A program made the translations under genes and the position numbers. The notes beneath the pieces are model-generated. The model did no database searches. It saw only the letters and a list, made by a program, of their open reading frames with translations, and was not told where the DNA came from. A stretch of 64,000 nt of DNA from Planctomycetota bacterium (lineage in GTDB: Bacteria > Planctomycetota > Phycisphaerae > Phycisphaerales > UBA1924): positions 1 to 64,000 of the forward strand of contig JAJRPN010000012.1 in the NCBI GenBank assembly GCA_024280755.1, read 5' to 3'. Position 1 is the stretch's first letter; the number at the start of each line of letters is the position of its first letter. This document shows, one piece after another, positions 1 through 64,000 of the stretch.

Positions 1-61
1 GGACCTCGGCCTCACGAAGCTTGTTGATGATCTGCTCTGCTGAATGCCGTTTCCTGGCCAT
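1..61 (-). CDS. IS3-family transposase OrfA, N-terminal 20 residues only
   Basis: The reverse complement of 61 to 1 starts with ATG and reads MARKRHSAEQII followed by NKLREAEV. This is the typical start of IS3-family OrfA proteins, a helix-turn-helix protein that binds the element ends and is fused to the OrfB DDE integrase by programmed frameshifting. Only the first 20 codons are in the window. The reading is short but distinctive. Confidence 0.75.
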   Translation of the reverse strand, partial: MARKRHSAEQIINKLREAEV

Positions 62-139
62 GATTGTCTGCCTTCCAAATACGCCCATTCTACGAGGATA
101 CTCGCATAAGGAATGGACTAGTTATTGGGGGGCAGGTCA
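1..139 (-). mobile_element. Left end of an IS3-family insertion sequence (runs off the window start)
   Basis: The minus strand from 61 downwards encodes the N-terminus of an IS3-family OrfA. Upstream of it, at 139 on the minus strand, the sequence starts TGACCTGCCCCCC, a TG-starting G/C-rich end that fits an IS3-type terminal inverted repeat. The element end is therefore placed at 139. The other end, the second inverted repeat and any target duplication lie outside the window, so the boundary is an inference from one end only. Confidence 0.7.
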
Positions 140-584
140 GGCGGATGAATTTGCGTTAAACGAGTCAAATCCATTGGGGGTTTTTAGAAAATTGCATCCA
201 TACTCTTTACTGCTGTTTTTGTTTGCTTTTATTATTTCTTTGCATTATCTATCGTATTATTTTACCGGAATTTCGCCTACCAAGCATTTTGTCAATCCGT
301 TCTTGGATGGTTTGGCTCTTTTTTTGATTTATAATTTCACACTTTTTGCAGGGTTTCGTGTGCCATTTTTAACAAGTGTGTACATCGACAAGGAAAAAAT
401 TTCGTATTCGTGTTTTAGTGGCGCCGTATTCTTTGAAAGAGCAGCAACAAAGATGTATTTGCGGAATGTGTCAGGGGAAATATATCATTGTGTTCTGGAA
501 TCTCAAGGCCAAACCAAATCACTCTTTGTTGACGGGCAATCAGTTGTTTTACTCAGTTTGTGGGGAGGCAATGAAGGAGAGTAA
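140..584 (+). pseudogene. Two-helix membrane protein truncated at its 5' end by the IS
   Basis: The open frame that crosses 140 encodes a protein with two hydrophobic segments (PYSLLLFLFAFIISLHYLSYYF, then a segment around GLALFLIYNFTLFAGF) and a C-terminal beta-rich part that could be a small PH-like domain. An in-frame ATG exists upstream only inside the IS (21 or 60), and no ATG, GTG or TTG occurs in frame between 140 and the first membrane segment. I infer that the native start was removed by the insertion. The stop is TAA at 582-584. The gene is more AT-rich than its neighbours. Family not recognised. Confidence 0.5.
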
Positions 585-585
585 A

Positions 586-816
586 TTATTGGTCTATCGA
601 GCTACTGTTTGCGCAAACGATTTTCGATCCATCCTTCATCACAAATTCCACATCCTGATATGCCGTTACATCCTCTAACGGATCGCGTGGAACCGCGATG
701 AAATCGGCGGCGTTGATGGTGGCGGAGATGAGGCAATCGGTGGGGGGCATGTCGGCTTGGTGCATGTAGATGAACTCTTGGGCGTTTGTGTTGTGGCAGG
801 TTGTATTGGGTGGATG
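586..816 (-). pseudogene. Remnant of the C-terminus of an amidohydrolase
   Basis: Read on the minus strand, this stretch gives HNTNAQEFIYMHQADMPP, then SATINAAD, then FIAVPRDPLEDVTAYQDVEF and VMKDG before a TAA stop. That is the C-terminal pattern of imidazolonepropionase-like metal-dependent amidohydrolases (GTNAQEF, ATxNAA, DPLEDI, VMKDG). The usual 15-20 residues between NAA and the DPLEDI strand (LLGL...GxIxxGKxAD) are missing, so there is an internal deletion. No start codon and no N-terminal metal-binding part are present. A decayed gene. Confidence 0.6.
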
Positions 817-1170
817 CGATCGGGGTGAAGATCAGGGCTGTGGTAAGCGTCTGGATGAAATGTATTATCGGCCCTCTCGATAAGCGGTGAGGACACCACA
901 GATTTGTGGTGGGTGTGGGGGGGTAGAATTTGCGCGTATATGCGTTTGGTGAAAATTGTTGGGATCAACGAAAGACGAGATAGAGAGCATTGAAGCTGGA
1001 TTTGGAAGTGTCTACGAGGTTTTTAGGGCGTGTCTGAGTCTATTTGTGTAATAAATGCTCAGTACATTGGGTATTTCTCTCTATCGGTGTCTCAATGCCA
1101 CCGAATTAGACCCCATGAAGAAGGGGTGGTTTTCATCGCCCCATTGTGGGTTACTTGTCTCGTGAGCAAT
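817..1170. other. Gap without a supported gene
   Basis: Between the amidohydrolase remnant and the histidine kinase I find no frame with recognisable protein features. The first part may hold further decayed amidohydrolase sequence that I cannot align by eye. The promoter of the downstream kinase should lie near the right end, but no clear -10/-35 pair stands out. Confidence 0.4.
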
Positions 1171-3519
1171 ATGACTACAGGTATTGAATCATCGCATGAT
1201 CACACTCATCCTGCCTCTGGCAGCAGGGTGTCTCGTTGTTTAGACGGGTACTTTGCTGTTGTATTGGTGTGTGTGATTTCTTTGGCGACATGGGGCGTTG
1301 CGTATACGCAGGTCTTTCAGACAGCTAAGAAACAGCAAGCGATCGAGCTGCATGCTCGAGCCGTAGATATTCGAGATGAGATTCGTGATCGATTTATTGA
1401 TTATGAAATCGGACTCGACTTTGGTCGCAGCTTCGTGATGTCGAGCGAGTTCGTGTCGCGCAGCGAATGGCAGATGTTTTATAACACCCAGCATCTTGAT
1501 GCTCACTTTCCTGGGGTGATGGGCTATGGGTTTGTCGAGGTGGTGGAGCCTGATGAACTCGATGGATTTGTCGCGCGTATGCGAGCAGATGGAGCACCTG
1601 CGTATAGCGTGAAGGTGCATTCTGGGGTGGGGCAAACAGATCCGAATGATTCGAAGTATTTGATCAAGTATCTCGAGCCGGCATCTCGAAATCGACAAGT
1701 CTGGGGGCTCGATGTGGCTGCCCGGGCTGAAAACAAAAGAGTGTACGATCAATCGATGGACACCGGCGAGATTTGTGTCTCGGCACCGATCCGGTTGATG
1801 CAAAGCGGGCAAGATTCATGGGGATTGATCTTTGCGATTCCAGTGTATCGTCAGGGTGCAGCGATCGAAACCATTGATCAACGGCGTAAAGCGATTGTCG
1901 GCTGGGTTTCGTCTTCCATAGATCTTGATCAGTTCTTTGATGCGGAATGGGCAGACGGGTGGGGTGATTTTAATATTGAGCTTTCGAGCTTTGGCATCGC
2001 TACCCAAATGAATAATCGGATAGAAGGCAAAGTTGTGTATCAATCATCAGCGTCGGCACGAGAAGTATCTGTTGGTCGTGCGACAACGCAAGTTGTGTTT
2101 GATGTTGAGAATGTAACCTTTGTTCTTACGCTGATTCCAAAGCGGGCACCGAGCGCTTGGATGGCTGCTGGGCATCGAGCAGTTGTGCTGTTTGGCGGGT
2201 TCTTGATTGTTGTCTTGTTGACACTGATCACATGGTCGGTCACGCGGACAAAGGTACAAGCGATTCGGTTGGCAAGGTCGATGACCAAAACGATTCGCGA
2301 GAGCGAGAATCGTCAGCGTGCTTTGGCCTTGCAGGCGGATTCAGCGAATAAATCGAAGTCCGAGTTCTTGGCGAATATGAGCCATGAGATTCGCACGCCG
2401 ATGACTTCGATCCTTGGGTACAGCGAGATTCTCGAAGACAACATCGTTGCTGAGACGAGCAATGCTTGCCGAGAGGCGATCGCAGCGATTCATCGATCTG
2501 GCAAGCACCTGATGATGGTGATCAACGATGTGCTTGATCTTTCAAAGATTGAATCTGGCAAGCTCACAGTTGATCACGCGGAGTGCTCTTTGCTTGAAAC
2601 AGTGGTTGATGTCGAACAGGCGTTGAGCATTGGAGCTTCGAGAAAAGGGTTGGATCTTCGTGTTGAGTTTGCATCCCCTTTTCCAACAAGAGTACATACA
2701 GATGCGTATCGGGTTCGTCAGATTTTGATTAATCTCGTGGGGAACGCGATCAAGTTTACAACCCAGGGTTCGATTCGGATTGTTCTCGATGCCGATGACA
2801 AGCTCATTCGTTTCTCGATAATCGATACCGGCGAGGGGATCGCAGATTCTGAGCTGTCGAATATCTTTAAGCCGTTTGGTCAGATAGAGAAACCGCTCAA
2901 ACAAAGGCACGAGGGGACCGGGCTTGGGCTTGCGATCTCTGAGCATCTTGCTTGTTTGCTCGGAGGCAATCTAACGGTCAAATCTGTACTCGGTGAGGGT
3001 TCAACCTTTGTCTTGAGTATTCCAGCGGATTGCCCAGATGAAGTAGAGACTGTGAAGGTATTACCCGCGAAGGCGCTGTCGGTTGGGCTTCCGATTGGCA
3101 GCGACGGGACGCTTCGGGTTGTCGATCAGTTTGTTGGTACAGTGTTGCTTGTTGAGGACGGCGTTGACAATCAACTCCTGATCTCTCGTGTGCTCAAGAA
3201 GGCCGGCTTGACTGTTGAGATCGTTGAGAACGGGCAGCTTGCTGTTGATGCGTTGAGCGGGGATCACAACTTCGACATTGTGTTGATGGACATGCAGATG
3301 CCTGTGATGGACGGCTATCAAGCAACACGCGAGTTGCGTCGGCTTGGGAATATGATCCCGATCGTCGCCTTGACAGCGCACGCAATGGCTGGGGATCGTC
3401 AAGAGTGTCTCGATGCGGGTTGTAATGAGTATGCCACCAAGCCAATCAATCGTGAAAGGCTCTTCCGCATTATCAAAGAGTTGATGGACAAGGGTGGTTC
3501 AGGACAAGCTGCGGCCTAG
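1171..3519 (+). CDS. CHASE-domain hybrid sensor histidine kinase
   Basis: Membrane sensor kinase with a C-terminal receiver. With the start at 1171 the protein has 782 residues: a first membrane segment at about 27-46, a periplasmic CHASE-like domain (about 75-300), a second membrane segment at about 336-356, HisKA with NMSHEIRTPM (phospho-acceptor His405), an HATPase domain with N-box LVGNAIKFT, DTGEGI and GTGLGLAIS, and a receiver domain with LLVEDG and LMDMQMPVMDG (phospho-acceptor Asp707) and KPI. The open frame reaches back to 1030, but the upstream part lacks domain character and 1171 places the first membrane segment near the N-terminus. The ligand is unknown. No partner response regulator is adjacent. 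Confidence 0.88.
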   Translation: MTTGIESSHDHTHPASGSRVSRCLDGYFAVVLVCVISLATWGVAYTQVFQTAKKQQAIELHARAVDIRDEIRDRFIDYEIGLDFGRSFVMSSEFVSRSEWQMFYNTQHLDAHFPGVMGYGFVEVVEPDELDGFVARMRADGAPAYSVKVHSGVGQTDPNDSKYLIKYLEPASRNRQVWGLDVAARAENKRVYDQSMDTGEICVSAPIRLMQSGQDSWGLIFAIPVYRQGAAIETIDQRRKAIVGWVSSSIDLDQFFDAEWADGWGDFNIELSSFGIATQMNNRIEGKVVYQSSASAREVSVGRATTQVVFDVENVTFVLTLIPKRAPSAWMAAGHRAVVLFGGFLIVVLLTLITWSVTRTKVQAIRLARSMTKTIRESENRQRALALQADSANKSKSEFLANMSHEIRTPMTSILGYSEILEDNIVAETSNACREAIAAIHRSGKHLMMVINDVLDLSKIESGKLTVDHAECSLLETVVDVEQALSIGASRKGLDLRVEFASPFPTRVHTDAYRVRQILINLVGNAIKFTTQGSIRIVLDADDKLIRFSIIDTGEGIADSELSNIFKPFGQIEKPLKQRHEGTGLGLAISEHLACLLGGNLTVKSVLGEGSTFVLSIPADCPDEVETVKVLPAKALSVGLPIGSDGTLRVVDQFVGTVLLVEDGVDNQLLISRVLKKAGLTVEIVENGQLAVDALSGDHNFDIVLMDMQMPVMDGYQATRELRRLGNMIPIVALTAHAMAGDRQECLDAGCNEYATKPINRERLFRIIKELMDKGGSGQAAA

Positions 3520-3563
3520 GTCGTTTCTGACGACTCGGCTTTCTCTTTTCTGGGTGCCCCGTC

Positions 3564-3581
3564 GGAGCCGTCTTCGGCTCC
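3564..3581. terminator. Perfect hairpin after the histidine kinase
   Basis: GGAGCCG-TCTT-CGGCTCC is a 7-bp perfect stem with a 4-base loop, 45 bp after the kinase stop. No T-run follows, so it is a weak candidate for an intrinsic terminator or an mRNA 3'-end stabiliser. Confidence 0.4.
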
Positions 3582-3790
3582 TTCGGGTCAAAGGCAAGAG
3601 TTTTCGATCCCGAAGGAGGATAAGAATCCTCCGTGGGACCACCCGGAAAGAGCGGTCAAATGCGACCTAGGGACGCAAGAGTGAGCAGAATGATTTTTGT
3701 GATGAGATTGATTGCGCTTGCAGTCAATCTGTTTTTTTGTGTAGAATGCCATTGATGGCAGATATTTCTTCAACATTCGAAAGGGTTCAA

Positions 3791-4360
3791 ATGGCGTGTG
3801 TAGTAGTTGTGTATCACTCGGTGGCCGGGCACACGAAGTCGATTGCATTGTCGGTCGCCAAGGGTGTTTCTTTGGTCGATGGCGTAGGTGTTGAGGTGTT
3901 GTGTGTTGATGATGTACCGGCGTTTGATGCGAAGGTTCATCAGCCCGCGTGGGAGATGCTTAACAATGCGGACGCGATTGTGTTTGGTTCGCCGACCTAT
4001 ATGGGGAGTGTGTCTGCAGCGTTTAAAGCGTTTATGGATACGACAGGTTCGCTTTGGTATGTGCGTCGGTGGATGGACAAACTGGCGGCTGGATTTACAG
4101 TTGGTGGTGGTTTGGCCGGTGACAAACAGAGCACGCTTCAGGCGATGCAGGTCTTTGCATCGCAGCATGGGATGGTGTGGGTGTCGATGGGTGTTGGTGT
4201 TGGCGAGAAGGGGATCGATCGGTTATCAAGTTCGATCGGGATGATGGCACAGGCGGACGACGGTCCGACGGAAGAGACGCCGCCGAAAGAGGATCATACG
4301 ACCGCGGAGCATTTTGGGAAACGGATCGCCAACGCGACGGTTCGATGGGGGACTGCGTAG
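3791..4360 (+). CDS. Flavodoxin-like NAD(P)H:quinone oxidoreductase family protein (WrbA-like)
   Basis: The 189-residue protein opens with VVVVYHSVAGHTKSIA, the phosphate-binding loop of flavodoxin folds (hydrophobic strand, then xSxxGHTxxxA), and continues with ADAIVFGSPTYMGSVSAAFKAF, a hallmark of WrbA and NADPH-dependent FMN reductases. It should bind FMN and reduce quinones or similar acceptors in the cytoplasm. The start at 3791 fits the family N-terminus; the open frame extends to 3737 without conserved sequence. The last 30 residues are charged and not conserved. It converges with dinB, whose stop lies 6 bp away. Confidence 0.8.
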   Translation: MACVVVVYHSVAGHTKSIALSVAKGVSLVDGVGVEVLCVDDVPAFDAKVHQPAWEMLNNADAIVFGSPTYMGSVSAAFKAFMDTTGSLWYVRRWMDKLAAGFTVGGGLAGDKQSTLQAMQVFASQHGMVWVSMGVGVGEKGIDRLSSSIGMMAQADDGPTEETPPKEDHTTAEHFGKRIANATVRWGTA

Positions 4361-4366
4361 AGAAAA

Positions 4367-5581
4367 CTAAGAGGGTCGGTCTTCAGGATTCGATCCCGGG
4401 CCATGCAACCCGTGGGCGGGCTTGGCTTTTAAAGTTGAAGCGCGGGTGAGTGCGTTTTTACCAAACCGATTCGTGATGGTGTCGGTTGCTCGATCGACCG
4501 CTTTGTTTGCATTGCTCGATTGGTTATCAAAGAGACCAGCTTCGGCGGGAGATTCGGTGAGTTGGGTTAAGCCAACGCCGATCAGGCGGACTGGGCGGAA
4601 GGTCTTTGCCCAGGTATCGAAGAGTGCTTTGGCAGCACTGTGGATGATGTTGGTTTCGTTGGTTTGGTTTTCGAGTGTGGTTGAGCGGGTGATCGTTTCG
4701 AAATCGCCGAAGCGCACTTTGATCGAGATGGTTTTGGTGTAGCGTTCGTGCTTGCGTAGGCGCGACGCGACATCCACGGCTTGTCGCGCGATGATCGCGC
4801 GGACTTCATCTGCGTTATCGAGATCAGTTGCGAAGGTGTGTTCGTGGGAGATGGACTTCGCGCCCTGGTCGATGCGGACAGGGCGGTCGTCGATGCCTCG
4901 TGATAGCCGATAGAGTTTTTCGCCAAAGTCGCCCAGGCGAGCGGTGAGTGTCTCGATAGGGAGATTGCGGAGTTGTTTCACGGTACGAACGCCGAGCCGT
5001 TCGAGGTTGCGTTGGGTGGAGGCTCCAACACCCATGAGTTTGCCGACCGGGAGTGGGTCAAGAATAGTTTGGATGGTTTCGTTGGTGATGACGGTGTAGC
5101 CGTCAGGTTTGTTCATGTCGGAAGCGAGCTTGGCGAGGAACTTGTTTGGCGCGATGCCGACGGAGCAGGTGAGGTTGAGTTCTTCTTTGACGAGTCGGCG
5201 GATTTCGATGGCGATGTTGGTGGGTGAGCCAAACAAATGCGTCGAGCCGGTGACATCGAGGAATGCCTCGTCGATAGAGATCGGTTGGATGGCGGGTGAG
5301 AAGCGTTCGAGGATTTCAAAGACTTGTTTGGAGACTTTGGAGTATGTGCCGTGGGAGCCTTTGACGAAGATGGCGTTGGGGCAAAGTCGTCTGGCGATGG
5401 ACGATGGCATCGCGGAGTGGCACCCAAAGACCCGGGCTTCATAGCTCGCCGCCGCAACGACCCCGCGTGGGCCGTCGCCGCCGACGAGGACGGGCTTGCC
5501 TCGGAGTTCGGGGTGATCGCGTTGTTCGACAGCAGCGAAGAAGGCGTCCATGTCGATGTGGAGGATGGCGCGGAGGGGCAT
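4367..5581 (-). CDS. dinB: DNA polymerase IV (Y-family translesion polymerase)
   Basis: A 404-residue Y-family polymerase. The start LRAILHIDMDAFFAAVEQRD contains the first catalytic Asp and the steric-gate region; SIDEAFLDVTG supplies the second acidic pair; SVGIAPNKFLAKLASDMNKP and the helix-hairpin-helix GKLMGVGASTQRNLERLG follow, then the little-finger domain. It carries out error-prone bypass of DNA lesions. ATG at 5581 matches the family start; the frame extends upstream only into the terminator of the next gene. The C-terminus is basic, but no clear clamp-binding motif is evident by eye. Confidence 0.95.
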   Translation of the reverse strand: MPLRAILHIDMDAFFAAVEQRDHPELRGKPVLVGGDGPRGVVAAASYEARVFGCHSAMPSSIARRLCPNAIFVKGSHGTYSKVSKQVFEILERFSPAIQPISIDEAFLDVTGSTHLFGSPTNIAIEIRRLVKEELNLTCSVGIAPNKFLAKLASDMNKPDGYTVITNETIQTILDPLPVGKLMGVGASTQRNLERLGVRTVKQLRNLPIETLTARLGDFGEKLYRLSRGIDDRPVRIDQGAKSISHEHTFATDLDNADEVRAIIARQAVDVASRLRKHERYTKTISIKVRFGDFETITRSTTLENQTNETNIIHSAAKALFDTWAKTFRPVRLIGVGLTQLTESPAEAGLFDNQSSNANKAVDRATDTITNRFGKNALTRASTLKAKPAHGLHGPGSNPEDRPS

Positions 5582-5631
5582 GGGGGATTGTATCTGATTT
5601 TTTGCGAACCGGGGCGCCCGGTATTCGAGGT

Positions 5632-5672
5632 AAAAAAATGCCCCATGTCGCTCTTTGAGTGACACGGGGCAT
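5632..5672 (-). terminator. Rho-independent terminator of the FG-GAP/dockerin gene
   Basis: On the minus strand ATGCCCCGTGTC and GACATGGGGCAT form a 12-bp stem around a loop, followed by seven T residues (plus-strand A-run 5632-5638). It ends the transcript that starts upstream of 7159. Confidence 0.85.
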
Positions 5673-5707
5673 TTGGAATATGAGTGTGCCGCAAGCTGTT
5701 GGCCTGC

Positions 5708-7159
5708 TTATGGGCAGCCGACAGCAAAGGCGCTGAGGAACTCTGAGATATCGAAGAAGTTGAGTAGGCCGTCGCCGGTGAAGTCTGCAGCGAGGTTGTT
5801 GGAGTTATAGAATGCGAGGAAGAGTGGGATATCAAAGAAGTTCAATACACCATCGTTGCTCAGGTCTGCGGGGCATGGATTGCAATCTGGTGCAAGGTTA
5901 TACACATATGCTGACCCAGACTGGAAGCCATCGTCTTCGTTGAGGTGGGCCCCAAAGATGCCGGCATCGCCCCGCATGGAGACGGCGTAGCCGAACTGGT
6001 CAAACACGAAGGCGTCGGATGGTGAAAGCTTGGCCATGTGAGGCCAAACATTTCCGGTACGATCAAAGACATAGACAGTCCCTGCGTTTTCACCAAAGCC
6101 TGCATGACGAGGTGCGCCGACAATCGCTCTGTCGCCATCTATGGCGACAGAGAAACCAAACTCGTCGCCATTTGAGCCTGATCCGTCGAGTGGGAAGAGC
6201 TTTGTTTGCTGCATCCATGGGCCGGTGTTGTCGGTGAAGATATAGGCGGATCCGGATCTATCGTTGTCATACCTTGATCCAACGATTACTGAGGATTGGT
6301 CGCTGCTGATTGAGACAGAGTATCCGAACTGATCGAACTCTTCTGGGTCAAGGGGCAAGAGCTTTGCTTGTTGTGTCCATGTGCCGCCGCTTCGTGCGAA
6401 GATGTATGCGGTGCCCGAGAGCATGCCGTTGTCGTTTTCTGCATAAGCTCCGACGATGGCGGTGTCGCCAGATACTGAAACGGCGTTGCCAAACTCTTTG
6501 CCGGCATCGGCATCATCGGGTGTGATTTTCGCCTGCTGAGTCCATGCGCCGTCGGTTCGGGTAAAGACATAGGCAGCACCCTGCCAACTATTTCCATCTC
6601 CATCTCTCCATGCGCCGATGAGTGCGGTGTCGCCGCTGATTGAAACGGTGTATCCGAAGTCATCACCGATTGCTCCGTCATCTGCGAGGAGTTTGGCTTG
6701 TTGAGTCCATACCCCGCCGTCGTTGGTGTAGATGTATGCCGAGCCGGATAGAACGCCGTTGTCGTCGTCTCTTCTTGCGCCGATGAGAACGGTGTCGCCG
6801 CTGATTGAAACAGAATGACCGAACCATTGGTCGAGCCCTCCGTCAGCGGGCACGATTTTTGCTTGCTGTGTCCATGTCCCCCCATTGTTGGTCATGATGT
6901 ATGCCGAGCCTGAAGAGAAGCCGTTGGGTGTGTCGCCGTAGGCGCCGACGATCGCGGTGTCGCCATCAATAGCGACGGCGAATCCAAACAGGTCGCTGAA
7001 GGTTGCGTCGTCAGCAAGGAGTTTGACGATCTCGACGGGGTCGCAATCAGATGCGTATACGGGTGTTGCCAGTCCCAAAGCGAGCACACCTGCCATTGCG
7101 GCAAGTTTTCCCGCTTCAATCCATTGGTGTGTATGTGTGTGTTTCGCAGATACTTTCAT
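5708..7159 (-). CDS. Secreted FG-GAP repeat protein with C-terminal GC-type dockerin-like domain
   Basis: 483 residues, with a signal peptide ending around ATPVYASDC. About six repeats of 50-55 residues follow the pattern FGxSVSISGDTxxIGA....GSAYIFT...WTQQAK, the FG-GAP type of beta-propeller blade. The C-terminus has two Ca-binding-type repeats (ADLSNDGVLNFFDI and ADFTGDGLLNFFDIS) and ends AVGCP. A Cys lies just before the first repeat (CNPCPADL). The ATG at 7159 is chosen because it starts the signal peptide; the frame runs further without support. Function unknown, probably cell-surface or exported. Transcription stops at the hairpin at 5632-5672. Confidence 0.85.
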   Translation of the reverse strand: MKVSAKHTHTHQWIEAGKLAAMAGVLALGLATPVYASDCDPVEIVKLLADDATFSDLFGFAVAIDGDTAIVGAYGDTPNGFSSGSAYIMTNNGGTWTQQAKIVPADGGLDQWFGHSVSISGDTVLIGARRDDDNGVLSGSAYIYTNDGGVWTQQAKLLADDGAIGDDFGYTVSISGDTALIGAWRDGDGNSWQGAAYVFTRTDGAWTQQAKITPDDADAGKEFGNAVSVSGDTAIVGAYAENDNGMLSGTAYIFARSGGTWTQQAKLLPLDPEEFDQFGYSVSISSDQSSVIVGSRYDNDRSGSAYIFTDNTGPWMQQTKLFPLDGSGSNGDEFGFSVAIDGDRAIVGAPRHAGFGENAGTVYVFDRTGNVWPHMAKLSPSDAFVFDQFGYAVSMRGDAGIFGAHLNEDDGFQSGSAYVYNLAPDCNPCPADLSNDGVLNFFDIPLFLAFYNSNNLAADFTGDGLLNFFDISEFLSAFAVGCP

Positions 7160-7663
7160 CTTTGTGTTCTCCAAGGCTGTTTGATTAACCCTTAAAAAGG
7201 ACGGGCAAGTCCACAATTGGTTCGGACTCTCGTTGTGTGAGAGCCTAACTCAATGTGTGTCAAGATACAATAGCTTGTTCGGAAAACACTGGTTTTTCAT
7301 TGGTTTTCGTCTGGAAACACATAGAGCGAGCTTTTGATTTGGGCGGCCGTAGGGGGTTTGTTTCGGTGCGCCTTCGTGGGCGAGTTGAAAGGGTATTTCA
7401 AGATCCGACTGCACCCAAGAGGGCGAGTCGTGGCACCCGGCAACAGTTGATTCCGAACAGCCCAATGTTTTGTGCTGGCTGTTCGAGTTGCTTTCGATTT
7501 CAGCAGATCCAGCAGTTGTTCCACTCATCGCATTGTTTCTTCATGATCATCGGATACGAGTTCGTTCTTCTGCGCGAGAGTGGCTTGGCCGTATGGCTAT
7601 TCGTGAAGCTCGAATAGCCATTCGCCAATTTGACTCAGCTTGATCATTTTGTGTTCAGGCCAA
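7160..7663. other. Intergenic region, no supported gene
   Basis: Both strands have open frames of 75-120 codons here, but none shows a family motif, a signal peptide with a plausible ribosome site, or consistent composition. The region includes the promoter side of the FG-GAP gene and the hairpin at 7594-7620. Confidence 0.5.
7594..7620. terminator. Perfect hairpin downstream of the FHA-GAF kinase
   Basis: TGGCTATTCG-TGAAGCT-CGAATAGCCA is a 10-bp perfect stem with a 7-base loop, located 44 bp past the stop of the kinase gene that reads on the minus strand. No T-run follows in that direction, so it may be an mRNA 3' structure rather than a classical terminator. Confidence 0.45.
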
Positions 7664-9400
7664 TCAAAGCAACCCGAGGGAATCGGTCATTTGTGGGCCG
7701 TGGCGGTTGGAGGTTGCGGATGGGTCAAGCATGGTGTCTAAATCGGCGGGGAGGATGATTCGGAAGGATGCACCTTTGCCGGGGGTTGATTCGAGACGGA
7801 TTCGGCCTTTGTGTTCGTAAACGATTCGTTTGGTTACGGCTAACCCAAGGCCTGTGCCTTTTAAGCCTTTGGTGGTATTGAAGGGCTCGAAGATCCAGGC
7901 GAGTGTTTCTTCTTCGACGCCTGGGCCGTTGTCGATGACGGTGATGGTGGCAGCCGGGCGGAGCATCGCGCCGGGGACATTTGGATCTGGGCGCGTTTCG
8001 TTGAAGGCGACGCGGACGGTAATCACGCCGGTCTCTGGTGCGACGGCTTCGAGTGCATTGGCGAGCAGGTTCATCAGGGCCTGATGGATCAGGTTGGGAT
8101 CGACCATGATCGGAGGCATTTCTGCATCAGCGTCGACAATCAGGGCGATGCCTTTTTCTTGGCATTGTTTTTCGAGGAGCAGGGCGCAGTCGTCTGCGAT
8201 CTTATTCAGGCGTGAGAGTTCAAGTTCGAGTTGGAGTTTGCGACCAAAGGCGAGCATGTTGATGGTGAGTGATGCGATCCGATCGAGATTTCGGCGGAGG
8301 ATTCCCCAGCCGTTCTGTGCGATGGCGAGATCGTTTTTATGGAGTCCGATCTCGACGACATCAGCCCCGCCTCGCAAGCCTTGGAGGATGTTCTTAATCG
8401 AGTGTGAGAGCGATGCGACGGTTTCGCCGATGGCAGCCATGCGTTCGGAGTTGACGCGTTTGAGGTGTTCGTCCGCGTTGGCCAATGCGAGTCCTGTATG
8501 TTGTCCGACAGCGTTGAGTAAGGCGAGTTGTTCGCGGATGAAGGCATGGTTCTGGGTGGAGGAGTCGATATAGATCGCGCCGAAGAAGTGATCGCCGAAA
8601 ACAATTGGTGAACAAAGGGCGCTTCTGATTTGGTATTTTTGGACCGAGTCACCCGCAGCGAATCTTGGGTCGGTCATGGCGTTTGTCGAAAGCACCCCTT
8701 CGCCGATCATCGCAGCATTGAGGATCGTGCGCGAGACATGGATAGTTTGCACCTCTTCTGGCTTGGGTTCATTGGCGTAGCGGATGACGCCGGGGACCAT
8801 CTGGTCCTCGTCGGTTGCGCCCGGGATCATAATGACGCCTCGCTCGGGCTTGAACTCATTAAACACAAGATCCATCACCGCTTCGAGCAGTTCGCGGTTG
8901 TTCATGATGCGTGCGGTGATCGCGGTGAGTGTGTAGATGACCCGGAGGTGATCGACCGCAGCTTCGGCGGATTGTGTATCTCCTGGCTGGGCATCGTCGG
9001 AGATTTCTGGGCCGATGTATGAATCGCTTGGGGTGATAATTCTTGCTTCGACTTCTGTTTCGAGATCGAAATCATCGGTGATCAGTACGGTTGGTTTTTT
9101 GATGGTTTGATCAGCATCACCAAAGAGCAGGACGGTTGCGCCTACGCGGATTTGGTCACCTTGTTCGAGCCTGATGCGGTTGATGATCGCGACGCCGTTG
9201 ACGATGGTTCCGTTTTGAGATTTGAGATCGGAGAGATACCAGATGTCACCATTTGGTGTGAGTTCGGAGTGTCTGCGTGAGACGGTGTTGTCGGTGATCG
9301 GGAGCGCTTCGGAAGATCTGCCGATGAGTTGAGGCTCGTCTGTGGGAAGAACGAAAGATTTGCCTTCGTCTGGTCCTTCGATGACAGTGAGTCTTGGCAT
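7664..9400 (-). CDS. FHA-GAF sensor histidine kinase
   Basis: A soluble 578-residue protein. An N-terminal FHA domain (about 1-98: IGRSSEALPI, SRRHSEL, SQNGTIVNG) should bind phosphothreonine peptides. A GAF domain follows (about 150-308), then a kinase core with GETVASLSHSIKN (likely His333), N-box NLLANALEAV, VIDNGPGV and GTGLGLAVTKRI. There is no receiver and no membrane segment. The ATG at 9400 starts exactly at the FHA domain; the open frame extends 66 codons further without conserved sequence. The FHA module suggests a link between Ser/Thr kinase and two-component signalling (inference). Confidence 0.88.
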   Translation of the reverse strand: MPRLTVIEGPDEGKSFVLPTDEPQLIGRSSEALPITDNTVSRRHSELTPNGDIWYLSDLKSQNGTIVNGVAIINRIRLEQGDQIRVGATVLLFGDADQTIKKPTVLITDDFDLETEVEARIITPSDSYIGPEISDDAQPGDTQSAEAAVDHLRVIYTLTAITARIMNNRELLEAVMDLVFNEFKPERGVIMIPGATDEDQMVPGVIRYANEPKPEEVQTIHVSRTILNAAMIGEGVLSTNAMTDPRFAAGDSVQKYQIRSALCSPIVFGDHFFGAIYIDSSTQNHAFIREQLALLNAVGQHTGLALANADEHLKRVNSERMAAIGETVASLSHSIKNILQGLRGGADVVEIGLHKNDLAIAQNGWGILRRNLDRIASLTINMLAFGRKLQLELELSRLNKIADDCALLLEKQCQEKGIALIVDADAEMPPIMVDPNLIHQALMNLLANALEAVAPETGVITVRVAFNETRPDPNVPGAMLRPAATITVIDNGPGVEEETLAWIFEPFNTTKGLKGTGLGLAVTKRIVYEHKGRIRLESTPGKGASFRIILPADLDTMLDPSATSNRHGPQMTDSLGLL

Positions 9401-9628
9401 GGGGGCTCCGGTGCGTCGCGTGGCAAGGGTGGGTCGCTTGTAAGTACACAGTATCATAGTTGCTTTGGATGCCCGCTGTTTAGTGGGGGCGGGATTGTTT
9501 GTTGGTGAGGTATCTTTTATGCGTAGCCAAGAGCGAAGAGAGTTGTTGGCGATCTTGGGATGTTTGCCGAGTTGTTTGGTAGGCCAAGATGAACACATAC
9601 ACGCTTATCTACAAAAGGGAGAGCAAAA

Positions 9629-10057
9629 ATGAATCGGATACAGAAAACATCAGCAGCGATCGCACTGCTTGGAGCATGTGCGGGCTTGGTCAATGCGGAG
9701 ACCTTTGTGGTCGAGCTTGATGGGCCTTCGTTTGTGTACAACGGGTTTACGGATATGGATATCGAACTGATTGTCGCTGTGGGCGATACGGTTCGGTGGG
9801 AATGGACCTCTGGGTTCCATAATGTGGTCAACGGGTTCCCAGGAGATCCTGACGAGAACACGCTTTTTAACTCTGGATCGCCAACGAGCGATCCTTTGAC
9901 CTTCTTTGAGTACACATTTGATGACGCAGGCGTGTTCGGGTATCACTGCGAGGTGCATGAAGATATTGGGATGATCTCGTTTGTGACGGTGGTTCCTGCG
10001 CCTTCGACGATGATGGCATTGGCTCCTGGGTTGATGCTGATGCGTCGGCGACGATAA
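9629..10057 (+). CDS. Exported cupredoxin (plastocyanin/azurin-like) with C-terminal sorting-like tail
   Basis: 142 residues: signal peptide (ALLGACAGLVNAET), a small beta-sandwich, and the copper ligands His64 (GFHNVV), Cys107, His110 and Met115 in YHCEVHEDIGM. It should be a type-1 copper protein acting as a periplasmic electron carrier. The tail VVPAPSTMMALAPGLMLMRRRR resembles a PEP-CTERM-like sorting signal (Pro-rich motif, hydrophobic stretch, Arg cluster). A ribosome site, GGGAGAGC, precedes the ATG. A strong terminator follows at 10082-10121. Confidence 0.85.
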   Translation: MNRIQKTSAAIALLGACAGLVNAETFVVELDGPSFVYNGFTDMDIELIVAVGDTVRWEWTSGFHNVVNGFPGDPDENTLFNSGSPTSDPLTFFEYTFDDAGVFGYHCEVHEDIGMISFVTVVPAPSTMMALAPGLMLMRRRR

Positions 10058-10081
10058 CGAATATCAGGAGGGGTATTCCGC

Positions 10082-10121
10082 ACGCTCTGGTTGTGTTTTT
10101 TCCAACCAGGGCGTGTTTTTT
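10082..10121 (+). terminator. Rho-independent terminator of the cupredoxin gene
   Basis: ACGCTCTGGTTG and CAACCAGGGCGT form a 12-bp stem with one G-T pair around a T-rich loop, followed by GTTTTTT. Confidence 0.88.
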
Positions 10122-10138
10122 CGTGCTATTGTTGAGTC

Positions 10139-11140
10139 ATGGCGAAGAAGGCTGGTTCATCTCGGGCACCCAATGCGGACGATCGCATCGTTGTATTGAT
10201 CGGCAAAGAGCTATTCTTGCGGAGCCAGTACACGAGCATGCTTCGGGCATCGTTAGAAAAGGTGCATGGGGAGATCGAGACCTTTCAGTTTGCGGGTGAT
10301 TCTGCTGAGCCTGCGACGGTGCTTGATGAATGCCGATCGTTTGGATTGATGGCCAGTCATAAGCTGGTGATCGTGGACGATGCAGATCAGTTTGTGCGGG
10401 CGGATACACGCCCGATGATCGAGCGATATGCCCAAAGTCCAAGCGAACAAGCAACACTTGTCTTGCGAGGCGGGAAATGGAACAAGGGCAAGCTCGACGA
10501 TGAAATATCAAAGGTCGGGTTGATCCTCAAGTGTGATTCGGTCGACGAGGGCACCGCGATGCGTTGGATGCAGGCGCGGGCGAGCAAGGCGTATGAATCA
10601 TCAATCGACGCCGGTTCGGCGAGCATGCTTGTTGAACGATTAGGGACAGATCTTGGTCGGATTGACACGGAGTTGAGCAAGCTCGCGACCGCTGCGGGCA
10701 AGGGCAACGCCATTACCCCAGAGCTGATCAAAGAACTCGTTGGGATGACCCGCGAGGATGATGTATGGGCGATCCAGTCCTACCTACTCTGCGGCGACGC
10801 TTCAAAGACCTTGCACGAACTCAGGGTGATCATGAACAACTCCGGGCGTGGGACGCATGTGCCTGTCTCGTTTGCATGCACTGATTTGGCACGGAAGCTC
10901 TTGGGCATCGCGGAGGGGATGAATCAGGGGATCAATCCGCACACGCTCGCCAAAGAGATGAAGCTTTGGGGGCCGAGCCGAGATCCGATTATGCACACAG
11001 CGAGGAAGATCGGGCCGATGCGGGCGCGGAAGCTCTTTGATGAGTGTATCGCAGCGGATATGGCGCTCAAGAGTTCGACGGGGACGCCGATGCGGACATT
11101 AGAGATGCTGGCGATGTCGTTTGCAAGGCTCTCGCGGTAG
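10139..11140 (+). CDS. holA: DNA polymerase III delta subunit
   Basis: 333 residues in the size range of HolA. The N-terminal part carries VVLIGKELFLRSQYTSML and HKLVIVDDADQFV, and the middle has GTDLGRIDTELSKLA and ITPELIKELVGMTREDDVWAI, all typical of the clamp-loader delta subunit, followed by the helical C-terminal domain. It opens the sliding clamp for loading at the replisome. Start ATG at 10139. It begins 17 bp after the cupredoxin terminator, so its promoter must overlap that hairpin or read-through occurs. Confidence 0.85.
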   Translation: MAKKAGSSRAPNADDRIVVLIGKELFLRSQYTSMLRASLEKVHGEIETFQFAGDSAEPATVLDECRSFGLMASHKLVIVDDADQFVRADTRPMIERYAQSPSEQATLVLRGGKWNKGKLDDEISKVGLILKCDSVDEGTAMRWMQARASKAYESSIDAGSASMLVERLGTDLGRIDTELSKLATAAGKGNAITPELIKELVGMTREDDVWAIQSYLLCGDASKTLHELRVIMNNSGRGTHVPVSFACTDLARKLLGIAEGMNQGINPHTLAKEMKLWGPSRDPIMHTARKIGPMRARKLFDECIAADMALKSSTGTPMRTLEMLAMSFARLSR

Positions 11141-11224
11141 TAGTGTACAAATATGGTTTGATCGGCCGATAGACAGTCGATACGAAGAACAGTCGATACA
11201 AAGACTAGTGCGATCTGAGGCTCG

Positions 11225-12550
11225 ATGCCCAGTGGGAAAGATGAGCAGGAGGCTCGACGCGTGCAAAGAACACACAGAACACAATCGACTGTATGGCCCG
11301 CTCGACTCTCGGCAGGAGCGTTGGTTTTAGTCGCAGGGTTGTGTATGCCGATTGCAGGCTGTGAGTCTGGGCCCAAGCGGAACCCGGTATCGACCAATGA
11401 GCCTGTGAATACTGGGCTTGGTGCGATTGGCGGCGCGGGTAGGGGTGATGGCGGGATGGCGTTGCCAGCTCAAGGCGAGTTGATCAATGATGGTGGACAG
11501 TTTGGGACAGTGAGTGATCAGATCGCAGAGTCGGCTCGTCAGCTCAATGTGTACTTCGCCAACATGGAGATCGATGGGGTTGATCCTGTCAATCCAGAAA
11601 CACATGTGCGGGTACCAATGGAGGGCGAACCAGCAGTGCAGGGTGTTGTGACACAGATTCCTGTTACTGAAGCCACGCAGGTTCCAGTTGAAGAACCAAT
11701 ACAGCAGGCTGTTGAGCCTGCTTTAGATGATGGGAGCGTGCGGGTGTCGCTTTTGAGTGGGTCGAGCGGCGATTCACAAAAGACAGAGCCAGCAGAGGAT
11801 GTTCAGGCGCAAGAAGCTATGCCGATCGCGGTCGATCCGTATGTCCGCAAGGAAGAGCTTGCCCGTGAGTTGGCCGAGATTTTAACATCGTTGGCTTCGA
11901 CGAGTGATGATCCGGGTTCGGCAGCCTTGGCGTTGGCCGGCCTTGAGATGCTGCTGCCTACGGATACAGATTCGTTGGTGGATGAAGGCGTGCTTTCTGA
12001 TGGAGAGCAGGCATCGCTCGATGCTGCACGGGCGTTTTTACGCACGATGAGTTCGGAGGGTTCGATCGCAAGCCCGGGCGAGGTCGCGACCGGGCTTGAA
12101 GTGATCCAGGCTCAGCTAGGCAAGTGGGCGGGGTTGACGATTAAGAAGGCTGCGTTGTGTACGCAGGTTGATGGGTATGGACGGTATGAGACTTTCCCGT
12201 CGTATCGGTTTATTGCAGGGCGAGCGCAGCAGGCGATTGTGTATGTTGAGCTCGAGCGGTTTGCTCAGCGAGAGTCTGTTGGTCCTGACGGGCAGGCGCG
12301 GTTTGAGACGAAGTTTTCGCAGCGTTTAGAGCTGTATCATGTCGCGGACGATCTCAATACCTGGAACCGGGCAGCCGATACGGTGGGGGATGTGACGCGG
12401 AATCGGCTACGGGATTATTACTTGATCAATCAGATAACGCTGCCTGCGAATCTTGGGGTTGGGCGATATCACCTCAAGGTGGTGACACGCGATTTGATCG
12501 GCGAGAAGGTTGCCGAGTCGATCATCCCGATCGAGATCGTGTTGCGGTAG
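11225..12550 (+). CDS. Lipoprotein of unknown function
   Basis: 441 residues. A basic N-terminus is followed by a hydrophobic segment and the lipobox CMPIAGC, so the protein should be lipidated at the Cys and anchored in a membrane. Residues 60-200 are low-complexity (Pro, Glu, Gln, Val-rich), the middle is helical, and the last 180 residues look like a folded beta domain ending LPANLGVGRYHLKVVTRDLIGEK. No family recognised. Start ATG at 11225. Confidence 0.7.
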   Translation: MPSGKDEQEARRVQRTHRTQSTVWPARLSAGALVLVAGLCMPIAGCESGPKRNPVSTNEPVNTGLGAIGGAGRGDGGMALPAQGELINDGGQFGTVSDQIAESARQLNVYFANMEIDGVDPVNPETHVRVPMEGEPAVQGVVTQIPVTEATQVPVEEPIQQAVEPALDDGSVRVSLLSGSSGDSQKTEPAEDVQAQEAMPIAVDPYVRKEELARELAEILTSLASTSDDPGSAALALAGLEMLLPTDTDSLVDEGVLSDGEQASLDAARAFLRTMSSEGSIASPGEVATGLEVIQAQLGKWAGLTIKKAALCTQVDGYGRYETFPSYRFIAGRAQQAIVYVELERFAQRESVGPDGQARFETKFSQRLELYHVADDLNTWNRAADTVGDVTRNRLRDYYLINQITLPANLGVGRYHLKVVTRDLIGEKVAESIIPIEIVLR

Positions 12551-12924
12551 ATTTGAGTTCGTCATGGGCTGAGACAACGGTTTATCTCAAAACGGTTTAT
12601 CTCAAAACGGACAGCAGCCCTGAGACCTACCTCTCTCCACAAAAGAGTCTCAAAGCTGCCGTCACTGAGCGTCGAGCGTACTGAAAACAAGAAGTAAACG
12701 CAACTGTTCTGAGGCGGATTCGTCGGAAAACAATGGTTAATTGTGGATGAAGAGGTTCTGGCCAATATTCACCATGTGAAATCGTTGAAACCGGGCTTCT
12801 TGGTAGTTTAGGTAGTTTGTCCTAAGTGGAATTAATTTCTATTCTGGTATGCGGACTGATTTTCGGCAAGTCAGATTGTGAACAACTTTATTCAGGAACC
12901 CGAACGAGACTAGAATACCCAGCC
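12551..12924. other. Intergenic region upstream of recR with a short tandem repeat
   Basis: It contains two exact copies of a 15-bp unit (CGGTTTATCTCAAAA at 12578-12592 and 12593-12607) plus a partial third. Around 12640-12690 a minus-strand reading resembles sequence often seen in dispersed, non-coding repeats (STLSDGSFET). No gene is supported. The recR promoter should lie near 12870-12915, where TAGAAT (12911) could be a -10. Confidence 0.45.
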
Positions 12925-13587
12925 ATGTGTGCGATGAATACCCCACAAAGTCGAAAAGATCCGAGCAGTGCGTATCCGGCAGCGGTGCGCGAGCTTATTG
13001 AACAACTCGCCAAGCTTCCCGGGATCGGAACACGCTCGGCAGAGCGGCTGGCGTTTCATGTGCTCAAATCAGATATGGAATCAGCCATGGCGCTTTCGAG
13101 CGCGATCGCAGCGGTGAAGGAGACGGTTCGCCATTGTCGGGTGTGCTTTAATCTGTGCGATGGGGATATATGTTCGATCTGTAGCGATCCTCAACGCGAT
13201 CACAGCGTGGTGTTGGTGGTCGAGCAGCCCAAAGATTTGATCGCTTTGGAACAGACGGGAATGTATCGCGGATTGTACCATGTGCTGATGGGGCGATTAT
13301 CGCCTTTGGACGGGATTGGCCCTGAAGACTTAACCGTTTCGCACTTGTTCGATCGGATCCGAAAGAGTGCCAATGCAGACGATTGCAAACCAATTGGCGA
13401 AGTGGTATTGGGATTGAATCCAACAGTCGAAGGCGACGGCACCGCGTTGTATCTGGCATCGGAACTCAAAGGGTTGTCGGTGTCGGTGAGTCGATTGGCG
13501 CGTGGGTTGCCCAGTGGTGGCTCGCTCGAATACGCCAACAAGGCGGTGTTAGCGGATGCGATTCTCGGTCGTCAGACGATGGGGTAA
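12925..13587 (+). CDS. recR: Recombination mediator protein RecR
   Basis: 220 residues. LAKLPGIGTRSAERLAFHVL is the helix-hairpin-helix, CRVCFNLCDGDICSIC is the four-Cys zinc finger, and VVLVVEQPKDLIALEQTG opens the Toprim domain. RecR loads RecA onto gapped DNA with RecO/RecF. Two ATGs are possible, at 12925 and 12934; the frame continues upstream to 12826 but without conserved sequence. rpoN follows about 120 bp downstream. Confidence 0.94.
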   Translation: MCAMNTPQSRKDPSSAYPAAVRELIEQLAKLPGIGTRSAERLAFHVLKSDMESAMALSSAIAAVKETVRHCRVCFNLCDGDICSICSDPQRDHSVVLVVEQPKDLIALEQTGMYRGLYHVLMGRLSPLDGIGPEDLTVSHLFDRIRKSANADDCKPIGEVVLGLNPTVEGDGTALYLASELKGLSVSVSRLARGLPSGGSLEYANKAVLADAILGRQTMG

Positions 13588-13708
13588 GTGAGCGATTGAA
13601 GAAATCGATGGAACTTGCAACCGGAATGGGTGCAAGTTGGCCGATTAATAGTGATAGTACAGCTTTGAAGGAGCAAGAGCCGACGGTCGGCGAGTTGAGT
13701 GATTGAGT

Positions 13709-15259
13709 ATGCGTTTTCAAACCTCACAACAGATGAAGCTCGGCCAGCAGATGAAGCTGGCACCCCGGATGATCCAGTCGATGGAGATTCTACAGATGCC
13801 TCTCGCCGAGTTGTGCGAGCGCATCGAGCAAGAGCTCGAATCGAACCCGACGATCGAGCTGACCGAGATTGATCCATCGCTTCAAGACCGTTCGGAAGAG
13901 TCTACTTCGACCGCTGACCAAGAGCTGAACATTGATCCAGAGAGCGCATCAGACTTTGCTCGGCTCGACGACTACACCAACGCGAACCCGGACGCTGCGG
14001 AGAATACATACTCTGATTCGAAGATGACGCGAGATTTCGACGATCTGCCAAGGTCACGGGTGCAGGCGGGCGAACGGGACGGGAAGATGGACGCGATGGC
14101 GTCGGCTCCAGCAAGGGCAGCCTCGTTGACGGATCAGCTTTTGGATCAATGGTCGTTGACCGATGTTGATGATCGGATCAAGAAGATTGGCGAGGTGCTG
14201 ATTAACAGCCTTGATGAGGATGGATACCTGCGAGCATCGTTTGAGGAAATTGCGGATCGCTCGCCGATGCTGGTGAGTGAGCTTTCGCCAAGCGATGCAG
14301 ATTGGGAGTTGGCGCTCCAAGCGGTCCAGCTCTTGCTCGAGCCCGCGGGGGTTGGCGCGCGCGATGCGAAGGAATGCTTGTTGATCCAGATTGATGTGCT
14401 TGCCGATCGGCTTGGCGAAGAGCGCGACGATGAGATCACGGTCACAAGCGAAGCGATCGAGATCGCGACGCGGCTGGTTGCCGAGTTCTTTGAAGAACTG
14501 ATGAAGAACAAGCTGCCTAAGGTAGCAGCCAAGTCTGGGTACGATCTCGATGAGATCAACATAGGGATTGGTTTGCTGCGTCGACTGAGCCTCTCACCGG
14601 CGCGCCGATTAGTGACAGAAGCCCCTTCTGTTGTGATTCCCGACGGGATTGTTGAGTATGACGAGGAGAACGATCGGTATTTCGGGTATTTGAGCGATGG
14701 ACGGATTCCTGATGTGCAGATCAACAAAGAATATGCGCGGATGTCCTCAGACAAAGCGGTGCCCGACGCAGATCGAACATTCCTCAAGAAAAATCTGTCG
14801 AATGCGCAGTGGCTGATCGATGCGGTTGGTCAACGCAGGCATACTTTGCTTCGTGTGATTAACGCGGTGGTTGATGAGCAGCGGGATTACTTTGATTATG
14901 GTCCAGAGTCGCTCAAGCCATTGCCGATGAAAACAATCGCGGATCGGCTCGGGATTCATGTGGCGACGGTGTCGCGAGCGGTGAGCGAGAAATACATCAT
15001 GACACCCAGGGGTGTAGTGGCATTGCGTGGGTTTTTCTCTGGCGGGCTCGCGACTGATTCGGGCGAAGATGTTTCGTCCAACTCGGTGAAGGCTTCGATT
15101 CAAGATTTGATTGAAGGCGAGGATAAAGCCAAGCCGTACTCTGATGAAGCAGTGGTGAAGCTGCTCAAAGAACGCGGGATCGAGATCGCTCGGCGGACAG
15201 TTGCCAAATACCGCGATCAGTTGGGGTTGCCGACAGCTCGGATGCGCAAGCAGTTTTAG
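13709..15259 (+). CDS. rpoN: RNA polymerase sigma-54 factor
   Basis: 516 residues. The N-terminal activator-interacting region is QQMKLAPRMIQSMEILQMPL, followed by an acidic linker, the core-binding domain, the HTH (IADRLGIHVATVSRAVSEKY) and the RpoN box ARRTVAKYR near the C-terminus. Sigma-54 directs transcription from -24/-12 promoters and needs enhancer-binding ATPases, none of which is in this window. ATG at 13709 is chosen over a TTG two codons earlier. A 32-codon frame ending at 13706 abuts the start and may be a leader, but I do not claim it as a gene. Confidence 0.95.
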   Translation: MRFQTSQQMKLGQQMKLAPRMIQSMEILQMPLAELCERIEQELESNPTIELTEIDPSLQDRSEESTSTADQELNIDPESASDFARLDDYTNANPDAAENTYSDSKMTRDFDDLPRSRVQAGERDGKMDAMASAPARAASLTDQLLDQWSLTDVDDRIKKIGEVLINSLDEDGYLRASFEEIADRSPMLVSELSPSDADWELALQAVQLLLEPAGVGARDAKECLLIQIDVLADRLGEERDDEITVTSEAIEIATRLVAEFFEELMKNKLPKVAAKSGYDLDEINIGIGLLRRLSLSPARRLVTEAPSVVIPDGIVEYDEENDRYFGYLSDGRIPDVQINKEYARMSSDKAVPDADRTFLKKNLSNAQWLIDAVGQRRHTLLRVINAVVDEQRDYFDYGPESLKPLPMKTIADRLGIHVATVSRAVSEKYIMTPRGVVALRGFFSGGLATDSGEDVSSNSVKASIQDLIEGEDKAKPYSDEAVVKLLKERGIEIARRTVAKYRDQLGLPTARMRKQF

Positions 15260-15282
15260 TTTGTAGATCGAACAGCAATCCT

Positions 15283-15307
15283 TAGCACAGGCGTCCCGCC
15301 TGTGCTA
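15283..15307. repeat. Palindromic repeat between rpoN and the ABC permease
   Basis: TAGCACAGGCG-TCC-CGCCTGTGCTA is a perfect 11-bp inverted repeat. Very similar palindromes recur in planctomycete genomes as short intergenic repeats (from memory). It lies 24 bp after rpoN and between two converging genes, so it may also end transcription. Confidence 0.65.
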
Positions 15308-15319
15308 CAGCGAATAGTT

Positions 15320-17185
15320 TTATGATCCTGCCAGTTTGCGGACAGTGAAATCAAAGTTGCGGACAAGGGCTGTCAGGACGGCGTAGACAATGGCGATATA
15401 AATGGCGCCGCTGATGATGGTCCCGATGGTCATGGCATAGCGGGCGGTGGTTAGGCCATCAGGACTATTGTTGACGGTCTCATCAAGGCGGTTTACTGGG
15501 GAAATAAGTGCATCGAGCAGGCTCGCCGGCGAGAGGGAAACGAGCGCGGGACCAATCATCGGCATGTCTGCGCCCGATGCCCAGCCACAAAGTCCAAGGA
15601 TTCCCGAGACAATAAAGACGACCGCCACGGTGCCGACGACGGAGGAGAGTGTGCCTTTGGATTTGAGCGACCAATGCAGCCCGATCATGACACAGAAGGC
15701 GATAAAGGGAATGAGCAAGATCGCTGCCAGAAGCCCGGCTTCGGGAAGGACGACTGGAACTCGGACCGAGCCGCCCGAAGGGATCGAGTGTGTGATGTAT
15801 GCGAGTGATTCGTTGCCCATGCCGCCGGTGAGGCAGTACACCCCAGCGATACCAATGGTGAACACAGGCACAGCGATGAGCGGGAGAAGATAAGAAACAA
15901 GCCCGCGGAGTTTTCCTGCGAGGTACATCTTTGGGGTGATTGGGGTAGTGAGGATGAGATCGAGGGTGCCGTCTTCTCGCTCGCCCGCGACCGCGGTGGC
16001 TGCCATGTTCACCGCAACAAGGGCGATCAGGAAAACCTCGGTAAAGACGAGTGATTTGATAATGAACTGGAAGTCGGCGGTGTTGATTTTTCCAAAATGA
16101 TAGAAGATGACAACTGCTAGGGCGGTCAGTGCGCCCAAGCCAACGAATGACCATCGCATAATGATGCGTGTAAAGGTCGCGTTTCGAGATGCGGCTTCGC
16201 GCCAGGCGATTGGGTTGGACCAGACATTGCGAGGCGGGCGGTGTTCCATATCAACCGCGCCGAGTTTGAAGAGTCGGCGATACCAAGGAATGCCAGAGGT
16301 GCCGTTGGCGACTTGCTTGATGCCTCCGGTTCGGACGGTGAGCGTTGATGCGCCGACGAGAACAGCGGAGAGTGCGATCGAGAAGGTACTCCATGCAACC
16401 GCCGGTGTCGCGAGCATGAAGCCTTTGAGCCCAGAATATGCAGAGGGATCTGCTGCTGGATAGGCGGTTGGGGAGAGGAGCGAACGGATCGCGAGGAATG
16501 GATTGAGTGAGGTGAGCCAGGTGACACCATTTCCGCCGGTGCCCATACCAAACCCGCGTGAAGAAAGCCATGCGTCGATGGCGATGGTGGTGGCGATATA
16601 GGTGACAACGGAGACATAGAAGGTAAAGACGGCGCGTTGTCCGACAAGGCGCGATACTGAGAGGGAGATCGCGATCGCACCAACGAGGATCGCTGCGCCA
16701 GCCGAGACAATGTAGGAAGCGATGATCGATTTGCCTGGCACGCCACCAAAGAACTGGGTGAGGGCGAAGAGCGGGAGTGATGCGAAAAGCAACGCGAGGA
16801 CAAAGAAGAGTCGGCCCAGGAGATTGCCGAGCACAATTTCAAGTTTGGACATTGGAGTGGTAAGGAGGATATCCCATGTTTTGGGGTTTGCCTCTTGGGC
16901 GATTGCCCCAGCCATAAAGACGGGCGAGAGGATGCAGATGAGTCCGACCTGGAGGTAGGCGATCCACGCGAAGCTCGTCGCGCCCGCCGAGGCGAGTTCT
17001 CGATAGGAGACCATGCCCCCGGGAGTATTGCCAAGCATCGCCCAAAGAAGGACGAGAATCAAGACCGCAAGGTAGGCGCTTCGGACATAAAGATGTTTGT
17101 TTCGGCGCGAGGCGTTTTGGACCAGCCGCACTGCGATTGGGTTCATTGGGCCGAGTCGTAATATCCAGCGGAGGAATATGGGCAT
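15320..17185 (-). CDS. ABC-2 type transporter permease (large, duplicated membrane domain)
   Basis: 621 residues with about twelve hydrophobic segments in two halves. Each half has the ABC-2 signature region: AQEANPKTWDILLTTPMSKLEIVLGNLLGR in the first and AGEREDGTLDLILTTPITPKMYLAGKLRG in the second. This is typical of permeases of gliding/ABC-2 export systems in planctomycetes. The ATPase partner is not adjacent. The N-terminus (PNPIAVRLVQNASRR-like) fits the family, so the ATG at 17185 is accepted. Confidence 0.8.
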   Translation of the reverse strand: MPIFLRWILRLGPMNPIAVRLVQNASRRNKHLYVRSAYLAVLILVLLWAMLGNTPGGMVSYRELASAGATSFAWIAYLQVGLICILSPVFMAGAIAQEANPKTWDILLTTPMSKLEIVLGNLLGRLFFVLALLFASLPLFALTQFFGGVPGKSIIASYIVSAGAAILVGAIAISLSVSRLVGQRAVFTFYVSVVTYIATTIAIDAWLSSRGFGMGTGGNGVTWLTSLNPFLAIRSLLSPTAYPAADPSAYSGLKGFMLATPAVAWSTFSIALSAVLVGASTLTVRTGGIKQVANGTSGIPWYRRLFKLGAVDMEHRPPRNVWSNPIAWREAASRNATFTRIIMRWSFVGLGALTALAVVIFYHFGKINTADFQFIIKSLVFTEVFLIALVAVNMAATAVAGEREDGTLDLILTTPITPKMYLAGKLRGLVSYLLPLIAVPVFTIGIAGVYCLTGGMGNESLAYITHSIPSGGSVRVPVVLPEAGLLAAILLIPFIAFCVMIGLHWSLKSKGTLSSVVGTVAVVFIVSGILGLCGWASGADMPMIGPALVSLSPASLLDALISPVNRLDETVNNSPDGLTTARYAMTIGTIISGAIYIAIVYAVLTALVRNFDFTVRKLAGS

Positions 17186-17278
17186 GGGGGGAGTTTAGCA
17201 GGGAAATGATGGTTCATGTGTAGGTATGGCTTTGGGAGGGATTGGTTGCATGGATGTTGGAAGATGAATCATGTTTTG

Positions 17279-17348
17279 AACGAGCCGCGACCGTCAGGGA
17301 GTGGTCTTGATCCAAGAAAAAACCGCTCCCTGACGGTCGCGGCTCGTT
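17279..17348. repeat. Long inverted repeat with 23-bp perfect arms
   Basis: The arms 17279-17301 (AACGAGCCGCGACCGTCAGG...) and 17326-17348 are exact reverse complements, separated by 24 bp. The core GAGCCGCGACCGT is a motif found dispersed in many planctomycete genomes (from memory). It sits between the 3' end of clpC and the start of the ABC permease, both on the minus strand, and could act as a terminator for clpC. Confidence 0.75.
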
Positions 17349-17372
17349 TGGTTTGGATGGAATCGAACAGGA

Positions 17373-19922
17373 TCAGTTCGATTTGGACTCGGCTTCCTCT
17401 GCTTGCGACTTGCTGTCTTCTGCATTCTCCTCAGCGGGTGCTTCTGGCGGTGCGACGAAGGTGGCATCGAAGGAGAGGAAATCATCTTCGCCCTTGCGGG
17501 TTGCTTTGAGAATGTTCTTCTCATGGAGTTCGCCGCTGAGGAGCATTTCTGACAACGGGTCTTCGATGTAGGACCCGATGGCGCGACGCAGTGGGCGGGC
17601 ACCATAATCGGGGTTGTATCCCTTGTCGATCAGGAAATCCTTGGCAGGCTGATCAAGTTCGAAGGAGAACCCTTGCATGGTCAGGCGCTCGGCAACCTTG
17701 GCGACTTCGAACTCGACGATCGAGACGAGGTCTTCCTTGGTCAAAGGCTTGAACACGATGACATCATCCAGACGGTTGATAAACTCTGGGCGGAAGAACC
17801 GCTCGATTTCTTTCATCAGTACGGACTTGATTGATTCAAACTTGTCGTCCGAGGTGTGCTTGCCAAACCCGAACCCGCCGCCACCCTTGATGAGGTCAGC
17901 ACCGATGTTACTGGTCATGATGAGCACGGTGTTGCGGAAGTCCACATGACGCCCGAAGGAGTCGGTCAAGCGACCTTCTTCCATGATCTGGAGGAGCATG
18001 TTGAAGACATCCGGGTGAGCCTTTTCGACTTCGTCGAGCAGGACGACCGAGTACGGGCGTCGGCGGATCGCTTCGGTGAGCTGACCGCCTTCTTCATAGC
18101 CAACATACCCGGGAGGCGCGCCGACGAGGCGTGAAACGGTGTGTTTCTCCATATACTCGGACATATCCAAATGGATGAGTGAGTCGGCGTTGCCAAACAT
18201 GAACTCGGCGAGTGCCTTGGAGAGCAGTGTCTTACCAACACCTGATGGGCCGACAAAGATGAAGGAACCCATTGGGCGCTTGGGATCTTTGAGCCCGGCG
18301 CGTGCCCGGCGGATGGCTTTGGAGATGACCTTGATCGCGTCGTCTTGGCTGATGACGGACTTGTGGAGTTCGTCTTCGAGCTTGAGGAGGCGTTGGGCTT
18401 CTTCTTTTTCGAGTTTCTGCAAAGGAACGCCGGTCATGTTGGACACGACTTCACGGATGACTTCCTCGTCGACGACGCCTGCAGATTCTTGCTGCTTGGC
18501 GCGCCATTCGGCTTGGATCTCTTCCTTCTTCTTGCGCATCTGCTCGGCCTGGTCACGAAGCTCGGCAGCCTTCTCGTAATCTGCACCCTTGACAGCTTCG
18601 TCTTTGGCGACAGAGAGCTGCTCGATCTCGCCTTCGATGTCGGCGAGGTTTGGTGGCTTGCGCATGGACTTGATCCGAACGCGAGCGCCGGCTTCGTCGA
18701 GGACATCGATGGACTTGTCTGGTTGGACGCGTCCGGTGATGTAACGATCGGAGAGTTCGACCGCAGCACGGAGCGCATCGTCGGTGATGCTCACGCGGTG
18801 ATGCTCTTCGTATTTATCACGGATGCCTTTGAGGATCTCGACAGATTCTTCAGCATTTGGTGGATCGACCGGGATCGATTGGAAACGACGCGCGAGGGCG
18901 GCATCTTTTTCGATGTACTTGCGGTACTCGTCAAAGGTGGTCGCGCCGATGCATTGGATCTCGCCTCGGGCCATCGCAGGCTTGAGGACATTGGATGCGT
19001 CGATCGCGCCTTCAGCGCCGCCCGCACCAACGAGGGTGTGGAGTTCGTCGATGAAGAGGATGACATTGCCAGCCCGGCGGACTTCGTTCATGACCGCTTT
19101 GATGCGCTCTTCAAACTGCCCGCGATATTTGGTTCCTGCGACCATCATGGCGAGATCGAGAACAACCACGCGTTTTTCATGGAGGATATCAGGAACCTCG
19201 TGCGAGATGATTCGTTGGGCAAGCCCTTCGATGATGGCGGTCTTGCCCACACCAGCTTCGCCCAGAAGCACTGGGTTGTTCTTGGTGCGTCGGCACAAGA
19301 TCTGGGTCAGGCGTTCGATTTCCTTTGCCCGCCCGATGACTGGGTCGAGGTGCCCGTCGATAGCAAGCTGGGTGAGATCGCGCCCGAAGGAATCGAGTGC
19401 GGGGGTCTTTGATTTGCCCTTTGGCTTGGAGGACGATCCTGATTCGGAGTGTCCGCCTGCTGCCATTTCAGAGTCAGCTTCTGCACCGGCTCCGAGGAGG
19501 TTGAGTACTTCTTCGCGGACATCTTCGAGCTTGAGCCCGAGATTCATCAGAACCTGGGCAGCCACGCCGTCGTGCTCGCGCAGGAGCCCGAGGAGAATGT
19601 GCTCGGTGCCCACATAGTTGTGGTTGAGGTTGCGAGCTTCTTCGATCGCGTACTCGATGACTTTTTTGGCACGAGGGGTCTGCGGGAGCTTGCCCATGGT
19701 GACCATTTCTGGGCCAGCACGGACGAGTTTCTCGACTTCGAGGCGGACCTTGCGAAGGTCCACATCCAAGTTCTTGAGGACATTGGCGCCGACGCCAGAG
19801 CCTTCTTTGACGAGTCCGAGCAGGATATGCTCGGTCCCGATGTATTCGTGGTTGAAGCGTTGGGCTTCTTGGTTGGCCAAGGCCATCACTTTGCGGGCTC
19901 GATCGGTGAATCGTTCAAACAT
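17373..19922 (-). CDS. clpC: ATP-dependent Clp protease ATP-binding subunit ClpC
   Basis: 849 residues. Two Clp-N repeats ([16 protein letters not shown] and [15 protein letters not shown]), a first AAA+ domain with GEAGVGKT, a UVR-type linker ([19 protein letters not shown]) and a second AAA+ domain with GPSGVGKT define ClpC rather than ClpA or ClpB. It unfolds substrates for ClpP. The ATG at 19922 has a good ribosome site (GGGAGAAGAAG) and starts exactly at the conserved [11 protein letters not shown]; the open frame extends upstream without support. The C-terminus after residue 810 is Glu/Ala-rich. Confidence 0.96.
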
Positions 19923-20411
19923 GCTTCTTCTCCCGCTGCCCGATTCCTGCGAACCGGACGGCTCTTTCACGCTTTCGCGCCTTCTATTTTGCCAAGTGGT
20001 CAGCCTGCACACCCATTGAGTACAACCCTGCTCGACACATTCTTGTTCGCACCAAACGGGTATTGGGATCTGAAAGATCCGGTTGCGTTTCAAAAAGGCA
20101 CGATTCTGTACCCTCTATCGGCTGCATTGGGCATGCCAGATTGATGAGAGGGTAAAAGTCAGTGAATATCGAGTTAATCATTGGTGAGACGGGAGTTATG
20201 AAGAGCGAGGCGTGGTGCGAGGGCACCTGTTTGGGCAGTTGGAGCGCAAAGTCTGTCATTCCGGCAGGGAAGTTGGGATGATGAAGATTGTGGATGCCTG
20301 ATGGTGGTCACTTGGTAGCGTGAATAGCCGATAGGCGCGCTATAGTCTCTTTCTTTCAGTTTTAAGTTCAACGCAATCGCCCCATCTGGGCCAGTTTGTG
20401 AGGATTTCGTC
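19923..20411. other. Divergent intergenic region between clpC and lpd
   Basis: 490 bp without a supported gene. It must hold the promoters of clpC (leftward) and the lipoamide dehydrogenase gene (rightward). A possible -10 box TATAGT lies at 20341-20346, 65 bp before the lpd start, but I see no matching -35. No CIRCE-like or other known operator is evident. Confidence 0.45.
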
Positions 20412-21953
20412 ATGGCGAATAAGCACTTTGATGTTGTTGTAATTGGTGGTGGGCCAGGTGGTTATGTCGGCGCGATCCGTGCTGCTCAGCTTGGATACAA
20501 GGTGGCGATTATTGAGCGGGCGAAGATGGGAGGCGTGTGCCTCAACTGGGGCTGTATCCCATCAAAGGCACTCATCGCCAACGCCGAACTGATGGAAAAG
20601 CTTGCTGAACAAGAAGAATGGGGCGTCACGACCGGCGAAGTGAAGTTCGATTGGAAAAAGGTTATTGGTCGATCGCGTGATGTATCTGCCAAACTCAACA
20701 AAGGTGTTGAGTATTTGATGAAAAAGAACAAAATCGAGTTCATTAATTTACATGCAAAAATTGTAAAAGCTGGTCCAAAGGTTGAGATTGAGCTGCGCGA
20801 GTGTGATCTCCAAGAAGAACTCACGCCTTCGCCTGTAAAGGTCAACGCGGTCAAAGAGACGATTACTTGTGATAAGGTGATCGTGGCAACCGGCGCTGTT
20901 GCACGAGACCTGCCATTCGCCAGGTTTGATGGCGACAAAATCTGGGGTGCTCGTGAAGCGATGAACAACACCGAGCGCCCAGAAAAACTGATTATCGTTG
21001 GTGCGGGAGCCATCGGGATGGAGTTCGGATATGTCTACAAGAACTTCGGAACCCAGGTCACGATCATCGAGATGTTAGATCGTCTGGTGCCTGTCGAAGA
21101 CGAGCAGGTCGGCAAAGAAATGACCAAGATCTACAAGAAGCACGGGTTCAATATCAAGGTCAAGACCGGCGTGCTCGATGTTGATTCATCAGGCAAAGGG
21201 GTCAAGGTCACGGTTGCTCCAATGGGCAAAGACGGCAAGCCAGACACTTCCAAGAAGGAAGTGCTCGAAGCAGACAAGGTGCTTTTGGCAATCGGTGTCG
21301 GCGGACGGTTCGATGGCTTGTTCGATGATTCGCTCGGGCTTGAAACCGTTCGTGGACATATAAAAACGGACTATGTGCCTTTGAGTGATGATACACCAAG
21401 CGAGCCGAAGCCCCTTGATTACAAGACGAATTTGCCCGGGATCTATGCCATCGGCGATGTGATCGGCCCGCCTTGGCTTGCCCATGTTGCAGGCGAAGAA
21501 GCAGTGCTGTGTGTTGAACGATTCGCGTTCAAAGAAGGCAAAGCCAAGCACGATCCGATCCCGATGGACTACACAGTAATCCCCGGATGTACTTACTGCC
21601 ATCCACAGGTCGGCAGCGTTGGCTACACCGAGCAAGCACTCAAAGCCCAAGGCTTGAAGAAGGGTGAAGACTACGATGTTGGCGTGTTTAACAATGGTGC
21701 GCTCGGTAAGGCGATCGCGACCCGGCACACCGATGGATTCGTCAAGATTATCCGTGGTCTCCCTCGCGGCGAGATCCTGGGCACTCACATATTGGGCGAT
21801 CAAGCGACGGAACTGATCGCCGAGATGACCCTTGCACGCAGACTCGAAGCGACGACCGAAGAGATTATTGCGACGGTCCACGCGCATCCAACGATGCACG
21901 AAGCGGTGCATGAAGCGGCACTTGCGAGCGAGGGACGAGTCATCAACTCGTAA
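20412..21953 (+). CDS. lpdA: Dihydrolipoyl dehydrogenase
   Basis: 513 residues. FAD-binding VVVIGGGPGGYVGAIRAAQLG, the redox-active disulfide GGVCLNWGCIPSKAL (Cys43/Cys48), the NAD-binding IIVGAGAIGMEFGYVY, and the C-terminal HAHPTMHEA with the catalytic His are all intact. It is the E3 component that reoxidises lipoamide in pyruvate/2-oxoglutarate dehydrogenase complexes. No E1/E2 genes are adjacent, so it appears to be a stand-alone gene. A terminator follows at 21987-22010. Confidence 0.96.
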   Translation: MANKHFDVVVIGGGPGGYVGAIRAAQLGYKVAIIERAKMGGVCLNWGCIPSKALIANAELMEKLAEQEEWGVTTGEVKFDWKKVIGRSRDVSAKLNKGVEYLMKKNKIEFINLHAKIVKAGPKVEIELRECDLQEELTPSPVKVNAVKETITCDKVIVATGAVARDLPFARFDGDKIWGAREAMNNTERPEKLIIVGAGAIGMEFGYVYKNFGTQVTIIEMLDRLVPVEDEQVGKEMTKIYKKHGFNIKVKTGVLDVDSSGKGVKVTVAPMGKDGKPDTSKKEVLEADKVLLAIGVGGRFDGLFDDSLGLETVRGHIKTDYVPLSDDTPSEPKPLDYKTNLPGIYAIGDVIGPPWLAHVAGEEAVLCVERFAFKEGKAKHDPIPMDYTVIPGCTYCHPQVGSVGYTEQALKAQGLKKGEDYDVGVFNNGALGKAIATRHTDGFVKIIRGLPRGEILGTHILGDQATELIAEMTLARRLEATTEEIIATVHAHPTMHEAVHEAALASEGRVINS

Positions 21954-21986
21954 CTCGGTCTGAGGCTGATGAAGAGAAGTTCAACC

Positions 21987-22010
21987 AACCCGTCAACAGG
22001 CGGGTTTTTT
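21987..22010 (+). terminator. Terminator of the lipoamide dehydrogenase gene
   Basis: AACCCG-TCAACAGG-CGGGTT followed by TTTTT, 34 bp after the stop codon. Confidence 0.85.
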
Positions 22011-22097
22011 GTTGTACTCGACGAGAAATGTGGTAGAGTATTCACTGGGCCGCTCTGTGGGATGCGGATTGGTTTGTAATTTTTTGAGGGGTATATA

Positions 22098-23066
22098 ATG
22101 TTTCGAAGTTCGATCTCGATGGGCTGTTTTTCTATGTTGGCTTGTGTGGTTGGCGCAGCGAGTGCTTTGGGTTCTGGGCCTGAGCATCAGTGCGGGACAG
22201 TGGATGATTCTCATTCGAGGGTGCTGCAAGCCGAGGTTTCCGATCTTGTTGATAATCTTGGCGGCGGGCTTTGTGATGAGTGTGTCATTGAAGTGCATAT
22301 CTTAGTTGATGTGTTTCTCTCTGATGAACTCGGAGACGGTGTATCACAGTTTGTTGATGATGTGATTTTCAAGATGAACGAGACATGGTCGCGCCCATTT
22401 GTTGATGGCGGGATTGGCGTCGGCGTTGTGCTGAGCGAACTCACTATCTTCGAGGGGGGGAACCCTTGGGTTGCGTCGTTCGATTCGTTTGTGATGATTC
22501 AGAATATCAAAGACTATGTAAACACCACTATTCCGATCCGTCCTGATGGGCGTGATGCGGTGATTGTGTTGTCTGGGCTGGACTTTGATGTTGGTGTAGG
22601 TGTTGGCTTTGTTGAGACTTTGTGTCGACCAAGTGCGGTAGGGCTTGTGCAAACAGCTTCGTTTTCGAACGACTTTGTTGCATCCATTGCGAGTCATCAA
22701 CTCGGGCATATCGCTGGAGCCAGGCATGACGGCACAACTGGAACGGAATCATGTGAGACCAGCGGGTTTATCATGGGATTACCAAACCCGTCATCGCCTG
22801 CTGATCGATTGAGTAGCTGTTCGATCGGTGGGATTGTCGGGCATATGTTGGACCCGAGCTTTGATACGCTTTCGTGTTTGTCGCCTCCAGTGTTGCCTTG
22901 CCCGGCAGATCTCACAGGAGATCAGTTGCTCAACTTCTTCGATATCAGCGAGTTTCTCCAGGCGTTTAGTGGGGGAGATTTATTGGCCGATTTTACGAGT
23001 GATGGGCTGTTGAACTTCTTTGATATCTCAGAGTTCCTCATTGAGTTTGCAGCCGGGTGTCCGTGA
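22098..23066 (+). CDS. Secreted reprolysin-like (M12B-type) protein with altered active site and dockerin-like domain
   Basis: 322 residues, with a signal peptide to about residue 24. The metzincin zinc site reads SHQLGHIAGARHDG, followed by SGFIMG (Met-turn). All three His ligands (200, 204, 210) are present, but the catalytic Glu of HExxH is Gln201 (CAA at 22698-22700). The C-terminus has two dockerin-like repeats (ADLTGDQLLNFFDIS, ADFTSDGLLNFFDIS), a preceding Cys (PCPADL) and ends AAGCP. It probably binds zinc and a substrate with little or no peptidase activity (inference from the missing Glu). GAGGGG precedes the ATG. Terminator at 23097-23117. Confidence 0.8.
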   Translation: MFRSSISMGCFSMLACVVGAASALGSGPEHQCGTVDDSHSRVLQAEVSDLVDNLGGGLCDECVIEVHILVDVFLSDELGDGVSQFVDDVIFKMNETWSRPFVDGGIGVGVVLSELTIFEGGNPWVASFDSFVMIQNIKDYVNTTIPIRPDGRDAVIVLSGLDFDVGVGVGFVETLCRPSAVGLVQTASFSNDFVASIASHQLGHIAGARHDGTTGTESCETSGFIMGLPNPSSPADRLSSCSIGGIVGHMLDPSFDTLSCLSPPVLPCPADLTGDQLLNFFDISEFLQAFSGGDLLADFTSDGLLNFFDISEFLIEFAAGCP

Positions 23067-23096
23067 GTTGAAAAAGCATCGATAATGAGTTTTCTT

Positions 23097-23117
23097 CCTG
23101 CTATGAGCGGGTTTTTT
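23097..23117 (+). terminator. Terminator of the reprolysin-like gene
   Basis: CCTGCT-ATG-AGCGGG stem followed by TTTTTT. Confidence 0.75.
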
Positions 23118-23186
23118 ATTGGTGATTCTGTGGGGTTGTGGTAGGATGCTCGCTGGTATTTCAGGCTGAAAATCAAGGGAGATGTC

Positions 23187-24239
23187 ATGGTCCGATATTG
23201 TGTATTGTGGTGTGCTGTTGCAGGGGTTTGTGGAATTGCGAGCGCACAAGATGTGTTGTTGATTCCTGATTCGTCCGCGGACCGGGTCTGGATGTTCTCA
23301 GCCTTGGATGGCACGATGATCGACAACGCGTTTATTGTTGATCCCGGATCGGCCAACGGGGTCGATGTGTTTGATCGCCCGATGGAGGTGCTTCTTGCGA
23401 GTGACGGGTCGTTATTGATCACTGATCAGTTTGCCAATGTGGTGTCGCATTTTCATGCCGACGGCTCGTTCATCGGCATCCTCTCGCTCGGTGGGATCGA
23501 AGACAATAACATCATGAACAATATCCGAGGCGGGCATGTGCTGACGCAGGGGGCGGGGGCTGGCGATGTGTTGGTGACGAACTCGGGGGCGTTTAATGAT
23601 TTGGTGGTATCGCAAAAAAATGTGAAGCGGCTTGATCCAGTTGATGGTTCGGAGAAGCAGGACTTCGCGTTTAATCGGTATGGCGGGATTCGTGGCCCGT
23701 TCGATGTAATCGAATACAACGGCGAGGTGTTAGTCGCCGACGAAGGACAAGACAAGATTGTTCGATACACGCTTGATGGCAAGTTTAATGAGCGGTTCAC
23801 GAGTTCGTTTGTTGTGCCTCAGCTTGATTTCCCCCAGCAGATGGCGATCGCGAGTAATGGGAACCTGCTGGTATGTTCGTTTTCTAATGGTGTGATTCTT
23901 GAGTTTGATTCCGATGCGAATCTTGTTGGTCAGTATGACCCGGGGAATCTGGATCTTTATCGCGGGATCGCTGAGCTTGATAATGGGAACTTGTTGGTGA
24001 CCACGACTACCGGGGTCTTTGAAGTCACGCGTGCCGGTGTGGTCGTTGAAACGGAAGCTGCGGGCAATGGGTTTCGGTATATGACACGATTCACGCCTCC
24101 GGCTGGGTTGTTGATGAGCAATGAACAGGATTCGCAATTGCGTGAACCGATTGCGATGCCGATGCCTGATCCACGATCCAAGGCAGAAGCAATCGCAGAT
24201 GAACTTGGGTTGTCGACAAGTGTGGAGGGCTCGAAATGA
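23187..24239 (+). CDS. Secreted beta-propeller (NHL/SMP-30-like) protein
   Basis: 350 residues, with a signal peptide ending GIASAQD. Repeats such as RPMEVLLASDGSLLITDQ, FDVIEYNGEVLVADEGQDKIVRY and QQMAIASNGNLLVCSFSNGVI follow the blade pattern of NHL-type propellers. There is no dockerin domain, unlike most neighbours. AAGGGAG precedes the ATG. Its stop overlaps the start of the next gene by four bases (ATGA at 24236-24239), so the two are probably translationally coupled and the dockerin of the partner may act for both (inference). Confidence 0.75.
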   Translation: MVRYCVLWCAVAGVCGIASAQDVLLIPDSSADRVWMFSALDGTMIDNAFIVDPGSANGVDVFDRPMEVLLASDGSLLITDQFANVVSHFHADGSFIGILSLGGIEDNNIMNNIRGGHVLTQGAGAGDVLVTNSGAFNDLVVSQKNVKRLDPVDGSEKQDFAFNRYGGIRGPFDVIEYNGEVLVADEGQDKIVRYTLDGKFNERFTSSFVVPQLDFPQQMAIASNGNLLVCSFSNGVILEFDSDANLVGQYDPGNLDLYRGIAELDNGNLLVTTTTGVFEVTRAGVVVETEAAGNGFRYMTRFTPPAGLLMSNEQDSQLREPIAMPMPDPRSKAEAIADELGLSTSVEGSK

Positions 24240-25294
24240 ATACGAATCGATTTATAAAGAAGCAGTGTATGAATAGTTTGAACCTCGTTGGCGCGGCCGC
24301 CGTGATGGCTTTGTCGATGAACGCGTCGGCTGGCGGTGATGCGTCGGTGCAGGCGTACATCATCGAAGGGTCTGGGTTCTTTGGAGCGCCGGGGATCGAG
24401 CTTGGGCGCGTGGGGCTGGTTGATCTGTCTGATCCGAGCCTGGTGACATCGGTTGCTTTGGCAGCGACTGATTTGCGGTTTGGCGGCGCAGATATTCGCC
24501 CAGGGACGGCTGATTTGGTTGCATTTGAAAACACAACCAATGCGTTGCGCACGCTCGACTTGATCAGTGGGGGCAACACGCTGATCGACTCGGTTGGCTA
24601 TATGGAATCTGGCGTAGCCGGGATGGCGTATTCGAATGATGGATCTGTTGTGTATGTGACGACAACTGTCGGCGCGTTTTTGCGGATCGTTGAAGCCGAC
24701 GCGGATACGGGGGCAGTGCTTGATGTACACAATATATTGAACTTCGTCGTTTCGTCGTTGGCTGTGGTGCCCGAGGGGCATTCGTCGTTGGTTGCGGGCG
24801 ATTTGTATGGTTTGGCTGCGAGCTTTGGCGGTTCGCTTCGATTGATAAATATTGATTTGGATACCAACACGGTTGTTTCGCAGCAGTCATTGTTTGGAAT
24901 TGGGTTCACGCCTCAGTTTGAGACAGGGTTGGACTTCGCACCCGACGGAACGCTGTATGCGGTTATTCAAGGGTTCGATGAGGTTTCGCCTGATAATTTT
25001 GTCGAGATATCAAGCCATTTGTACACCATTGATCCTCTGGTCGGATCGGTTGTTGATCTTGGTGTGATCGAGGGCGATCAGACTTGGGATGCGGTGACGA
25101 TGGTGATTGATGATGGCGTTGCGGCGTGTTTGGCGGATATCAATGGAGACGGGACGCTCAACTTCTTTGATGTCAGTGCATTCCTCAACGCGTTCGCTGC
25201 TGGTGATCTTGTCGCCGACTTTACGGGCGATGGGATGTTGAACTTCTTTGATGTCTCGGCGTTTCTTAATGCGTTCGCTGCTGGGTGTCCGTAA
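24236..25294 (+). CDS. Secreted beta-propeller-like protein with GC-type dockerin-like domain
   Basis: 352 residues, with a signal peptide ending SMNASAGG. The body has propeller-like repeats (GVAGMAYSNDGSVVYVTTT, TGLDFAPDGTLYAVIQGF). The C-terminus contains CLADINGDGTLNFFDVS and ADFTGDGMLNFFDVS and ends AAGCP. The ATG overlaps the stop of the preceding propeller gene by four bases. A terminator-like hairpin follows at 25341-25368. Ligand and partner unknown. Confidence 0.78.
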   Translation: MNTNRFIKKQCMNSLNLVGAAAVMALSMNASAGGDASVQAYIIEGSGFFGAPGIELGRVGLVDLSDPSLVTSVALAATDLRFGGADIRPGTADLVAFENTTNALRTLDLISGGNTLIDSVGYMESGVAGMAYSNDGSVVYVTTTVGAFLRIVEADADTGAVLDVHNILNFVVSSLAVVPEGHSSLVAGDLYGLAASFGGSLRLINIDLDTNTVVSQQSLFGIGFTPQFETGLDFAPDGTLYAVIQGFDEVSPDNFVEISSHLYTIDPLVGSVVDLGVIEGDQTWDAVTMVIDDGVAACLADINGDGTLNFFDVSAFLNAFAAGDLVADFTGDGMLNFFDVSAFLNAFAAGCP

Positions 25295-25340
25295 AGGATA
25301 GATTGGCAACGATTGGCTATTACTGGCCATGTAGAATCCG

Positions 25341-25368
25341 ATAAACCCGCCTGATTTGGTGGGTTTAT
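25341..25368 (+). terminator. Hairpin terminator after the two-gene propeller operon
   Basis: ATAAACCCGCC-TGATTT-GGTGGGTTTAT, an 11-bp stem with one G-T pair. The T-run is within the descending arm. Confidence 0.7.
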
Positions 25369-25442
25369 CTTGCATGGTGGGTGGGTTGGTCGGTATATTG
25401 GGCACTGGGCGATGGTGCCCATACTCGGAAAAGGGATTCAAT

Positions 25443-27995
25443 ATGCTCAATATTTTTGATACTCGCGTGATCATGTCGGCGGCTTTGGTTTGTGGGGTTG
25501 CTGGTATGGCGACTTCTTCATCAGCGATGCAGGTTCAGGGGAACCCTGATGGGGATGTTGATGTTGAATCTTCGGGATGGATGTCGAGCGCACGGGTTGA
25601 TCTCAATCAGATTTTGGGCGCGACAGCCGGCCCGGTCGATGGCGGATGGTTGCCGGGGGCTGGTGTAGATGCGAGCTTTATCTTTACTGGGAGCGAGCCT
25701 GAGGGCGACGCACCTTCGGATGTGGCCTATACGCCTGACGGATCGAAAATTGTGATTGCGCATCGGGAGAGCCGAAACTTGATTATCTGGGATGCGGACA
25801 CGCTGGCGTTTCTTGGTGAGATTCCAGTTTCGGGCGCAGCCCAGGCAATGGCGATCACACCCGATGGCACCAAGGCGGTGGTTGCCAATGTTGACAACAA
25901 TACCGTTTCGATTGTGGATCTTGTTGCGATGACCGAGATTGCGGTGATCCCGGTGGGGATAAATCCGGGGGTTGTGCGGATCTCACCTGCGGGCGATGTT
26001 GCTGCGGTGGGGATTGCCTTTGAGAGCGAGATCGCGATTATTGATATCGCGTCTGCGAGCGTGGTCGGATCGATTCCAAACATTGGGTATGGAATGACGA
26101 TTAGTTTCGCTCCAGAAGCATTGGCCACTTCGCTTCGGTTTACTCAGTTTGCTTTTCTTGATGATGATCGATTGGTCAATGTGGATGCCGGCGCAAACGA
26201 GATGCAAATAGTTAATGTGCGCACAGGAGTGGTTGATCGGACGCCGATCGCGGGTTCTGCTCGAGGCTTGGCGGTCTCGGGCGATGGTTCGCGCATCGCG
26301 ATCGCGCATACTGGCTCGACGAAGTTGGTGACAGTGGTTGACGCTGCCAGCGGGTTGGTGTTGGGGACGATCAGTTCGCCTGATAATCTCAATGGGCCGA
26401 TCACGCTCAATGGCGATGGAACCAAAGGGGTAGTGGGCGTATCAAATGCGGCTCGGGTCTTCGATCTTTCGACAAGTTTGTTCGGGAGTTCGCTCAACAC
26501 CGCGAGTATCAATGAGATGCTTACGAGCTTTGATGGGCGATACGCCTTGTGTGTTGGGTTCCGCGGCGCGGTGATTGATATGGATACCGGCACGATGGTG
26601 GATCAGGTGAACAATGTGGTTTCGGCCGAACACGGTGCGGTGTCGCCGATCGCGTATCGGGCAGCGATGTGTTCGACGACCTTTGGCGATGATCTTTTGG
26701 TCGCTGATATAGAAGGGGCTTCTGGTTCCTTGTTGGCGTTCCAAAGGACAGGCCCAGAGATCGAAGGGGATCGATGCCGAACTGTTGCGATCTCGGTGGA
26801 TGGTTCGCGCGTTGTTGGCGTGTCGATTTTATCTGATAACGCTTCGGTGATCGACGCGGACAGCGGATTGGTAATCGGAACAGCACCTTTGGGCGAACGC
26901 CCGTCCGCGGTTGCGATCTCGCCCGATGGAACCAAGGCGGTCGTCGGGAACTTGGATTCGACCTTTGCCACAGTGATCGATCTTTCGGACGCAACGAGTA
27001 CACAAGTGAATATCTCTCGACGCGCCGGCTCGGCAGCGATCAGCCCTGATGGGCAGTATGCCTATCTGGGTGTTGTCGCAAGTGGCGATGGTGTTTGGAG
27101 GATTGATCTGGATACGAATACGGTTGCAGGTGCGAAGATACCAACTGGCAACATGGGCGGCGTTGGGTATAGCTTTAGTCAATCGTCTGGGATCGCGTTG
27201 AGCAACGACGGGGAGATTTTGGCGGTGGCTGGGAGCTTTGATGATGTGGTTTCGATTATTGATACAACGAGTTGGTCGTTGATGGCCAACTTGCCAGCGG
27301 GAGATTTTCCGACGATGGTTTCGTTCGCAGCCGATGATTCACGGTTCTACGCAACGAATCGAAACAGTGATTCGATCACGGTGTATGACAACTCGGGGGC
27401 TGTTCCTGTGTTTTCTCATACGATCTCGGTGGGTGATTCGCCTTGGCAGGTTGTTGATGATGGGCAGGGTCGGATCTGGGTGAACAACTGGGCTGACAAG
27501 CGCATCAGTGGCTATGACATTGTCACAGGGGCATTGGTCGGATCGGTGTTGTTTGATAACCCACCAGTTGGTTTGACATACGATGCTGCGAGCAACTCGC
27601 TTCGCGTGGCGCATGGAACGACTGGTGTTACGCTTGGCGGGAATGTAGGCTTCGAGATATCACAATCGGGCACGCTGACTTTGATTGATTTAGCGACATT
27701 GGCAACGGCCGACTTTGATCTTGGTGTTGGTCCTTCGGCTCTCGCATCGAGTAGTGATGGGATGGTGCATGCTGTTGCAGCTCCGATCGGTGATGGGGTC
27801 GCGATTCTTGATTTGGCGATAGGATGCTCGGGTGCGGATCTCAACGGTGATGGAGTGTTAAACTTCTTTGATATTTCTGTGTTCTTGCAGGCCTTTGGCG
27901 CGATGGATTTGGTAGCCGATTTTAACAATGATGGCCTGTTGAACTTCTTCGATATCTCCGCATTCCTGATCGTGTTTGGTGAAGGTTGCCCGTGA
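25443..27995 (+). CDS. Large secreted YVTN-type beta-propeller protein with GC-type dockerin-like domain
   Basis: 850 residues. After a signal peptide (ALVCGVAGMATSSSAMQ) come many blades with the YVTN pattern, for example AMAITPDGTKAVVANVDNNTVSIVD, SAVAISPDGTKAVVGNLDS and MVSFAADDSRFYATNRNSDSITV-like repeats, probably forming two propellers. The C-terminus has a Cys (IGCSGADL), the repeats DLNGDGVLNFFDIS and DFNNDGLLNFFDIS, and ends GEGCP. The open frame starts at 25356, but the ATG at 25443 begins the signal peptide. Function unknown; surface exposure likely. Confidence 0.8.
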   Translation: MLNIFDTRVIMSAALVCGVAGMATSSSAMQVQGNPDGDVDVESSGWMSSARVDLNQILGATAGPVDGGWLPGAGVDASFIFTGSEPEGDAPSDVAYTPDGSKIVIAHRESRNLIIWDADTLAFLGEIPVSGAAQAMAITPDGTKAVVANVDNNTVSIVDLVAMTEIAVIPVGINPGVVRISPAGDVAAVGIAFESEIAIIDIASASVVGSIPNIGYGMTISFAPEALATSLRFTQFAFLDDDRLVNVDAGANEMQIVNVRTGVVDRTPIAGSARGLAVSGDGSRIAIAHTGSTKLVTVVDAASGLVLGTISSPDNLNGPITLNGDGTKGVVGVSNAARVFDLSTSLFGSSLNTASINEMLTSFDGRYALCVGFRGAVIDMDTGTMVDQVNNVVSAEHGAVSPIAYRAAMCSTTFGDDLLVADIEGASGSLLAFQRTGPEIEGDRCRTVAISVDGSRVVGVSILSDNASVIDADSGLVIGTAPLGERPSAVAISPDGTKAVVGNLDSTFATVIDLSDATSTQVNISRRAGSAAISPDGQYAYLGVVASGDGVWRIDLDTNTVAGAKIPTGNMGGVGYSFSQSSGIALSNDGEILAVAGSFDDVVSIIDTTSWSLMANLPAGDFPTMVSFAADDSRFYATNRNSDSITVYDNSGAVPVFSHTISVGDSPWQVVDDGQGRIWVNNWADKRISGYDIVTGALVGSVLFDNPPVGLTYDAASNSLRVAHGTTGVTLGGNVGFEISQSGTLTLIDLATLATADFDLGVGPSALASSSDGMVHAVAAPIGDGVAILDLAIGCSGADLNGDGVLNFFDISVFLQAFGAMDLVADFNNDGLLNFFDISAFLIVFGEGCP

Positions 27996-28134
27996 TCGAT
28001 CGCGTGGGTTTCTCCTCGGCTATCGGACTCGGGTATGGTTTACAAAGGTTCATAGGAAGAAAATGAACACTCGAATGGTTGCCTTTGTCGGCAATCCGCG
28101 TGGTTTGGTGTAGATTGAGAGCGTGGAGATCTGT

Positions 28135-29283
28135 TTGAAGAGCGTACAAAAAACATCAGGCTGGTGTACAGGTTTGGCGATGCTGATGAGTGTTGCCGGA
28201 TCAACTTTGTGCGCTCATGGCGGCGTGTGTTCGGTGACGCCTACAGCCTTGGGCGGGTTTGATACCAGCGGGTTTTCGTATGGGATCGATGTTGTCGGGA
28301 CGATCGCGTATGTTGCCGATGCAGATTCGCTCAAGATAATAGATGTAAGTGACTCGACCAATCCTGTATTGCTCGGCGCGATTGGTACAGATGCAACAGC
28401 GTATAGTGTGTCGGTTGTCGGTTCGATTGCGTATGTCGCTGATGGGCTCGCGGGGGTTCGAGCGATTGATGTGAGCGATCCGACTGATCCGGTTTTACTT
28501 TCGGTGTTCGATACGCCGGGCGAAGCGGTGGCGATTGTGGTTGTTGGCTCGGTGGCGTATGTTGCAGATCTTGAGTTCGGGCTGGCGATGATTGATATGA
28601 GCGACCCGATGTTTCCTGTGTTGCTCGGCGTGTATGACTCGCCCGGGTTGGCTGCGGGGCTTTCGGTGATTGGGACAACCGTTTATATTGGCGATGGGGC
28701 TGAAGGGATTGCGATTGTCGATGCGATTGACCCTGCGAATCCGGTATTGCTTGGGGCGATGGACACGCCCGGGTTTTCATCGGAGTTGATCGCGGTGGGG
28801 ACAGACTTGTTTGTCGCTGATTTTTTATCGTTGCTGATTGTCGATGTGAGCGATCCTGCATTGCCAATGGTTACTGGAACGATTGCGACGCCCGGGCAGC
28901 TTCAGGCGATTGATGTTGTCGATGGGATCGCGTATGTAGCCGACGGCGGCTCGGGTATGCGGGTGTTTGATGTGAGCGAACCAACAACGCCAATGCTGCT
29001 GGGTGTGTTCAATGAACCCCAAGGCGGGGTGTTTGATATTCAGGTGGTTGGTGATGTGGCGTATCTCGCGGATAATAATCAAGGGCTTACCGTGATTGAT
29101 GTGCAGGCGGATGTGTGCATTGCAGATATGAATGGAGATTGTTTTCTCAACTTCTTCGATGTTTCTGCGTTTCTCGCGGCATTCGCTGCGATGGATTTGG
29201 CAGCGGATATGAACGATGATGGGGTATTCAACTTCTTCGATGTCTCGGCGTTCTTAAGTGCGTTTGGAGCCGGCTGTCCGTAG
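28135..29283 (+). CDS. Secreted LVIVD-repeat beta-propeller protein with GC-type dockerin-like domain
   Basis: 382 residues. About seven repeats of the LVIVD type (IAYVADADSLKIIDVSD, NPVLLG) build a propeller; the C-terminus has VCIADMNGDCFLNFFDVS, DMNDDGVFNFFDVS and ends GAGCP. The first Ca loop carries an extra Cys in place of Gly. There is no ATG near the signal peptide. TTG at 28135 is favoured because GGAGA lies five bases upstream; an in-frame GTG at 28123 is the alternative. A bidirectional terminator follows at 29305. Confidence 0.78.
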   Translation: MKSVQKTSGWCTGLAMLMSVAGSTLCAHGGVCSVTPTALGGFDTSGFSYGIDVVGTIAYVADADSLKIIDVSDSTNPVLLGAIGTDATAYSVSVVGSIAYVADGLAGVRAIDVSDPTDPVLLSVFDTPGEAVAIVVVGSVAYVADLEFGLAMIDMSDPMFPVLLGVYDSPGLAAGLSVIGTTVYIGDGAEGIAIVDAIDPANPVLLGAMDTPGFSSELIAVGTDLFVADFLSLLIVDVSDPALPMVTGTIATPGQLQAIDVVDGIAYVADGGSGMRVFDVSEPTTPMLLGVFNEPQGGVFDIQVVGDVAYLADNNQGLTVIDVQADVCIADMNGDCFLNFFDVSAFLAAFAAMDLAADMNDDGVFNFFDVSAFLSAFGAGCP

Positions 29284-29304
29284 TGGATTCATAGTGTGTG
29301 TAAG

Positions 29305-29336
29305 AAAAAGCCGACCTTTATAGGTCGGCTTTTGTG
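29305..29336. terminator. Bidirectional terminator between converging genes
   Basis: AAAAAGCCGACC-TTTATA-GGTCGGCTTTTG: a 7-bp GC stem with an A-run on one side and T-run on the other. It serves the LVIVD gene on the plus strand and the subtilase on the minus strand. Confidence 0.88.
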
Positions 29337-29364
29337 TTTTTGAGAGATAGATTTTGGCTATCGA

Positions 29365-31758
29365 TTACGGACAACCAACAGCGTACTCATTGAGGTATGC
29401 GGAGATGTCGAAGAAGTTGAATACCCCGTCGTTGTTGACATCTGCGACCGGCTCGCTGTTGTTAAATGCTGCCAGGAATGCAGAGATATCGAAGAAGTTG
29501 AGCGTGCCGAATGGTTCGGCGAGGTCTGCGATATTACACCCGGCGTTTCCGACATATGGATCGACGCCAACATACACATTATCGATATTGATCGCGCCCG
29601 TTGTTGTCGCTGAAATCCGCACACGCATGTCGTCGATACCGATCGCGGTGATCGGCACATCAAACTCGATGACCTGTGCATTGCTTGTCAGGTCTGCCCC
29701 TGATACAACGCCAGCGACCGTCCATACATTCACAATGTTGAATACTTCAACAGTGAGTTCGTCGGCTGGCGAAACCTGGTTGTCTGCCCATGCGTCAAAG
29801 TAGATATACGCCGGAACGATTCCGAACAGTGCGAGCGGAACATCTTGCGATTCGATCGAATCAGTATCGGTGAGTTCAAGCGAGAAGTTGCCCGCATCAA
29901 GCGTGATCTGTGCGCCGATCGCTTCATCCCATCGGATCGGTGAGATTGCGCCAGATTCGAAGTGTTCAACGAGCGGCGCAACTGGTTGGGCGAGGGTGTC
30001 GATCGAGAACGAATCAATCATCCAAACATCAGTCGAATCGGAACCATTGGCAACAAAGCGGATCTTGGTGCCGTGCCATTCGTAGTTGGCTGGGATCTCG
30101 AAATCGTAAGCAACGAACTGGGAAGATGAGAGCCCTTCGCCGGTGATGGTCGCGAAGGTTGTCCAGGTGTTGGCCGGGAATGTTTCTGGGTTTTCGAGGA
30201 GTTGGATTTCGAGTGTTTCGCCCGGCTCAATGCTCGATGCCTTGAGATCGAAACTCAGGTAATCTTGTCCTTGGATTCTTCGCCCGGCGAGCGATGCTGT
30301 TTCGACGATGTCGTTGGCGTCGAGTTCAAGAACGCTTGCGCCGCTAGGTGCATCGGCTGGCATCGATGTTTGCACCGTTCCTGATGTCGCAGCAAACAAA
30401 TCCTGCCACTCGATCGATTCGAAAGACTCGGCGAGTGGAATCAAAGTTGGTGGGATGTAGTTTTGGGCGAGTTCGATGGCTTTGCGTGTGTTGACTCGCC
30501 CGCGCCCGAAGGAATCGTCGCGTCCGGGTGCGCCAAGGTCGTCAACGCTGTTATAGAGGATGTATTGAACATCGTCGCCGTTGAAATCTGGATTCACGGA
30601 GTAGATCATGGCACCAACGCCCGCTGCGATCGGGGAGGCGTAACTGGTGCCTGAGCTGTTGCCATAGGAGCCGCCTCGGCGTGTTGATCGAACACTTGAG
30701 CCCGGTGCAGTAACATCGACCGCAGGCCCAAAGTTGCTGAACCCTGAGCGGTTGTCGGATGATGTTGTTGAGCCGACAATGACATAGTCTGGTCGGTTTG
30801 GTGAGACAAACGATCCGGCATTTCCTGAAGCCCAGAACAAGAGCGAGCCGAGCGATTTGAGATACGCACCGAGTGTTTGGTTTGATGCCGAGGTGCCGCC
30901 GGTGAAGCTGACATTGACGACATGGGCGCCGTTTTCCGCAGCCCATCGTGATCCCTCTTGGAGCGCGAAGAAGCTTGCGGTGCCGTTGGTATTGTTGGTC
31001 ACACGGATAGGCATGATTGAGAAGTTCCATCCGACGCCCACGACTCCGGTATTGTTATTCCCGCGTGCAGCAGCACATCCTGCGACAAATGTGCCGTGCC
31101 CGTTGATGTCATCAACGAGCCCGCCGTTGGCTTCAGGCCGTCCGCTGGCCGCGTTGAAACCAGAGATAAGCGATGCCTGGAGATCTGGGTGGTTATCATC
31201 AACGCCCGAATCGCAGATCGCAACAATAATATTTGAGTTTCCAGTGTGGAGATCCCATGCTGCGGTCGATTGGATTCTGGTGTGCTGCCAGCTTGAACCA
31301 AACTGCGAATCGTTCGGGATAACCGTTGGATACAGTGTCCAGTTGGGTTCGACGAACTCATAGTCACCTGTAGCGAGGAGGATCGCAGCAAGCTCGCCCT
31401 CGCTCATTCCCGCAGGGACATCAATCACATGCTCATCAACAAACATGCTCGATCGCACGGTGATCGGCATGACGCGCGCATTGGCGCGTTGAACCTTGCC
31501 AGCTTTGGCATGGACAATGAGCTGCCCGGTGAAGGTGCGTTCGTTCTGGGCCTCAACAAACGCGACCGGTGAGCGTAGTGCGCCTGCAATGATCTCTTGA
31601 TCGCCCGGCTGAAGATCGAGCGACTGTGCAGCAATGGTCGAAGCCCGTTGAATCTGCTGTGCGTTGATCGGCTGCGATGCAACAGCAGATGTAGATCCCG
31701 CAGCGAGGCACAAGAGTGCCGCGCCGAGTGTATTTGAGATGGATTTGTGATTGAACAT
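29365..31758 (-). CDS. Secreted subtilisin-family (S8) serine protease with GC-type dockerin-like domain
   Basis: 797 residues: signal peptide, a propeptide of about 110 residues, then the S8 catalytic domain with Asp183 (ICDSGVDDNHPDL), His221 (INGHGTFVAG), Asn313 (FWASGN) and Ser372 (SSGTSYASPIAAG). Two tandem beta-sandwich modules of about 130 residues follow (each with an FExG...VDxFSI-type pattern), then the dockerin-like end with GCNIADL, NFFDISAFL twice and AVGCP. The first Ca loop is degenerate (DLAEPFG instead of DxNxDG). It is a likely active extracellular protease. A paralogue lies immediately upstream. Confidence 0.9.
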   Translation of the reverse strand: MFNHKSISNTLGAALLCLAAGSTSAVASQPINAQQIQRASTIAAQSLDLQPGDQEIIAGALRSPVAFVEAQNERTFTGQLIVHAKAGKVQRANARVMPITVRSSMFVDEHVIDVPAGMSEGELAAILLATGDYEFVEPNWTLYPTVIPNDSQFGSSWQHTRIQSTAAWDLHTGNSNIIVAICDSGVDDNHPDLQASLISGFNAASGRPEANGGLVDDINGHGTFVAGCAAARGNNNTGVVGVGWNFSIMPIRVTNNTNGTASFFALQEGSRWAAENGAHVVNVSFTGGTSASNQTLGAYLKSLGSLLFWASGNAGSFVSPNRPDYVIVGSTTSSDNRSGFSNFGPAVDVTAPGSSVRSTRRGGSYGNSSGTSYASPIAAGVGAMIYSVNPDFNGDDVQYILYNSVDDLGAPGRDDSFGRGRVNTRKAIELAQNYIPPTLIPLAESFESIEWQDLFAATSGTVQTSMPADAPSGASVLELDANDIVETASLAGRRIQGQDYLSFDLKASSIEPGETLEIQLLENPETFPANTWTTFATITGEGLSSSQFVAYDFEIPANYEWHGTKIRFVANGSDSTDVWMIDSFSIDTLAQPVAPLVEHFESGAISPIRWDEAIGAQITLDAGNFSLELTDTDSIESQDVPLALFGIVPAYIYFDAWADNQVSPADELTVEVFNIVNVWTVAGVVSGADLTSNAQVIEFDVPITAIGIDDMRVRISATTTGAINIDNVYVGVDPYVGNAGCNIADLAEPFGTLNFFDISAFLAAFNNSEPVADVNNDGVFNFFDISAYLNEYAVGCP

Positions 31759-31821
31759 TGTTCGTCAGCTCCGTGGGGTTCTTGTCTGGAAAATGTGTTT
31801 GAGAGATTGGGGTGCTTTGAG

Positions 31822-34374
31822 TTACGGACACCCCGCCGCAAACGCTCCGAGGAATGCAGATACATCAAAGAAGTTGAATAGTCCATCATCATTAAAATCG
31901 GCAGCCAAATCGAGGGCTGAGAACAATGAGAGGAAGGTTGAAATATCAAAGAAGTTGTACAATCCGTCATCGTTGAGATCTGCCGGGCATGATGGATCGA
32001 TGACGATGAACTCGGTGGTGATCGCAACGCTATCGACAAACCATTGGTCGTCTGCCTCATCGCCGTTGGCGGTGAAGCGGATCGCGGTCATGCCGCCATA
32101 CGCATCGAACGGGAACGGGAGTTGTATAAGCTCGAAATCAGCCTGGTCGATACCATCGGAGACGAGCGTGGTGAGTGTGTTCCAGCTTCCGAGCATATTT
32201 TTGTATTCGATATCAAGTGTTTCGCCAGATTCAACGCCATTGTGTTGGACGAAGAACCGGTAGTAGACCACTTCGAGTGCTTGCGAGGAATCGACCTCTA
32301 CGCTGGTCATGGTGTCCTGGTCGTTGAGCAGTGCGCTCATGGTGCCGTCGGGTTCGTTCGATGCGTCGGCTGATGCGCTCGCGGTGCTTGCGTCCCAGTC
32401 GAACACAAGGGTGATGCCGCTTTCAAAGCTATCGCTCCAAGGCAGTGTGTTATTGGAGAACTCGGCGACGGAGACATTGTCGATATACCAGTTGTCGGTT
32501 GCGTCTGAGCCATTGGCAACAAAGCGGAGCTTGAACGCATCGTGCATGCCCAGCCCGGGGAACACGATTTGGTGCTCAGTGAGTTGGGCTTGATCGATGC
32601 CGTCGCTGGTGAGTGTGAGAAGGTTAGTCCATTGATTGAGGATACTGAAGTATTCGACATCGAGTGTTTCACCAGCTTCCACGCCGAGGTGTCTGGTGTG
32701 GAACTCAATCTTTGCGGTGTCGCCGCCAAGGAATCCGGCGCGGATGGTGACGGTTTCGATAGATTCTGTATCGTTGAGGTTAAGTGCGCCCAAATCGACC
32801 CCAACATCGCCGACAGGGTTACGCCATAAGCTCGAAAGGGTATTGTCGGGGAAGAAGTCTTCGAATGGGAAGTTGATTGTTGATGGGCCGAAGATCGCGT
32901 CTTCTACAGCCCGTCCAATATTAATGCGTCCCCACCCGGTTTGATTATCTTGACCAGGAGCTTGTTTGTCATCGCATGCGTTGAGAAGGATAAACTCGAC
33001 CTCGTCAGCGGTCAGCGCGGGGTTCGCGTCATGAACAAGCATCATCGCGCCCGCGGTGATCGGCGCCGAGAAGCTTGTGCCGGTGGTGAAGGTGTACCCG
33101 CCGGTGCGGTTGGTTGATCGGATATTCACGCCAGGCGCGATGCAGTCGATCCCAATGCCGGTATGCGACCACGACAACCATGTGTCCGATTGCCCCGACG
33201 CGCCCACGATGGTGACTTTTTCCCAGTCGTTCACCTGATTGGCGAGTCCATCATTCCCCGCAGCGAACACGAGCAAGTGTCCTTCGAGGCGGATATGCCC
33301 GCCGGTCGAAAGTGTTGCAGAGTCTTCCGCCCCTCCAAAGGAACAGTTTGAGGTGTAGGCGCCGTTGTCTGAAGCCCAGCGAGCGCCTTCGAGGATATCG
33401 GAAAGGTTCGCGGTGCCCGATGCGTTGTTCGTGACCTTGATTGGCATAATTCCAAAGTTCCACCCGACACCCGAGACGCCGGTGGAGTTGTTTCCGATCG
33501 CAGCAGCTGCGCCAGCAACGAGTGTGCCGTGCCCGACAAGATCGTCATTGACATTCCCGCCATCAACCTGAGCGATGTTGTCTTCTGCGTTATATCCAGG
33601 GACAAGTGCCGCCATGAGATCTGGATGATCGAGATCGACTCCTGAATCACACACCCCGATGATGGTGTCGGATGATCCTTGGGTGAAGTCCCAGGCGCGT
33701 CCAGTATCGAGTCGGCTGGCTTGATGGTGCCACTGTGTGCCAAAGAGTGGATCGTTGGGCGTGGTTTCTACCGGGTAACAGATCCAGTCGATCGAGACAA
33801 ACTCATAATCCCCGGTCTGCATCAATGCTTCTGCGGCGACCTCTGCGCTCACGCCCGCAGGGATTTTGACCGAGTGCATATCAACATCAGCGAAGGCTTC
33901 ACGCAGTGATGGTGCAAGACGGGCGCGGGCTTGAACGATCCGATCGTCTGCAGCCGCGATCATCGCTTCAAACTCGATCGCTGCACTGTCGATAATGGCT
34001 GCGCCTCGGGTTTGGGAGGCTGTGAATGGTACCGCCGCTTTGGTCAACGCCGCGTCGCGGGTCACTTGGGTGATCATCTGCGAGCGAGCTTTGACCTGGA
34101 CATTGAGATAGTCCGAGCGTTCTTTGAGCCCGGGGGATTCAACAAAGATAGTTCTTGGTGTGATGGTGCCCGTCAAGATCCCAGCGTCTCGATCGAGCCA
34201 GTTGTAGGCACTTCGGATCGATTGAATCTGTGCACTCGAAAGAGCAACCGGGGTCGTTGGAGAATCTTGAGTATTGACGCTCGCGTTGGAAAGCCCGCCA
34301 GCGAGGCCAATGATCATTGCAACTGCAGCGACATGGAGAGTTCGTGTGTTGGTGTTCATGATTGTTCGTTTCAT
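31822..34374 (-). CDS. Second secreted subtilisin-family (S8) protease with GC-type dockerin-like domain
   Basis: 850 residues from the ATG at 34374. Catalytic Asp243 (VCDSGVDLDHPDL), His282 (VGHGTLVAG), AAGN and Ser434 (TTGTSFSAPITAG) are intact. Two tandem modules containing SGETLDIEYKN/AGETLDVEYFS and RFxANGxxxxDxWxxDxVxx follow, then SCPADLNDDG, two NFFDI/VS repeats and AAGCP. The domain order matches its neighbour, so the two arose by duplication. Other possible starts are 34455, 34392 and 34359; 34374 gives a signal peptide of normal length. Promoter expected in the 460-bp region upstream. Confidence 0.88.
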   Translation of the reverse strand: MKRTIMNTNTRTLHVAAVAMIIGLAGGLSNASVNTQDSPTTPVALSSAQIQSIRSAYNWLDRDAGILTGTITPRTIFVESPGLKERSDYLNVQVKARSQMITQVTRDAALTKAAVPFTASQTRGAAIIDSAAIEFEAMIAAADDRIVQARARLAPSLREAFADVDMHSVKIPAGVSAEVAAEALMQTGDYEFVSIDWICYPVETTPNDPLFGTQWHHQASRLDTGRAWDFTQGSSDTIIGVCDSGVDLDHPDLMAALVPGYNAEDNIAQVDGGNVNDDLVGHGTLVAGAAAAIGNNSTGVSGVGWNFGIMPIKVTNNASGTANLSDILEGARWASDNGAYTSNCSFGGAEDSATLSTGGHIRLEGHLLVFAAGNDGLANQVNDWEKVTIVGASGQSDTWLSWSHTGIGIDCIAPGVNIRSTNRTGGYTFTTGTSFSAPITAGAMMLVHDANPALTADEVEFILLNACDDKQAPGQDNQTGWGRINIGRAVEDAIFGPSTINFPFEDFFPDNTLSSLWRNPVGDVGVDLGALNLNDTESIETVTIRAGFLGGDTAKIEFHTRHLGVEAGETLDVEYFSILNQWTNLLTLTSDGIDQAQLTEHQIVFPGLGMHDAFKLRFVANGSDATDNWYIDNVSVAEFSNNTLPWSDSFESGITLVFDWDASTASASADASNEPDGTMSALLNDQDTMTSVEVDSSQALEVVYYRFFVQHNGVESGETLDIEYKNMLGSWNTLTTLVSDGIDQADFELIQLPFPFDAYGGMTAIRFTANGDEADDQWFVDSVAITTEFIVIDPSCPADLNDDGLYNFFDISTFLSLFSALDLAADFNDDGLFNFFDVSAFLGAFAAGCP

Positions 34375-34836
34375 TTCTGTCTCACGATTCATATCGACTG
34401 GTGTATTGGGATCAACAACTTGACACAACAATTTCGTTACAACAACAGGGTTCATTCCCCGTGTTCACATTCACAAATCGGCTTTTGACCAATCCAAGTT
34501 GGATTCGCCCGCCCGTTTGGGAAGATTCATCGCTCTCAGATGTATCACAACCGAGCATTCGATTAAATGGGTAGGCATATTGAGTCCGAAAACTCGGCGA
34601 ATAACAGCCTGTATACAACCAAACGCAAACCCAAGTTGTTTTCCTGCTCCCAACCCAGCGAAGAAGACGCTGGCAGATCAGTTCTTGAGAACCCTGATCC
34701 ATTCAATAATACGCATGTGTTTGCGATGTGTTGCATGTGATTTGGTGCCAAATGGCTGAAAACCAATAGAAAACCCCGGTCTTTTGAAAGGTCAGGGTTC
34801 ATTAAGGATATCAATATCTATTATTGTTTGGTGGTT
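34375..34836. other. Intergenic region upstream of the subtilases
   Basis: No gene is supported on either strand. Near 34772-34799 an imperfect hairpin (AACCC...CTTT-TG-AAAG...GGGTT) lies just after the stop of the AsmA-like gene, read on the minus strand and followed by TTTTC, so it may be its terminator. Confidence 0.45.
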
Positions 34837-35799
34837 TTAGCCGTCGTCTTTTTTCTTCTTCCCAAAGATGTTGTTGAGTTTGTCAGAAACATCCTTCACC
34901 GCATCATCGACCGCATCGGTGGCCTCTTTCACGGTGTCGTCGACCTTGTCTTGGACATCTTCTGTTACATTCTCAAGTTCCTTGGTGACATTCTCGATTT
35001 GATCAGTCACGCCGCTCATCGTGCCATTCATAACCTCGTCGAGATTCAGATCACTGATCGCATTGATACCCAAATCGCTCAGGGAGGAAAGATCTGAGAG
35101 CCCGTTGACAAGTTCGCCCAAGACATCATTCGGGATGATCCCGCCGCCGGATTCAACCGCAGCAGCGAGCACGGTTTTGATGACAAGATTGAAGATGTCG
35201 CCAGCCTTCATGCTTTCTTGTTCGCCGATGTTGTTGAGTTCGATCTTTGGAATATTGATCGCGACATCGCCAACGAGCAATGAGACACCAGGCATGTTGG
35301 CAACATGAATGTTGATGTCTTCGAGAATCAATGACTTGATAATGACATTCTTACCCTCTTTTGATTTGTCGGCTGGTGCTGATTCATCAGATTCAAAGCG
35401 TGCGAGGTTTTCGAGGATCTGGTTATAGTTTGATGGGTCTTGCCCTTTATCAAGAATGACATTGATGCCTGTGAGATGAATCGTGGGAACGATGTAGGCG
35501 TCGGCACTGATTGATTCGAGATCAAACGATGCGCTCGTGTTGGCGAGCGTGAAGAAATGCCCAGTATCGAACCCGCTTGGATTGTCGATGCTCAGCCCGC
35601 CCATCTCGACGGTGCCTTTGGCGAGCCCGACATCCATCGTGTCGACGGTGGTCTCCACACCCATCGCATAGGTGCCTCCATATTCCACAGCACTCTTGGC
35701 GAGCTTGTCGATTTGGCCAAGCCCGAAGACGACCAGTCCGATGACTCCAAGGACACTAAGAACAAATAGAATAGCGACGATTTTGATGGCGGTTTTCAT
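34837..35799 (-). CDS. AsmA-like membrane-anchored protein with amphipathic C-terminal repeats
   Basis: 320 residues. A single N-terminal membrane helix (IVAILFVLSVLGVIGLVVFGLG) is followed by a domain with VGLAKGTVEMGGLSIDNPSGF and VIIKSLILEDINIHV, the repeated beta pattern seen in AsmA/DUF748-type periplasmic proteins. The last 70 residues form heptad-like amphipathic repeats (VTKELENVTEDVQDKVDDTV) and end in a Lys/Asp-rich tail. A role in the cell envelope is likely, perhaps lipid transport, but this is inference. Start ATG at 35799. Confidence 0.6.
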   Translation of the reverse strand: MKTAIKIVAILFVLSVLGVIGLVVFGLGQIDKLAKSAVEYGGTYAMGVETTVDTMDVGLAKGTVEMGGLSIDNPSGFDTGHFFTLANTSASFDLESISADAYIVPTIHLTGINVILDKGQDPSNYNQILENLARFESDESAPADKSKEGKNVIIKSLILEDINIHVANMPGVSLLVGDVAINIPKIELNNIGEQESMKAGDIFNLVIKTVLAAAVESGGGIIPNDVLGELVNGLSDLSSLSDLGINAISDLNLDEVMNGTMSGVTDQIENVTKELENVTEDVQDKVDDTVKEATDAVDDAVKDVSDKLNNIFGKKKKDDG

Positions 35800-35890
35800 G
35801 GGTGTACTCCTGTGTTTCCCTATGGGCGTCCCTTTGATGTAAGTTTAGCATCGTAAAACTCTTGATACAGTCATTGGCGGCTTTGTCCGC

Positions 35891-38230
35891 TTAGTTGCTA
35901 TAGGTATTGAGGAAAACGACGACATCTTTAAAATCGATCGAGCCGCTACCATCAAAGTCTGCATCGAGCTCATTGGCATGAAAAGCCTGAAGAAAGAGGG
36001 AGATATCGAAGAAGTTGAGTACGCCGTCCGCGTTAAAATCGGCAAGGTTCTCAAGAACAGCAACCTCAAAATCAGGCATCAACCGAATCTGCTCGTCACC
36101 TTCGCCTACTCGGATAATCAGGCTTTGTGTGCCGGCTTGATCGCCAGCAATTAGCGAGAACTCGAACACGCCAGGGCTACTCATTGTTGGCGTTGTTGTC
36201 GTAATGCCAGTTGCGGCGGATATTGACCACGCACCCGGATCTGAAATTGGCAGCAGGTTGCCTTGCCAATCACGGAGTTTGACAACCATGCGATTCGATG
36301 AACCCGTACCAACACGATGGCGAGCGATGATCTCGGTGTGAACCGCATCGATCTTGTTTTCTAGATCTAGTCGCCAAGCATCAAAGAGATCTGCGAGTTG
36401 ATCAACCGGATCTGGGTCGGCTTGGCGTTGGTTGCGGATGTTGAGTTCAAGGAAGTAATCGCCATTGGCGAAGAACCCGGGCGCCGAAAGCGGCGTGCCA
36501 CGGGGGTTGTCGATGAGCATCAGCCCGTCATTACCAGCATTGGTGATGACCAGATCGAGATCGCCGTTGTTGTTCATGTCGACCAGTTCGACAAAGCGCG
36601 AGCTTGATCCAACTTTGACGACACCATCGAACTGAAAACCACCGATGCCATCATTCGTGAAGACCTGCAAGTTGCGTTGAGGCGACGACGAGGTCGTAAT
36701 GATATCAGGGAGCGAATCGCCATTCAAATCACCAATCGCAATACCCCGCCCTTGGCGGTTGATGGTGATGCTGGTGCTGCTCATCCAACCGGCACCCTGA
36801 TCTTGAAAAACCTCCGCTCGGCGTCCAGATTGTGAAAGCACAACAAGCTCGTCGCGTCCATCGCCGAGCACATCGCCAGCGAGCACCTTGATCGGATCGG
36901 TTGCTGTGGGGAGATTGGCTGCTTGGATAAACCCATCGCCGTTCTGGTTCTCTCCGATCCACAGCATATTGCTCTCTCTTCTGGAAATCGCCAAATCAAA
37001 GTACTGATCATCATCGACAAGCTTGGCAATCGTCACGGCTCCAGGGTTGCCGTCGAGCGCAAAGAAACCAGATTGGTAAATTGTATTGTCAAAGGAAAAG
37101 ACGCGAACCTGTCCAGTCGAACCAAATGTAATCGCAAGCTCATCGCCAGCAGATCCTTCGAGTTCGCCGCTGTCCATTCCTGTCGGTGCAGCAGCAAGGG
37201 CATGGAGCATCGGGTCACCCAAGGTGCCAGATTCTTGCCCGAGCATGATCGCCAAAGTCGGCGGCGATGCCAGCGCGATCGCCACATCATCAAGCCCGTC
37301 ATTGTTAAAATCGCCCGTACTCATCGCAACGGTCTGGGCCGCCCCAATAGATCGTACATCTATAGGCAACACATGCGAGAGCGGATCGCCCGGATTGGCC
37401 GTGTTCATGAAGATCGAGATCTCATCAAGGGTTGCGTCGCCAACAATCACATCGGGGAACCCGTTGTGATCGAGATCAACAGTCGTCATCCCGCCAGCAG
37501 CATTGGTAATCGGATAAAACGCACGCACCGCATCGATATCGTCCGCGCGTGTGCCGAGCATGTAGCCCACATGGGCGCTCTTGAACGGGCCGGGTGGTGG
37601 CGAGCCACATCCGGTCGGATCAGCGTTGGAGCATGAACATCGTCCGTCGCCTCCGCCCGCTTGTGCAGCGCGCATCGCAGCCATTAATCGGCCCGGCAAA
37701 TCAGAATCGGTATTGATAATCGCATCGACCGCATCTTGCACGACATTAGGGCCAGAGAGAATATTGCCCTGCACCGTATACACGATGTCGTCCGCCGGGC
37801 CGGGGCGTCCGCGTTCGATTCGGCCGGTGATCCCGCCCGCCCAGTCTGCGTTCTGGATCCCCGAATAGGTCAGCGTCTCGCCATCAGCCGTGATGATCCC
37901 GTATTGGCGATTGTCATGCCCAGCATCACGCTCGGCGAGTTCTTCAAGCACTGATTCGAGTGGCACGCCTTGCAGAAGCCGATCCCGAATCAGCATCCGC
38001 GTAAACCCGGTGCCGTCTACCGCAGATTGTGCGGTGACTGCGCCGATGCCCGTAATCAGCACTGGTGTTTCTCGGCGAAGATCAATCGTCTCGACACAGG
38101 TCGCCGACGCAATGACGATCTCGCCGGTGCGTGTGTCTGCGATCAGGATCGACCAGGTCGCATTGGCAGGCGAAGCAGCGAGCGCAAGGGCAGCAGCCGA
38201 AGTGAATAGACAGCGATGAAAAAGGGGCAT
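35891..38230 (-). CDS. DUF1028 (Ntn-hydrolase-like) protein fused to VCBS repeats and a dockerin-like domain
   Basis: 779 residues. After a signal peptide (AAALALAASPANA), ATWSILIADTRTGEIVIASATC and QSAVDGTGFTRMLIRDRLLQG mark a DUF1028 domain, usually a stand-alone protein related to Ntn hydrolases. A Cys-rich linker leads to VCBS/FG-GAP repeats (VDLDHNGFPDVIVGDATLDEI, GDLNGDSLPDIITTSS). The C-terminus has ADFNADGVLNFFDIS and ADFDGSGSIDFKDVV and ends TYSN, lacking both the Cys before the repeats and the terminal GCP seen in other family members here. The ATG at 38230 begins the signal peptide. Confidence 0.78.
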   Translation of the reverse strand: MPLFHRCLFTSAAALALAASPANATWSILIADTRTGEIVIASATCVETIDLRRETPVLITGIGAVTAQSAVDGTGFTRMLIRDRLLQGVPLESVLEELAERDAGHDNRQYGIITADGETLTYSGIQNADWAGGITGRIERGRPGPADDIVYTVQGNILSGPNVVQDAVDAIINTDSDLPGRLMAAMRAAQAGGGDGRCSCSNADPTGCGSPPPGPFKSAHVGYMLGTRADDIDAVRAFYPITNAAGGMTTVDLDHNGFPDVIVGDATLDEISIFMNTANPGDPLSHVLPIDVRSIGAAQTVAMSTGDFNNDGLDDVAIALASPPTLAIMLGQESGTLGDPMLHALAAAPTGMDSGELEGSAGDELAITFGSTGQVRVFSFDNTIYQSGFFALDGNPGAVTIAKLVDDDQYFDLAISRRESNMLWIGENQNGDGFIQAANLPTATDPIKVLAGDVLGDGRDELVVLSQSGRRAEVFQDQGAGWMSSTSITINRQGRGIAIGDLNGDSLPDIITTSSSPQRNLQVFTNDGIGGFQFDGVVKVGSSSRFVELVDMNNNGDLDLVITNAGNDGLMLIDNPRGTPLSAPGFFANGDYFLELNIRNQRQADPDPVDQLADLFDAWRLDLENKIDAVHTEIIARHRVGTGSSNRMVVKLRDWQGNLLPISDPGAWSISAATGITTTTPTMSSPGVFEFSLIAGDQAGTQSLIIRVGEGDEQIRLMPDFEVAVLENLADFNADGVLNFFDISLFLQAFHANELDADFDGSGSIDFKDVVVFLNTYSN

Positions 38231-38372
38231 ATAAGCGTTTCCTTGGTGATAAAGCAGCCGACGCCCTCTTTGCATCGGCCTTGTTTCTCATTGAGCGTAC
38301 AGGAAAACAAAGAAAGAAGCAACGAAAAACGCCCCAGATTCGGAGCGGATGAATAAAGGATAGGTATGGTGT

Positions 38373-39332
38373 TTAGTTGCCCATCAACTCCAGAAACACC
38401 CACACATCGTTGATATCGAGCTGATTGTCTTCGTTGAAATCCACACTCAGGTCTCCCTCGAAATAGCGACGCAAGAAGAACGACACATCAAAGAAGTTCA
38501 CGCTCCAGTTTCGGTCAAGATCCGCAGGATGACGAACCGCAGAAGCGATACGCAGTCCATAACTTCTGCTCACTGGGGATGCAGACCAGAGCTGGAAGAT
38601 TCGGTCGAAATCAAACCCAAGATCTGTGTTATTTGATCTTCGCACCATCCGTTGTCGTGGAATCCCATCTTCCCAATCTTCCGCCCATTCGCTGCTCCCA
38701 CCGAGCGTATCGAGCAAACCCCACGGGCTTTGTATTTTTGTATACACACCCAATGGAACCGTGCCATCTCGAACGCCCGGGCCATAGAGCGGAGAAAGAA
38801 CCTCCCACGATAAACTACGCGAGGCATGGCCTTCGCCGGGCAATCCAAAGACAGGAAGTTCATCAGAGCTGTGCGGGTATTCCCACCACCCCGGGCCAAG
38901 CCCGTTCTTGTCGGGATCGTAATAGGTCGCTTTGAAGATCTCGTTGTATGTTGGGATCCAGTATCTCGCATCTGGATGGTGGGCTGCTTGGTCTTGAAAA
39001 AGACCTGTGTCTGGATCTCTTTCCACAAATGTAGAAATGTCGTACGCCCCATCCATTAAGGATTCTCGATCGTCAGATTGGCCGTTGTGCATCCAGTTGC
39101 AGAACATGGCTGCTTGGACAAACTTCATTCCCACACCCGCTTGGACCGGATAGGTGAGTGATTGTGCAAATTCGAGGGGCTTACCTGGAACCCCCCCCCC
39201 CCAAAAGCCGGTATCTCCATCTGGGTAGAGCGCAAAATAATCTACCGGATCCGATGTCAAGAACAGATTGAAGTAATCGCGGTATTGCCCTGAGTTGAGT
39301 TCTATGCGTGAAATGCGATATTCGTAATCCAC
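38373..39332 (-). CDS. FGE/sulfatase-modifying-factor-like protein with dockerin-like C-terminus; 5' end irregular
   Basis: VKFVQAAMFCNWMHNGQ-like sequence, YWIPTYNEIFKATYYDP, GWWEYP, SPWGLLDTLGGSSEWAEDW and SYGLRIA match the FGE-sulfatase (SUMF1-like) domain. No pair of catalytic Cys is evident, so it is probably a binding or structural member. The C-terminus has NFFDVSFFLRRY and a degenerate second repeat, with no Cys and no GCP. Coordinates start at a GTG, but the same frame stays open to 39530 and encodes a signal peptide (AIQLSTLALSLCAGGAISQD) without any ATG, GTG or TTG before it. A tract of 12 G (plus-strand C, 39191-39202) lies inside the gene. Confidence 0.7.
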   Translation of the reverse strand: MDYEYRISRIELNSGQYRDYFNLFLTSDPVDYFALYPDGDTGFWGGGVPGKPLEFAQSLTYPVQAGVGMKFVQAAMFCNWMHNGQSDDRESLMDGAYDISTFVERDPDTGLFQDQAAHHPDARYWIPTYNEIFKATYYDPDKNGLGPGWWEYPHSSDELPVFGLPGEGHASRSLSWEVLSPLYGPGVRDGTVPLGVYTKIQSPWGLLDTLGGSSEWAEDWEDGIPRQRMVRRSNNTDLGFDFDRIFQLWSASPVSRSYGLRIASAVRHPADLDRNWSVNFFDVSFFLRRYFEGDLSVDFNEDNQLDINDVWVFLELMGN

Positions 39333-39530
39333 TTGACCATATGGCTCGATACCTGCTCTTAAATATGGGATGTTCCCTACATCCCCAATCGTGATGAACT
39401 CAAACCCGTAGTCGGGGTCATCTTGAGAAATCGCACCGCCAGCACACAGGCTCAGGGCGAGCGTACTGAGTTGAATTGCTCTTGGAAATGGTATGAAACA
39501 GGTCTCCAGCGTAGATATTAAGGGTATACC
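39333..39530 (-). pseudogene. In-frame signal-peptide extension of the FGE-like gene, no standard start codon
   Basis: The frame reads LETCFIPFPRAIQLSTLALS then LCAGGAISQDDPDYGF and FITIGDVGN before reaching the GTG at 39332. This is a plausible signal peptide and mature N-terminus. Possible non-standard starts include CTG at 39509. An ATG at 39537 with AAAGG upstream is one base out of frame. Either a one-base indel has broken the gene, or translation begins at a rare codon. Confidence 0.5.
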
Positions 39531-39533
39531 CTA

Positions 39534-39797
39534 TCATCGGCCTTTCATTGGGGATTTGGTGAGTTAGAAACGGTCTATCTGCTCTGGATTCTCTTTGACC
39601 TAAAACAGGCTTCTGGGAGGCGCATTTTCGAGAATGTGCAATGTTCTCAAACCCAGCGGGGGCAATTGGTTGACCGGCTGGGACGGGGTGGTATTATTCT
39701 CTCCCGCTCGGTCATCAAGCCGGGCGGTTTTTACGCCGGAGTGTGTGGTTGTAGGCCTGATTTCAGGCTTGGAAACAGGGCTTTGGTTTGGATTGTC
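39534..39797. promoter_or_regulatory. Divergent leader between the FGE-like gene and the tRNA-Thr/tuf cluster
   Basis: Region without a gene, expected to carry the promoter of the tRNA-Thr-tuf transcript. An open frame on the minus strand through 39600-39890 is the well-known artefact of reading a tRNA backwards. No clear -35/-10 pair. Confidence 0.35.
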
Positions 39798-39869
39798 GCC
39801 ACTGTAGCTCAGTGGTAGAGCGCACCCTTGGTAAGGGTGAGGTCGAGAGTTCAAGTCTCTCCAGCGGCT
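39798..39869 (+). tRNA. tRNA-Thr (anticodon GGT)
   Basis: 72 nt. Acceptor GCCACTG/CAGCGGC, D-arm GCTC-AGTGGTA-GAGC, anticodon stem CACCC/GGGTG with loop TTGGTAA, T-arm GAGAG-TTCAAGT-CTCTC, discriminator T. The acceptor stem has one A-C mismatch at the fourth pair. The CCA end is not encoded. It stands upstream of tuf, as in many bacteria. Confidence 0.95.
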
Positions 39870-40111
39870 TTCCTGTACATGATGGTTCATCTTCGGATGG
39901 ATTATTGTCGACGGAGTGAAAAGAAATTGGATGCCGGCTGTGGACAGTTCGGTGTATTTAAAGCATTGCGGCTTCTATCGTTACTGAAGCAGCAGCAATA
40001 GAAGTCACAGAGCCGATCGCATTGGCTGCGAAAGGTGATGAACAACGGGAACAGATGGTTCGGACTGAGAGGTTCGATACAAACCCCATCGAAATCCAAG
40101 AGGTAAGAACA

Positions 40112-41332
40112 ATGGCCAAGAAAAACTTTGAACGGACCAAGCCACATGTAAATGTCGGCACCATCGGTCACATTGACCACGGTAAATCAACCCTGACCGC
40201 AGCTATGGTTGCCCGTGCAGACCACAAGGGTCTCGTTCAGGGTGCCAAGACATACGCAGAAATCACCAAGGGTGGTACTGTGCGTGACGCGAACAAGACA
40301 GTGACGATTCACTCGGCACATGTTGAGTACGAAACAGAAAAGCGTCACTATGCTCATGTCGACTGCCCGGGTCACGCGGATTTCGTAAAGAACATGATTA
40401 CTGGTGCTGCCCAGATGGACGGCGCTATTCTCGTAGTAGCTGCGGACTCAGGTCCAATGCCTCAGACGCGTGAGCATGTATTGCTCGCTCGTCAGGTAGG
40501 CGTTCCTTACATCCTCGTATTCATGAACAAAATTGACCTTGTTGACGATGACGAACTCCTCGATCTCGTCGAGATGGAAATCAGGGAGTTGCTCGATAAG
40601 TACGACTTCCCCGGCGACGACACCCCGATCATCCGGGGTCAGTCCAAGGCTGCACTCGAAAATCCATCAGATGACACCATCTGTGCACCGATCGATGAGC
40701 TTTTCGATACCATCGATAGCTACATTCCTGAGCCAGAACGCGAAGACGACAAGCCATTCTTGATCTCCGTAGAAGATGTCTTCTCGATCAAGGGCCGTGG
40801 TACGGTCGCGACCGGGCGTGTAGAGCGTGGTGTTGTTCGCGTTGGCGATGCAGCAGAAATCGTTGGTCTCCAGAAGGAAAACCAGGCAACAACCGTAACC
40901 GGTGTTGAAATGTTCCAGAAGACCCTCGACGAAGGCCGTGCAGGCGATAACTGTGGTGTACTCCTCCGCGGCATCGACAAGAACATGATCACTCGTGGTC
41001 AGGTTATCTGTAAGCCAGGCTCAATCAAGCCACACACCAAGTTCAAGGGTCAGGTCTATGTCCTCAACAAGGACGAAGGCGGGCGTCATACTCCATTCTT
41101 CGCAGGCTACAAGCCTCAGTTTTACTTCCGTACAACTGATGTGACCGGGCAGGTTCTCAACCTCTTCGGCGACGGCGGCGCAAAGGCAGAAATGTGCATG
41201 CCTGGTGACAATGTGACCATGGAAATCGATCTGGGTGAAAAGCCAGTTGCGATGGAAACAGGTCTCCGCTTCGCAGTTCGCGAAGGTGGCCGAACTATCG
41301 GTTCGGGTACTGTGACTGAAATCATTGAGTAA
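40112..41332 (+). CDS. tuf: Elongation factor Tu
   Basis: 406 residues. [10 protein letters not shown] (G1), DCPGHADF (G3), NKID (G4) and the complete beta-barrel domains 2 and 3 to TVTEIIE identify EF-Tu. It delivers aminoacyl-tRNA to the ribosome. The ATG at 40112 starts the conserved [20 protein letters not shown]; the open frame runs 30 codons further upstream without support. AAGAGG is the likely ribosome site. A terminator hairpin follows at 41372. Confidence 0.98.
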
Positions 41333-41371
41333 TCAATCTTGAGATCGCTATGATCTCAGGTACAAGCTTTT

Positions 41372-41405
41372 CGGGCTGATGATGGAAATCGTCAGCCCGA
41401 TTTTC
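41372..41405 (+). terminator. Hairpin after tuf
   Basis: CGGGCTGA and TCAGCCCG form an 8-bp stem around a 12-base loop, followed by ATTTTC. Probably a partial terminator before rpmG. Confidence 0.7.
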
Positions 41406-41478
41406 GGAAAGAGTTTTTGTTGATGAGCTGGTGGGCGAATCGACTGAATCAGTTTTTAAAAGCCCAAGGAGGCTTCTC

Positions 41479-41658
41479 ATGGCGAAGAAATCAAACGCAC
41501 GCGAATATGTCTGGCTTCAGTGTACCGAAACAGGTGACCTGAACTACCGAACCTCGATCAACATCAAGGGCGGCATCGAAGACCGGATCAAGGAAGGGTT
41601 CAATAAGTATTGCCCACGCCTCCGCAAGCACACGCTTCACAAGATCAAGCGCAAGTAA
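41479..41658 (+). CDS. rpmG: 50S ribosomal protein L33
   Basis: 59 residues: MAKKSNAREYVWLQCTETGD, then NYRTSINIKGG and YCPRLRKHTLHKIKRK. Family-typical length and C-terminus. AAGGAGG (41466-41472) is a strong ribosome site and fixes the start at 41479. Only two Cys are present, so it is unlikely to be the four-Cys zinc-binding form. Confidence 0.93.
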   Translation: MAKKSNAREYVWLQCTETGDLNYRTSINIKGGIEDRIKEGFNKYCPRLRKHTLHKIKRK

Positions 41659-41696
41659 ACACATACTCCAGGGTGTTGGTAAACCAGCATTCTGAT

Positions 41697-41770
41697 ACGG
41701 CAGTAGCTCAGCCTGGTAGAGCATTGGATTCCAAATCCAACGGTCGTAGGTTCGAATCCTTCCTGCCGTG
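41697..41770 (+). tRNA. tRNA-Trp (anticodon CCA)
   Basis: 74 nt. Acceptor ACGGCAG/CTGCCGT, D-arm GCTC/GAGC, anticodon stem TTGGA/TCCAA with loop TTCCAAA, T-arm GTAGG-TTCGAAT-CCTTC (one T-T mismatch), discriminator G. Placed between rpmG and secE, the usual position. Confidence 0.95.
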
Positions 41771-41883
41771 TTTATTCCCCGTTTCGTGATTCTTGTTTGA
41801 ATCGCTCAACGGATCCGAGCGTGTTTCGGGTGCAATCAGTCGCCCGGTGCATGCGTCCCGAAGCCGAGAGGTTGTTGATCACC

Positions 41884-42585
41884 ATGTCGTTCGGAATTTA
41901 CAAACAAGGACAAGGATACTGGGTGCGCGTGATGACCGCCGCGTTCATTGGTGTCCTTATCATCTCCGCTGCTGCATGGGGCTGGGGACAGGCTGGCGTG
42001 ATCCGTCTTCCTGCTCGCAGTTGGTCGTTCTCGATCAATAATGTTCAAGGCGAAGTCGCTACCGGCGATACCATCGAGTTGTTTCGGTATAACGAAGAAT
42101 CTGAAACCCCAGAAATTCCTGAGTTATTTGGGGCTGCCAGTGTCGAGAGTTACGAAATCGGGAAGGGATCGACCGCGACGGTGGTTGTCAGTGCCTTCTC
42201 GAACGAAGAAGTCCGCAACAAAGCAAACGACGCATTGTTGATCCGTTCAGGGCCAACCGATTCGCCAACTCTCGAAGCATCAATCCGAGGCTCATCACCA
42301 ACCCCGATTTTCCCGATCGAGTATCTTCAGTCAGGTGTTGCGGGCGGAATCATGCTTCTTGGCGCGTTGTGCCTCTACATCTTTATTGGTTCAAAGAAGG
42401 GAACTGTTGAGTTCCTCATCGCAACCGACGGCGAGATGAAAAAAGTGAACTGGACAACCTACCGCGAAGTCAAAGGCTCAACGATCGTAGTGATCGTCGC
42501 AACCTTCCTCATCGCAGGTTTCCTCTTCGGGGTCGACACGATCTTTGCCAAGATATTCACCGCTGTTGGTGTTCTTGAGCAATAA
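41884..42585 (+). CDS. secE: Preprotein translocase subunit SecE, long form
   Basis: 233 residues, much longer than the roughly 65-residue minimal SecE. The conserved C-terminal core is FLIATDGEMKKVNWTTYREV followed by a membrane helix (STIVVIVATFLIAGFLFGVD). Two further membrane helices lie at about residues 18-40 and 150-172, with an extra-cytoplasmic segment of about 100 residues between them. SecE stabilises SecY in the translocon. The ATG at 41884 is chosen; the frame runs back to 41797 through non-conserved sequence. nusG follows, as expected. Confidence 0.9.
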   Translation: MSFGIYKQGQGYWVRVMTAAFIGVLIISAAAWGWGQAGVIRLPARSWSFSINNVQGEVATGDTIELFRYNEESETPEIPELFGAASVESYEIGKGSTATVVVSAFSNEEVRNKANDALLIRSGPTDSPTLEASIRGSSPTPIFPIEYLQSGVAGGIMLLGALCLYIFIGSKKGTVEFLIATDGEMKKVNWTTYREVKGSTIVVIVATFLIAGFLFGVDTIFAKIFTAVGVLEQ

Positions 42586-42688
42586 CAGTCTTGAGCCTGA
42601 GCAACACAAATCGTAAGCAATGAGCACTACACACGATCAAACACATCACACCGACCGAGAAGGCACTCTTGATAGGAGCGCAACCCAA

Positions 42689-43387
42689 ATGGACGAGCAT
42701 ACACAACACGCACCAGAACACGAAACACCCAACGCCCAGGCTGCCGAGCAGGAAGCTCAAGCAGAAGCACAGGCCAAGCCCGATTCAACCATCGAAGGCA
42801 TGATCGGTCACGACGAGCCTTTGGTTCAAGAAGGCATGCAGTGGTTCGTCCTCCGCGTTGCATCCAACAAAGAGAACTCGGTCCAGAACACCTTGCTCCG
42901 CAAGATTCAGATCGAGAACATGACCCACCTTGTTGGGCGTATCTTGGTGCCCACCGAAAAAATCAAAACGATCAAAGGCGGCAAGGCCAAGATCAAAGAA
43001 GAAAAACTCTACGCCGGGTATGTCTTCGTCGAGATGCGTCTCGAAGAGGACGGCAGAATCCCACAAGATATCTTCTTCCTGATTAAAGAAACCACAGGCG
43101 TGGGCGATTTCATCGGCACAGCTGGTCGTCCAACCCCAATGGCGATGCACGAAGCAGAGAAGATGCTCCTTGATTCACGCAAGCCAGAAGACGAACCAAC
43201 GATCAAGTTGTCATTCGAGCCAGGCGAAGCAGTGATCATCCGCGAGGGTGCATTCGAAAACTACGAAGGCACCGTCGACGAACTGTTCCCAGAGAAGGGC
43301 GTCGTGCGTGTTCTTGTTTCGATCTTTGGTCGCCAAGCGCCGGTCGATCTCGAAGAATGGCAAATCTCCAAGGCTGAAGACAGCTAA
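42689..43387 (+). CDS. nusG: Transcription termination/antitermination protein NusG
   Basis: 232 residues. An acidic Gln/Glu/Ala-rich N-terminal extension of about 45 residues precedes the NGN domain (MQWFVLRVASNKENSVQNTL, KLYAGYVFVEMRL, GVGDFIGTAGRPTPM) and a KOW domain (FEPGEAVIIREGAFENYEGTV). NusG couples RNA polymerase to Rho and ribosomes. ATG at 42689 has AGGAG ten bases upstream; an earlier in-frame ATG at 42620 has none. An intrinsic terminator directly follows, so the usual rplK-rplA genes are not downstream. Confidence 0.94.
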   Translation: MDEHTQHAPEHETPNAQAAEQEAQAEAQAKPDSTIEGMIGHDEPLVQEGMQWFVLRVASNKENSVQNTLLRKIQIENMTHLVGRILVPTEKIKTIKGGKAKIKEEKLYAGYVFVEMRLEEDGRIPQDIFFLIKETTGVGDFIGTAGRPTPMAMHEAEKMLLDSRKPEDEPTIKLSFEPGEAVIIREGAFENYEGTVDELFPEKGVVRVLVSIFGRQAPVDLEEWQISKAEDS

Positions 43388-43414
43388 GCGAGTTTGAAAT
43401 AGTCAATCTATAAG

Positions 43415-43440
43415 CCCTGCTCGTTTGAGCAGGGTTTTTT
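43415..43440 (+). terminator. Rho-independent terminator of the secE-nusG transcript
   Basis: CCCTGCTC-GTTT-GAGCAGGG, a perfect 8-bp stem, then TTTTTT. Confidence 0.95.
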
Positions 43441-43577
43441 ATCGGCGGTGGTCTCGGGGGACTATTTAAACATAGATGTGCTTTCAATGGCTAATTTTTT
43501 TTCTCCATTGCTTGAATGGGGATGATCCTGTACTATGCCTCCACTCGGAATTGTTTGTATTGTGGGAGCAGAAGAAA

Positions 43578-44933
43578 ATGAGAGAGTCATCCATGAAAGC
43601 ATCAGTCATAAAAGCATCAGTACTCGGTATAGCGGTTATCAGCATCATTGGCTCGTCGGCTCATGCTGGCCCGACGCTGTATGGCGATGCGGTTGTGCTT
43701 CCTGCGAACGGGCAGCGCGGAGGGCCTCCCGGGCAGTCGCCGTTGGGTTTCCCATCGGCGGGATTAACAGGTGTGAATATCGATATAGATCTTTCTTGGT
43801 TCCAAGCGGTCAATACATTTTCGTATGATGTGTACTTTGGGACGGATTCAACGCCAGACGCGACGGAGTTCTTGGGCAACACCGCGGGGCTCACATTTGC
43901 TTTGGACACCTTGGACTGGGGCACAACCTATTATTGGCGAATCGATTCGGTTGGTAGTTTTACTGTTCCCGGATTTGTGTGGTTCTTTACGACCGAGCCT
44001 CAGCCCCTGCCGGATTTGAATGTCACTGATGTAATTTTCACGATGCCAGGTTCGTTTCATCCTGGGGATGAGTTCTTCATCACGACCGTTTATCAAAATG
44101 ATGGCGATGCGCCTGCAAGCGGGCTCTATTTTCGATATTATGCGTCGTTAGACAATATCATCACCACCGATGATATTTTGCTCAGCACTTCGACGAGTAA
44201 TAGCGAGTTGGCGAGCGGAGACAATGGTTTCCTTGCGTTAGGCACAACACTTTTCGATTCATTTCCAGAAGGGACTTACTACTTTGGGGTACTCGTTACC
44301 GATTTTGACAATCTTGATCCGGACTTGAGCAACAACGCGATTGCATCACCAACAACAAATACGGTGCTGCCGCCACGATATGATTTGAGGGCGTGGGTGT
44401 GTTCATATGACGCGAGCGTTTCCTACAACCTTGGCGACACCATTGATGTCACCTCGCGCGTGTTGAATCAAGGCGACCTTCCAGCAACCAACATCGACTT
44501 GGAGTTCTACGCATCAACAGATTCCACAATCACCACAGACGATCTCCTGCTTGGAAACTTGAACTATTTTGGAACACCAATCAATGAAGGTACGACCTGG
44601 ATCGCAGAAAACACCCCGGTGCTGCTCATCGGGGATGATTCCAAAGATCTGCTCACCCCGGGGACATACTACATCGGAATCTATGTCCGCGAAGGCGTCG
44701 ATGGCGACGACAATCTCGCCAACAACGGGCTCGCTGGCCAGTTTCCGATTACGATCATTGGCCCTTGTCTCGCAGATCTCAATGGCGATGGCGTGCTCAA
44801 CTTCTTTGATGTCAGTGCGTTTTTGCAAGCCTTTGGAAACAATGATCTGGTTGCCGATTTCACAGATGACGGCGTGCTCAACTTCTTCGATGTGAGCGCG
44901 TTTCTGGGTGCCTTCGGAGCGGGTTGCCCATAG
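43578..44933 (+). CDS. Secreted CARDB-repeat protein with GC-type dockerin-like domain
   Basis: 451 residues. After the signal peptide (VLGIAVISIIGSSAHAG) comes a fibronectin-III-like part (FSYDVYFGTDSTPDATEFLG, LDWGTTYYWRIDSVG), then two CARDB-type domains (PDLNVTDVIFTMPGSFHPGD and YDLRAWVCSYDASVSYNLGD), and the end PCLADLNGDGVLNFFDVS, DFTDDGVLNFFDVS, GAGCP. ATG at 43578 and 43593 are both possible. Likely a cell-surface adhesion or structural protein (inference). A terminator follows at 44986. Confidence 0.8.
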   Translation: MRESSMKASVIKASVLGIAVISIIGSSAHAGPTLYGDAVVLPANGQRGGPPGQSPLGFPSAGLTGVNIDIDLSWFQAVNTFSYDVYFGTDSTPDATEFLGNTAGLTFALDTLDWGTTYYWRIDSVGSFTVPGFVWFFTTEPQPLPDLNVTDVIFTMPGSFHPGDEFFITTVYQNDGDAPASGLYFRYYASLDNIITTDDILLSTSTSNSELASGDNGFLALGTTLFDSFPEGTYYFGVLVTDFDNLDPDLSNNAIASPTTNTVLPPRYDLRAWVCSYDASVSYNLGDTIDVTSRVLNQGDLPATNIDLEFYASTDSTITTDDLLLGNLNYFGTPINEGTTWIAENTPVLLIGDDSKDLLTPGTYYIGIYVREGVDGDDNLANNGLAGQFPITIIGPCLADLNGDGVLNFFDVSAFLQAFGNNDLVADFTDDGVLNFFDVSAFLGAFGAGCP

Positions 44934-44985
44934 GAGTAAAACAAACCTCGTGTTTGCCCACAGTTCCGAGCCTGTCGAGCAAAGC

Positions 44986-45009
44986 CCCGTTCCGTTGAGC
45001 GGGTTTTTT
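44986..45009 (+). terminator. Terminator of the CARDB gene
   Basis: CCCGTTC-CGTT-GAGCGGG stem (one G-T pair) followed by TTTTTT. Confidence 0.85.
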
Positions 45010-45238
45010 ATTGCTTGAGTGTGTGCTTGAAGAAAACTTTGGGATCAATGATCTCGATGTCATCGCACAGCCCGAGCTGTTCAAGGGACCAGTATTGATG
45101 CCATGAGCTCAAGATGATGAGAGTTGTTTCGCCTTTGCAAGCATGTTTATCAATGTTTAAACGGCTATCGAAATCAAGGGAGCGATCATTTGCATAGAAA
45201 TAATTTGTCAGATCGACAAAGACGACTGGTCTATCTAT
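45008..45238 (-). pseudogene. Open frame with protein-like composition but no start codon, probable gene remnant
   Basis: On the minus strand the frame after a TGA at 45241 is open for 76 codons: DRPVVFVDLTNYFYANDRSL, then TLIILSSWHQYWSLEQLG and IIDPKVFFKHTLKQ, ending at a TAA in the T-run of the terminator at 44986. The alternation of hydrophobic strands and aromatic residues looks like real protein, but there is no ATG, GTG or TTG near its beginning. It may be the C-terminus of a decayed gene. Family not recognised. Confidence 0.35.
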
Positions 45239-45299
45239 TCAAATGTTTTGGTATGATATTGCTGACAAGGTTCATCCAAATCACACAGAGGGAAACACA

Positions 45300-46955
45300 A
45301 TGAAGATTTCAAAGACGCTGATGATACAGATCGCAGCAGCGAGCACAGCGATCATCATGCTCGGCGGCTGCCAGGCAACATCGCCATCCAACGGTGCGCA
45401 CATGTATGATGGGTTCGGGAACTTCGAGCGGGATATCACGACCGACTCACGAAGTTCTCAGCAATGGTTCAATCAAGGCATGCAGCAGATGTACGGGTTC
45501 AACCATGACGAGGCGATCCGTTCGTTCGAGATGGCTGCACAGATGGATGATACGGCCGCGATGCCCTGGTGGGGGATCGCGTATTGCTATGGAATCAATA
45601 TCAATGATCCAGAGATGACGGGTAACCGATCGGAGCTTGCGCGAGAAGCCGCAGACAAGGCAATCGCGCGTCTGGACACCGAATCAGCGATCGAACGGGC
45701 GATGGTGATGGCCGTTTCTCAACGATACGAATATCCGGCACCAGAAGATCGGTTCCCGCTCGATGAGGCGTATGCAAAGGCGATGGGCGAGGTGCATCAT
45801 CAGTTTCCCAATGATCCTGATGTTGCTTCGTTGTACGCGGAATCATTGATGAACCTTCAGCCTTGGGATTACTGGACGGTTATTGGATCGCCCAAAGGCA
45901 GGATCGAAGAAGTGGTCACCGTGCTCGAAGGCGCAATGGCATTACACGCCGATCACCCGGGCGCCAAGCATTTTTATATCCACGCGGTCGAAGCCTCGCA
46001 GAACCCAGGCCGTGCGGTGTCGGCTGCTGAAGATCTCATCACGCTCGTTCCCGGTTCTGGTCACCTGGTGCATATGCCATCGCATATCTTTATCCGAGTC
46101 GGGCGATACGCCGACGCTGCGGTCTCGAATCAAGCCGCGATCGAGGCCGACCGTGCCTACTTTGTCGATGCCCCCGAGCCCGGGCTTTACGCGGCGTACT
46201 ACGCCCACAATCAGCATTTTCTTGCGTTTGCTTCGATGATGTCGGGCGATTTTCAGACCGCGATGGGCGCAGCCCGTGATCTCGAAGCGGAGATGCCCGA
46301 GCAAGCACTGCGCGACTTCGCCGGGCTGATCGAAGGCATCATGCCCTCATCGCTCCATGTCCTGATCCGGTTTGGCAAGTGGGAACAAATCCTCGAAGAA
46401 TCTGACTATCCAGAATGGCGATTCATGTCGCGCGCAACATGGTCATACGCGCGATCAATCGCGTGCTCAGCACTCGGGCGCACCGAGCAAGCCAGAGAAG
46501 AGATGGCCGAGTTCGAGCGGCGTGTAGCACTCGTCCCTAGCGAGTGGTATGTCTTCAACAACCGTGTCCACGATGTCCTGCCCATCGCCCGCGCGATGAT
46601 GCAAGGCGAGTTGCTCTACCGCGAGGGAAAAACAGAAGAAGCCTTCGCCATCATGCGTGAGGGCATTGCCTACGAAGATTCGCTTGTCTACGACGAGCCA
46701 CCAGCCTGGATGCTCCCGGTCCGCCATGCACTCGGCGCGTTGTTGATGGAAGATGGTCAGTACGCCGAGGCAGAACAACACTACCGCGATGATCTTGCCA
46801 GAAACCAAGGCAACGGCTGGGCACTCACCGGGCTGCGAGAATCACTCATCGCTCAAGGTCGAATGGGCGAAGCCAAGGCTCTCGACAAAGCCTTAGCCCA
46901 GGCGTTTGCGAGTGCAGATACCAAGATCAAATCTTCGTGCTTCTGTGCACCTTGA
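45300..46955 (+). CDS. TPR-repeat lipoprotein
   Basis: 551 residues. Signal with lipobox IIMLGGC. TPR-like helical pairs start at about residue 55 (QWFNQGMQQMYGFNHDEAIRSFEMAAQMD) and recur to the end (QYAEAEQHYRDDLARNQGNGWALTGLRESL). The region HPGAKHFYIHAVEASQNPGRA and HLVHMPSHIFIRVGRYADA is characteristic of a widespread but uncharacterised TPR family. GAGGG precedes the ATG at 45300. A protein-interaction role in the envelope is likely. The C-terminus is Cys-containing (SSCFCAP). A terminator follows at 46981. Confidence 0.82.
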   Translation: MKISKTLMIQIAAASTAIIMLGGCQATSPSNGAHMYDGFGNFERDITTDSRSSQQWFNQGMQQMYGFNHDEAIRSFEMAAQMDDTAAMPWWGIAYCYGININDPEMTGNRSELAREAADKAIARLDTESAIERAMVMAVSQRYEYPAPEDRFPLDEAYAKAMGEVHHQFPNDPDVASLYAESLMNLQPWDYWTVIGSPKGRIEEVVTVLEGAMALHADHPGAKHFYIHAVEASQNPGRAVSAAEDLITLVPGSGHLVHMPSHIFIRVGRYADAAVSNQAAIEADRAYFVDAPEPGLYAAYYAHNQHFLAFASMMSGDFQTAMGAARDLEAEMPEQALRDFAGLIEGIMPSSLHVLIRFGKWEQILEESDYPEWRFMSRATWSYARSIACSALGRTEQAREEMAEFERRVALVPSEWYVFNNRVHDVLPIARAMMQGELLYREGKTEEAFAIMREGIAYEDSLVYDEPPAWMLPVRHALGALLMEDGQYAEAEQHYRDDLARNQGNGWALTGLRESLIAQGRMGEAKALDKALAQAFASADTKIKSSCFCAP

Positions 46956-46980
46956 TTGAGATATAGATTTTTCTTCAACG

Positions 46981-47005
46981 CCCCGTTCATTTGAGCGGGG
47001 TTTTC
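46981..47005 (+). terminator. Terminator of the TPR lipoprotein gene
   Basis: CCCCGTTC-ATTT-GAGCGGGG, then TTTTC. Confidence 0.88.
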
Positions 47006-47035
47006 TATGATTGTTGTGAGGAAAGGAGAGGTGGC

Positions 47036-47434
47036 ATGAAAGAAACAGTGAAGCATGGCGTACCAATTGTGATTTATAGCTCGATTGTTCACATGTCTTT
47101 TCTGCTCGCGTTCTTTTTTCTGGCTGATATGGCCTTGCTGGTTGTTGCGCTCTTTGTACCTTCTGTTCTTTATATTTTGTTGACCTATCCAGTTTTTAGT
47201 TTTTTAGTTTTCTTTGTCTTGCCTATAGCAATCCATCTGGTAGGTGTTGTCAAAAGGCGCCGCCGGTACAATGCGTTTATTAAGCGATTCAAAGACCAGC
47301 ATGGCATGATCTGCTTTTTCTGCAGCTATGACTTGTACGAAGGGCAAAGAGTTTGCCCCGAATGTGGCTCGGTATGGGAACCCGAAAAACTCAATGACAA
47401 GTGGAAGAGTATGTTGAAAACTACGGTGCATTAA
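47036..47434 (+). CDS. Small membrane protein with C-terminal zinc ribbon
   Basis: 132 residues. Two or three membrane segments (FLLAFFFLADMALLVVALFV, VFSFLVFFVLPIAIHLVGVV) are followed by a basic loop and CFFCSYDLYEGQRVCPECGS, a CxxC...CxxC zinc ribbon. GGAAAGGAGAGG gives a strong ribosome site for ATG 47036. Its last codons overlap the end of the converging M42-like peptidase gene by four bases. Function unknown. Confidence 0.7.
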   Translation: MKETVKHGVPIVIYSSIVHMSFLLAFFFLADMALLVVALFVPSVLYILLTYPVFSFLVFFVLPIAIHLVGVVKRRRRYNAFIKRFKDQHGMICFFCSYDLYEGQRVCPECGSVWEPEKLNDKWKSMLKTTVH

Positions 47435-48684
47435 CTCTCAAGCACAAACCGCGTATCCACCCACAACTTCTCCACCCGCTCCACAAAGCCCGGCGAGCTT
47501 GGCAGGTCCATCCCGCACCCGACCAATAAATCAACCATCCCTGCATAGTCATCAAGCCCGATGAACTCGCATCCAACCCTCGGCGTCCCTTCATGCGTGC
47601 CCGCCTGGGCCTCGCTCAGCCCGGCCATGTTGTGGTAGTTGCCCAAAGGCAAGCACACGCAGGTCGAGCAGTAGCCATAGGCGCAGTACACACTCGCTTC
47701 GCACGCGCCGCCAGCCATCAGCTTGCGCTGCCATTTCCACTTGGGCATATCGCTGATTTTTTGTGATGCGACCGGGGTTGAAGGCCCGCCCGCGATCCGC
47801 TCGGCGACCTTGGCCACCGCGCCGGTGAGTTCGGGCGAGAAGATACTAATCCGATCACCGACCCGCACGATCGGCCCACCATGAATCGGTGATTCAGGGA
47901 ATGCCCGCGAGTTTTCGAGCGCGATGATCCGCGAACCCTTCGGCATAAACCCATCGCGGCTCGCGCCGATCGCGCCGATGAACCCGACTTCTTCAGCGAG
48001 TGTAAAGAGAACACGGATATCGCCAATGTCCGAACCCGATGCACGCAATCGGGCAAGCTCGTCGATCGCTGCGAGTGCCGCCGCGACGGCTGCCAAGTCA
48101 TCGCAGGCATTGGTATACAACATTCCGCCAAACTCATCATCAACAATCTTGGCATCGGGCAAGTCCCAAGTCGCCATCGTGTCAACTTTGATTGAGCTCG
48201 GCTCATCGAGCAAACAGGTGTACCGCTTGAACGGCTTGCAAGAAACTTCTTCGCCTGCATCGTTCTTAGTCTTGATCTCTTCACCAATCGTCCCCATCAC
48301 ATAGCCGTCGGCCTGCGCATGAATCCTGATCTTCGCCCCCGGAAAGTAATCCGCCATCACGCCGCCTCGAAAGCCGAGCTTGATTTGTGTATCAGATTCG
48401 ATCTCATCGACGACGAATGCCGGGTGATCGAGGTGAGCCGTGAAGTAGATCGGATGCTCAGATTCGGGTGCATCCTTGATCCGAATTTCAAAGTTCCCAT
48501 GCGGGTCGTTGTGGCGCGTAAGATTCGGGCGATCTGCCAGCCAAGCATCGATCCAGGCGATGACCTGATCCTCATGCCCGGTGGCCGTTGGAATCGCGGT
48601 GAGTTCAAGGAGCCAGCGATTGTGGAGCTCGCGGGTTGAATCAGAAAGTGTGTGGGCTGTCAGTGCTGATGTATCGGTACTCAT
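47431..48684 (-). CDS. M42/M20-like zinc aminopeptidase
   Basis: 417 residues. Metal site residues: His84 in YFTAHLDHPAF, Asp195 in NACDDLAAV, the catalytic Glu pair 231-232 in LAEEVGFIGA, Glu257 in ALENSRA and His351 in GNYHNM. This order is that of M42 (glutamyl aminopeptidase/endoglucanase M) enzymes, which form large tetrahedral particles that clip N-terminal residues from peptides. Unusual: five Cys within residues 328-344, directly before the last metal His. Start ATG at 48684. Confidence 0.82.
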   Translation of the reverse strand: MSTDTSALTAHTLSDSTRELHNRWLLELTAIPTATGHEDQVIAWIDAWLADRPNLTRHNDPHGNFEIRIKDAPESEHPIYFTAHLDHPAFVVDEIESDTQIKLGFRGGVMADYFPGAKIRIHAQADGYVMGTIGEEIKTKNDAGEEVSCKPFKRYTCLLDEPSSIKVDTMATWDLPDAKIVDDEFGGMLYTNACDDLAAVAAALAAIDELARLRASGSDIGDIRVLFTLAEEVGFIGAIGASRDGFMPKGSRIIALENSRAFPESPIHGGPIVRVGDRISIFSPELTGAVAKVAERIAGGPSTPVASQKISDMPKWKWQRKLMAGGACEASVYCAYGYCSTCVCLPLGNYHNMAGLSEAQAGTHEGTPRVGCEFIGLDDYAGMVDLLVGCGMDLPSSPGFVERVEKLWVDTRFVLES

Positions 48685-48718
48685 ATATCAATCGTATCAA
48701 CGACAGGGAATCAAAGCC

Positions 48719-49348
48719 TCAAGAATTGAGGTTCGTTCTGAGATGATTCAGATGTTTGGATTCTATGTGTGCCTTGGTAAGGCGATGGAGGCTCGCAATA
48801 GCCGCCACAAAGAGCATTCCATGAGCAAGGAGTACAAAGATTTCGAGTAAAAGATACCACGGGCGAATGTTTCGGTCTGGATAGCCTCCAGCGAGTTCTG
48901 TATCGATTCCTGTGGCGATTCTTTGATGCCACTCCGTATCATGAGCCGCGTACGAGTCGCGAGCTTGCTTGAGGAGTGGTATCCATCGCGGATCATCCAT
49001 GCCAGAATGCCAAGGCTGTCCATGGCCGGGTACAGTGATCACACGGAGATCCCAAGTTTCAAGCCATGGGATAAATATTCCGCGACGGTCTCTTCGTACA
49101 AGAACCATTACTCCGTTTATTCCTAGAGTAGGGTTGTTGAGTTTTATCTCTGCAAAAGAGCTATTGCCAGCCGCTAACCAAGCCTGATCGCCGCTACTAG
49201 AGGCTGGGGCAAGATGTAGGCTCACCTTGATCATTGACCAGCCGTCACGGGGGTTGTTCTTGGCACCGTTCCAGCCCCAAATAACAAAGACGGCTGATAC
49301 AACCAGCAATACGACTTTGAATGATCGTGGTTTCTGCACATGATCCAT
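48719..49348 (-). CDS. Membrane protein of unknown function
   Basis: 209 residues. One membrane segment at the N-terminus (VVLLVVSAVFVIWGW) and one near the C-terminus (WYLLLEIFVLLAHGMLFVAAI), with a soluble part of about 120 residues between, containing GINGVMVLVRRDRRGIFIPW and WIPLLKQARDSYAAHDTEWHQ. The ATG at 49348 puts the first helix near the start; the frame runs on to 49480 without support. Its 5' end is divergent from the ferredoxin gene. Family not recognised. Confidence 0.6.
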   Translation of the reverse strand: MDHVQKPRSFKVVLLVVSAVFVIWGWNGAKNNPRDGWSMIKVSLHLAPASSSGDQAWLAAGNSSFAEIKLNNPTLGINGVMVLVRRDRRGIFIPWLETWDLRVITVPGHGQPWHSGMDDPRWIPLLKQARDSYAAHDTEWHQRIATGIDTELAGGYPDRNIRPWYLLLEIFVLLAHGMLFVAAIASLHRLTKAHIESKHLNHLRTNLNS

Positions 49349-49579
49349 AGCTCGAGTATAACAAGGATTGTCGATGGTTGAGCAGACCAAAATGTATGAT
49401 CTGTCAAATTGTTGTCGTTCTCTCACAGGCGTGAGAAAGAGTCTCAACTGCAAATTCACTTGCCATCGTCGTCTGTTCAAGGAATACTCTTATACTGGAT
49501 CAATATCTTTCCATGATTAAGCCGATAGAGTTGCTTGCAGAGAAGCCCTCTCGGGGCGTATTTTCAAAGGACACCACCC

Positions 49580-49840
49580 ATGACACACATCATCGCCGAG
49601 CCCTGCATCAAGACCAAAGACACCGCCTGTGTCGATTCATGCCCGGTAGACTGCATCCATCCAACCAAGGATGACCCAGACTTCGAATCCTCCGAGATGC
49701 TCTACATCGACCCAGACACCTGCATCGACTGCGGCTTATGCGTCGACGAATGCCCCGTCCAAGCCATCTTCCAAGACGAAGACCTGCCCGATGAATGGTC
49801 GAAGTATGTGCAGATCAATATCGATTACTACAACAAGTAA
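49580..49840 (+). CDS. Seven-iron (3Fe-4S/4Fe-4S) ferredoxin
   Basis: 86 residues. ACVDSCPVDCIH and CIDCGLCVDECPVQAIF supply the Cys for one 4Fe-4S and one 3Fe-4S or 4Fe-4S cluster, in the order typical of Azotobacter-type FdxA. It should carry low-potential electrons in the cytoplasm. ATG at 49580 gives the conserved TH-IIAEPCIKTKD start. The next gene begins only three bases after its stop, so the two are likely co-transcribed. Confidence 0.92.
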   Translation: MTHIIAEPCIKTKDTACVDSCPVDCIHPTKDDPDFESSEMLYIDPDTCIDCGLCVDECPVQAIFQDEDLPDEWSKYVQINIDYYNK

Positions 49841-49843
49841 ATC

Positions 49844-52591
49844 ATGAGTACATGTCCAGATGTAGTGAAACGGCTCGTTGAACGGTTTGATCAACAGTCA
49901 GACCAGATCCGTTCTCCCGAATACAACGAAACCCTCGTTCGCATTGATTTCATCAATCCGCTGATGCGCGAGCTCGGCTGGGATATCGACAACAGTGCCG
50001 GGCACGCCGAGCAATACCGCGAAGTGGTCCATGAGGATCATGTGAAAGTGGCTGGGCAAACCAAAGCCCCGGACTACTCCTTCCGTGTAGGCGGGCAGCG
50101 TAAGTTCTTCCTCGAAGCCAAAAAACCGGCGGTCAACATCAAGAAGAACTGGGAACCGGCCTACCAACTCCGCCGCTATGGATGGAGTGCCAAACTCGCT
50201 TGTTCGTTGCTGACCGACTTCGAAGAGTTTGCGATCTACGACTGCCGGAAGAAACCAAAGCAGTTTGATAAGCCCTCTGTTGCAAGGCGCGATTACTTCC
50301 GATATACCGAGTACGAAGACCGGTGGGACTTCCTCTCGGGTACATTCTCCAAAGAAGCCGTCCTCAAAGGCGAGTTCGATAGATACATCGAATCCAAAAA
50401 AGGTCGTGGCGGCGAAGAGTTCGACGACGAGTTCCTCGCAGAAATAGAAGAATGGCGAAAGAGCATCGCCAGCAACCTCGCACTCCGAAACGATTCGCTC
50501 GACGAAAAATCGCTCAACTTCGCAGTCCAACGCATTATTGACCGCATCATTTTTCTGCGTATCGCTGAAGACCGAGGCACAGAACCGATTGGACAACTCC
50601 AATCCCTGCTCAATGGCGACAAGACTTACGATCGGCTCAAGGTGTTTTTTCGAGCCGCAGACGCACGATACAACTCAGGGCTATTTCACTTCGACCAAGA
50701 AAAAGGGCGTGACGAAGCACCAGACACACTCACCCCGTCGCTCGTCGTCACAGACAAAACCATCAAGGGGATCGTCAAAGCGCTCTACTATCCCGAGAGC
50801 CCCTACGAGTTCACGATGGTCTCCGCCGACATTCTCGGCAGCGTCTACGAACGATTCCTCGGCAAGGTCATCACCCTCACCAAGGGCCACCGTGCCAAGA
50901 TCGAAGAAAAACCAGAAGTACGCAAGGCCGGCGGCGTCTACTACACACCCACCTACATCGTTGACTACATCGTCAAAAACACCATTGGTAAACTCCTCGA
51001 AAACAAAACGCCAAAGCAAGCAGCAAAGATCAAAGTCCTCGATCCTGCCTGCGGGTCGGGTTCGTTCCTCATCGGGGCCTACCAGTTCCTGCTCGATTGG
51101 TACTTCGATCAATACTTCGCCGATGACCCTCAAGCACACTGTAAAGGGAAAAAACCAACCCTCCGACCAACACCCACCGGCGGATGGGCGCTCACCATCG
51201 CCGAACGAAAACGAATCCTCCTCGCCCATATCCACGGCGTAGACCTCGACGGACAAGCCGTCGAAGTGACCAAGCTCAACCTCCTGCTTAAATGCCTCGA
51301 AGGCGAAACCGCTCACACTCTCGGGTTCGAGCAAAAACTCTTCCGCGACCGCGCCCTGCCCGACCTGGGCGCAAACATCAAATGCGGCAACTCCCTCATC
51401 GGAACCGACATCATCGGGACAGACGCATGGAACGAGATGAGCGAAGAAGAGCAACGCCGAATCAATCCGTTCGATTATGAACGGGCGTTTGAGAAAGTGT
51501 TCAAGGGGAAGAATCCCGGCTTTGATGCGGTGATTGGGAATCCGCCTTGGGGAGCCGCTCTCAATGATACTTCGACATCATATCTACGCGAGCACTACGA
51601 ACGAGTGATCGATCGCATGGTTGATACATACATTTATTTAATTGATCGAGGTCTCCGAATAAAGTGTGAGGATGGTCTGCTCGGCTATATTGTGCCCGCA
51701 ACGGTACTCAATCAGGTTGATGCCACAAAGGTTCGCCGTTTGATGCTTGGACAGCGGCCGCGCTCAATAGTTTATCTTGGCAAAGATATTTTCACTCGGA
51801 AAGTTCTTAATACATCTGCCATCATTGTGCTCGGCAAGAGACCCAATAGTAGATTGGCCGTTGGTGATTTATCCAAACTCCCACTTGATGAACGGGCCGC
51901 GGCATTAGATAGTCTCGAATTCGTGTCTTTTAGTGAGTGGGCGATGGTCGTAGAGGCAGACCCATCGTTTACCTTTCAACTCGCTGGTCAAGAGAAAACA
52001 GTTATTCTAGCCCGGATGCGAGAGGTTCATTTATCATTCTCATCGTATTTGATCGGGTCGATTCAACGAGGCGTGAGTCCTGATATTGTTGCTGCGCATG
52101 TGATACCGGATACAGAGGTTGGCCCTTTATTGCCCGAGCCAGAGTTGCTTCGACGGGGCATATCGGGCTCTCGTATCGGAAAGTACCAAAGCCCAGTATC
52201 TGATCAATCGATTTTGTACACTACACGAAAAACTCTGATTGATGATTTTCCTCAGGCGCGGGCTTATTTAAAACAATATGAAAATAAAAACACATGCCGT
52301 GAAGTCCAAGATGGGAAGCATCCTGCTTGGGCTCTTCACCGGCCTCGTAAATCTGAAATTTTTGATTCACCAAAGTTCATTGGGCTTACGACTTCTAAGA
52401 CGATCGAGGTTGTGTACGATGCCGATAAATCACTTTGCGTGACTGATGCGATGTATGTTTTTAAAACATCGTCGGATATTGATCATCGGATGGTTCTTGC
52501 GATTGTGTCTTCTAAAATTTTCTTGTTCCTATATCGAATATCGAATATCGAATATCGAATATGGGAGAGGCAAGAGTTATCCCACAAGTAA
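49844..52591 (+). CDS. Type IIG-like restriction-modification enzyme, 3' end out of frame at a tandem repeat
   Basis: 915 residues as read. The N-terminal nuclease has Asp77, Glu91 and Lys93 in APDYSF...FFLEAKKP (PD-(D/E)xK). After a helical connector comes the N6-adenine methylase: YYTPTYIVDYIV, DPACGSGSF (motif I, Asp400) and GNPPWG (motif IV, about 565-570). A specificity domain follows (about 640-900). Family members (Eco57I/LlaGI-like single-chain enzymes) normally continue with GE..RVIPQVKAAKLKxLPFP and a coiled-coil end. Here that end is in another frame (52561-52845), because four copies of ATATCGA (52531-52558) shift the frame; the reading ends SHK. The native start has no separate promoter space. 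Confidence 0.88.
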   Translation: MSTCPDVVKRLVERFDQQSDQIRSPEYNETLVRIDFINPLMRELGWDIDNSAGHAEQYREVVHEDHVKVAGQTKAPDYSFRVGGQRKFFLEAKKPAVNIKKNWEPAYQLRRYGWSAKLACSLLTDFEEFAIYDCRKKPKQFDKPSVARRDYFRYTEYEDRWDFLSGTFSKEAVLKGEFDRYIESKKGRGGEEFDDEFLAEIEEWRKSIASNLALRNDSLDEKSLNFAVQRIIDRIIFLRIAEDRGTEPIGQLQSLLNGDKTYDRLKVFFRAADARYNSGLFHFDQEKGRDEAPDTLTPSLVVTDKTIKGIVKALYYPESPYEFTMVSADILGSVYERFLGKVITLTKGHRAKIEEKPEVRKAGGVYYTPTYIVDYIVKNTIGKLLENKTPKQAAKIKVLDPACGSGSFLIGAYQFLLDWYFDQYFADDPQAHCKGKKPTLRPTPTGGWALTIAERKRILLAHIHGVDLDGQAVEVTKLNLLLKCLEGETAHTLGFEQKLFRDRALPDLGANIKCGNSLIGTDIIGTDAWNEMSEEEQRRINPFDYERAFEKVFKGKNPGFDAVIGNPPWGAALNDTSTSYLREHYERVIDRMVDTYIYLIDRGLRIKCEDGLLGYIVPATVLNQVDATKVRRLMLGQRPRSIVYLGKDIFTRKVLNTSAIIVLGKRPNSRLAVGDLSKLPLDERAAALDSLEFVSFSEWAMVVEADPSFTFQLAGQEKTVILARMREVHLSFSSYLIGSIQRGVSPDIVAAHVIPDTEVGPLLPEPELLRRGISGSRIGKYQSPVSDQSILYTTRKTLIDDFPQARAYLKQYENKNTCREVQDGKHPAWALHRPRKSEIFDSPKFIGLTTSKTIEVVYDADKSLCVTDAMYVFKTSSDIDHRMVLAIVSSKIFLFLYRISNIEYRIWERQELSHK
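52531..52562 (+). repeat. Heptanucleotide tandem repeat inside the restriction-modification gene
   Basis: Four exact copies of ATATCGA (52531-52537, 52538-52544, 52545-52551, 52552-52558) and a partial ATAT. The unit is not a multiple of three. Frame arithmetic: five copies or two copies put the downstream part in frame with the enzyme; four (present state) and three do not. Confidence 0.95.
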
Positions 52592-52845
52592 AAGCTGCAA
52601 AATTAAAAACTCTACCGTTCCCAGATATTGAGAGTGCGGCGAAGGAGAAAACCATATCTCTCACCTCCCTCGTTGACTCCATGCTCTCCCTCCACAAGCG
52701 CCTCGCCGACGAGCAACTTCCCCAGCACCGCGAGCAGATCCAGCGCGAGATCGACGCGACCGATCGTCAGATCGACCAGCTTGTGTACGAGCTCTACGGG
52801 TTGACCGAAGAAGAAATCGCGATTGTCGAAGAAGCCACAGCATAA
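52561..52845 (+). CDS. C-terminal part of the restriction-modification enzyme (separate frame)
   Basis: Starting at an ATG that directly follows the repeat, the frame reads MGEARVIPQVKAAKLKTLPF, then SLVDSMLSLHKRL and IDATDRQIDQLVYELYGLTE, ending EEATA. This is the C-terminal specificity/coiled-coil end typical of the same enzyme family and is not expected as a protein of its own. It overlaps the upstream reading by 31 bp. One extra repeat unit would fuse both into a protein of 1,002 residues. Could be translated separately from this ATG. Confidence 0.85.
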   Translation: MGEARVIPQVKAAKLKTLPFPDIESAAKEKTISLTSLVDSMLSLHKRLADEQLPQHREQIQREIDATDRQIDQLVYELYGLTEEEIAIVEEATA

Positions 52846-52860
52846 AAACCCAACGCATAA

Positions 52861-52890
52861 AAAGACACGGGCGAGTACGCCCGTGTCTTT
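52861..52890. terminator. Bidirectional terminator after the restriction-modification gene
   Basis: AAAGACACGGGCG-AGTA-CGCCCGTGTCTTT, a perfect 13-bp stem between converging genes, with an A-run before it and T-run at its end. Confidence 0.9.
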
Positions 52891-52930
52891 GATCGCCATC
52901 CCTCTCGATCACTGAGTTATCGCAATAGGG

Positions 52931-53695
52931 TTATGCTGCTTCGGAGAAGCCGTCGTCGAGGTCGGTGTTGAACTCTTCGCCCAAGAACTCCTCAGCTTCG
53001 CCAAGGTCCTCGCCGAAATCCTCGTCCGCACCAAACGCTGCTTCAAAGGCTTCGAGCGCCTCGTCGGTAAGCTCGGCCTCGCTCTTTGGGCCGGCTTTCT
53101 TGTTGGTAGAGATCGCCGATTCGTTGGCCATCTCGTTCATTTCTGGGCTCGTGAATCGCTCGGCCCATCGGTCTGGGCGGACATTGGCGGGCGAGTCAGA
53201 TCGCTCAAGCCAGTCCTCAGCCGACGGCAGATTCAGTTCTGTCGGCATCGTCTTGCGATAGCCAAGCAGGCGAACCACTTCGAGCACATCAGTCCAGGTC
53301 GGGAACATCCGATCGTTGCCCTTTTTGAAGGCGTCGATTGCCATCAAGAACAAGAACTGCTCGGTGGTCATCTCGCCTTCTTCTGCGGATTTGGTGAACT
53401 CGGAAAGCCGACGCCCGCGTCCGCGTTTGCGTTCGAGTCCGGTAAAGCCGTCATCGGTCGGCGATGGGGCTTCTGGATTCGAGTCGCCGGAGGGTACAAG
53501 GCTTTTTTTGCGAGATTTGCTTCCCGAAGCTTTGCCATCAGCAGATGCCTGTGATTTTTTAGAACGCGGGTCGTTTTCGACACGCTGATCAAGCCCAAGC
53601 CGACGATCGATTACAGTACCCGGAGGCGGTTTTCCCTCGCCGTTTTTTCTGCGTTCTGAACTCTTGCCTCTGCGATCTTGTCCGTCATAAGCCAT
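52931..53695 (-). CDS. Hypothetical protein with basic N-terminus and acidic C-terminus
   Basis: 254 residues. The first 100 are hydrophilic and basic (DRRGKSSERRKNGEGKPP, KSRKKSLVPS), a middle part of about 60 residues looks folded (TTEQFLFLMAIDAFKKGNDR, MFPTWTDVLEVVRLLGYRK), and the last 50 are Glu/Asp-rich. GGAGGAG lies seven bases before the ATG at 53695 and decides the start against an ATG five codons earlier that is itself part of the ribosome site. Family not recognised; similar lengths occur in planctomycetes. The next gene upstream (53739) is also acidic. Confidence 0.65.
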   Translation of the reverse strand: MAYDGQDRRGKSSERRKNGEGKPPPGTVIDRRLGLDQRVENDPRSKKSQASADGKASGSKSRKKSLVPSGDSNPEAPSPTDDGFTGLERKRGRGRRLSEFTKSAEEGEMTTEQFLFLMAIDAFKKGNDRMFPTWTDVLEVVRLLGYRKTMPTELNLPSAEDWLERSDSPANVRPDRWAERFTSPEMNEMANESAISTNKKAGPKSEAELTDEALEAFEAAFGADEDFGEDLGEAEEFLGEEFNTDLDDGFSEAA

Positions 53696-53738
53696 CGGCT
53701 GCTCCTCCATAGAAACGCCAAGGCTGAAAACTCAGCGT

Positions 53739-54086
53739 TCAGAGTTCTTCATCGTCATCTTCTTCATCGGAATCCTCATCGGGTCCGTCCTCATCGTAAT
53801 CGTCGTCGTCTTCTTCGTCGTAATCGTCCTCGGTGTCATCGTCGTCATCATCGTCATCTTCAAGGAAATACGCCTCGTCGTCGTCGAGATCGTCACCCTT
53901 AGCGCACCAAGGGGCATCGGCGAGGAAACTCGTCGAATAATCGGACGCAGAGAGCCCGTTCGAGTTCGTCCAAGGGCTTTGGGTGCTTGGATCACTATCG
54001 GGCGTGAGGACGGCGGTATTGGAGCCTCCATCGAAAAGATTGGAAGCTTGGATCAGTTCGTCAGCATGTGTGAAAGTGTTACTCAT
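53739..54086 (-). CDS. Small hypothetical protein with an extremely acidic tail
   Basis: 115 residues. About 75 residues of ordinary composition (NTFTHADELIQASNLFDGGS, SDYSTSFLADAPWCAKG) are followed by a tail of some 45 residues made almost only of Asp, Glu and Tyr. The DNA of the tail is repetitive (GAT/GAC/GAA codons), so it could vary in length. It precedes the 52931-53695 gene on the same strand by 44 bp, probably in one operon. Function unknown. Confidence 0.55.
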   Translation of the reverse strand: MSNTFTHADELIQASNLFDGGSNTAVLTPDSDPSTQSPWTNSNGLSASDYSTSFLADAPWCAKGDDLDDDEAYFLEDDDDDDDDTEDDYDEEDDDDYDEDGPDEDSDEEDDDEEL

Positions 54087-54317
54087 TGGTGTTCCGCATA
54101 AAATGGTCGACTCATTCTTTCAATGGTCATGGTGAGAGATGAGGGAAATGTGCGATCGCGACAGTCTCAGTCTGGCCCGGTGAGTAGCCGAATGATTTGC
54201 CAACGGTACCCGCGCCAATCGCTGGGTCAATGGTTGATTGGTGGGTATTGCGTCTGATGTCTATGGTGTTTTACGCGGACGGGTCTTGAGGGTTCCATCG
54301 CCATACACTCTGTGTCT

Positions 54318-54857
54318 ATGTCTACCCCAACTCCAACCGAGTTCAACCCCCTCGCCGGGCTCGCTGCTGCCATATTTCCTGGTGCGGGGCACCTTGTGCT
54401 TGGTCGACCCAGACGGGCATTGTTTGCATGTATCGGCGTGATGGGGCTTTTTCTGTTCGGCTTGCTTATCGGCGGGATCGATGCGATCGATTCAAAGAAC
54501 GATAAAATCTGGTACTACGGCCAACTGCTCGTAGGCACCCCAACGATCGTCGTTGACACCATCCACCAATCCCAGTTCAAAGCCTATGACCTCGATACCA
54601 ATATGCTCCGCACCGGGTTTCCTGGCGAGCGTCGGATTCATGATGGCACGCGCCCGATCTGGGAGCCATTAACCTATGACGAGATCGATGCAGGAATGGG
54701 CCCGCCCAATGTCCCCGGGCTTGGTCGAATCAACGAGATCGCCATGCTCTCGATCGTGCTCGCCGGCATGTTGAATCTGATTATCTTCCTCGACGCGTTG
54801 ATGCCCAATCCAAATCATGCGCCCCAAACCAAAGCTGAACCCGAGGCTGCGAAATGA
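54318..54857 (+). CDS. Membrane protein, DUF6677-like
   Basis: 179 residues. LAAAIFPGAGHLVLGRPRRALFACIGVMG and FLFGLLIGGIDAIDSKNDK resemble an uncharacterised planctomycete family (DUF6677, from memory), with a second membrane part near the C-terminus (IAMLSIVLAGMLNLIIFLDAL). ATG at 54318; a GTG two codons upstream is also possible. The stop overlaps the start of the next gene (ATGA at 54854), indicating coupled translation. Confidence 0.65.
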   Translation: MSTPTPTEFNPLAGLAAAIFPGAGHLVLGRPRRALFACIGVMGLFLFGLLIGGIDAIDSKNDKIWYYGQLLVGTPTIVVDTIHQSQFKAYDLDTNMLRTGFPGERRIHDGTRPIWEPLTYDEIDAGMGPPNVPGLGRINEIAMLSIVLAGMLNLIIFLDALMPNPNHAPQTKAEPEAAK

Positions 54858-55105
54858 TCACGCTCGCATACACTCCATTTATTGACGCACTCGCCATCCA
54901 CGCCTATTGGTATCTGCTGATTATCCCGATGTCGATCTTCTTGGCGATCGGGTACAAATCTGTTCGCTGTGTGGACATGAGTCATTTTCTTCGTGAGGTG
55001 ATTATCTTCACGGTTCAGATCCTTGGTGGTTTGCTGCTCATGGCGATCGCGTTCACGATTATCATCGTGCTGGTGCTGCCGATGCTTGCGCCGATGCCGA
55101 CATAG
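54854..55105 (+). CDS. Small membrane protein coupled to the DUF6677-like gene
   Basis: 83 residues with two membrane helices (IHAYWYLLIIPMSIFLAIGY and IIFTVQILGGLLLMAIAFTI) separated by a short loop. It starts within the stop codon of the upstream gene (ATGA overlap), so the two products may form a complex in the membrane (inference). Family not recognised. Confidence 0.65.
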   Translation: MITLAYTPFIDALAIHAYWYLLIIPMSIFLAIGYKSVRCVDMSHFLREVIIFTVQILGGLLLMAIAFTIIIVLVLPMLAPMPT

Positions 55106-55135
55106 CACGCATCACGCACAGCTTGAATAGCGTAG

Positions 55136-56671
55136 TTATGATCCCTTGATGTATGAGCTGCTTGTTGTGGTGAAGCCTTTGTCGTGGTTTTGAATCATGT
55201 ACCGCAGCGCATCGACACAATGATCCGAGCCATCCTTTTCAGGCAATGAACACATCGGCTGATCCGCTGGGTAGTGATATTTTTCGAGCGACTCAATCAG
55301 CTTTTCGCATGAGCGATGGATGTAGAGACGAATAGGCCCTGATGCGGGCTTGAGCCTTGTGCGGACGAGTCCAAGCCCTTCATGCAGCCCGAGCCTGCGA
55401 TCGTGAATGGTCAAGCCGGCGCGGCGCATCGCTTGAACATCAGAAATCCCGGTCTGGAACCCACGCTGGCGCCCAGCGGGATCAACCCCGAGCCATTTGG
55501 GTGGGTATCGATAGTCTTGGATGGCTTTGATGTGTTCATCAAGGGCTGCGTCGGTCTTGAGGTATTCGCTCGCGACCCAGATGCAATCGTTTGCATCGAT
55601 GCACGCAAACAATACAACAGTGGGGGATCGGATTCCAAAGTCCATTCCACCGATCCATGTCCAGGTGTGAGCAGACTCTGGCAGCCCATCGACGACATGA
55701 ATCCCGGGGTTAAACTCGGGGAGCACGCAGTCCGTTCGCTTTGGGCGCAGGCACAACATCTCGGCGTTCCATGTTTCATCTCCAACGCGTTTTTTAAGCG
55801 CGATCGCATCATCAATCGTGATGTGCCCGGGTACCTGGTTGTTGCGATCGCGTCCCTTTGCTTTGCCGGCGCACTCGCCAGCAAGCGGGCAAGGTTGGCC
55901 ATCCGTTGATTCATCGCCCAAGCATTGATGCTCGTCATCATCGCAAACATCGAGCACATCGACCACGCCCCATCGGAAAATTCGGCGCGATGTTTCGTTA
56001 TCCTCAAGACTCTGCGAGACCAGATCGTGCATGAGCCCGTAGGGGACATGCAGGGTCGACAAGCATTCAATCGATCCTTTCACCCTTGTTCCACAGCGTT
56101 TTTCCCGTGTGACCAACTGGGCAGCCTCCCACACATCACGATCGAAAAGCTCGACCTCGTCGCACCGGAGTTTCTGCACGCGGGTGCCTCGGACAGAGGT
56201 CTGGGATTGGGCAAGCAGTTCCACGGTTGAGCTGTTGGTGAGCCGAATCCGGCGGTCGGTGATCTTGCCTTCGATTAACTCATCGAACCGATCAATGGAG
56301 AACAGGTCGCGCAGATGCGCGTGCATGCGTTTGGATTGTTCGAGCGAACCACCCAGGATGCGAATCTCAATTCCGGGTTTAAAGAGCAGGTCGAGCATGG
56401 TGGCGACCGCAGCGTAGAAGGTTTTTCCGCCGCCACGGTTTGCCCAGACCACGCAATCGCGAGGCATCCGATCCTCAAAGAACGCATGGCATAAATACTC
56501 GAACGGTGCACTGTGCCCATCGATCAATGCCTGGCGAACCACACGAATCGAGAGTTTGTAGAGTATCCACGCGTGGAGTTCGTCGTCGGTGGTGGGGCAC
56601 TTGCCTGTGATTGTTTGCAGTTCAAGCTCGTGATCGCTTTGCTCGTTGAGCGTGTCGGAAAAATCGTCCAT
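55136..56671 (-). CDS. Phage terminase large subunit-like protein
   Basis: 511 residues. The ATPase domain has Walker A ANRGGGKT (77-84) and LRCDEVELF as Walker B with the catalytic Glu; the nuclease domain has WIGGMDFGIRSPTVVLF, WLGVDPAGRQR and DGSDHCVDALRYMI, in the order of RNase-H-fold TerL nucleases. In phages this protein cuts and packages DNA. Between them a Cys-rich insert (CDDDEHQCLGDE...CPLAGEC) could bind zinc. No small terminase, portal or capsid gene is adjacent: the next genes to the left are bacterial membrane proteins on the other strand. Confidence 0.82.
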   Translation of the reverse strand: MDDFSDTLNEQSDHELELQTITGKCPTTDDELHAWILYKLSIRVVRQALIDGHSAPFEYLCHAFFEDRMPRDCVVWANRGGGKTFYAAVATMLDLLFKPGIEIRILGGSLEQSKRMHAHLRDLFSIDRFDELIEGKITDRRIRLTNSSTVELLAQSQTSVRGTRVQKLRCDEVELFDRDVWEAAQLVTREKRCGTRVKGSIECLSTLHVPYGLMHDLVSQSLEDNETSRRIFRWGVVDVLDVCDDDEHQCLGDESTDGQPCPLAGECAGKAKGRDRNNQVPGHITIDDAIALKKRVGDETWNAEMLCLRPKRTDCVLPEFNPGIHVVDGLPESAHTWTWIGGMDFGIRSPTVVLFACIDANDCIWVASEYLKTDAALDEHIKAIQDYRYPPKWLGVDPAGRQRGFQTGISDVQAMRRAGLTIHDRRLGLHEGLGLVRTRLKPASGPIRLYIHRSCEKLIESLEKYHYPADQPMCSLPEKDGSDHCVDALRYMIQNHDKGFTTTSSSYIKGS

Positions 56672-56701
56672 GTTCCATAATCCTCTTATAAATAAGTTTG
56701 T

Positions 56702-56929
56702 TTACTCTGTATCAATCAATCCCAGCGCGATCAAAATGGCTTGGGTTCGATCGTTTGAAAACCCGGCCAGCGCATCGAGCACCGCTCTTCGTTTCCTTGT
56801 TGGCAAGAAGAAGGTCAATGCGCTGGGCAGCTTCTCTGTCGTGTGTTCTGGTATGGGTTGATTAATCGCTATCGCGTGCTGATCTGTTTGCATCTCTTTC
56901 ATCTCCGTCATCTCCATTTGAATAGACAT
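56702..56929 (-). CDS. Small protein between the ABC-GNAT and terminase genes
   Basis: 75 residues at most; several ATGs near the start (56929, 56917, 56902, 56893) and GGAG-type sites within that part. The C-terminal half, LPSALTFFLPTRKRRAVLDA followed by LAGFSNDRTQAILIALGL, looks like a compact helical domain. It overlaps the end of the ABC-GNAT gene by up to 68 bp and lies 30 bp before the terminase. By position it could be a small terminase or adaptor, but nothing in the sequence proves this. Confidence 0.45.
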   Translation of the reverse strand: MSIQMEMTEMKEMQTDQHAIAINQPIPEHTTEKLPSALTFFLPTRKRRAVLDALAGFSNDRTQAILIALGLIDTE

Positions 56930-58280
56930 GGGCGTATGCGCGGGGATTGGCGAGCAGCCGACAGGCTACGATGGGGGCAAGGCTTTGAACTGTTTGTGAG
57001 TCGGGTGTTCCAGACCCGATGACTTTGCGCGTCTTGCTCCAGGTGATCAGCTCTCGTTCGAGCAGTGATCCGGGTTTGATAGGCGTGTTGATCAGGTCGG
57101 CGAGTGTGCGTTGTTGATGGTTGATCGCGTCGATCAGCCGAAGGTCGACAGGGGCGGGGAGCAACTCGTAAGGCGTCATCCCGGCGCGTTCAAAGAACGG
57201 GCAGACGGAACCCATCGCTGCGATGGATTCCGTCGCGGGTGTTTGTGGATTGTTTAGATAATGACGAACCAACGCGCTCGCCATCCCAAGTCCGCGCGAG
57301 CGAGGATCGACGATTACCCTAGAAATACAGCGTAGATTTGTGTTAATCTGTTTCGCATTGGATGCCTTGTTGCCCGCCGAGAAGAACCTTGGCCAAGCAC
57401 GCTCGCGCCATGAGCCGTTGAGTGTGGGCATGGAGATGACCAATACCCCCGCGAGAATCTCGCCAAGGATCGGTACTGTCCGTGTGGCTTTGAGGACAAG
57501 CGTGTGCGTCGCGGGTTTGGACCCACGATAGTGCAAGTGGGCGAGCAATTGGTAATCGGCGATGGTGCCTTGCTCAATGGTGATCGATTGATTGGCTGAG
57601 TCACAAGTTGTATTCATGGTTCGTGTGTTCATGTTGATCACAAGATCGGGCGCAAGCATGCCCGCCATATCTTCGTGCGCAGTCGCAGCGATGAGTATGA
57701 TTCCTGTTCGACTTGTCCATCGGCTCATTGTATGGGCAAGGGCATACGCACTCGCACGATCCAAAGGCGTCGCGAACTCATCAGCGATCACCACATCGCC
57801 CCGCTGGGCATTGTGCATCGCGAGTGCAAGGTGTAATCGGGCGCGTTCACCGACTGATAAGCACGGTGTTGGCATCGCCCAGAGTTTCGGTTCTGCAAGT
57901 CCAGCATGTGAAAGCGTCTCGACTCGGCGTTCGAGTGGGCCAGAGAATAGATCGAGCATGGCAGCGGTTTGGCTGATTTGTGTCGTGGAGTCATGGGCTA
58001 TATGAACTCTCGACGAGCGGGAAATGGCTTGTTGAATCCCGCGAAGCAGGCACGATTTTCCTGCGCCCGATGCGCCGGTGATCAACACGGTTGATGATGC
58101 ACCGATCTGGCCGAGCATGGTTGGTGTTGGGTGTTCGATTTTTCGATCAGTGTGCTTTGTGTGATGCGCGATCAATCCAAAGCTCGCGCAGGCTTGCAGG
58201 GCGCACGCAGAGATATCGCTTGGCGTGTCGATCGCGATTGGTTCAACGAGTTTGGTGGGTTGTTTCCAGACCATGTGCAA
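56862..58280 (-). CDS. ABC-type ATPase fused to a GNAT acyltransferase domain
   Basis: 472 residues. Residues 55-215 form an ABC ATPase: Walker A ITGASGAGKS (67-76), signature LSVGERARLHLALAM (141-155), Walker B DVVIADEFATPLD, switch His202 (ATAHED). Residues about 235-400 form a GNAT domain with HLHYRGSKPATHTLVLKA and the acyl-CoA loop RVIVDPRSRGLGMASALVRHYL. No transmembrane part exists, so it is not a transporter. Similar fusions are seen near phage terminases (from memory), function unknown. It starts 13 bp after the stop of the HTH gene. Confidence 0.8.
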   Translation of the reverse strand: MHMVWKQPTKLVEPIAIDTPSDISACALQACASFGLIAHHTKHTDRKIEHPTPTMLGQIGASSTVLITGASGAGKSCLLRGIQQAISRSSRVHIAHDSTTQISQTAAMLDLFSGPLERRVETLSHAGLAEPKLWAMPTPCLSVGERARLHLALAMHNAQRGDVVIADEFATPLDRASAYALAHTMSRWTSRTGIILIAATAHEDMAGMLAPDLVINMNTRTMNTTCDSANQSITIEQGTIADYQLLAHLHYRGSKPATHTLVLKATRTVPILGEILAGVLVISMPTLNGSWRERAWPRFFSAGNKASNAKQINTNLRCISRVIVDPRSRGLGMASALVRHYLNNPQTPATESIAAMGSVCPFFERAGMTPYELLPAPVDLRLIDAINHQQRTLADLINTPIKPGSLLERELITWSKTRKVIGSGTPDSQTVQSLAPIVACRLLANPRAYAHVYSNGDDGDERDANRSARDSD

Positions 58281-58293
58281 AGACCAATCGTGC

Positions 58294-58767
58294 TTAGCGC
58301 CACGCGCGGAGTTTGGAGGAGCGAGTGTTCGCTTGAGCGTTTGCTTGGGACATCGCGTTGATGGCTTCGCGGTGTTTGCGGACGGAGTAAAAGCTCACGC
58401 CAAGATTTTCGGTCACCTCGCGGATGGAGTGCCCTTGGATAAAGAGTGATTGAGCGATCGCCCGTTTGGATCGGCTCCAAGCTTCGCAGTGTTCAACAAC
58501 ATACGCGACGCGCGGATCGTTGAGCCGATGCACGAGGCGCTTGATGCGTCGGCGGACATGCCTTGGGTCTTGTCCGATGAGCTTGGCGATCTGGCTGGCA
58601 GATTGCCCGTCGCGGAACATAGCGATGATGAGGCTTTGATCATCTTTTTCGAGCCAGTGGGCACGGTGGACGAGCTGATCGGTGAGCGTGTTGGTGTGTC
58701 TTTTTCGCAGGTCGATGTCGTCTGTAACCTTGTCGAGCCAGTCCGCGGTGATTGGTGAATGTCCCAT
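58294..58767 (-). CDS. Helix-turn-helix protein with two HTH motifs
   Basis: 157 residues. Two sigma-region-4/Hin-like HTH motifs are visible: SLIIAMFRDGQSASQIAKLI (then GQDPRHVRRRIKRLV) and AIAQSLFIQGHSIREVTENL (then GVSFYSVRKHREAI). Such arrangements are found in recombinase- or terminase-small-subunit-like DNA-binding proteins. It is the first gene of the leftward cassette and is divergent from the S24 repressor, so it is probably controlled by it. Start ATG at 58767. Confidence 0.7.
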   Translation of the reverse strand: MGHSPITADWLDKVTDDIDLRKRHTNTLTDQLVHRAHWLEKDDQSLIIAMFRDGQSASQIAKLIGQDPRHVRRRIKRLVHRLNDPRVAYVVEHCEAWSRSKRAIAQSLFIQGHSIREVTENLGVSFYSVRKHREAINAMSQANAQANTRSSKLRAWR

Positions 58768-58785
58768 TTTTCTCTCCTTGCCTCA

Positions 58786-58910
58786 GATTTGTTGGTATTT
58801 CACTTGACATACCACATATGTGCGTTCACAATAGAGTGAACTATTATTTTCAGAGTATACACCAAACCAAGAACGCTTTGCAAGGGTACTGTATGGTATA
58901 TCAACAAATC
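58786..58910. promoter_or_regulatory. Divergent control region with promoter and operator-like repeats
   Basis: TTGACA (58804-58809), 17 bp, then CACAAT (58827-58832) forms a good promoter reading right, toward the repressor. TGGTAT-N10-ATACCA (58793-58814) is a perfect inverted repeat overlapping the -35. The nine bases GATTTGTTG at 58786-58794 recur inverted at 58902-58910, each next to a GGTAT-like half site. The layout suits two repressor sites flanking an autoregulated promoter. Confidence 0.6.
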
Positions 58911-58994
58911 AGCGCACAGACCCGGTCACTGCATACCGACCAAAATCCGATATCCACAATTTCTGCTCCACGACTCAAAAACAACACGACCATT

Positions 58995-59903
58995 ATGGCT
59001 GCTCAACCCCTTCATCTTGATGCTTCTACCCAACGCACCTTTGCCTCAACACTGCGGCAGCGCCGAACACAAAAGGGTTTATCGCTCGCAAAGCTTGCAG
59101 AACGGGTCGGATGTGCCAAGTCATATCTATCCTCGATCGAGAACGAGCACAAAGGTCCGCCGGCCGAATCAATCATCGAAAGGCTTGAACTTGTCCTCTG
59201 TTTCCAGCCAGGAGAACTCTTTGAGCGGGCTCAGTGGGATCAGACCCCGATGCCGATCCGGGAGAATCTTGAACAGCTTCGTGAGCGTGATGAATCGGTT
59301 TCCTCGTTGGCTCGGCTGTTGGCACAGAGCGCACGCGAAGGTGCGTCGCTCGACAAGCTGTATGAATCTGGCGAGCTTCGTCAACTGATCGATCGGATTG
59401 ATCCCGACCAAGCGGATCATGTATCCGAGCCTGCAAACGATGCGGAAGAAACCCTTGAGAGTCCTGCGAATCCGATGGCTGCGATCGGGATGCTTCCGAT
59501 GGAGGTGCCTTTGATCAATAAGGTGACCGCTGGATACCCGGCCGACTTTACAGACATGGGATATCCTGCGAGGATCGCAGACGAGTATGTCCGAGCGCCG
59601 GACCTGAGTGATCCAGATGCGTTCGCTGCGCGGGTGGTGGGGGATTCGATGGAGCCCAACTATCGCGAGGGCGATATCGTGGTGTTCTCGCCCGCGCGCG
59701 AGATCGTCGATGGGATGGATTGCTTTGTGCGTCTTGAGCGCGACGACGAGAGCACTTTTAAGCGGATCTATTTCCAGAAGGATGATTCGGGCAACGAGTT
59801 GATTCGGATTCAGCCGATCAACAATAGTTATCCGCCGATGACTGTTCCAAGAGAAGCGGTCGCGGGGTTATATGCGGGGGTCTCGGTGACGCGGACAATT
59901 TAA
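58995..59903 (+). CDS. HTH/S24 peptidase phage-type repressor (LexA/CI-like)
   Basis: 302 residues. An XRE-type HTH (LRQRRTQKGLSLAKLAERVG, CAKSYLSSIENEHKG) is followed by a helical linker and an S24 domain with the cleavage-site candidate Ala179-Gly180 (KVTAGYP), Ser218 (VVGDSMEPNY) and Lys256 (STFKRIYF). Such repressors self-cleave when RecA filaments form. ATG at 58995 starts close to the HTH; ATG at 58893 with AAGGG upstream would add 34 poorly conserved residues. It is divergent from the HTH-ABC/GNAT-terminase genes. Confidence 0.85.
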   Translation: MAAQPLHLDASTQRTFASTLRQRRTQKGLSLAKLAERVGCAKSYLSSIENEHKGPPAESIIERLELVLCFQPGELFERAQWDQTPMPIRENLEQLRERDESVSSLARLLAQSAREGASLDKLYESGELRQLIDRIDPDQADHVSEPANDAEETLESPANPMAAIGMLPMEVPLINKVTAGYPADFTDMGYPARIADEYVRAPDLSDPDAFAARVVGDSMEPNYREGDIVVFSPAREIVDGMDCFVRLERDDESTFKRIYFQKDDSGNELIRIQPINNSYPPMTVPREAVAGLYAGVSVTRTI

Positions 59904-60494
59904 TCAAGTCGATTCGTTTGGAGATTCGGGGTTTGGGTGAGAGGCTGGGGCATCATCGTATTTGAGGAGTCGGCGTTCGCCTGTGAGTGCTCGTTCGCGG
60001 GTCAGGTCTTGGGTGACTTCGAGTGTGCCCATATAGCTGTGATCTTCATTGCGCAACGCGAAGTAGCGGACGAATACAAACCGATTTTGGAAGCTGAGCC
60101 AGAAGTCGGCGATATCTTGTTTGCCAGACCGGAAATCGGAAAGGATCTGCTCGACAGCATCGAGGCTCTCTGCCGGGTGGCAGGATTGCACCTTGCGCCC
60201 GATGATGGTCTTGGGACGGATGAAGACACGATCTGGCCCTTCAGAAAAGAACCGAACCCGATCGTCTGCGTCAATAAAAGTAAGATCGACAGGCATGGTC
60301 GAAAAGATCGCGGTGAGTTGGTCGATGGTGAGTGCGCCAGTTGCAAATGTGATCGCTTGATCGATCGGCTTTGATCGGCCGATGTCGCTTGGCACGATGT
60401 CGAGGGCAACTCCATCGGGCTTGATCCGCTCGACGGGGAGAGCGCTTGAGTGGTCGCCTGAAGCGTTGGTTTGGCCTTGCAAAAACTCTGACAT
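59904..60494 (-). CDS. PAS-domain protein of the DUF438 C-terminal type
   Basis: 196 residues. MPVDLTFIDADDRVRFFSEG, then IRPKTIIGRKVQSCHPAESL, IADFWLSFQNRFVFVRYFAL and MGTLEVTQDLTRERALTGER match the PAS domain found at the C-terminus of DUF438 proteins; the hemerythrin-like part is absent. It likely senses a small ligand or redox state through a bound cofactor (inference). The ATG at 60494 is chosen; the open frame continues to 60662 without support. Its stop is directly beside the end of the S24 gene on the other strand. Confidence 0.78.
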   Translation of the reverse strand: MSEFLQGQTNASGDHSSALPVERIKPDGVALDIVPSDIGRSKPIDQAITFATGALTIDQLTAIFSTMPVDLTFIDADDRVRFFSEGPDRVFIRPKTIIGRKVQSCHPAESLDAVEQILSDFRSGKQDIADFWLSFQNRFVFVRYFALRNEDHSYMGTLEVTQDLTRERALTGERRLLKYDDAPASHPNPESPNEST

Positions 60495-60783
60495 GGTTGG
60501 CAGCCTTGGTTGGTGGAGATGAAAAAGGATAATAGTATCCTGAATAGTTCGCCGTTTCTCAAGTTGGGGAATCTGAGTTGTGAGATGCAGGCGAGTTGGG
60601 TGTGTGTGAGTAGCACAATTCTCGAAACCGTTTGTGTTTGGGGTGCGTACAGGTGTGGGCACGGCAGTACCCCAAGGGGTGTTGGTGTGCTATCCTTAAC
60701 ACGCACGAGCGAGTTCTTCGCTCAGCACAAGGCCTCCGGTGGGCGGGGGCGAGACAAACGATCGCATTTGCGGAGACCAAACG

Positions 60784-61626
60784 ATGGCCAAGATGTTCTA
60801 CACACTCGACGAAGCAGCGACCAAGCTGGGCATGGACGAGGCTGATGTTCAGTCGTTGGCCGAGTCGGGTCAGCTCCAAGAGTTCCGCGATCGTGAAAAG
60901 CTGATGTTCAAGGTTGAGCAGGTCGATCTGCTCGCAGGCGATGATGACATCGATGATGACATCACCCTCGCTGACACAGGTGCCGGGATCGATGGAATCT
61001 CGCTGAGTTCCACCGGCAGCGCGACATCGTTCTCGCTCGAAGCATCTGGCGATGCGACCGGCGTTTCAATCTTCGAACCAGAAGACGGCGACGAGTTCGA
61101 CGCCAATGCAGACACGCTCGTATCAAGCGGCGGCATCGGGGGCTCAGGATTCAACATGGACGCGGGTGCATCAGGCTCGGGCTTGGCACAACTCGCGTTT
61201 GAACCAGACGATACATCCCTCGGCGGCAACCTGCTCGATGACTTGGCAGCCGATTCGGTTGCTGGCGCATCACAGGGCGGCAGCGCGATTGGCGATACAG
61301 CCTTTGGTGGATCGGTCGCGGGCGCACTCTTCGAAGGTACATCAACACCAGATTCAGAGTTTGCAGCACCTTCAGCAGCGATGATGCCAATGGCTGGCAT
61401 GCAGGCCTACGACGGAGCAGCTTCAGGATTGTTCGGCGGCGCTGCACTGGGCATGGTCGTCTTGCTCATGCTCTCGTTGGCTGTGATGGTTCTGGGTATG
61501 ACCGGAGGCTCGCAGCAGGTTCTTGGCAAGATCGATACCAACATGCTCTACATGATAGCTGGAGGCGGCGCCGGGCTTGTGCTCATCTTCGCAATCGTCG
61601 GCTGGGTCGCACTCCGCAAGGGGTAA
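60784..61626 (+). CDS. HTH-domain membrane protein
   Basis: 280 residues. The first 60 form a MerR/excisionase-like HTH (MFYTLDEAATKLGMDEADVQ, LAESGQLQEFRDREKLMFKV). About 150 residues of Gly, Ser, Ala and Asp-rich low-complexity linker follow, then two membrane helices (LGMVVLLMLSLAVMVLGMTG and YMIAGGGAGLVLIFAIVGW). Proteins with this layout are common in planctomycetes (from memory) but uncharacterised. ATG at 60784 begins the HTH. A strong terminator follows at 61654. Confidence 0.75.
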   Translation: MAKMFYTLDEAATKLGMDEADVQSLAESGQLQEFRDREKLMFKVEQVDLLAGDDDIDDDITLADTGAGIDGISLSSTGSATSFSLEASGDATGVSIFEPEDGDEFDANADTLVSSGGIGGSGFNMDAGASGSGLAQLAFEPDDTSLGGNLLDDLAADSVAGASQGGSAIGDTAFGGSVAGALFEGTSTPDSEFAAPSAAMMPMAGMQAYDGAASGLFGGAALGMVVLLMLSLAVMVLGMTGGSQQVLGKIDTNMLYMIAGGGAGLVLIFAIVGWVALRKG

Positions 61627-61653
61627 TTTTCCGATCAAGACTCCATGATTCAA

Positions 61654-61683
61654 AGCCCGCTTCGTTTGAAGTGGGCTTTTTTT
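61654..61683 (+). terminator. Terminator of the HTH membrane protein gene
   Basis: AGCCCGCTTC-GTTT-GAAGTGGGCT stem (one G-T pair) followed by a T-run. Confidence 0.9.
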
Positions 61684-61704
61684 GAACGGTGGATGTTGAG
61701 TTGA

Positions 61705-62139
61705 TTACAAAGCAGAAATCATCACGCCAGCAGGCTCATAGCGTCCGCCTGGAATCTTTAGGTCTTGGAAGAGCGTGGTCCGCACATAGATCAGTTTGGA
61801 TGATTCATGCTCGATGTGGGCGCGAAGCTCTGGCGATTCGACATGGATCACTCCTTTGGATTGGGTGATGGTTGCGGGCGATGCGGGGCGATCGATGATG
61901 TGTTCAGTATCGTTCTTTGGATCAATCAAGACCCAACTCGCAGCCTGATTTGAGTTGATGCGATACGCAAGACGAAGCATCGGGCTGTTGCCTTGAGGCG
62001 CAATGGCTGGTGAGATGCTCGCGAGCGATCGGCGAGAAACGATCCAATGGATCGTGATGCTCAAAGCCCGTTGGCAATCAAGCTGAATGACAACAGGAGC
62101 TTTGTTGATCTTTGTCGCTGATGAAGGGTGGATACTCAT
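61705..62139 (-). CDS. Hypothetical protein coupled to the MarR/GbsR-like regulator
   Basis: 144 residues, with no signal peptide or membrane segment. The pattern of beta strands (APVVIQLDCQRALSITIHWI, RLAYRINSNQAASWVLIDPK, GVIHVESPELRAHIEHESSK) could be a small beta-barrel or PilZ-like fold, but no family is recognised. Its ATG overlaps the stop of the regulator gene (four bases at 62136-62139), so the two are translationally coupled. Confidence 0.6.
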   Translation of the reverse strand: MSIHPSSATKINKAPVVIQLDCQRALSITIHWIVSRRSLASISPAIAPQGNSPMLRLAYRINSNQAASWVLIDPKNDTEHIIDRPASPATITQSKGVIHVESPELRAHIEHESSKLIYVRTTLFQDLKIPGGRYEPAGVMISAL

Positions 62140-62756
62140 CGGCCGGTCCCCTTACGGGTAGAACGCTTGGATGTGTGCTTTGTGCTTCGCCCGACGGGGG
62201 CTTTGGCGAGAAGCTTGGCAGCGGTGTGCAGCCCGGCGCCGCGAGGCCCGGCAAACTTATGAGCGAGGGTGGTGATCAGCCCAAACCCTTCGCGGACATC
62301 ATCAAGGCGGTGCTGAAGCTCGATCACATCTTCGGGCGAGTGGGAACCGATCTGTGGTGCGAGCTCGCCGATCTCATCAAGAGCATCGAGCAGCGGATCG
62401 ACCTCGCGTTTGATTCGCTCGCGTGCGATCGCGCGGAGCATCGACCAGACATCTTGCTCTGCTTGGAAATATTCTTTTCGATCGCCCGGCAGGCGGACCT
62501 TCTCGATGACCGCCCATTCGAGCAATGATCGTACCGACATCGACACATTGCCCCGAGAAACGCTCAGACGGTCCATGATCTCGTCGGTGCACATCGGCTT
62601 GCCTGTGATGTACAACAGGGCGTGAACCTCTGCCATCGTGCGTGAGATCCCCCAGACAGACCCCATTCGTCCCCACGAGGCGATGAAGCGATCTTGAGCC
62701 TCGATGAGTTGGGCTTTGACAGCAGGGCTTGATTGGGCTTTTGTTTTGCGGGCCAT
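62136..62756 (-). CDS. MarR/GbsR-family transcriptional regulator
   Basis: 206 residues. WGISRTMAEVHALLYITGKP followed by CTDEIMDRLSVSRGNVSMSV and RSLLEWAVIEKVRLPGDRKE is the winged-helix domain of GbsR-type regulators, which respond to small osmolytes such as choline in characterised cases. The C-terminus is basic (SKRSTRKGTGR). ATG at 62756 is preferred; a TTG seven codons upstream is possible. Target unknown; the coupled downstream gene is a candidate. Confidence 0.82.
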   Translation of the reverse strand: MARKTKAQSSPAVKAQLIEAQDRFIASWGRMGSVWGISRTMAEVHALLYITGKPMCTDEIMDRLSVSRGNVSMSVRSLLEWAVIEKVRLPGDRKEYFQAEQDVWSMLRAIARERIKREVDPLLDALDEIGELAPQIGSHSPEDVIELQHRLDDVREGFGLITTLAHKFAGPRGAGLHTAAKLLAKAPVGRSTKHTSKRSTRKGTGR

Positions 62757-63113
62757 ACCAAAAGTATCGCGGATCAAAGCAGGTTTGTCTATTAGATTTC
62801 AGAAAAATCTGAAAATAGAAAAACAAACCAACCCAAATGTGGGTGATTGTACCAGCAACGGCTAGGGCGTGCCTGACGACTCATTCCCACACCAAGGATG
62901 CTCTTTTTTCGCCTCCCCCGGGCTTCCGGGGGAGGTGCCGATCGAAGTGAGGCGGAGGGGATCTTCTCTTTCTTCTCTTCCCCATTGCCTATTGCCCATT
63001 GCCTTCTTCAAGACCCCCTCCGTCTGCTGCGCAGCCACAACCGCCCTATGGGTGCTCCCCCGGAAGCCCGGGGGAGGCGAATAGTTGAAAAAACATGAGC
63101 CGTTAGATAGGGC
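62757..63113. other. Intergenic region with an inverted-repeat element
   Basis: No gene is supported. It contains a 170-bp element bounded by 25-bp inverted repeats (62910-63079) and lies between the 3' end of the UbiA gene and the start of the regulator, both on the minus strand. Confidence 0.6.
62910..63079. repeat. MITE-like element with 25-bp perfect terminal inverted repeats
   Basis: 62910-62934 (CGCCTCCCCCGGGCTTCCGG...) and 63055-63079 are exact reverse complements. Each arm is itself nearly palindromic (CTCCCCCGG...CCGGGGGAG). The 120 bp between contain the partial repeats TTGCCTATTGCCCATTGCC and the palindrome GCTGCGCAGC, with no open frame. The form is that of a non-autonomous dispersed element. 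Confidence 0.7.
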
Positions 63114-64000
63114 CTAGTTGATCAGCAGATCGATGCACCCGGCGGTGCCCAAAATCACCGAGACGATCCCGTTGAGCGTAAAGAAGGCCATCGAGATACC
63201 GGCTTTGCCTTGCCTGGCGAGGATGAAGTGTTCGTAGATCAAGATGGCCCCGATGAGCGCGATAGCCACGCCAAAGAGAACGCCAAAGCGCGGCTCGATG
63301 TTCCATGCGATGGTGACACAGACAAACGCAAGCACATGGAGCAATCGGCTGAGCCAAATCGCACGCTTCCAACCAAAGCGCGATGGGATTGATAAAAGCC
63401 CGACATCTTGGTCATACTCAAGATCTTGAAGGGCATAAATAATATCGAACCCCCCGACCCAGCACAAGACCATGCCAGCGATCGCAAAGATGGCGGGGGT
63501 GCTTGAGAGCGCATCAGGACCAACCGCGATGCCCGCAGCGATTGGCGATGCTGCCAGTGCGCCGCCGAGGAAAACATGACAGAGCCAGGTAAAGCGTTTG
63601 GTGAACGAATAGAACCCAATCCAGATCAATACCGGCAGCCCGAGCATGGATGGGAGCCAGTTGCCAAAGAAAACTCCAAAGAGCGAGCAGGTGATCAGAA
63701 ACGCGATCGCGTTAAACGCAAGGAACAGGTAGCCATCGCGCATGCTCAACGCGCCCGAAGCGAACGCTCGGCGGGTCGTGCGCGGGTTCGCCGCATCAAT
63801 CTTGGCATCTGCGACACGATTGACAAGCATCGCCCAGTTGCGTGCAAAGACCATGCACACGATGATGAGCCCAAGCATGGGTGCGAACTTGGACCAATCG
63901 ATCTGCTGATCACCAAGCTGATCATCAAGGTGTGGTGCCACCAGAAAGGCACCAAGCACCGCAAAGGGCATCGCGAAGACAGAGTGGGCGAGTTTGATAT
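63114..64000 (-). CDS. UbiA-family prenyltransferase, 5' end outside the window
   Basis: 295 codons are visible; the frame enters from the right edge as IKLAHSVFAMPFAVLGAFLV, the usual start region of the family. The first Asp-rich motif is NRVADAKIDAANPRTTRR and the second YALQDLEYDQDVGLLSIPSR; both bind Mg-diphosphate of the polyprenyl donor. About eight membrane helices. It attaches a prenyl chain to an aromatic acid in quinone biosynthesis, as UbiA or the MqnP type; the sequence does not decide which. Confidence 0.88.
   Translation of the reverse strand, partial: IKLAHSVFAMPFAVLGAFLVAPHLDDQLGDQQIDWSKFAPMLGLIIVCMVFARNWAMLVNRVADAKIDAANPRTTRRAFASGALSMRDGYLFLAFNAIAFLITCSLFGVFFGNWLPSMLGLPVLIWIGFYSFTKRFTWLCHVFLGGALAASPIAAGIAVGPDALSSTPAIFAIAGMVLCWVGGFDIIYALQDLEYDQDVGLLSIPSRFGWKRAIWLSRLLHVLAFVCVTIAWNIEPRFGVLFGVAIALIGAILIYEHFILARQGKAGISMAFFTLNGIVSVILGTAGCIDLLIN

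Follow-up and report, generated by a model that had tools for sequence, protein, structure and literature searches.

Three independent groups of gene-transfer agents (GTAs) have a known genetic basis, namely RcGTA (Rhodogtaviriformidae), BaGTA (Bartogtaviriformidae) and BhGTA (Brachygtaviriformidae) (Kogay et al. 2022, PMC9662315). Six criteria have been set out for such systems: 1) proteins derived from Caudoviricete proteins form caudovirion-like particles, as established by similarity; 2) the genes are fully endogenised, often over multiple loci; 3) inheritance is mostly vertical, with co-diversification with the hosts; 4) random host DNA makes up most of the particle content; 5) the head size prevents full packaging of the system's own genome; and 6) the packaged DNA is delivered to recipient cells (PMC9662315). 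A further described system that bears on the present locus is the pair of an ABC-ATPase and a GNAT protein, which Aravind and colleagues predicted to be a DNA-base acylation enzyme (Iyer et al. 2013, as cited in PMC7824862). No report of a GTA in Phycisphaerae was found in the open-access literature. In this study, a 4.8 kb cassette was analysed within a window of 64 kb, which is the whole stretch of DNA considered, from a Planctomycetota genome. With a probability of roughly 0.75, this cassette constitutes the locus for packaging and regulation of an ancient GTA-like viriform of the class Phycisphaerae that is vertically inherited and dispersed, with its head genes at a second locus.

The initial annotation had placed an S24 repressor, a helix-turn-helix (HTH) protein, an ABC-GNAT fusion, a small protein and a large terminase at positions 55136-59903, with intact catalytic motifs. 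All of these genes were present, the TerL, ABC, HTH and S24 domains were recovered by family searches, and both the cassette and the integrity of its motifs were confirmed. The terminase large subunit, TerL (55136-56671, minus strand), matched phrog_2 (E 3e-18) and Pfam Terminase_6C, the latter with an E value of 2e-4 that falls narrowly below the Pfam cut-off. The Walker A (R79-T84), Walker B (D171-E172) and ST205-206 motifs of TerL and its nuclease residues (D344/D397/D483/D487) were intact, the catalytic residues were invariant among the 21-41 homologues compared, and the protein carried an insert with four invariant cysteines (243, 250, 261 and 267). The gene for the small protein of 75 aa (56702-56929, minus strand) overlaps the 3' end of the ABC-GNAT gene. 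Family searches assigned this protein to no family, and an iterated profile drifted into a ParB-like gene of sister families; homologues were found by tblastn at the same position in near relatives, with identities from 76% down to about 37%.

The ABC-ATPase/GNAT fusion (56862-58280, minus strand) matched ABC_tran (E 1e-6), phrog_11143 (E 3e-18) and phrog_886 (E 2e-11). The GNAT half gave a weak Pfam match but did match phrog_886; moreover, it was conserved as a domain and forms a gene of its own in relatives outside the family. Structure prediction of the fusion, which had been proposed as a check, yielded a model with a pLDDT of 87 and an ABC fold with a Z score of 16.7, and the GNAT protein of Leptospira phage LE4 was a full-length viral fold match (E 5e-18). 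Because the ABC domain dominated the match lists of Foldseek and VIA-align, the GNAT part was hardly probed by this comparison. The fusion is predicted to be a DNA-base acylation enzyme. The first gene of the packaging operon (58294-58767, minus strand) encodes a tandem HTH protein (HTH_23, E 2e-9), for which AlphaFold2 gave a model (pLDDT 87) with two three-helix HTH domains and weak fold matches resembling sigma-region-4. This protein is a candidate late-gene activator or small terminase.

The S24 repressor of the LexA/CI type, with an N-terminal HTH, is encoded on the plus strand, divergently from the HTH, ABC-GNAT, 75 aa and TerL genes on the minus strand, and matched Peptidase_S24 (E 6e-17) and phrog_4 (E 4e-27). 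The listed reading frame spans 58752-59903; the conserved start is an ATG at 58995, which is probably the true start and gives a gene at 58995-59903. The features of a self-cleaving LexA/CI-type repressor, an Ala-Gly site and catalytic Ser and Lys, were all recognised in this protein, and the A179-G180 cleavage site, S218 and K256 were kept in 34-35 of 36 homologues. Furthermore, the S24/HTH intergenic region contains a palindromic operator, GTTCACAATAGAGTGAAC (58824-58841; consensus GTTCA-N8-TGAAC), which overlaps the -10 side of a promoter-like site (TTGACA at 58804-58809) pointing at S24. This operator was the sole match with at most one mismatch in the window, and a site of that quality was present in 24 of the 46 homologous intergenic regions, whereas shuffled sequences would be expected to give 0.22. 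A search for GTTCA-N8-TGAAC at the portal operon found none, and the link between the repressor and the late genes would therefore be indirect.

Portal and capsid genes had been considered absent by the initial annotation. This statement held for the neighbourhood, in which no virion gene was noticed, but not for the genome, where a portal and a major capsid protein (MCP) were found at another locus; the first reading missed it because it lies on a different contig (C3, with the cassette on C17). The capsid locus is a conserved gene run flanked by ordinary host genes, such as phosphoglucomutase, and comprises genes for a portal, a coiled-coil scaffold-like protein, the MCP, a connector-like protein, two small structural-type proteins, a holin-like protein and a lipoprotein. 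The labels holin, connector and scaffold are our reading of position and sequence, and profile searches against solved structures yielded nothing usable for the three small structural proteins. The MCP matched phrog_1328/PF17236 at E values of 1e-77 to 1e-86 (PF17236, 3e-86), and its profile matched a solved SU10-like major head protein. One full-length match was present in 16 of 17 Phycisphaerae genomes, our genome included, and in none of 14 control genomes, and identities to the MCP of our genome were 52-83% across the class. The portal was of the SPP1 type (PF05133, E 1e-16). In our genome an in-frame TAG separates its two halves, and in one relative (G074) the portal was truncated, with the C-terminal part alone recognised. 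HK97-type portal (PF04860) and capsid (PF05065) families exceeded the cut-off in G182 only, at a different place, which is probably a separate prophage; the negative result for HK97-type families would mislead, since the real MCP is of the SU10 type. No tail gene was identified in the family of our genome. A hub-like protein was found in 26 genomes of other families, with no match in our own, and a LamG-domain tail-fibre-like protein occurred in sister families.

The two loci go together. Across the order, 151 genomes were compared for TerL and MCP. Both were present in each of the 46 family members; the remaining 105 comprised 34 genomes with both, 7 with TerL only, 3 with MCP only and 61 with neither (Fisher p 3e-17 for co-occurrence outside the family). 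TerL was kept with no MCP detected in G182, G183 and G206. On shared contigs, the two genes were a median of 28 kb apart (9-129 kb among the genomes compared), and the distance was 33-129 kb in five genomes of 3.5-4.3 Mb that consist of a single contig. In most genomes the loci are spread over tens of kb. In G218 and G170, which represent two sister families, both halves form one unit of 24-25 kb around S24, with TerL-X-ParB-GNAT-ABC-HTH on the packaging side and, after S24, genes for the lipoprotein, holin-like and hub-like proteins, a tail region, connector, MCP, scaffold and portal. Outside our family, ABC and GNAT are separate genes, and TerL is set apart from GNAT by two further genes, one ParB-like and one of about 160 aa. 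Full prophages at the same site in relatives had been named as a finding that would refute this view of the cassette. The outcome was different, namely a contiguous packaging plus head/tail unit. A scan of part of the reading frames of the G218 unit recognised no integrase or replication family, and family searches found none in the cassette.

Within the GTDB family of our genome, 150 of 163 members had a TerL match, as did 107 of the 112 good genomes; the gene was essentially single-copy and adjoined the ABC-GNAT gene. Full-length TerL extended beyond this family to further families of the order and further orders of the class Phycisphaerae; outside the class, TerL matches were weak, mostly to the nuclease domain. 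The named close relatives were almost all Phycisphaerales MAGs of the Planctomycetota, and the genomes compared were mostly MAGs. A comparison of gene order in relatives, as had been advised, showed that the arrangement S24 (plus) and HTH-ABC-GNAT-TerL (minus) was kept in 40 loci of many genera with varying flanks, and the HTH gene was present in 39 of the 40 family loci. A search of 2.9 million viral contigs gave a full-length TerL of 25% identity as the nearest, with up to 33% in the best partial segments. Distances for the host marker rpoB correlated with those for TerL (Mantel r 0.85, p 1e-4) and for MCP (Mantel r 0.78, p 1e-4). Moreover, the TerL tree shared 14 of 19 splits with rpoB and the MCP tree 13 of 16, with a maximum of 3 at random. 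Every gene tested had a dN/dS of 0.04-0.41, which indicates purifying selection; losses were seen in one family (f2). A phage-derived half for packaging and control is inherited in the class like ordinary genes, with the capsid genes elsewhere in the chromosome, and the system is probably an undescribed gene-transfer agent that would form particles and transfer DNA.

Of the options offered by the initial annotation, a domesticated gene-transfer or DNA-damage-response unit pointed in the right direction. A reduced satellite and a prophage remnant found no support, since nearly all genomes of the family have TerL, in one copy, and since it occurs class-wide, co-diversifies with rpoB and is under purifying selection. 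For an ancient defective prophage, persisting over the class by chance and decaying, one can cite the stop in our own portal, the truncated portal of G074 and the losses in family f2. Such decay is very improbable and is disfavoured by the selection on all genes tested and the invariant catalytic residues; the genes are near-universal in the family and co-inherited, no integrase was seen, and an integrase, replication genes and a complete virion set were not found together in one element among the genes scanned in the G218 unit and the cassette. The S24 repressor and a TerL that has few neighbours recall phage-inducible islands and would agree with a satellite of the PICI/P4 type that hijacks the capsid of a helper phage. 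That explanation is scarcely credible: such satellites carry their own integrase, occur sporadically and use a helper's capsid, whereas this locus shows no integrase or att-like mobility, is fixed in the class and follows the rpoB tree, and its matching capsid genes lie in the chromosome of the same genomes.

A system in which ABC-GNAT and TerL modify, restrict or repair DNA without any capsid is also quite improbable. It would agree with TerL being a translocase-nuclease, with the weak matches of the ABC domain to mad3/mad8 in PADLOC, with the genomes G182, G183 and G206, where MCP was not detected, and with the prediction that ABC and GNAT pairs acylate DNA bases (Iyer et al. 2013, as cited in PMC7824862). 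Against it stand the joint gain and loss of TerL and MCP and their contiguity in G218 and G170. Defence systems are seldom near-universal within a bacterial family, which also speaks against it. A strong match to a described anti-phage system was not obtained; PADLOC gave partial matches to the ABC and HTH domains and no match for TerL or MCP. An unlikely explanation, although one that would fit the same conserved loci and selection, is a domesticated particle that transfers no genes, in which cooperating, selected genes serve damage-triggered lysis and DNA release, a killing particle or a DNA-protecting intracellular capsid, and recipients gain no DNA. The holin-like and lipoprotein genes in the cluster and the lack of recognised receptor-binding tail genes in our own family favour it. 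However, the joint retention of a TerL with intact motor and nuclease, a portal and an MCP would make little sense without DNA-filled heads, and the LamG-domain protein of the sister families also speaks against it. Counted against the GTA reading itself were the failure to identify tail genes in our own family, the stop in our portal and the truncated portal of G074, the indirect link between repressor and late genes, the element that interrupts the MCP gene in five lineages and the lack of a confident small terminase.

For the GTA-like system, the sequence data demonstrate the conserved genes and operator, the occurrence of the cassette together with portal and MCP, vertical inheritance with purifying selection, and the self-cleavage residues of S24; each component of the most likely mechanism is backed in this way, with the steps themselves being a proposal. 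The system is probably switched on by DNA damage, which would activate RecA and lead to self-cleavage of S24. The cleaved repressor would leave the operator and permit expression of the HTH operon, and the tandem HTH protein may then activate the late capsid operon or serve as small terminase. As an optional step before packaging, DNA bases could possibly be acylated by the ABC/GNAT pair, which in the sister families has a ParB-like partner. TerL would fill SU10-type capsids with headfuls of host chromosomal DNA, pumped in by way of the SPP1-type portal; release would be aided by the lipoprotein and the holin-like protein, and the particles would carry DNA to kin.

The MCP gene of five genomes, which belong to three families, was interrupted at one and the same codon (about 62) by an element of 10.5-11.6 kb with inverted ends, TTCCCGTCTGA...TCAGACGGGGAA. 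This element encodes a large serine recombinase, an AAA ATPase and a protein of 630 aa with a phage capsid domain, usually together with a sigma-70-like gene and with variable cargo that includes SacI-type restriction-modification. The module was also seen, whole or in parts, on about ten IMG/VR contigs. It resembles either a parasite of the particle system with a capsid gene of its own or an element for programmed excision.

If the GTA reading is true, this class-wide Planctomycetota candidate would add one more GTA exaptation and would help to test why bacteria retain such systems. Its make-up, with a self-cleaving repressor, possible DNA acylation before packaging and two separable loci, differs from that of the described GTAs, and the contiguous ancestor of the two loci is still visible in sister families. 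For annotators, an 'orphan terminase' may be one half of a dispersed particle system. A bolder version, put forward tentatively and with considerable doubt, is that Phycisphaerae independently exapted a GTA under SOS-type control that modifies its packaged DNA and is parasitised at one MCP codon by capsid-encoding serine-recombinase elements with defence cargo, that is, by a satellite of a GTA and not of a phage.

The cassette can be compared with several known systems. Pseudomonas phage nickie and Salmonella phage SSU5 have a ParB-like gene, an ABC gene (phrog_11143), a GNAT gene (phrog_886), a DNA-binding protein and TerL, and these packaging genes adjoin portal and MCP. The counterpart of the cassette in a tailed phage is therefore the block for modification plus packaging. 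Unlike the cassette, nickie and SSU5 are real phages with full genomes and separate ABC and GNAT genes, and their TerL proteins are distant (profile E about 1e-19 to 1e-21). The viral TerL that comes closest over its full length is on IMG/VR contig 3300045738_000286 (25% identity, profile E 1e-51), whose MCP belongs to the same family, phrog_1328; its portal is of another family, phrog_145, which had no match in the 17 genomes searched or in the controls. The ABC-ATPase and GNAT system of Iyer et al. 2013, as presented in PMC7824862, has the same two domains in phages and bacteria. It is a prediction from phage sequences, whereas the Phycisphaerae pair lies in a chromosomal operon with TerL and a repressor, and the chemistry is predicted in both. 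Three of the six GTA criteria (PMC9662315) were recognised in the Phycisphaerae system, which is known here from its genes: Caudoviricete-derived proteins, as judged by TerL, the SPP1-type portal and the SU10-type MCP; endogenisation over more than one locus, with two contigs in our genome and one unit in G218 and G170; and vertical inheritance, according to the rpoB correlations. RcGTA, BaGTA and BhGTA likewise have Caudoviricete-derived TerL, portal and MCP and are endogenised and vertically inherited, and the genes of RcGTA are also distributed over several loci. In contrast to these three groups, the Phycisphaerae system belongs to a different bacterial class, combines an SU10-type MCP with an SPP1-type portal, and has a packaging operon with ABC-GNAT (and ParB) under a self-cleaving S24 repressor.

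The gene-transfer agent (GTA)-like gene for the SU10-type major capsid protein (MCP) was found to be interrupted by an element of approximately 11 kb, inserted at the identical codon in five lineages from three families (loci L331, L332, L333, L334 and L335; genomes G160, G116, G037, G232 and G188), which spans positions 1682-13321 in L335. The element encodes a large serine recombinase, an AAA_25 ATPase, a 630 aa protein with a phage-capsid domain and, usually, a sigma-70-like protein, and it carries cargo such as SacI-type restriction-modification genes. Moreover, the recombinase/AAA/capsid/sigma module was present, whole or in part, on approximately ten IMG/VR contigs (L374-L384), and no GTA genes were matched within the stretches fetched from them, which indicated that the element also occupies other sites. 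It is possible that this element is a satellite of a gene-transfer agent.

In the genome from which the window derives, the portal gene contained one in-frame TAG (L315:13826-13828, contig C3), the halves on either side sharing one frame, which reflects either a nonsense mutation or a sequencing error. In the otherwise complete genome G074 (L320), recognisable portal sequence was limited to the C-terminal third, although the MCP and the cassette were intact.

Three family f9 genomes, G404, G419 and G468 (L294, L295 and L296), possessed TerL, the large terminase, but S24, HTH, ABC and GNAT genes were not found around it in the fetched stretches of 17-19 kb, so in these genomes the cassette is either dispersed or reduced. 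G182 (L287, L300 and L303) retained the whole cassette together with the holin/lipoprotein genes; the MCP profile had no match in this genome, which has HK97-type portal and capsid genes as a distinct pair 1.6 Mb away.

In the window, a methyltransferase-type ORF of 915 aa (49844-52591) was similar to PglX/type II restriction-methylation enzymes, with scores well under curated cut-offs. In the sister families, the gene of approximately 160 aa directly upstream of TerL (L281:10418-10912; L287:8583-9065) matched no Pfam or PHROG model; judged from its sequence, with an HTH followed by a helical region, it looks like a small terminase.
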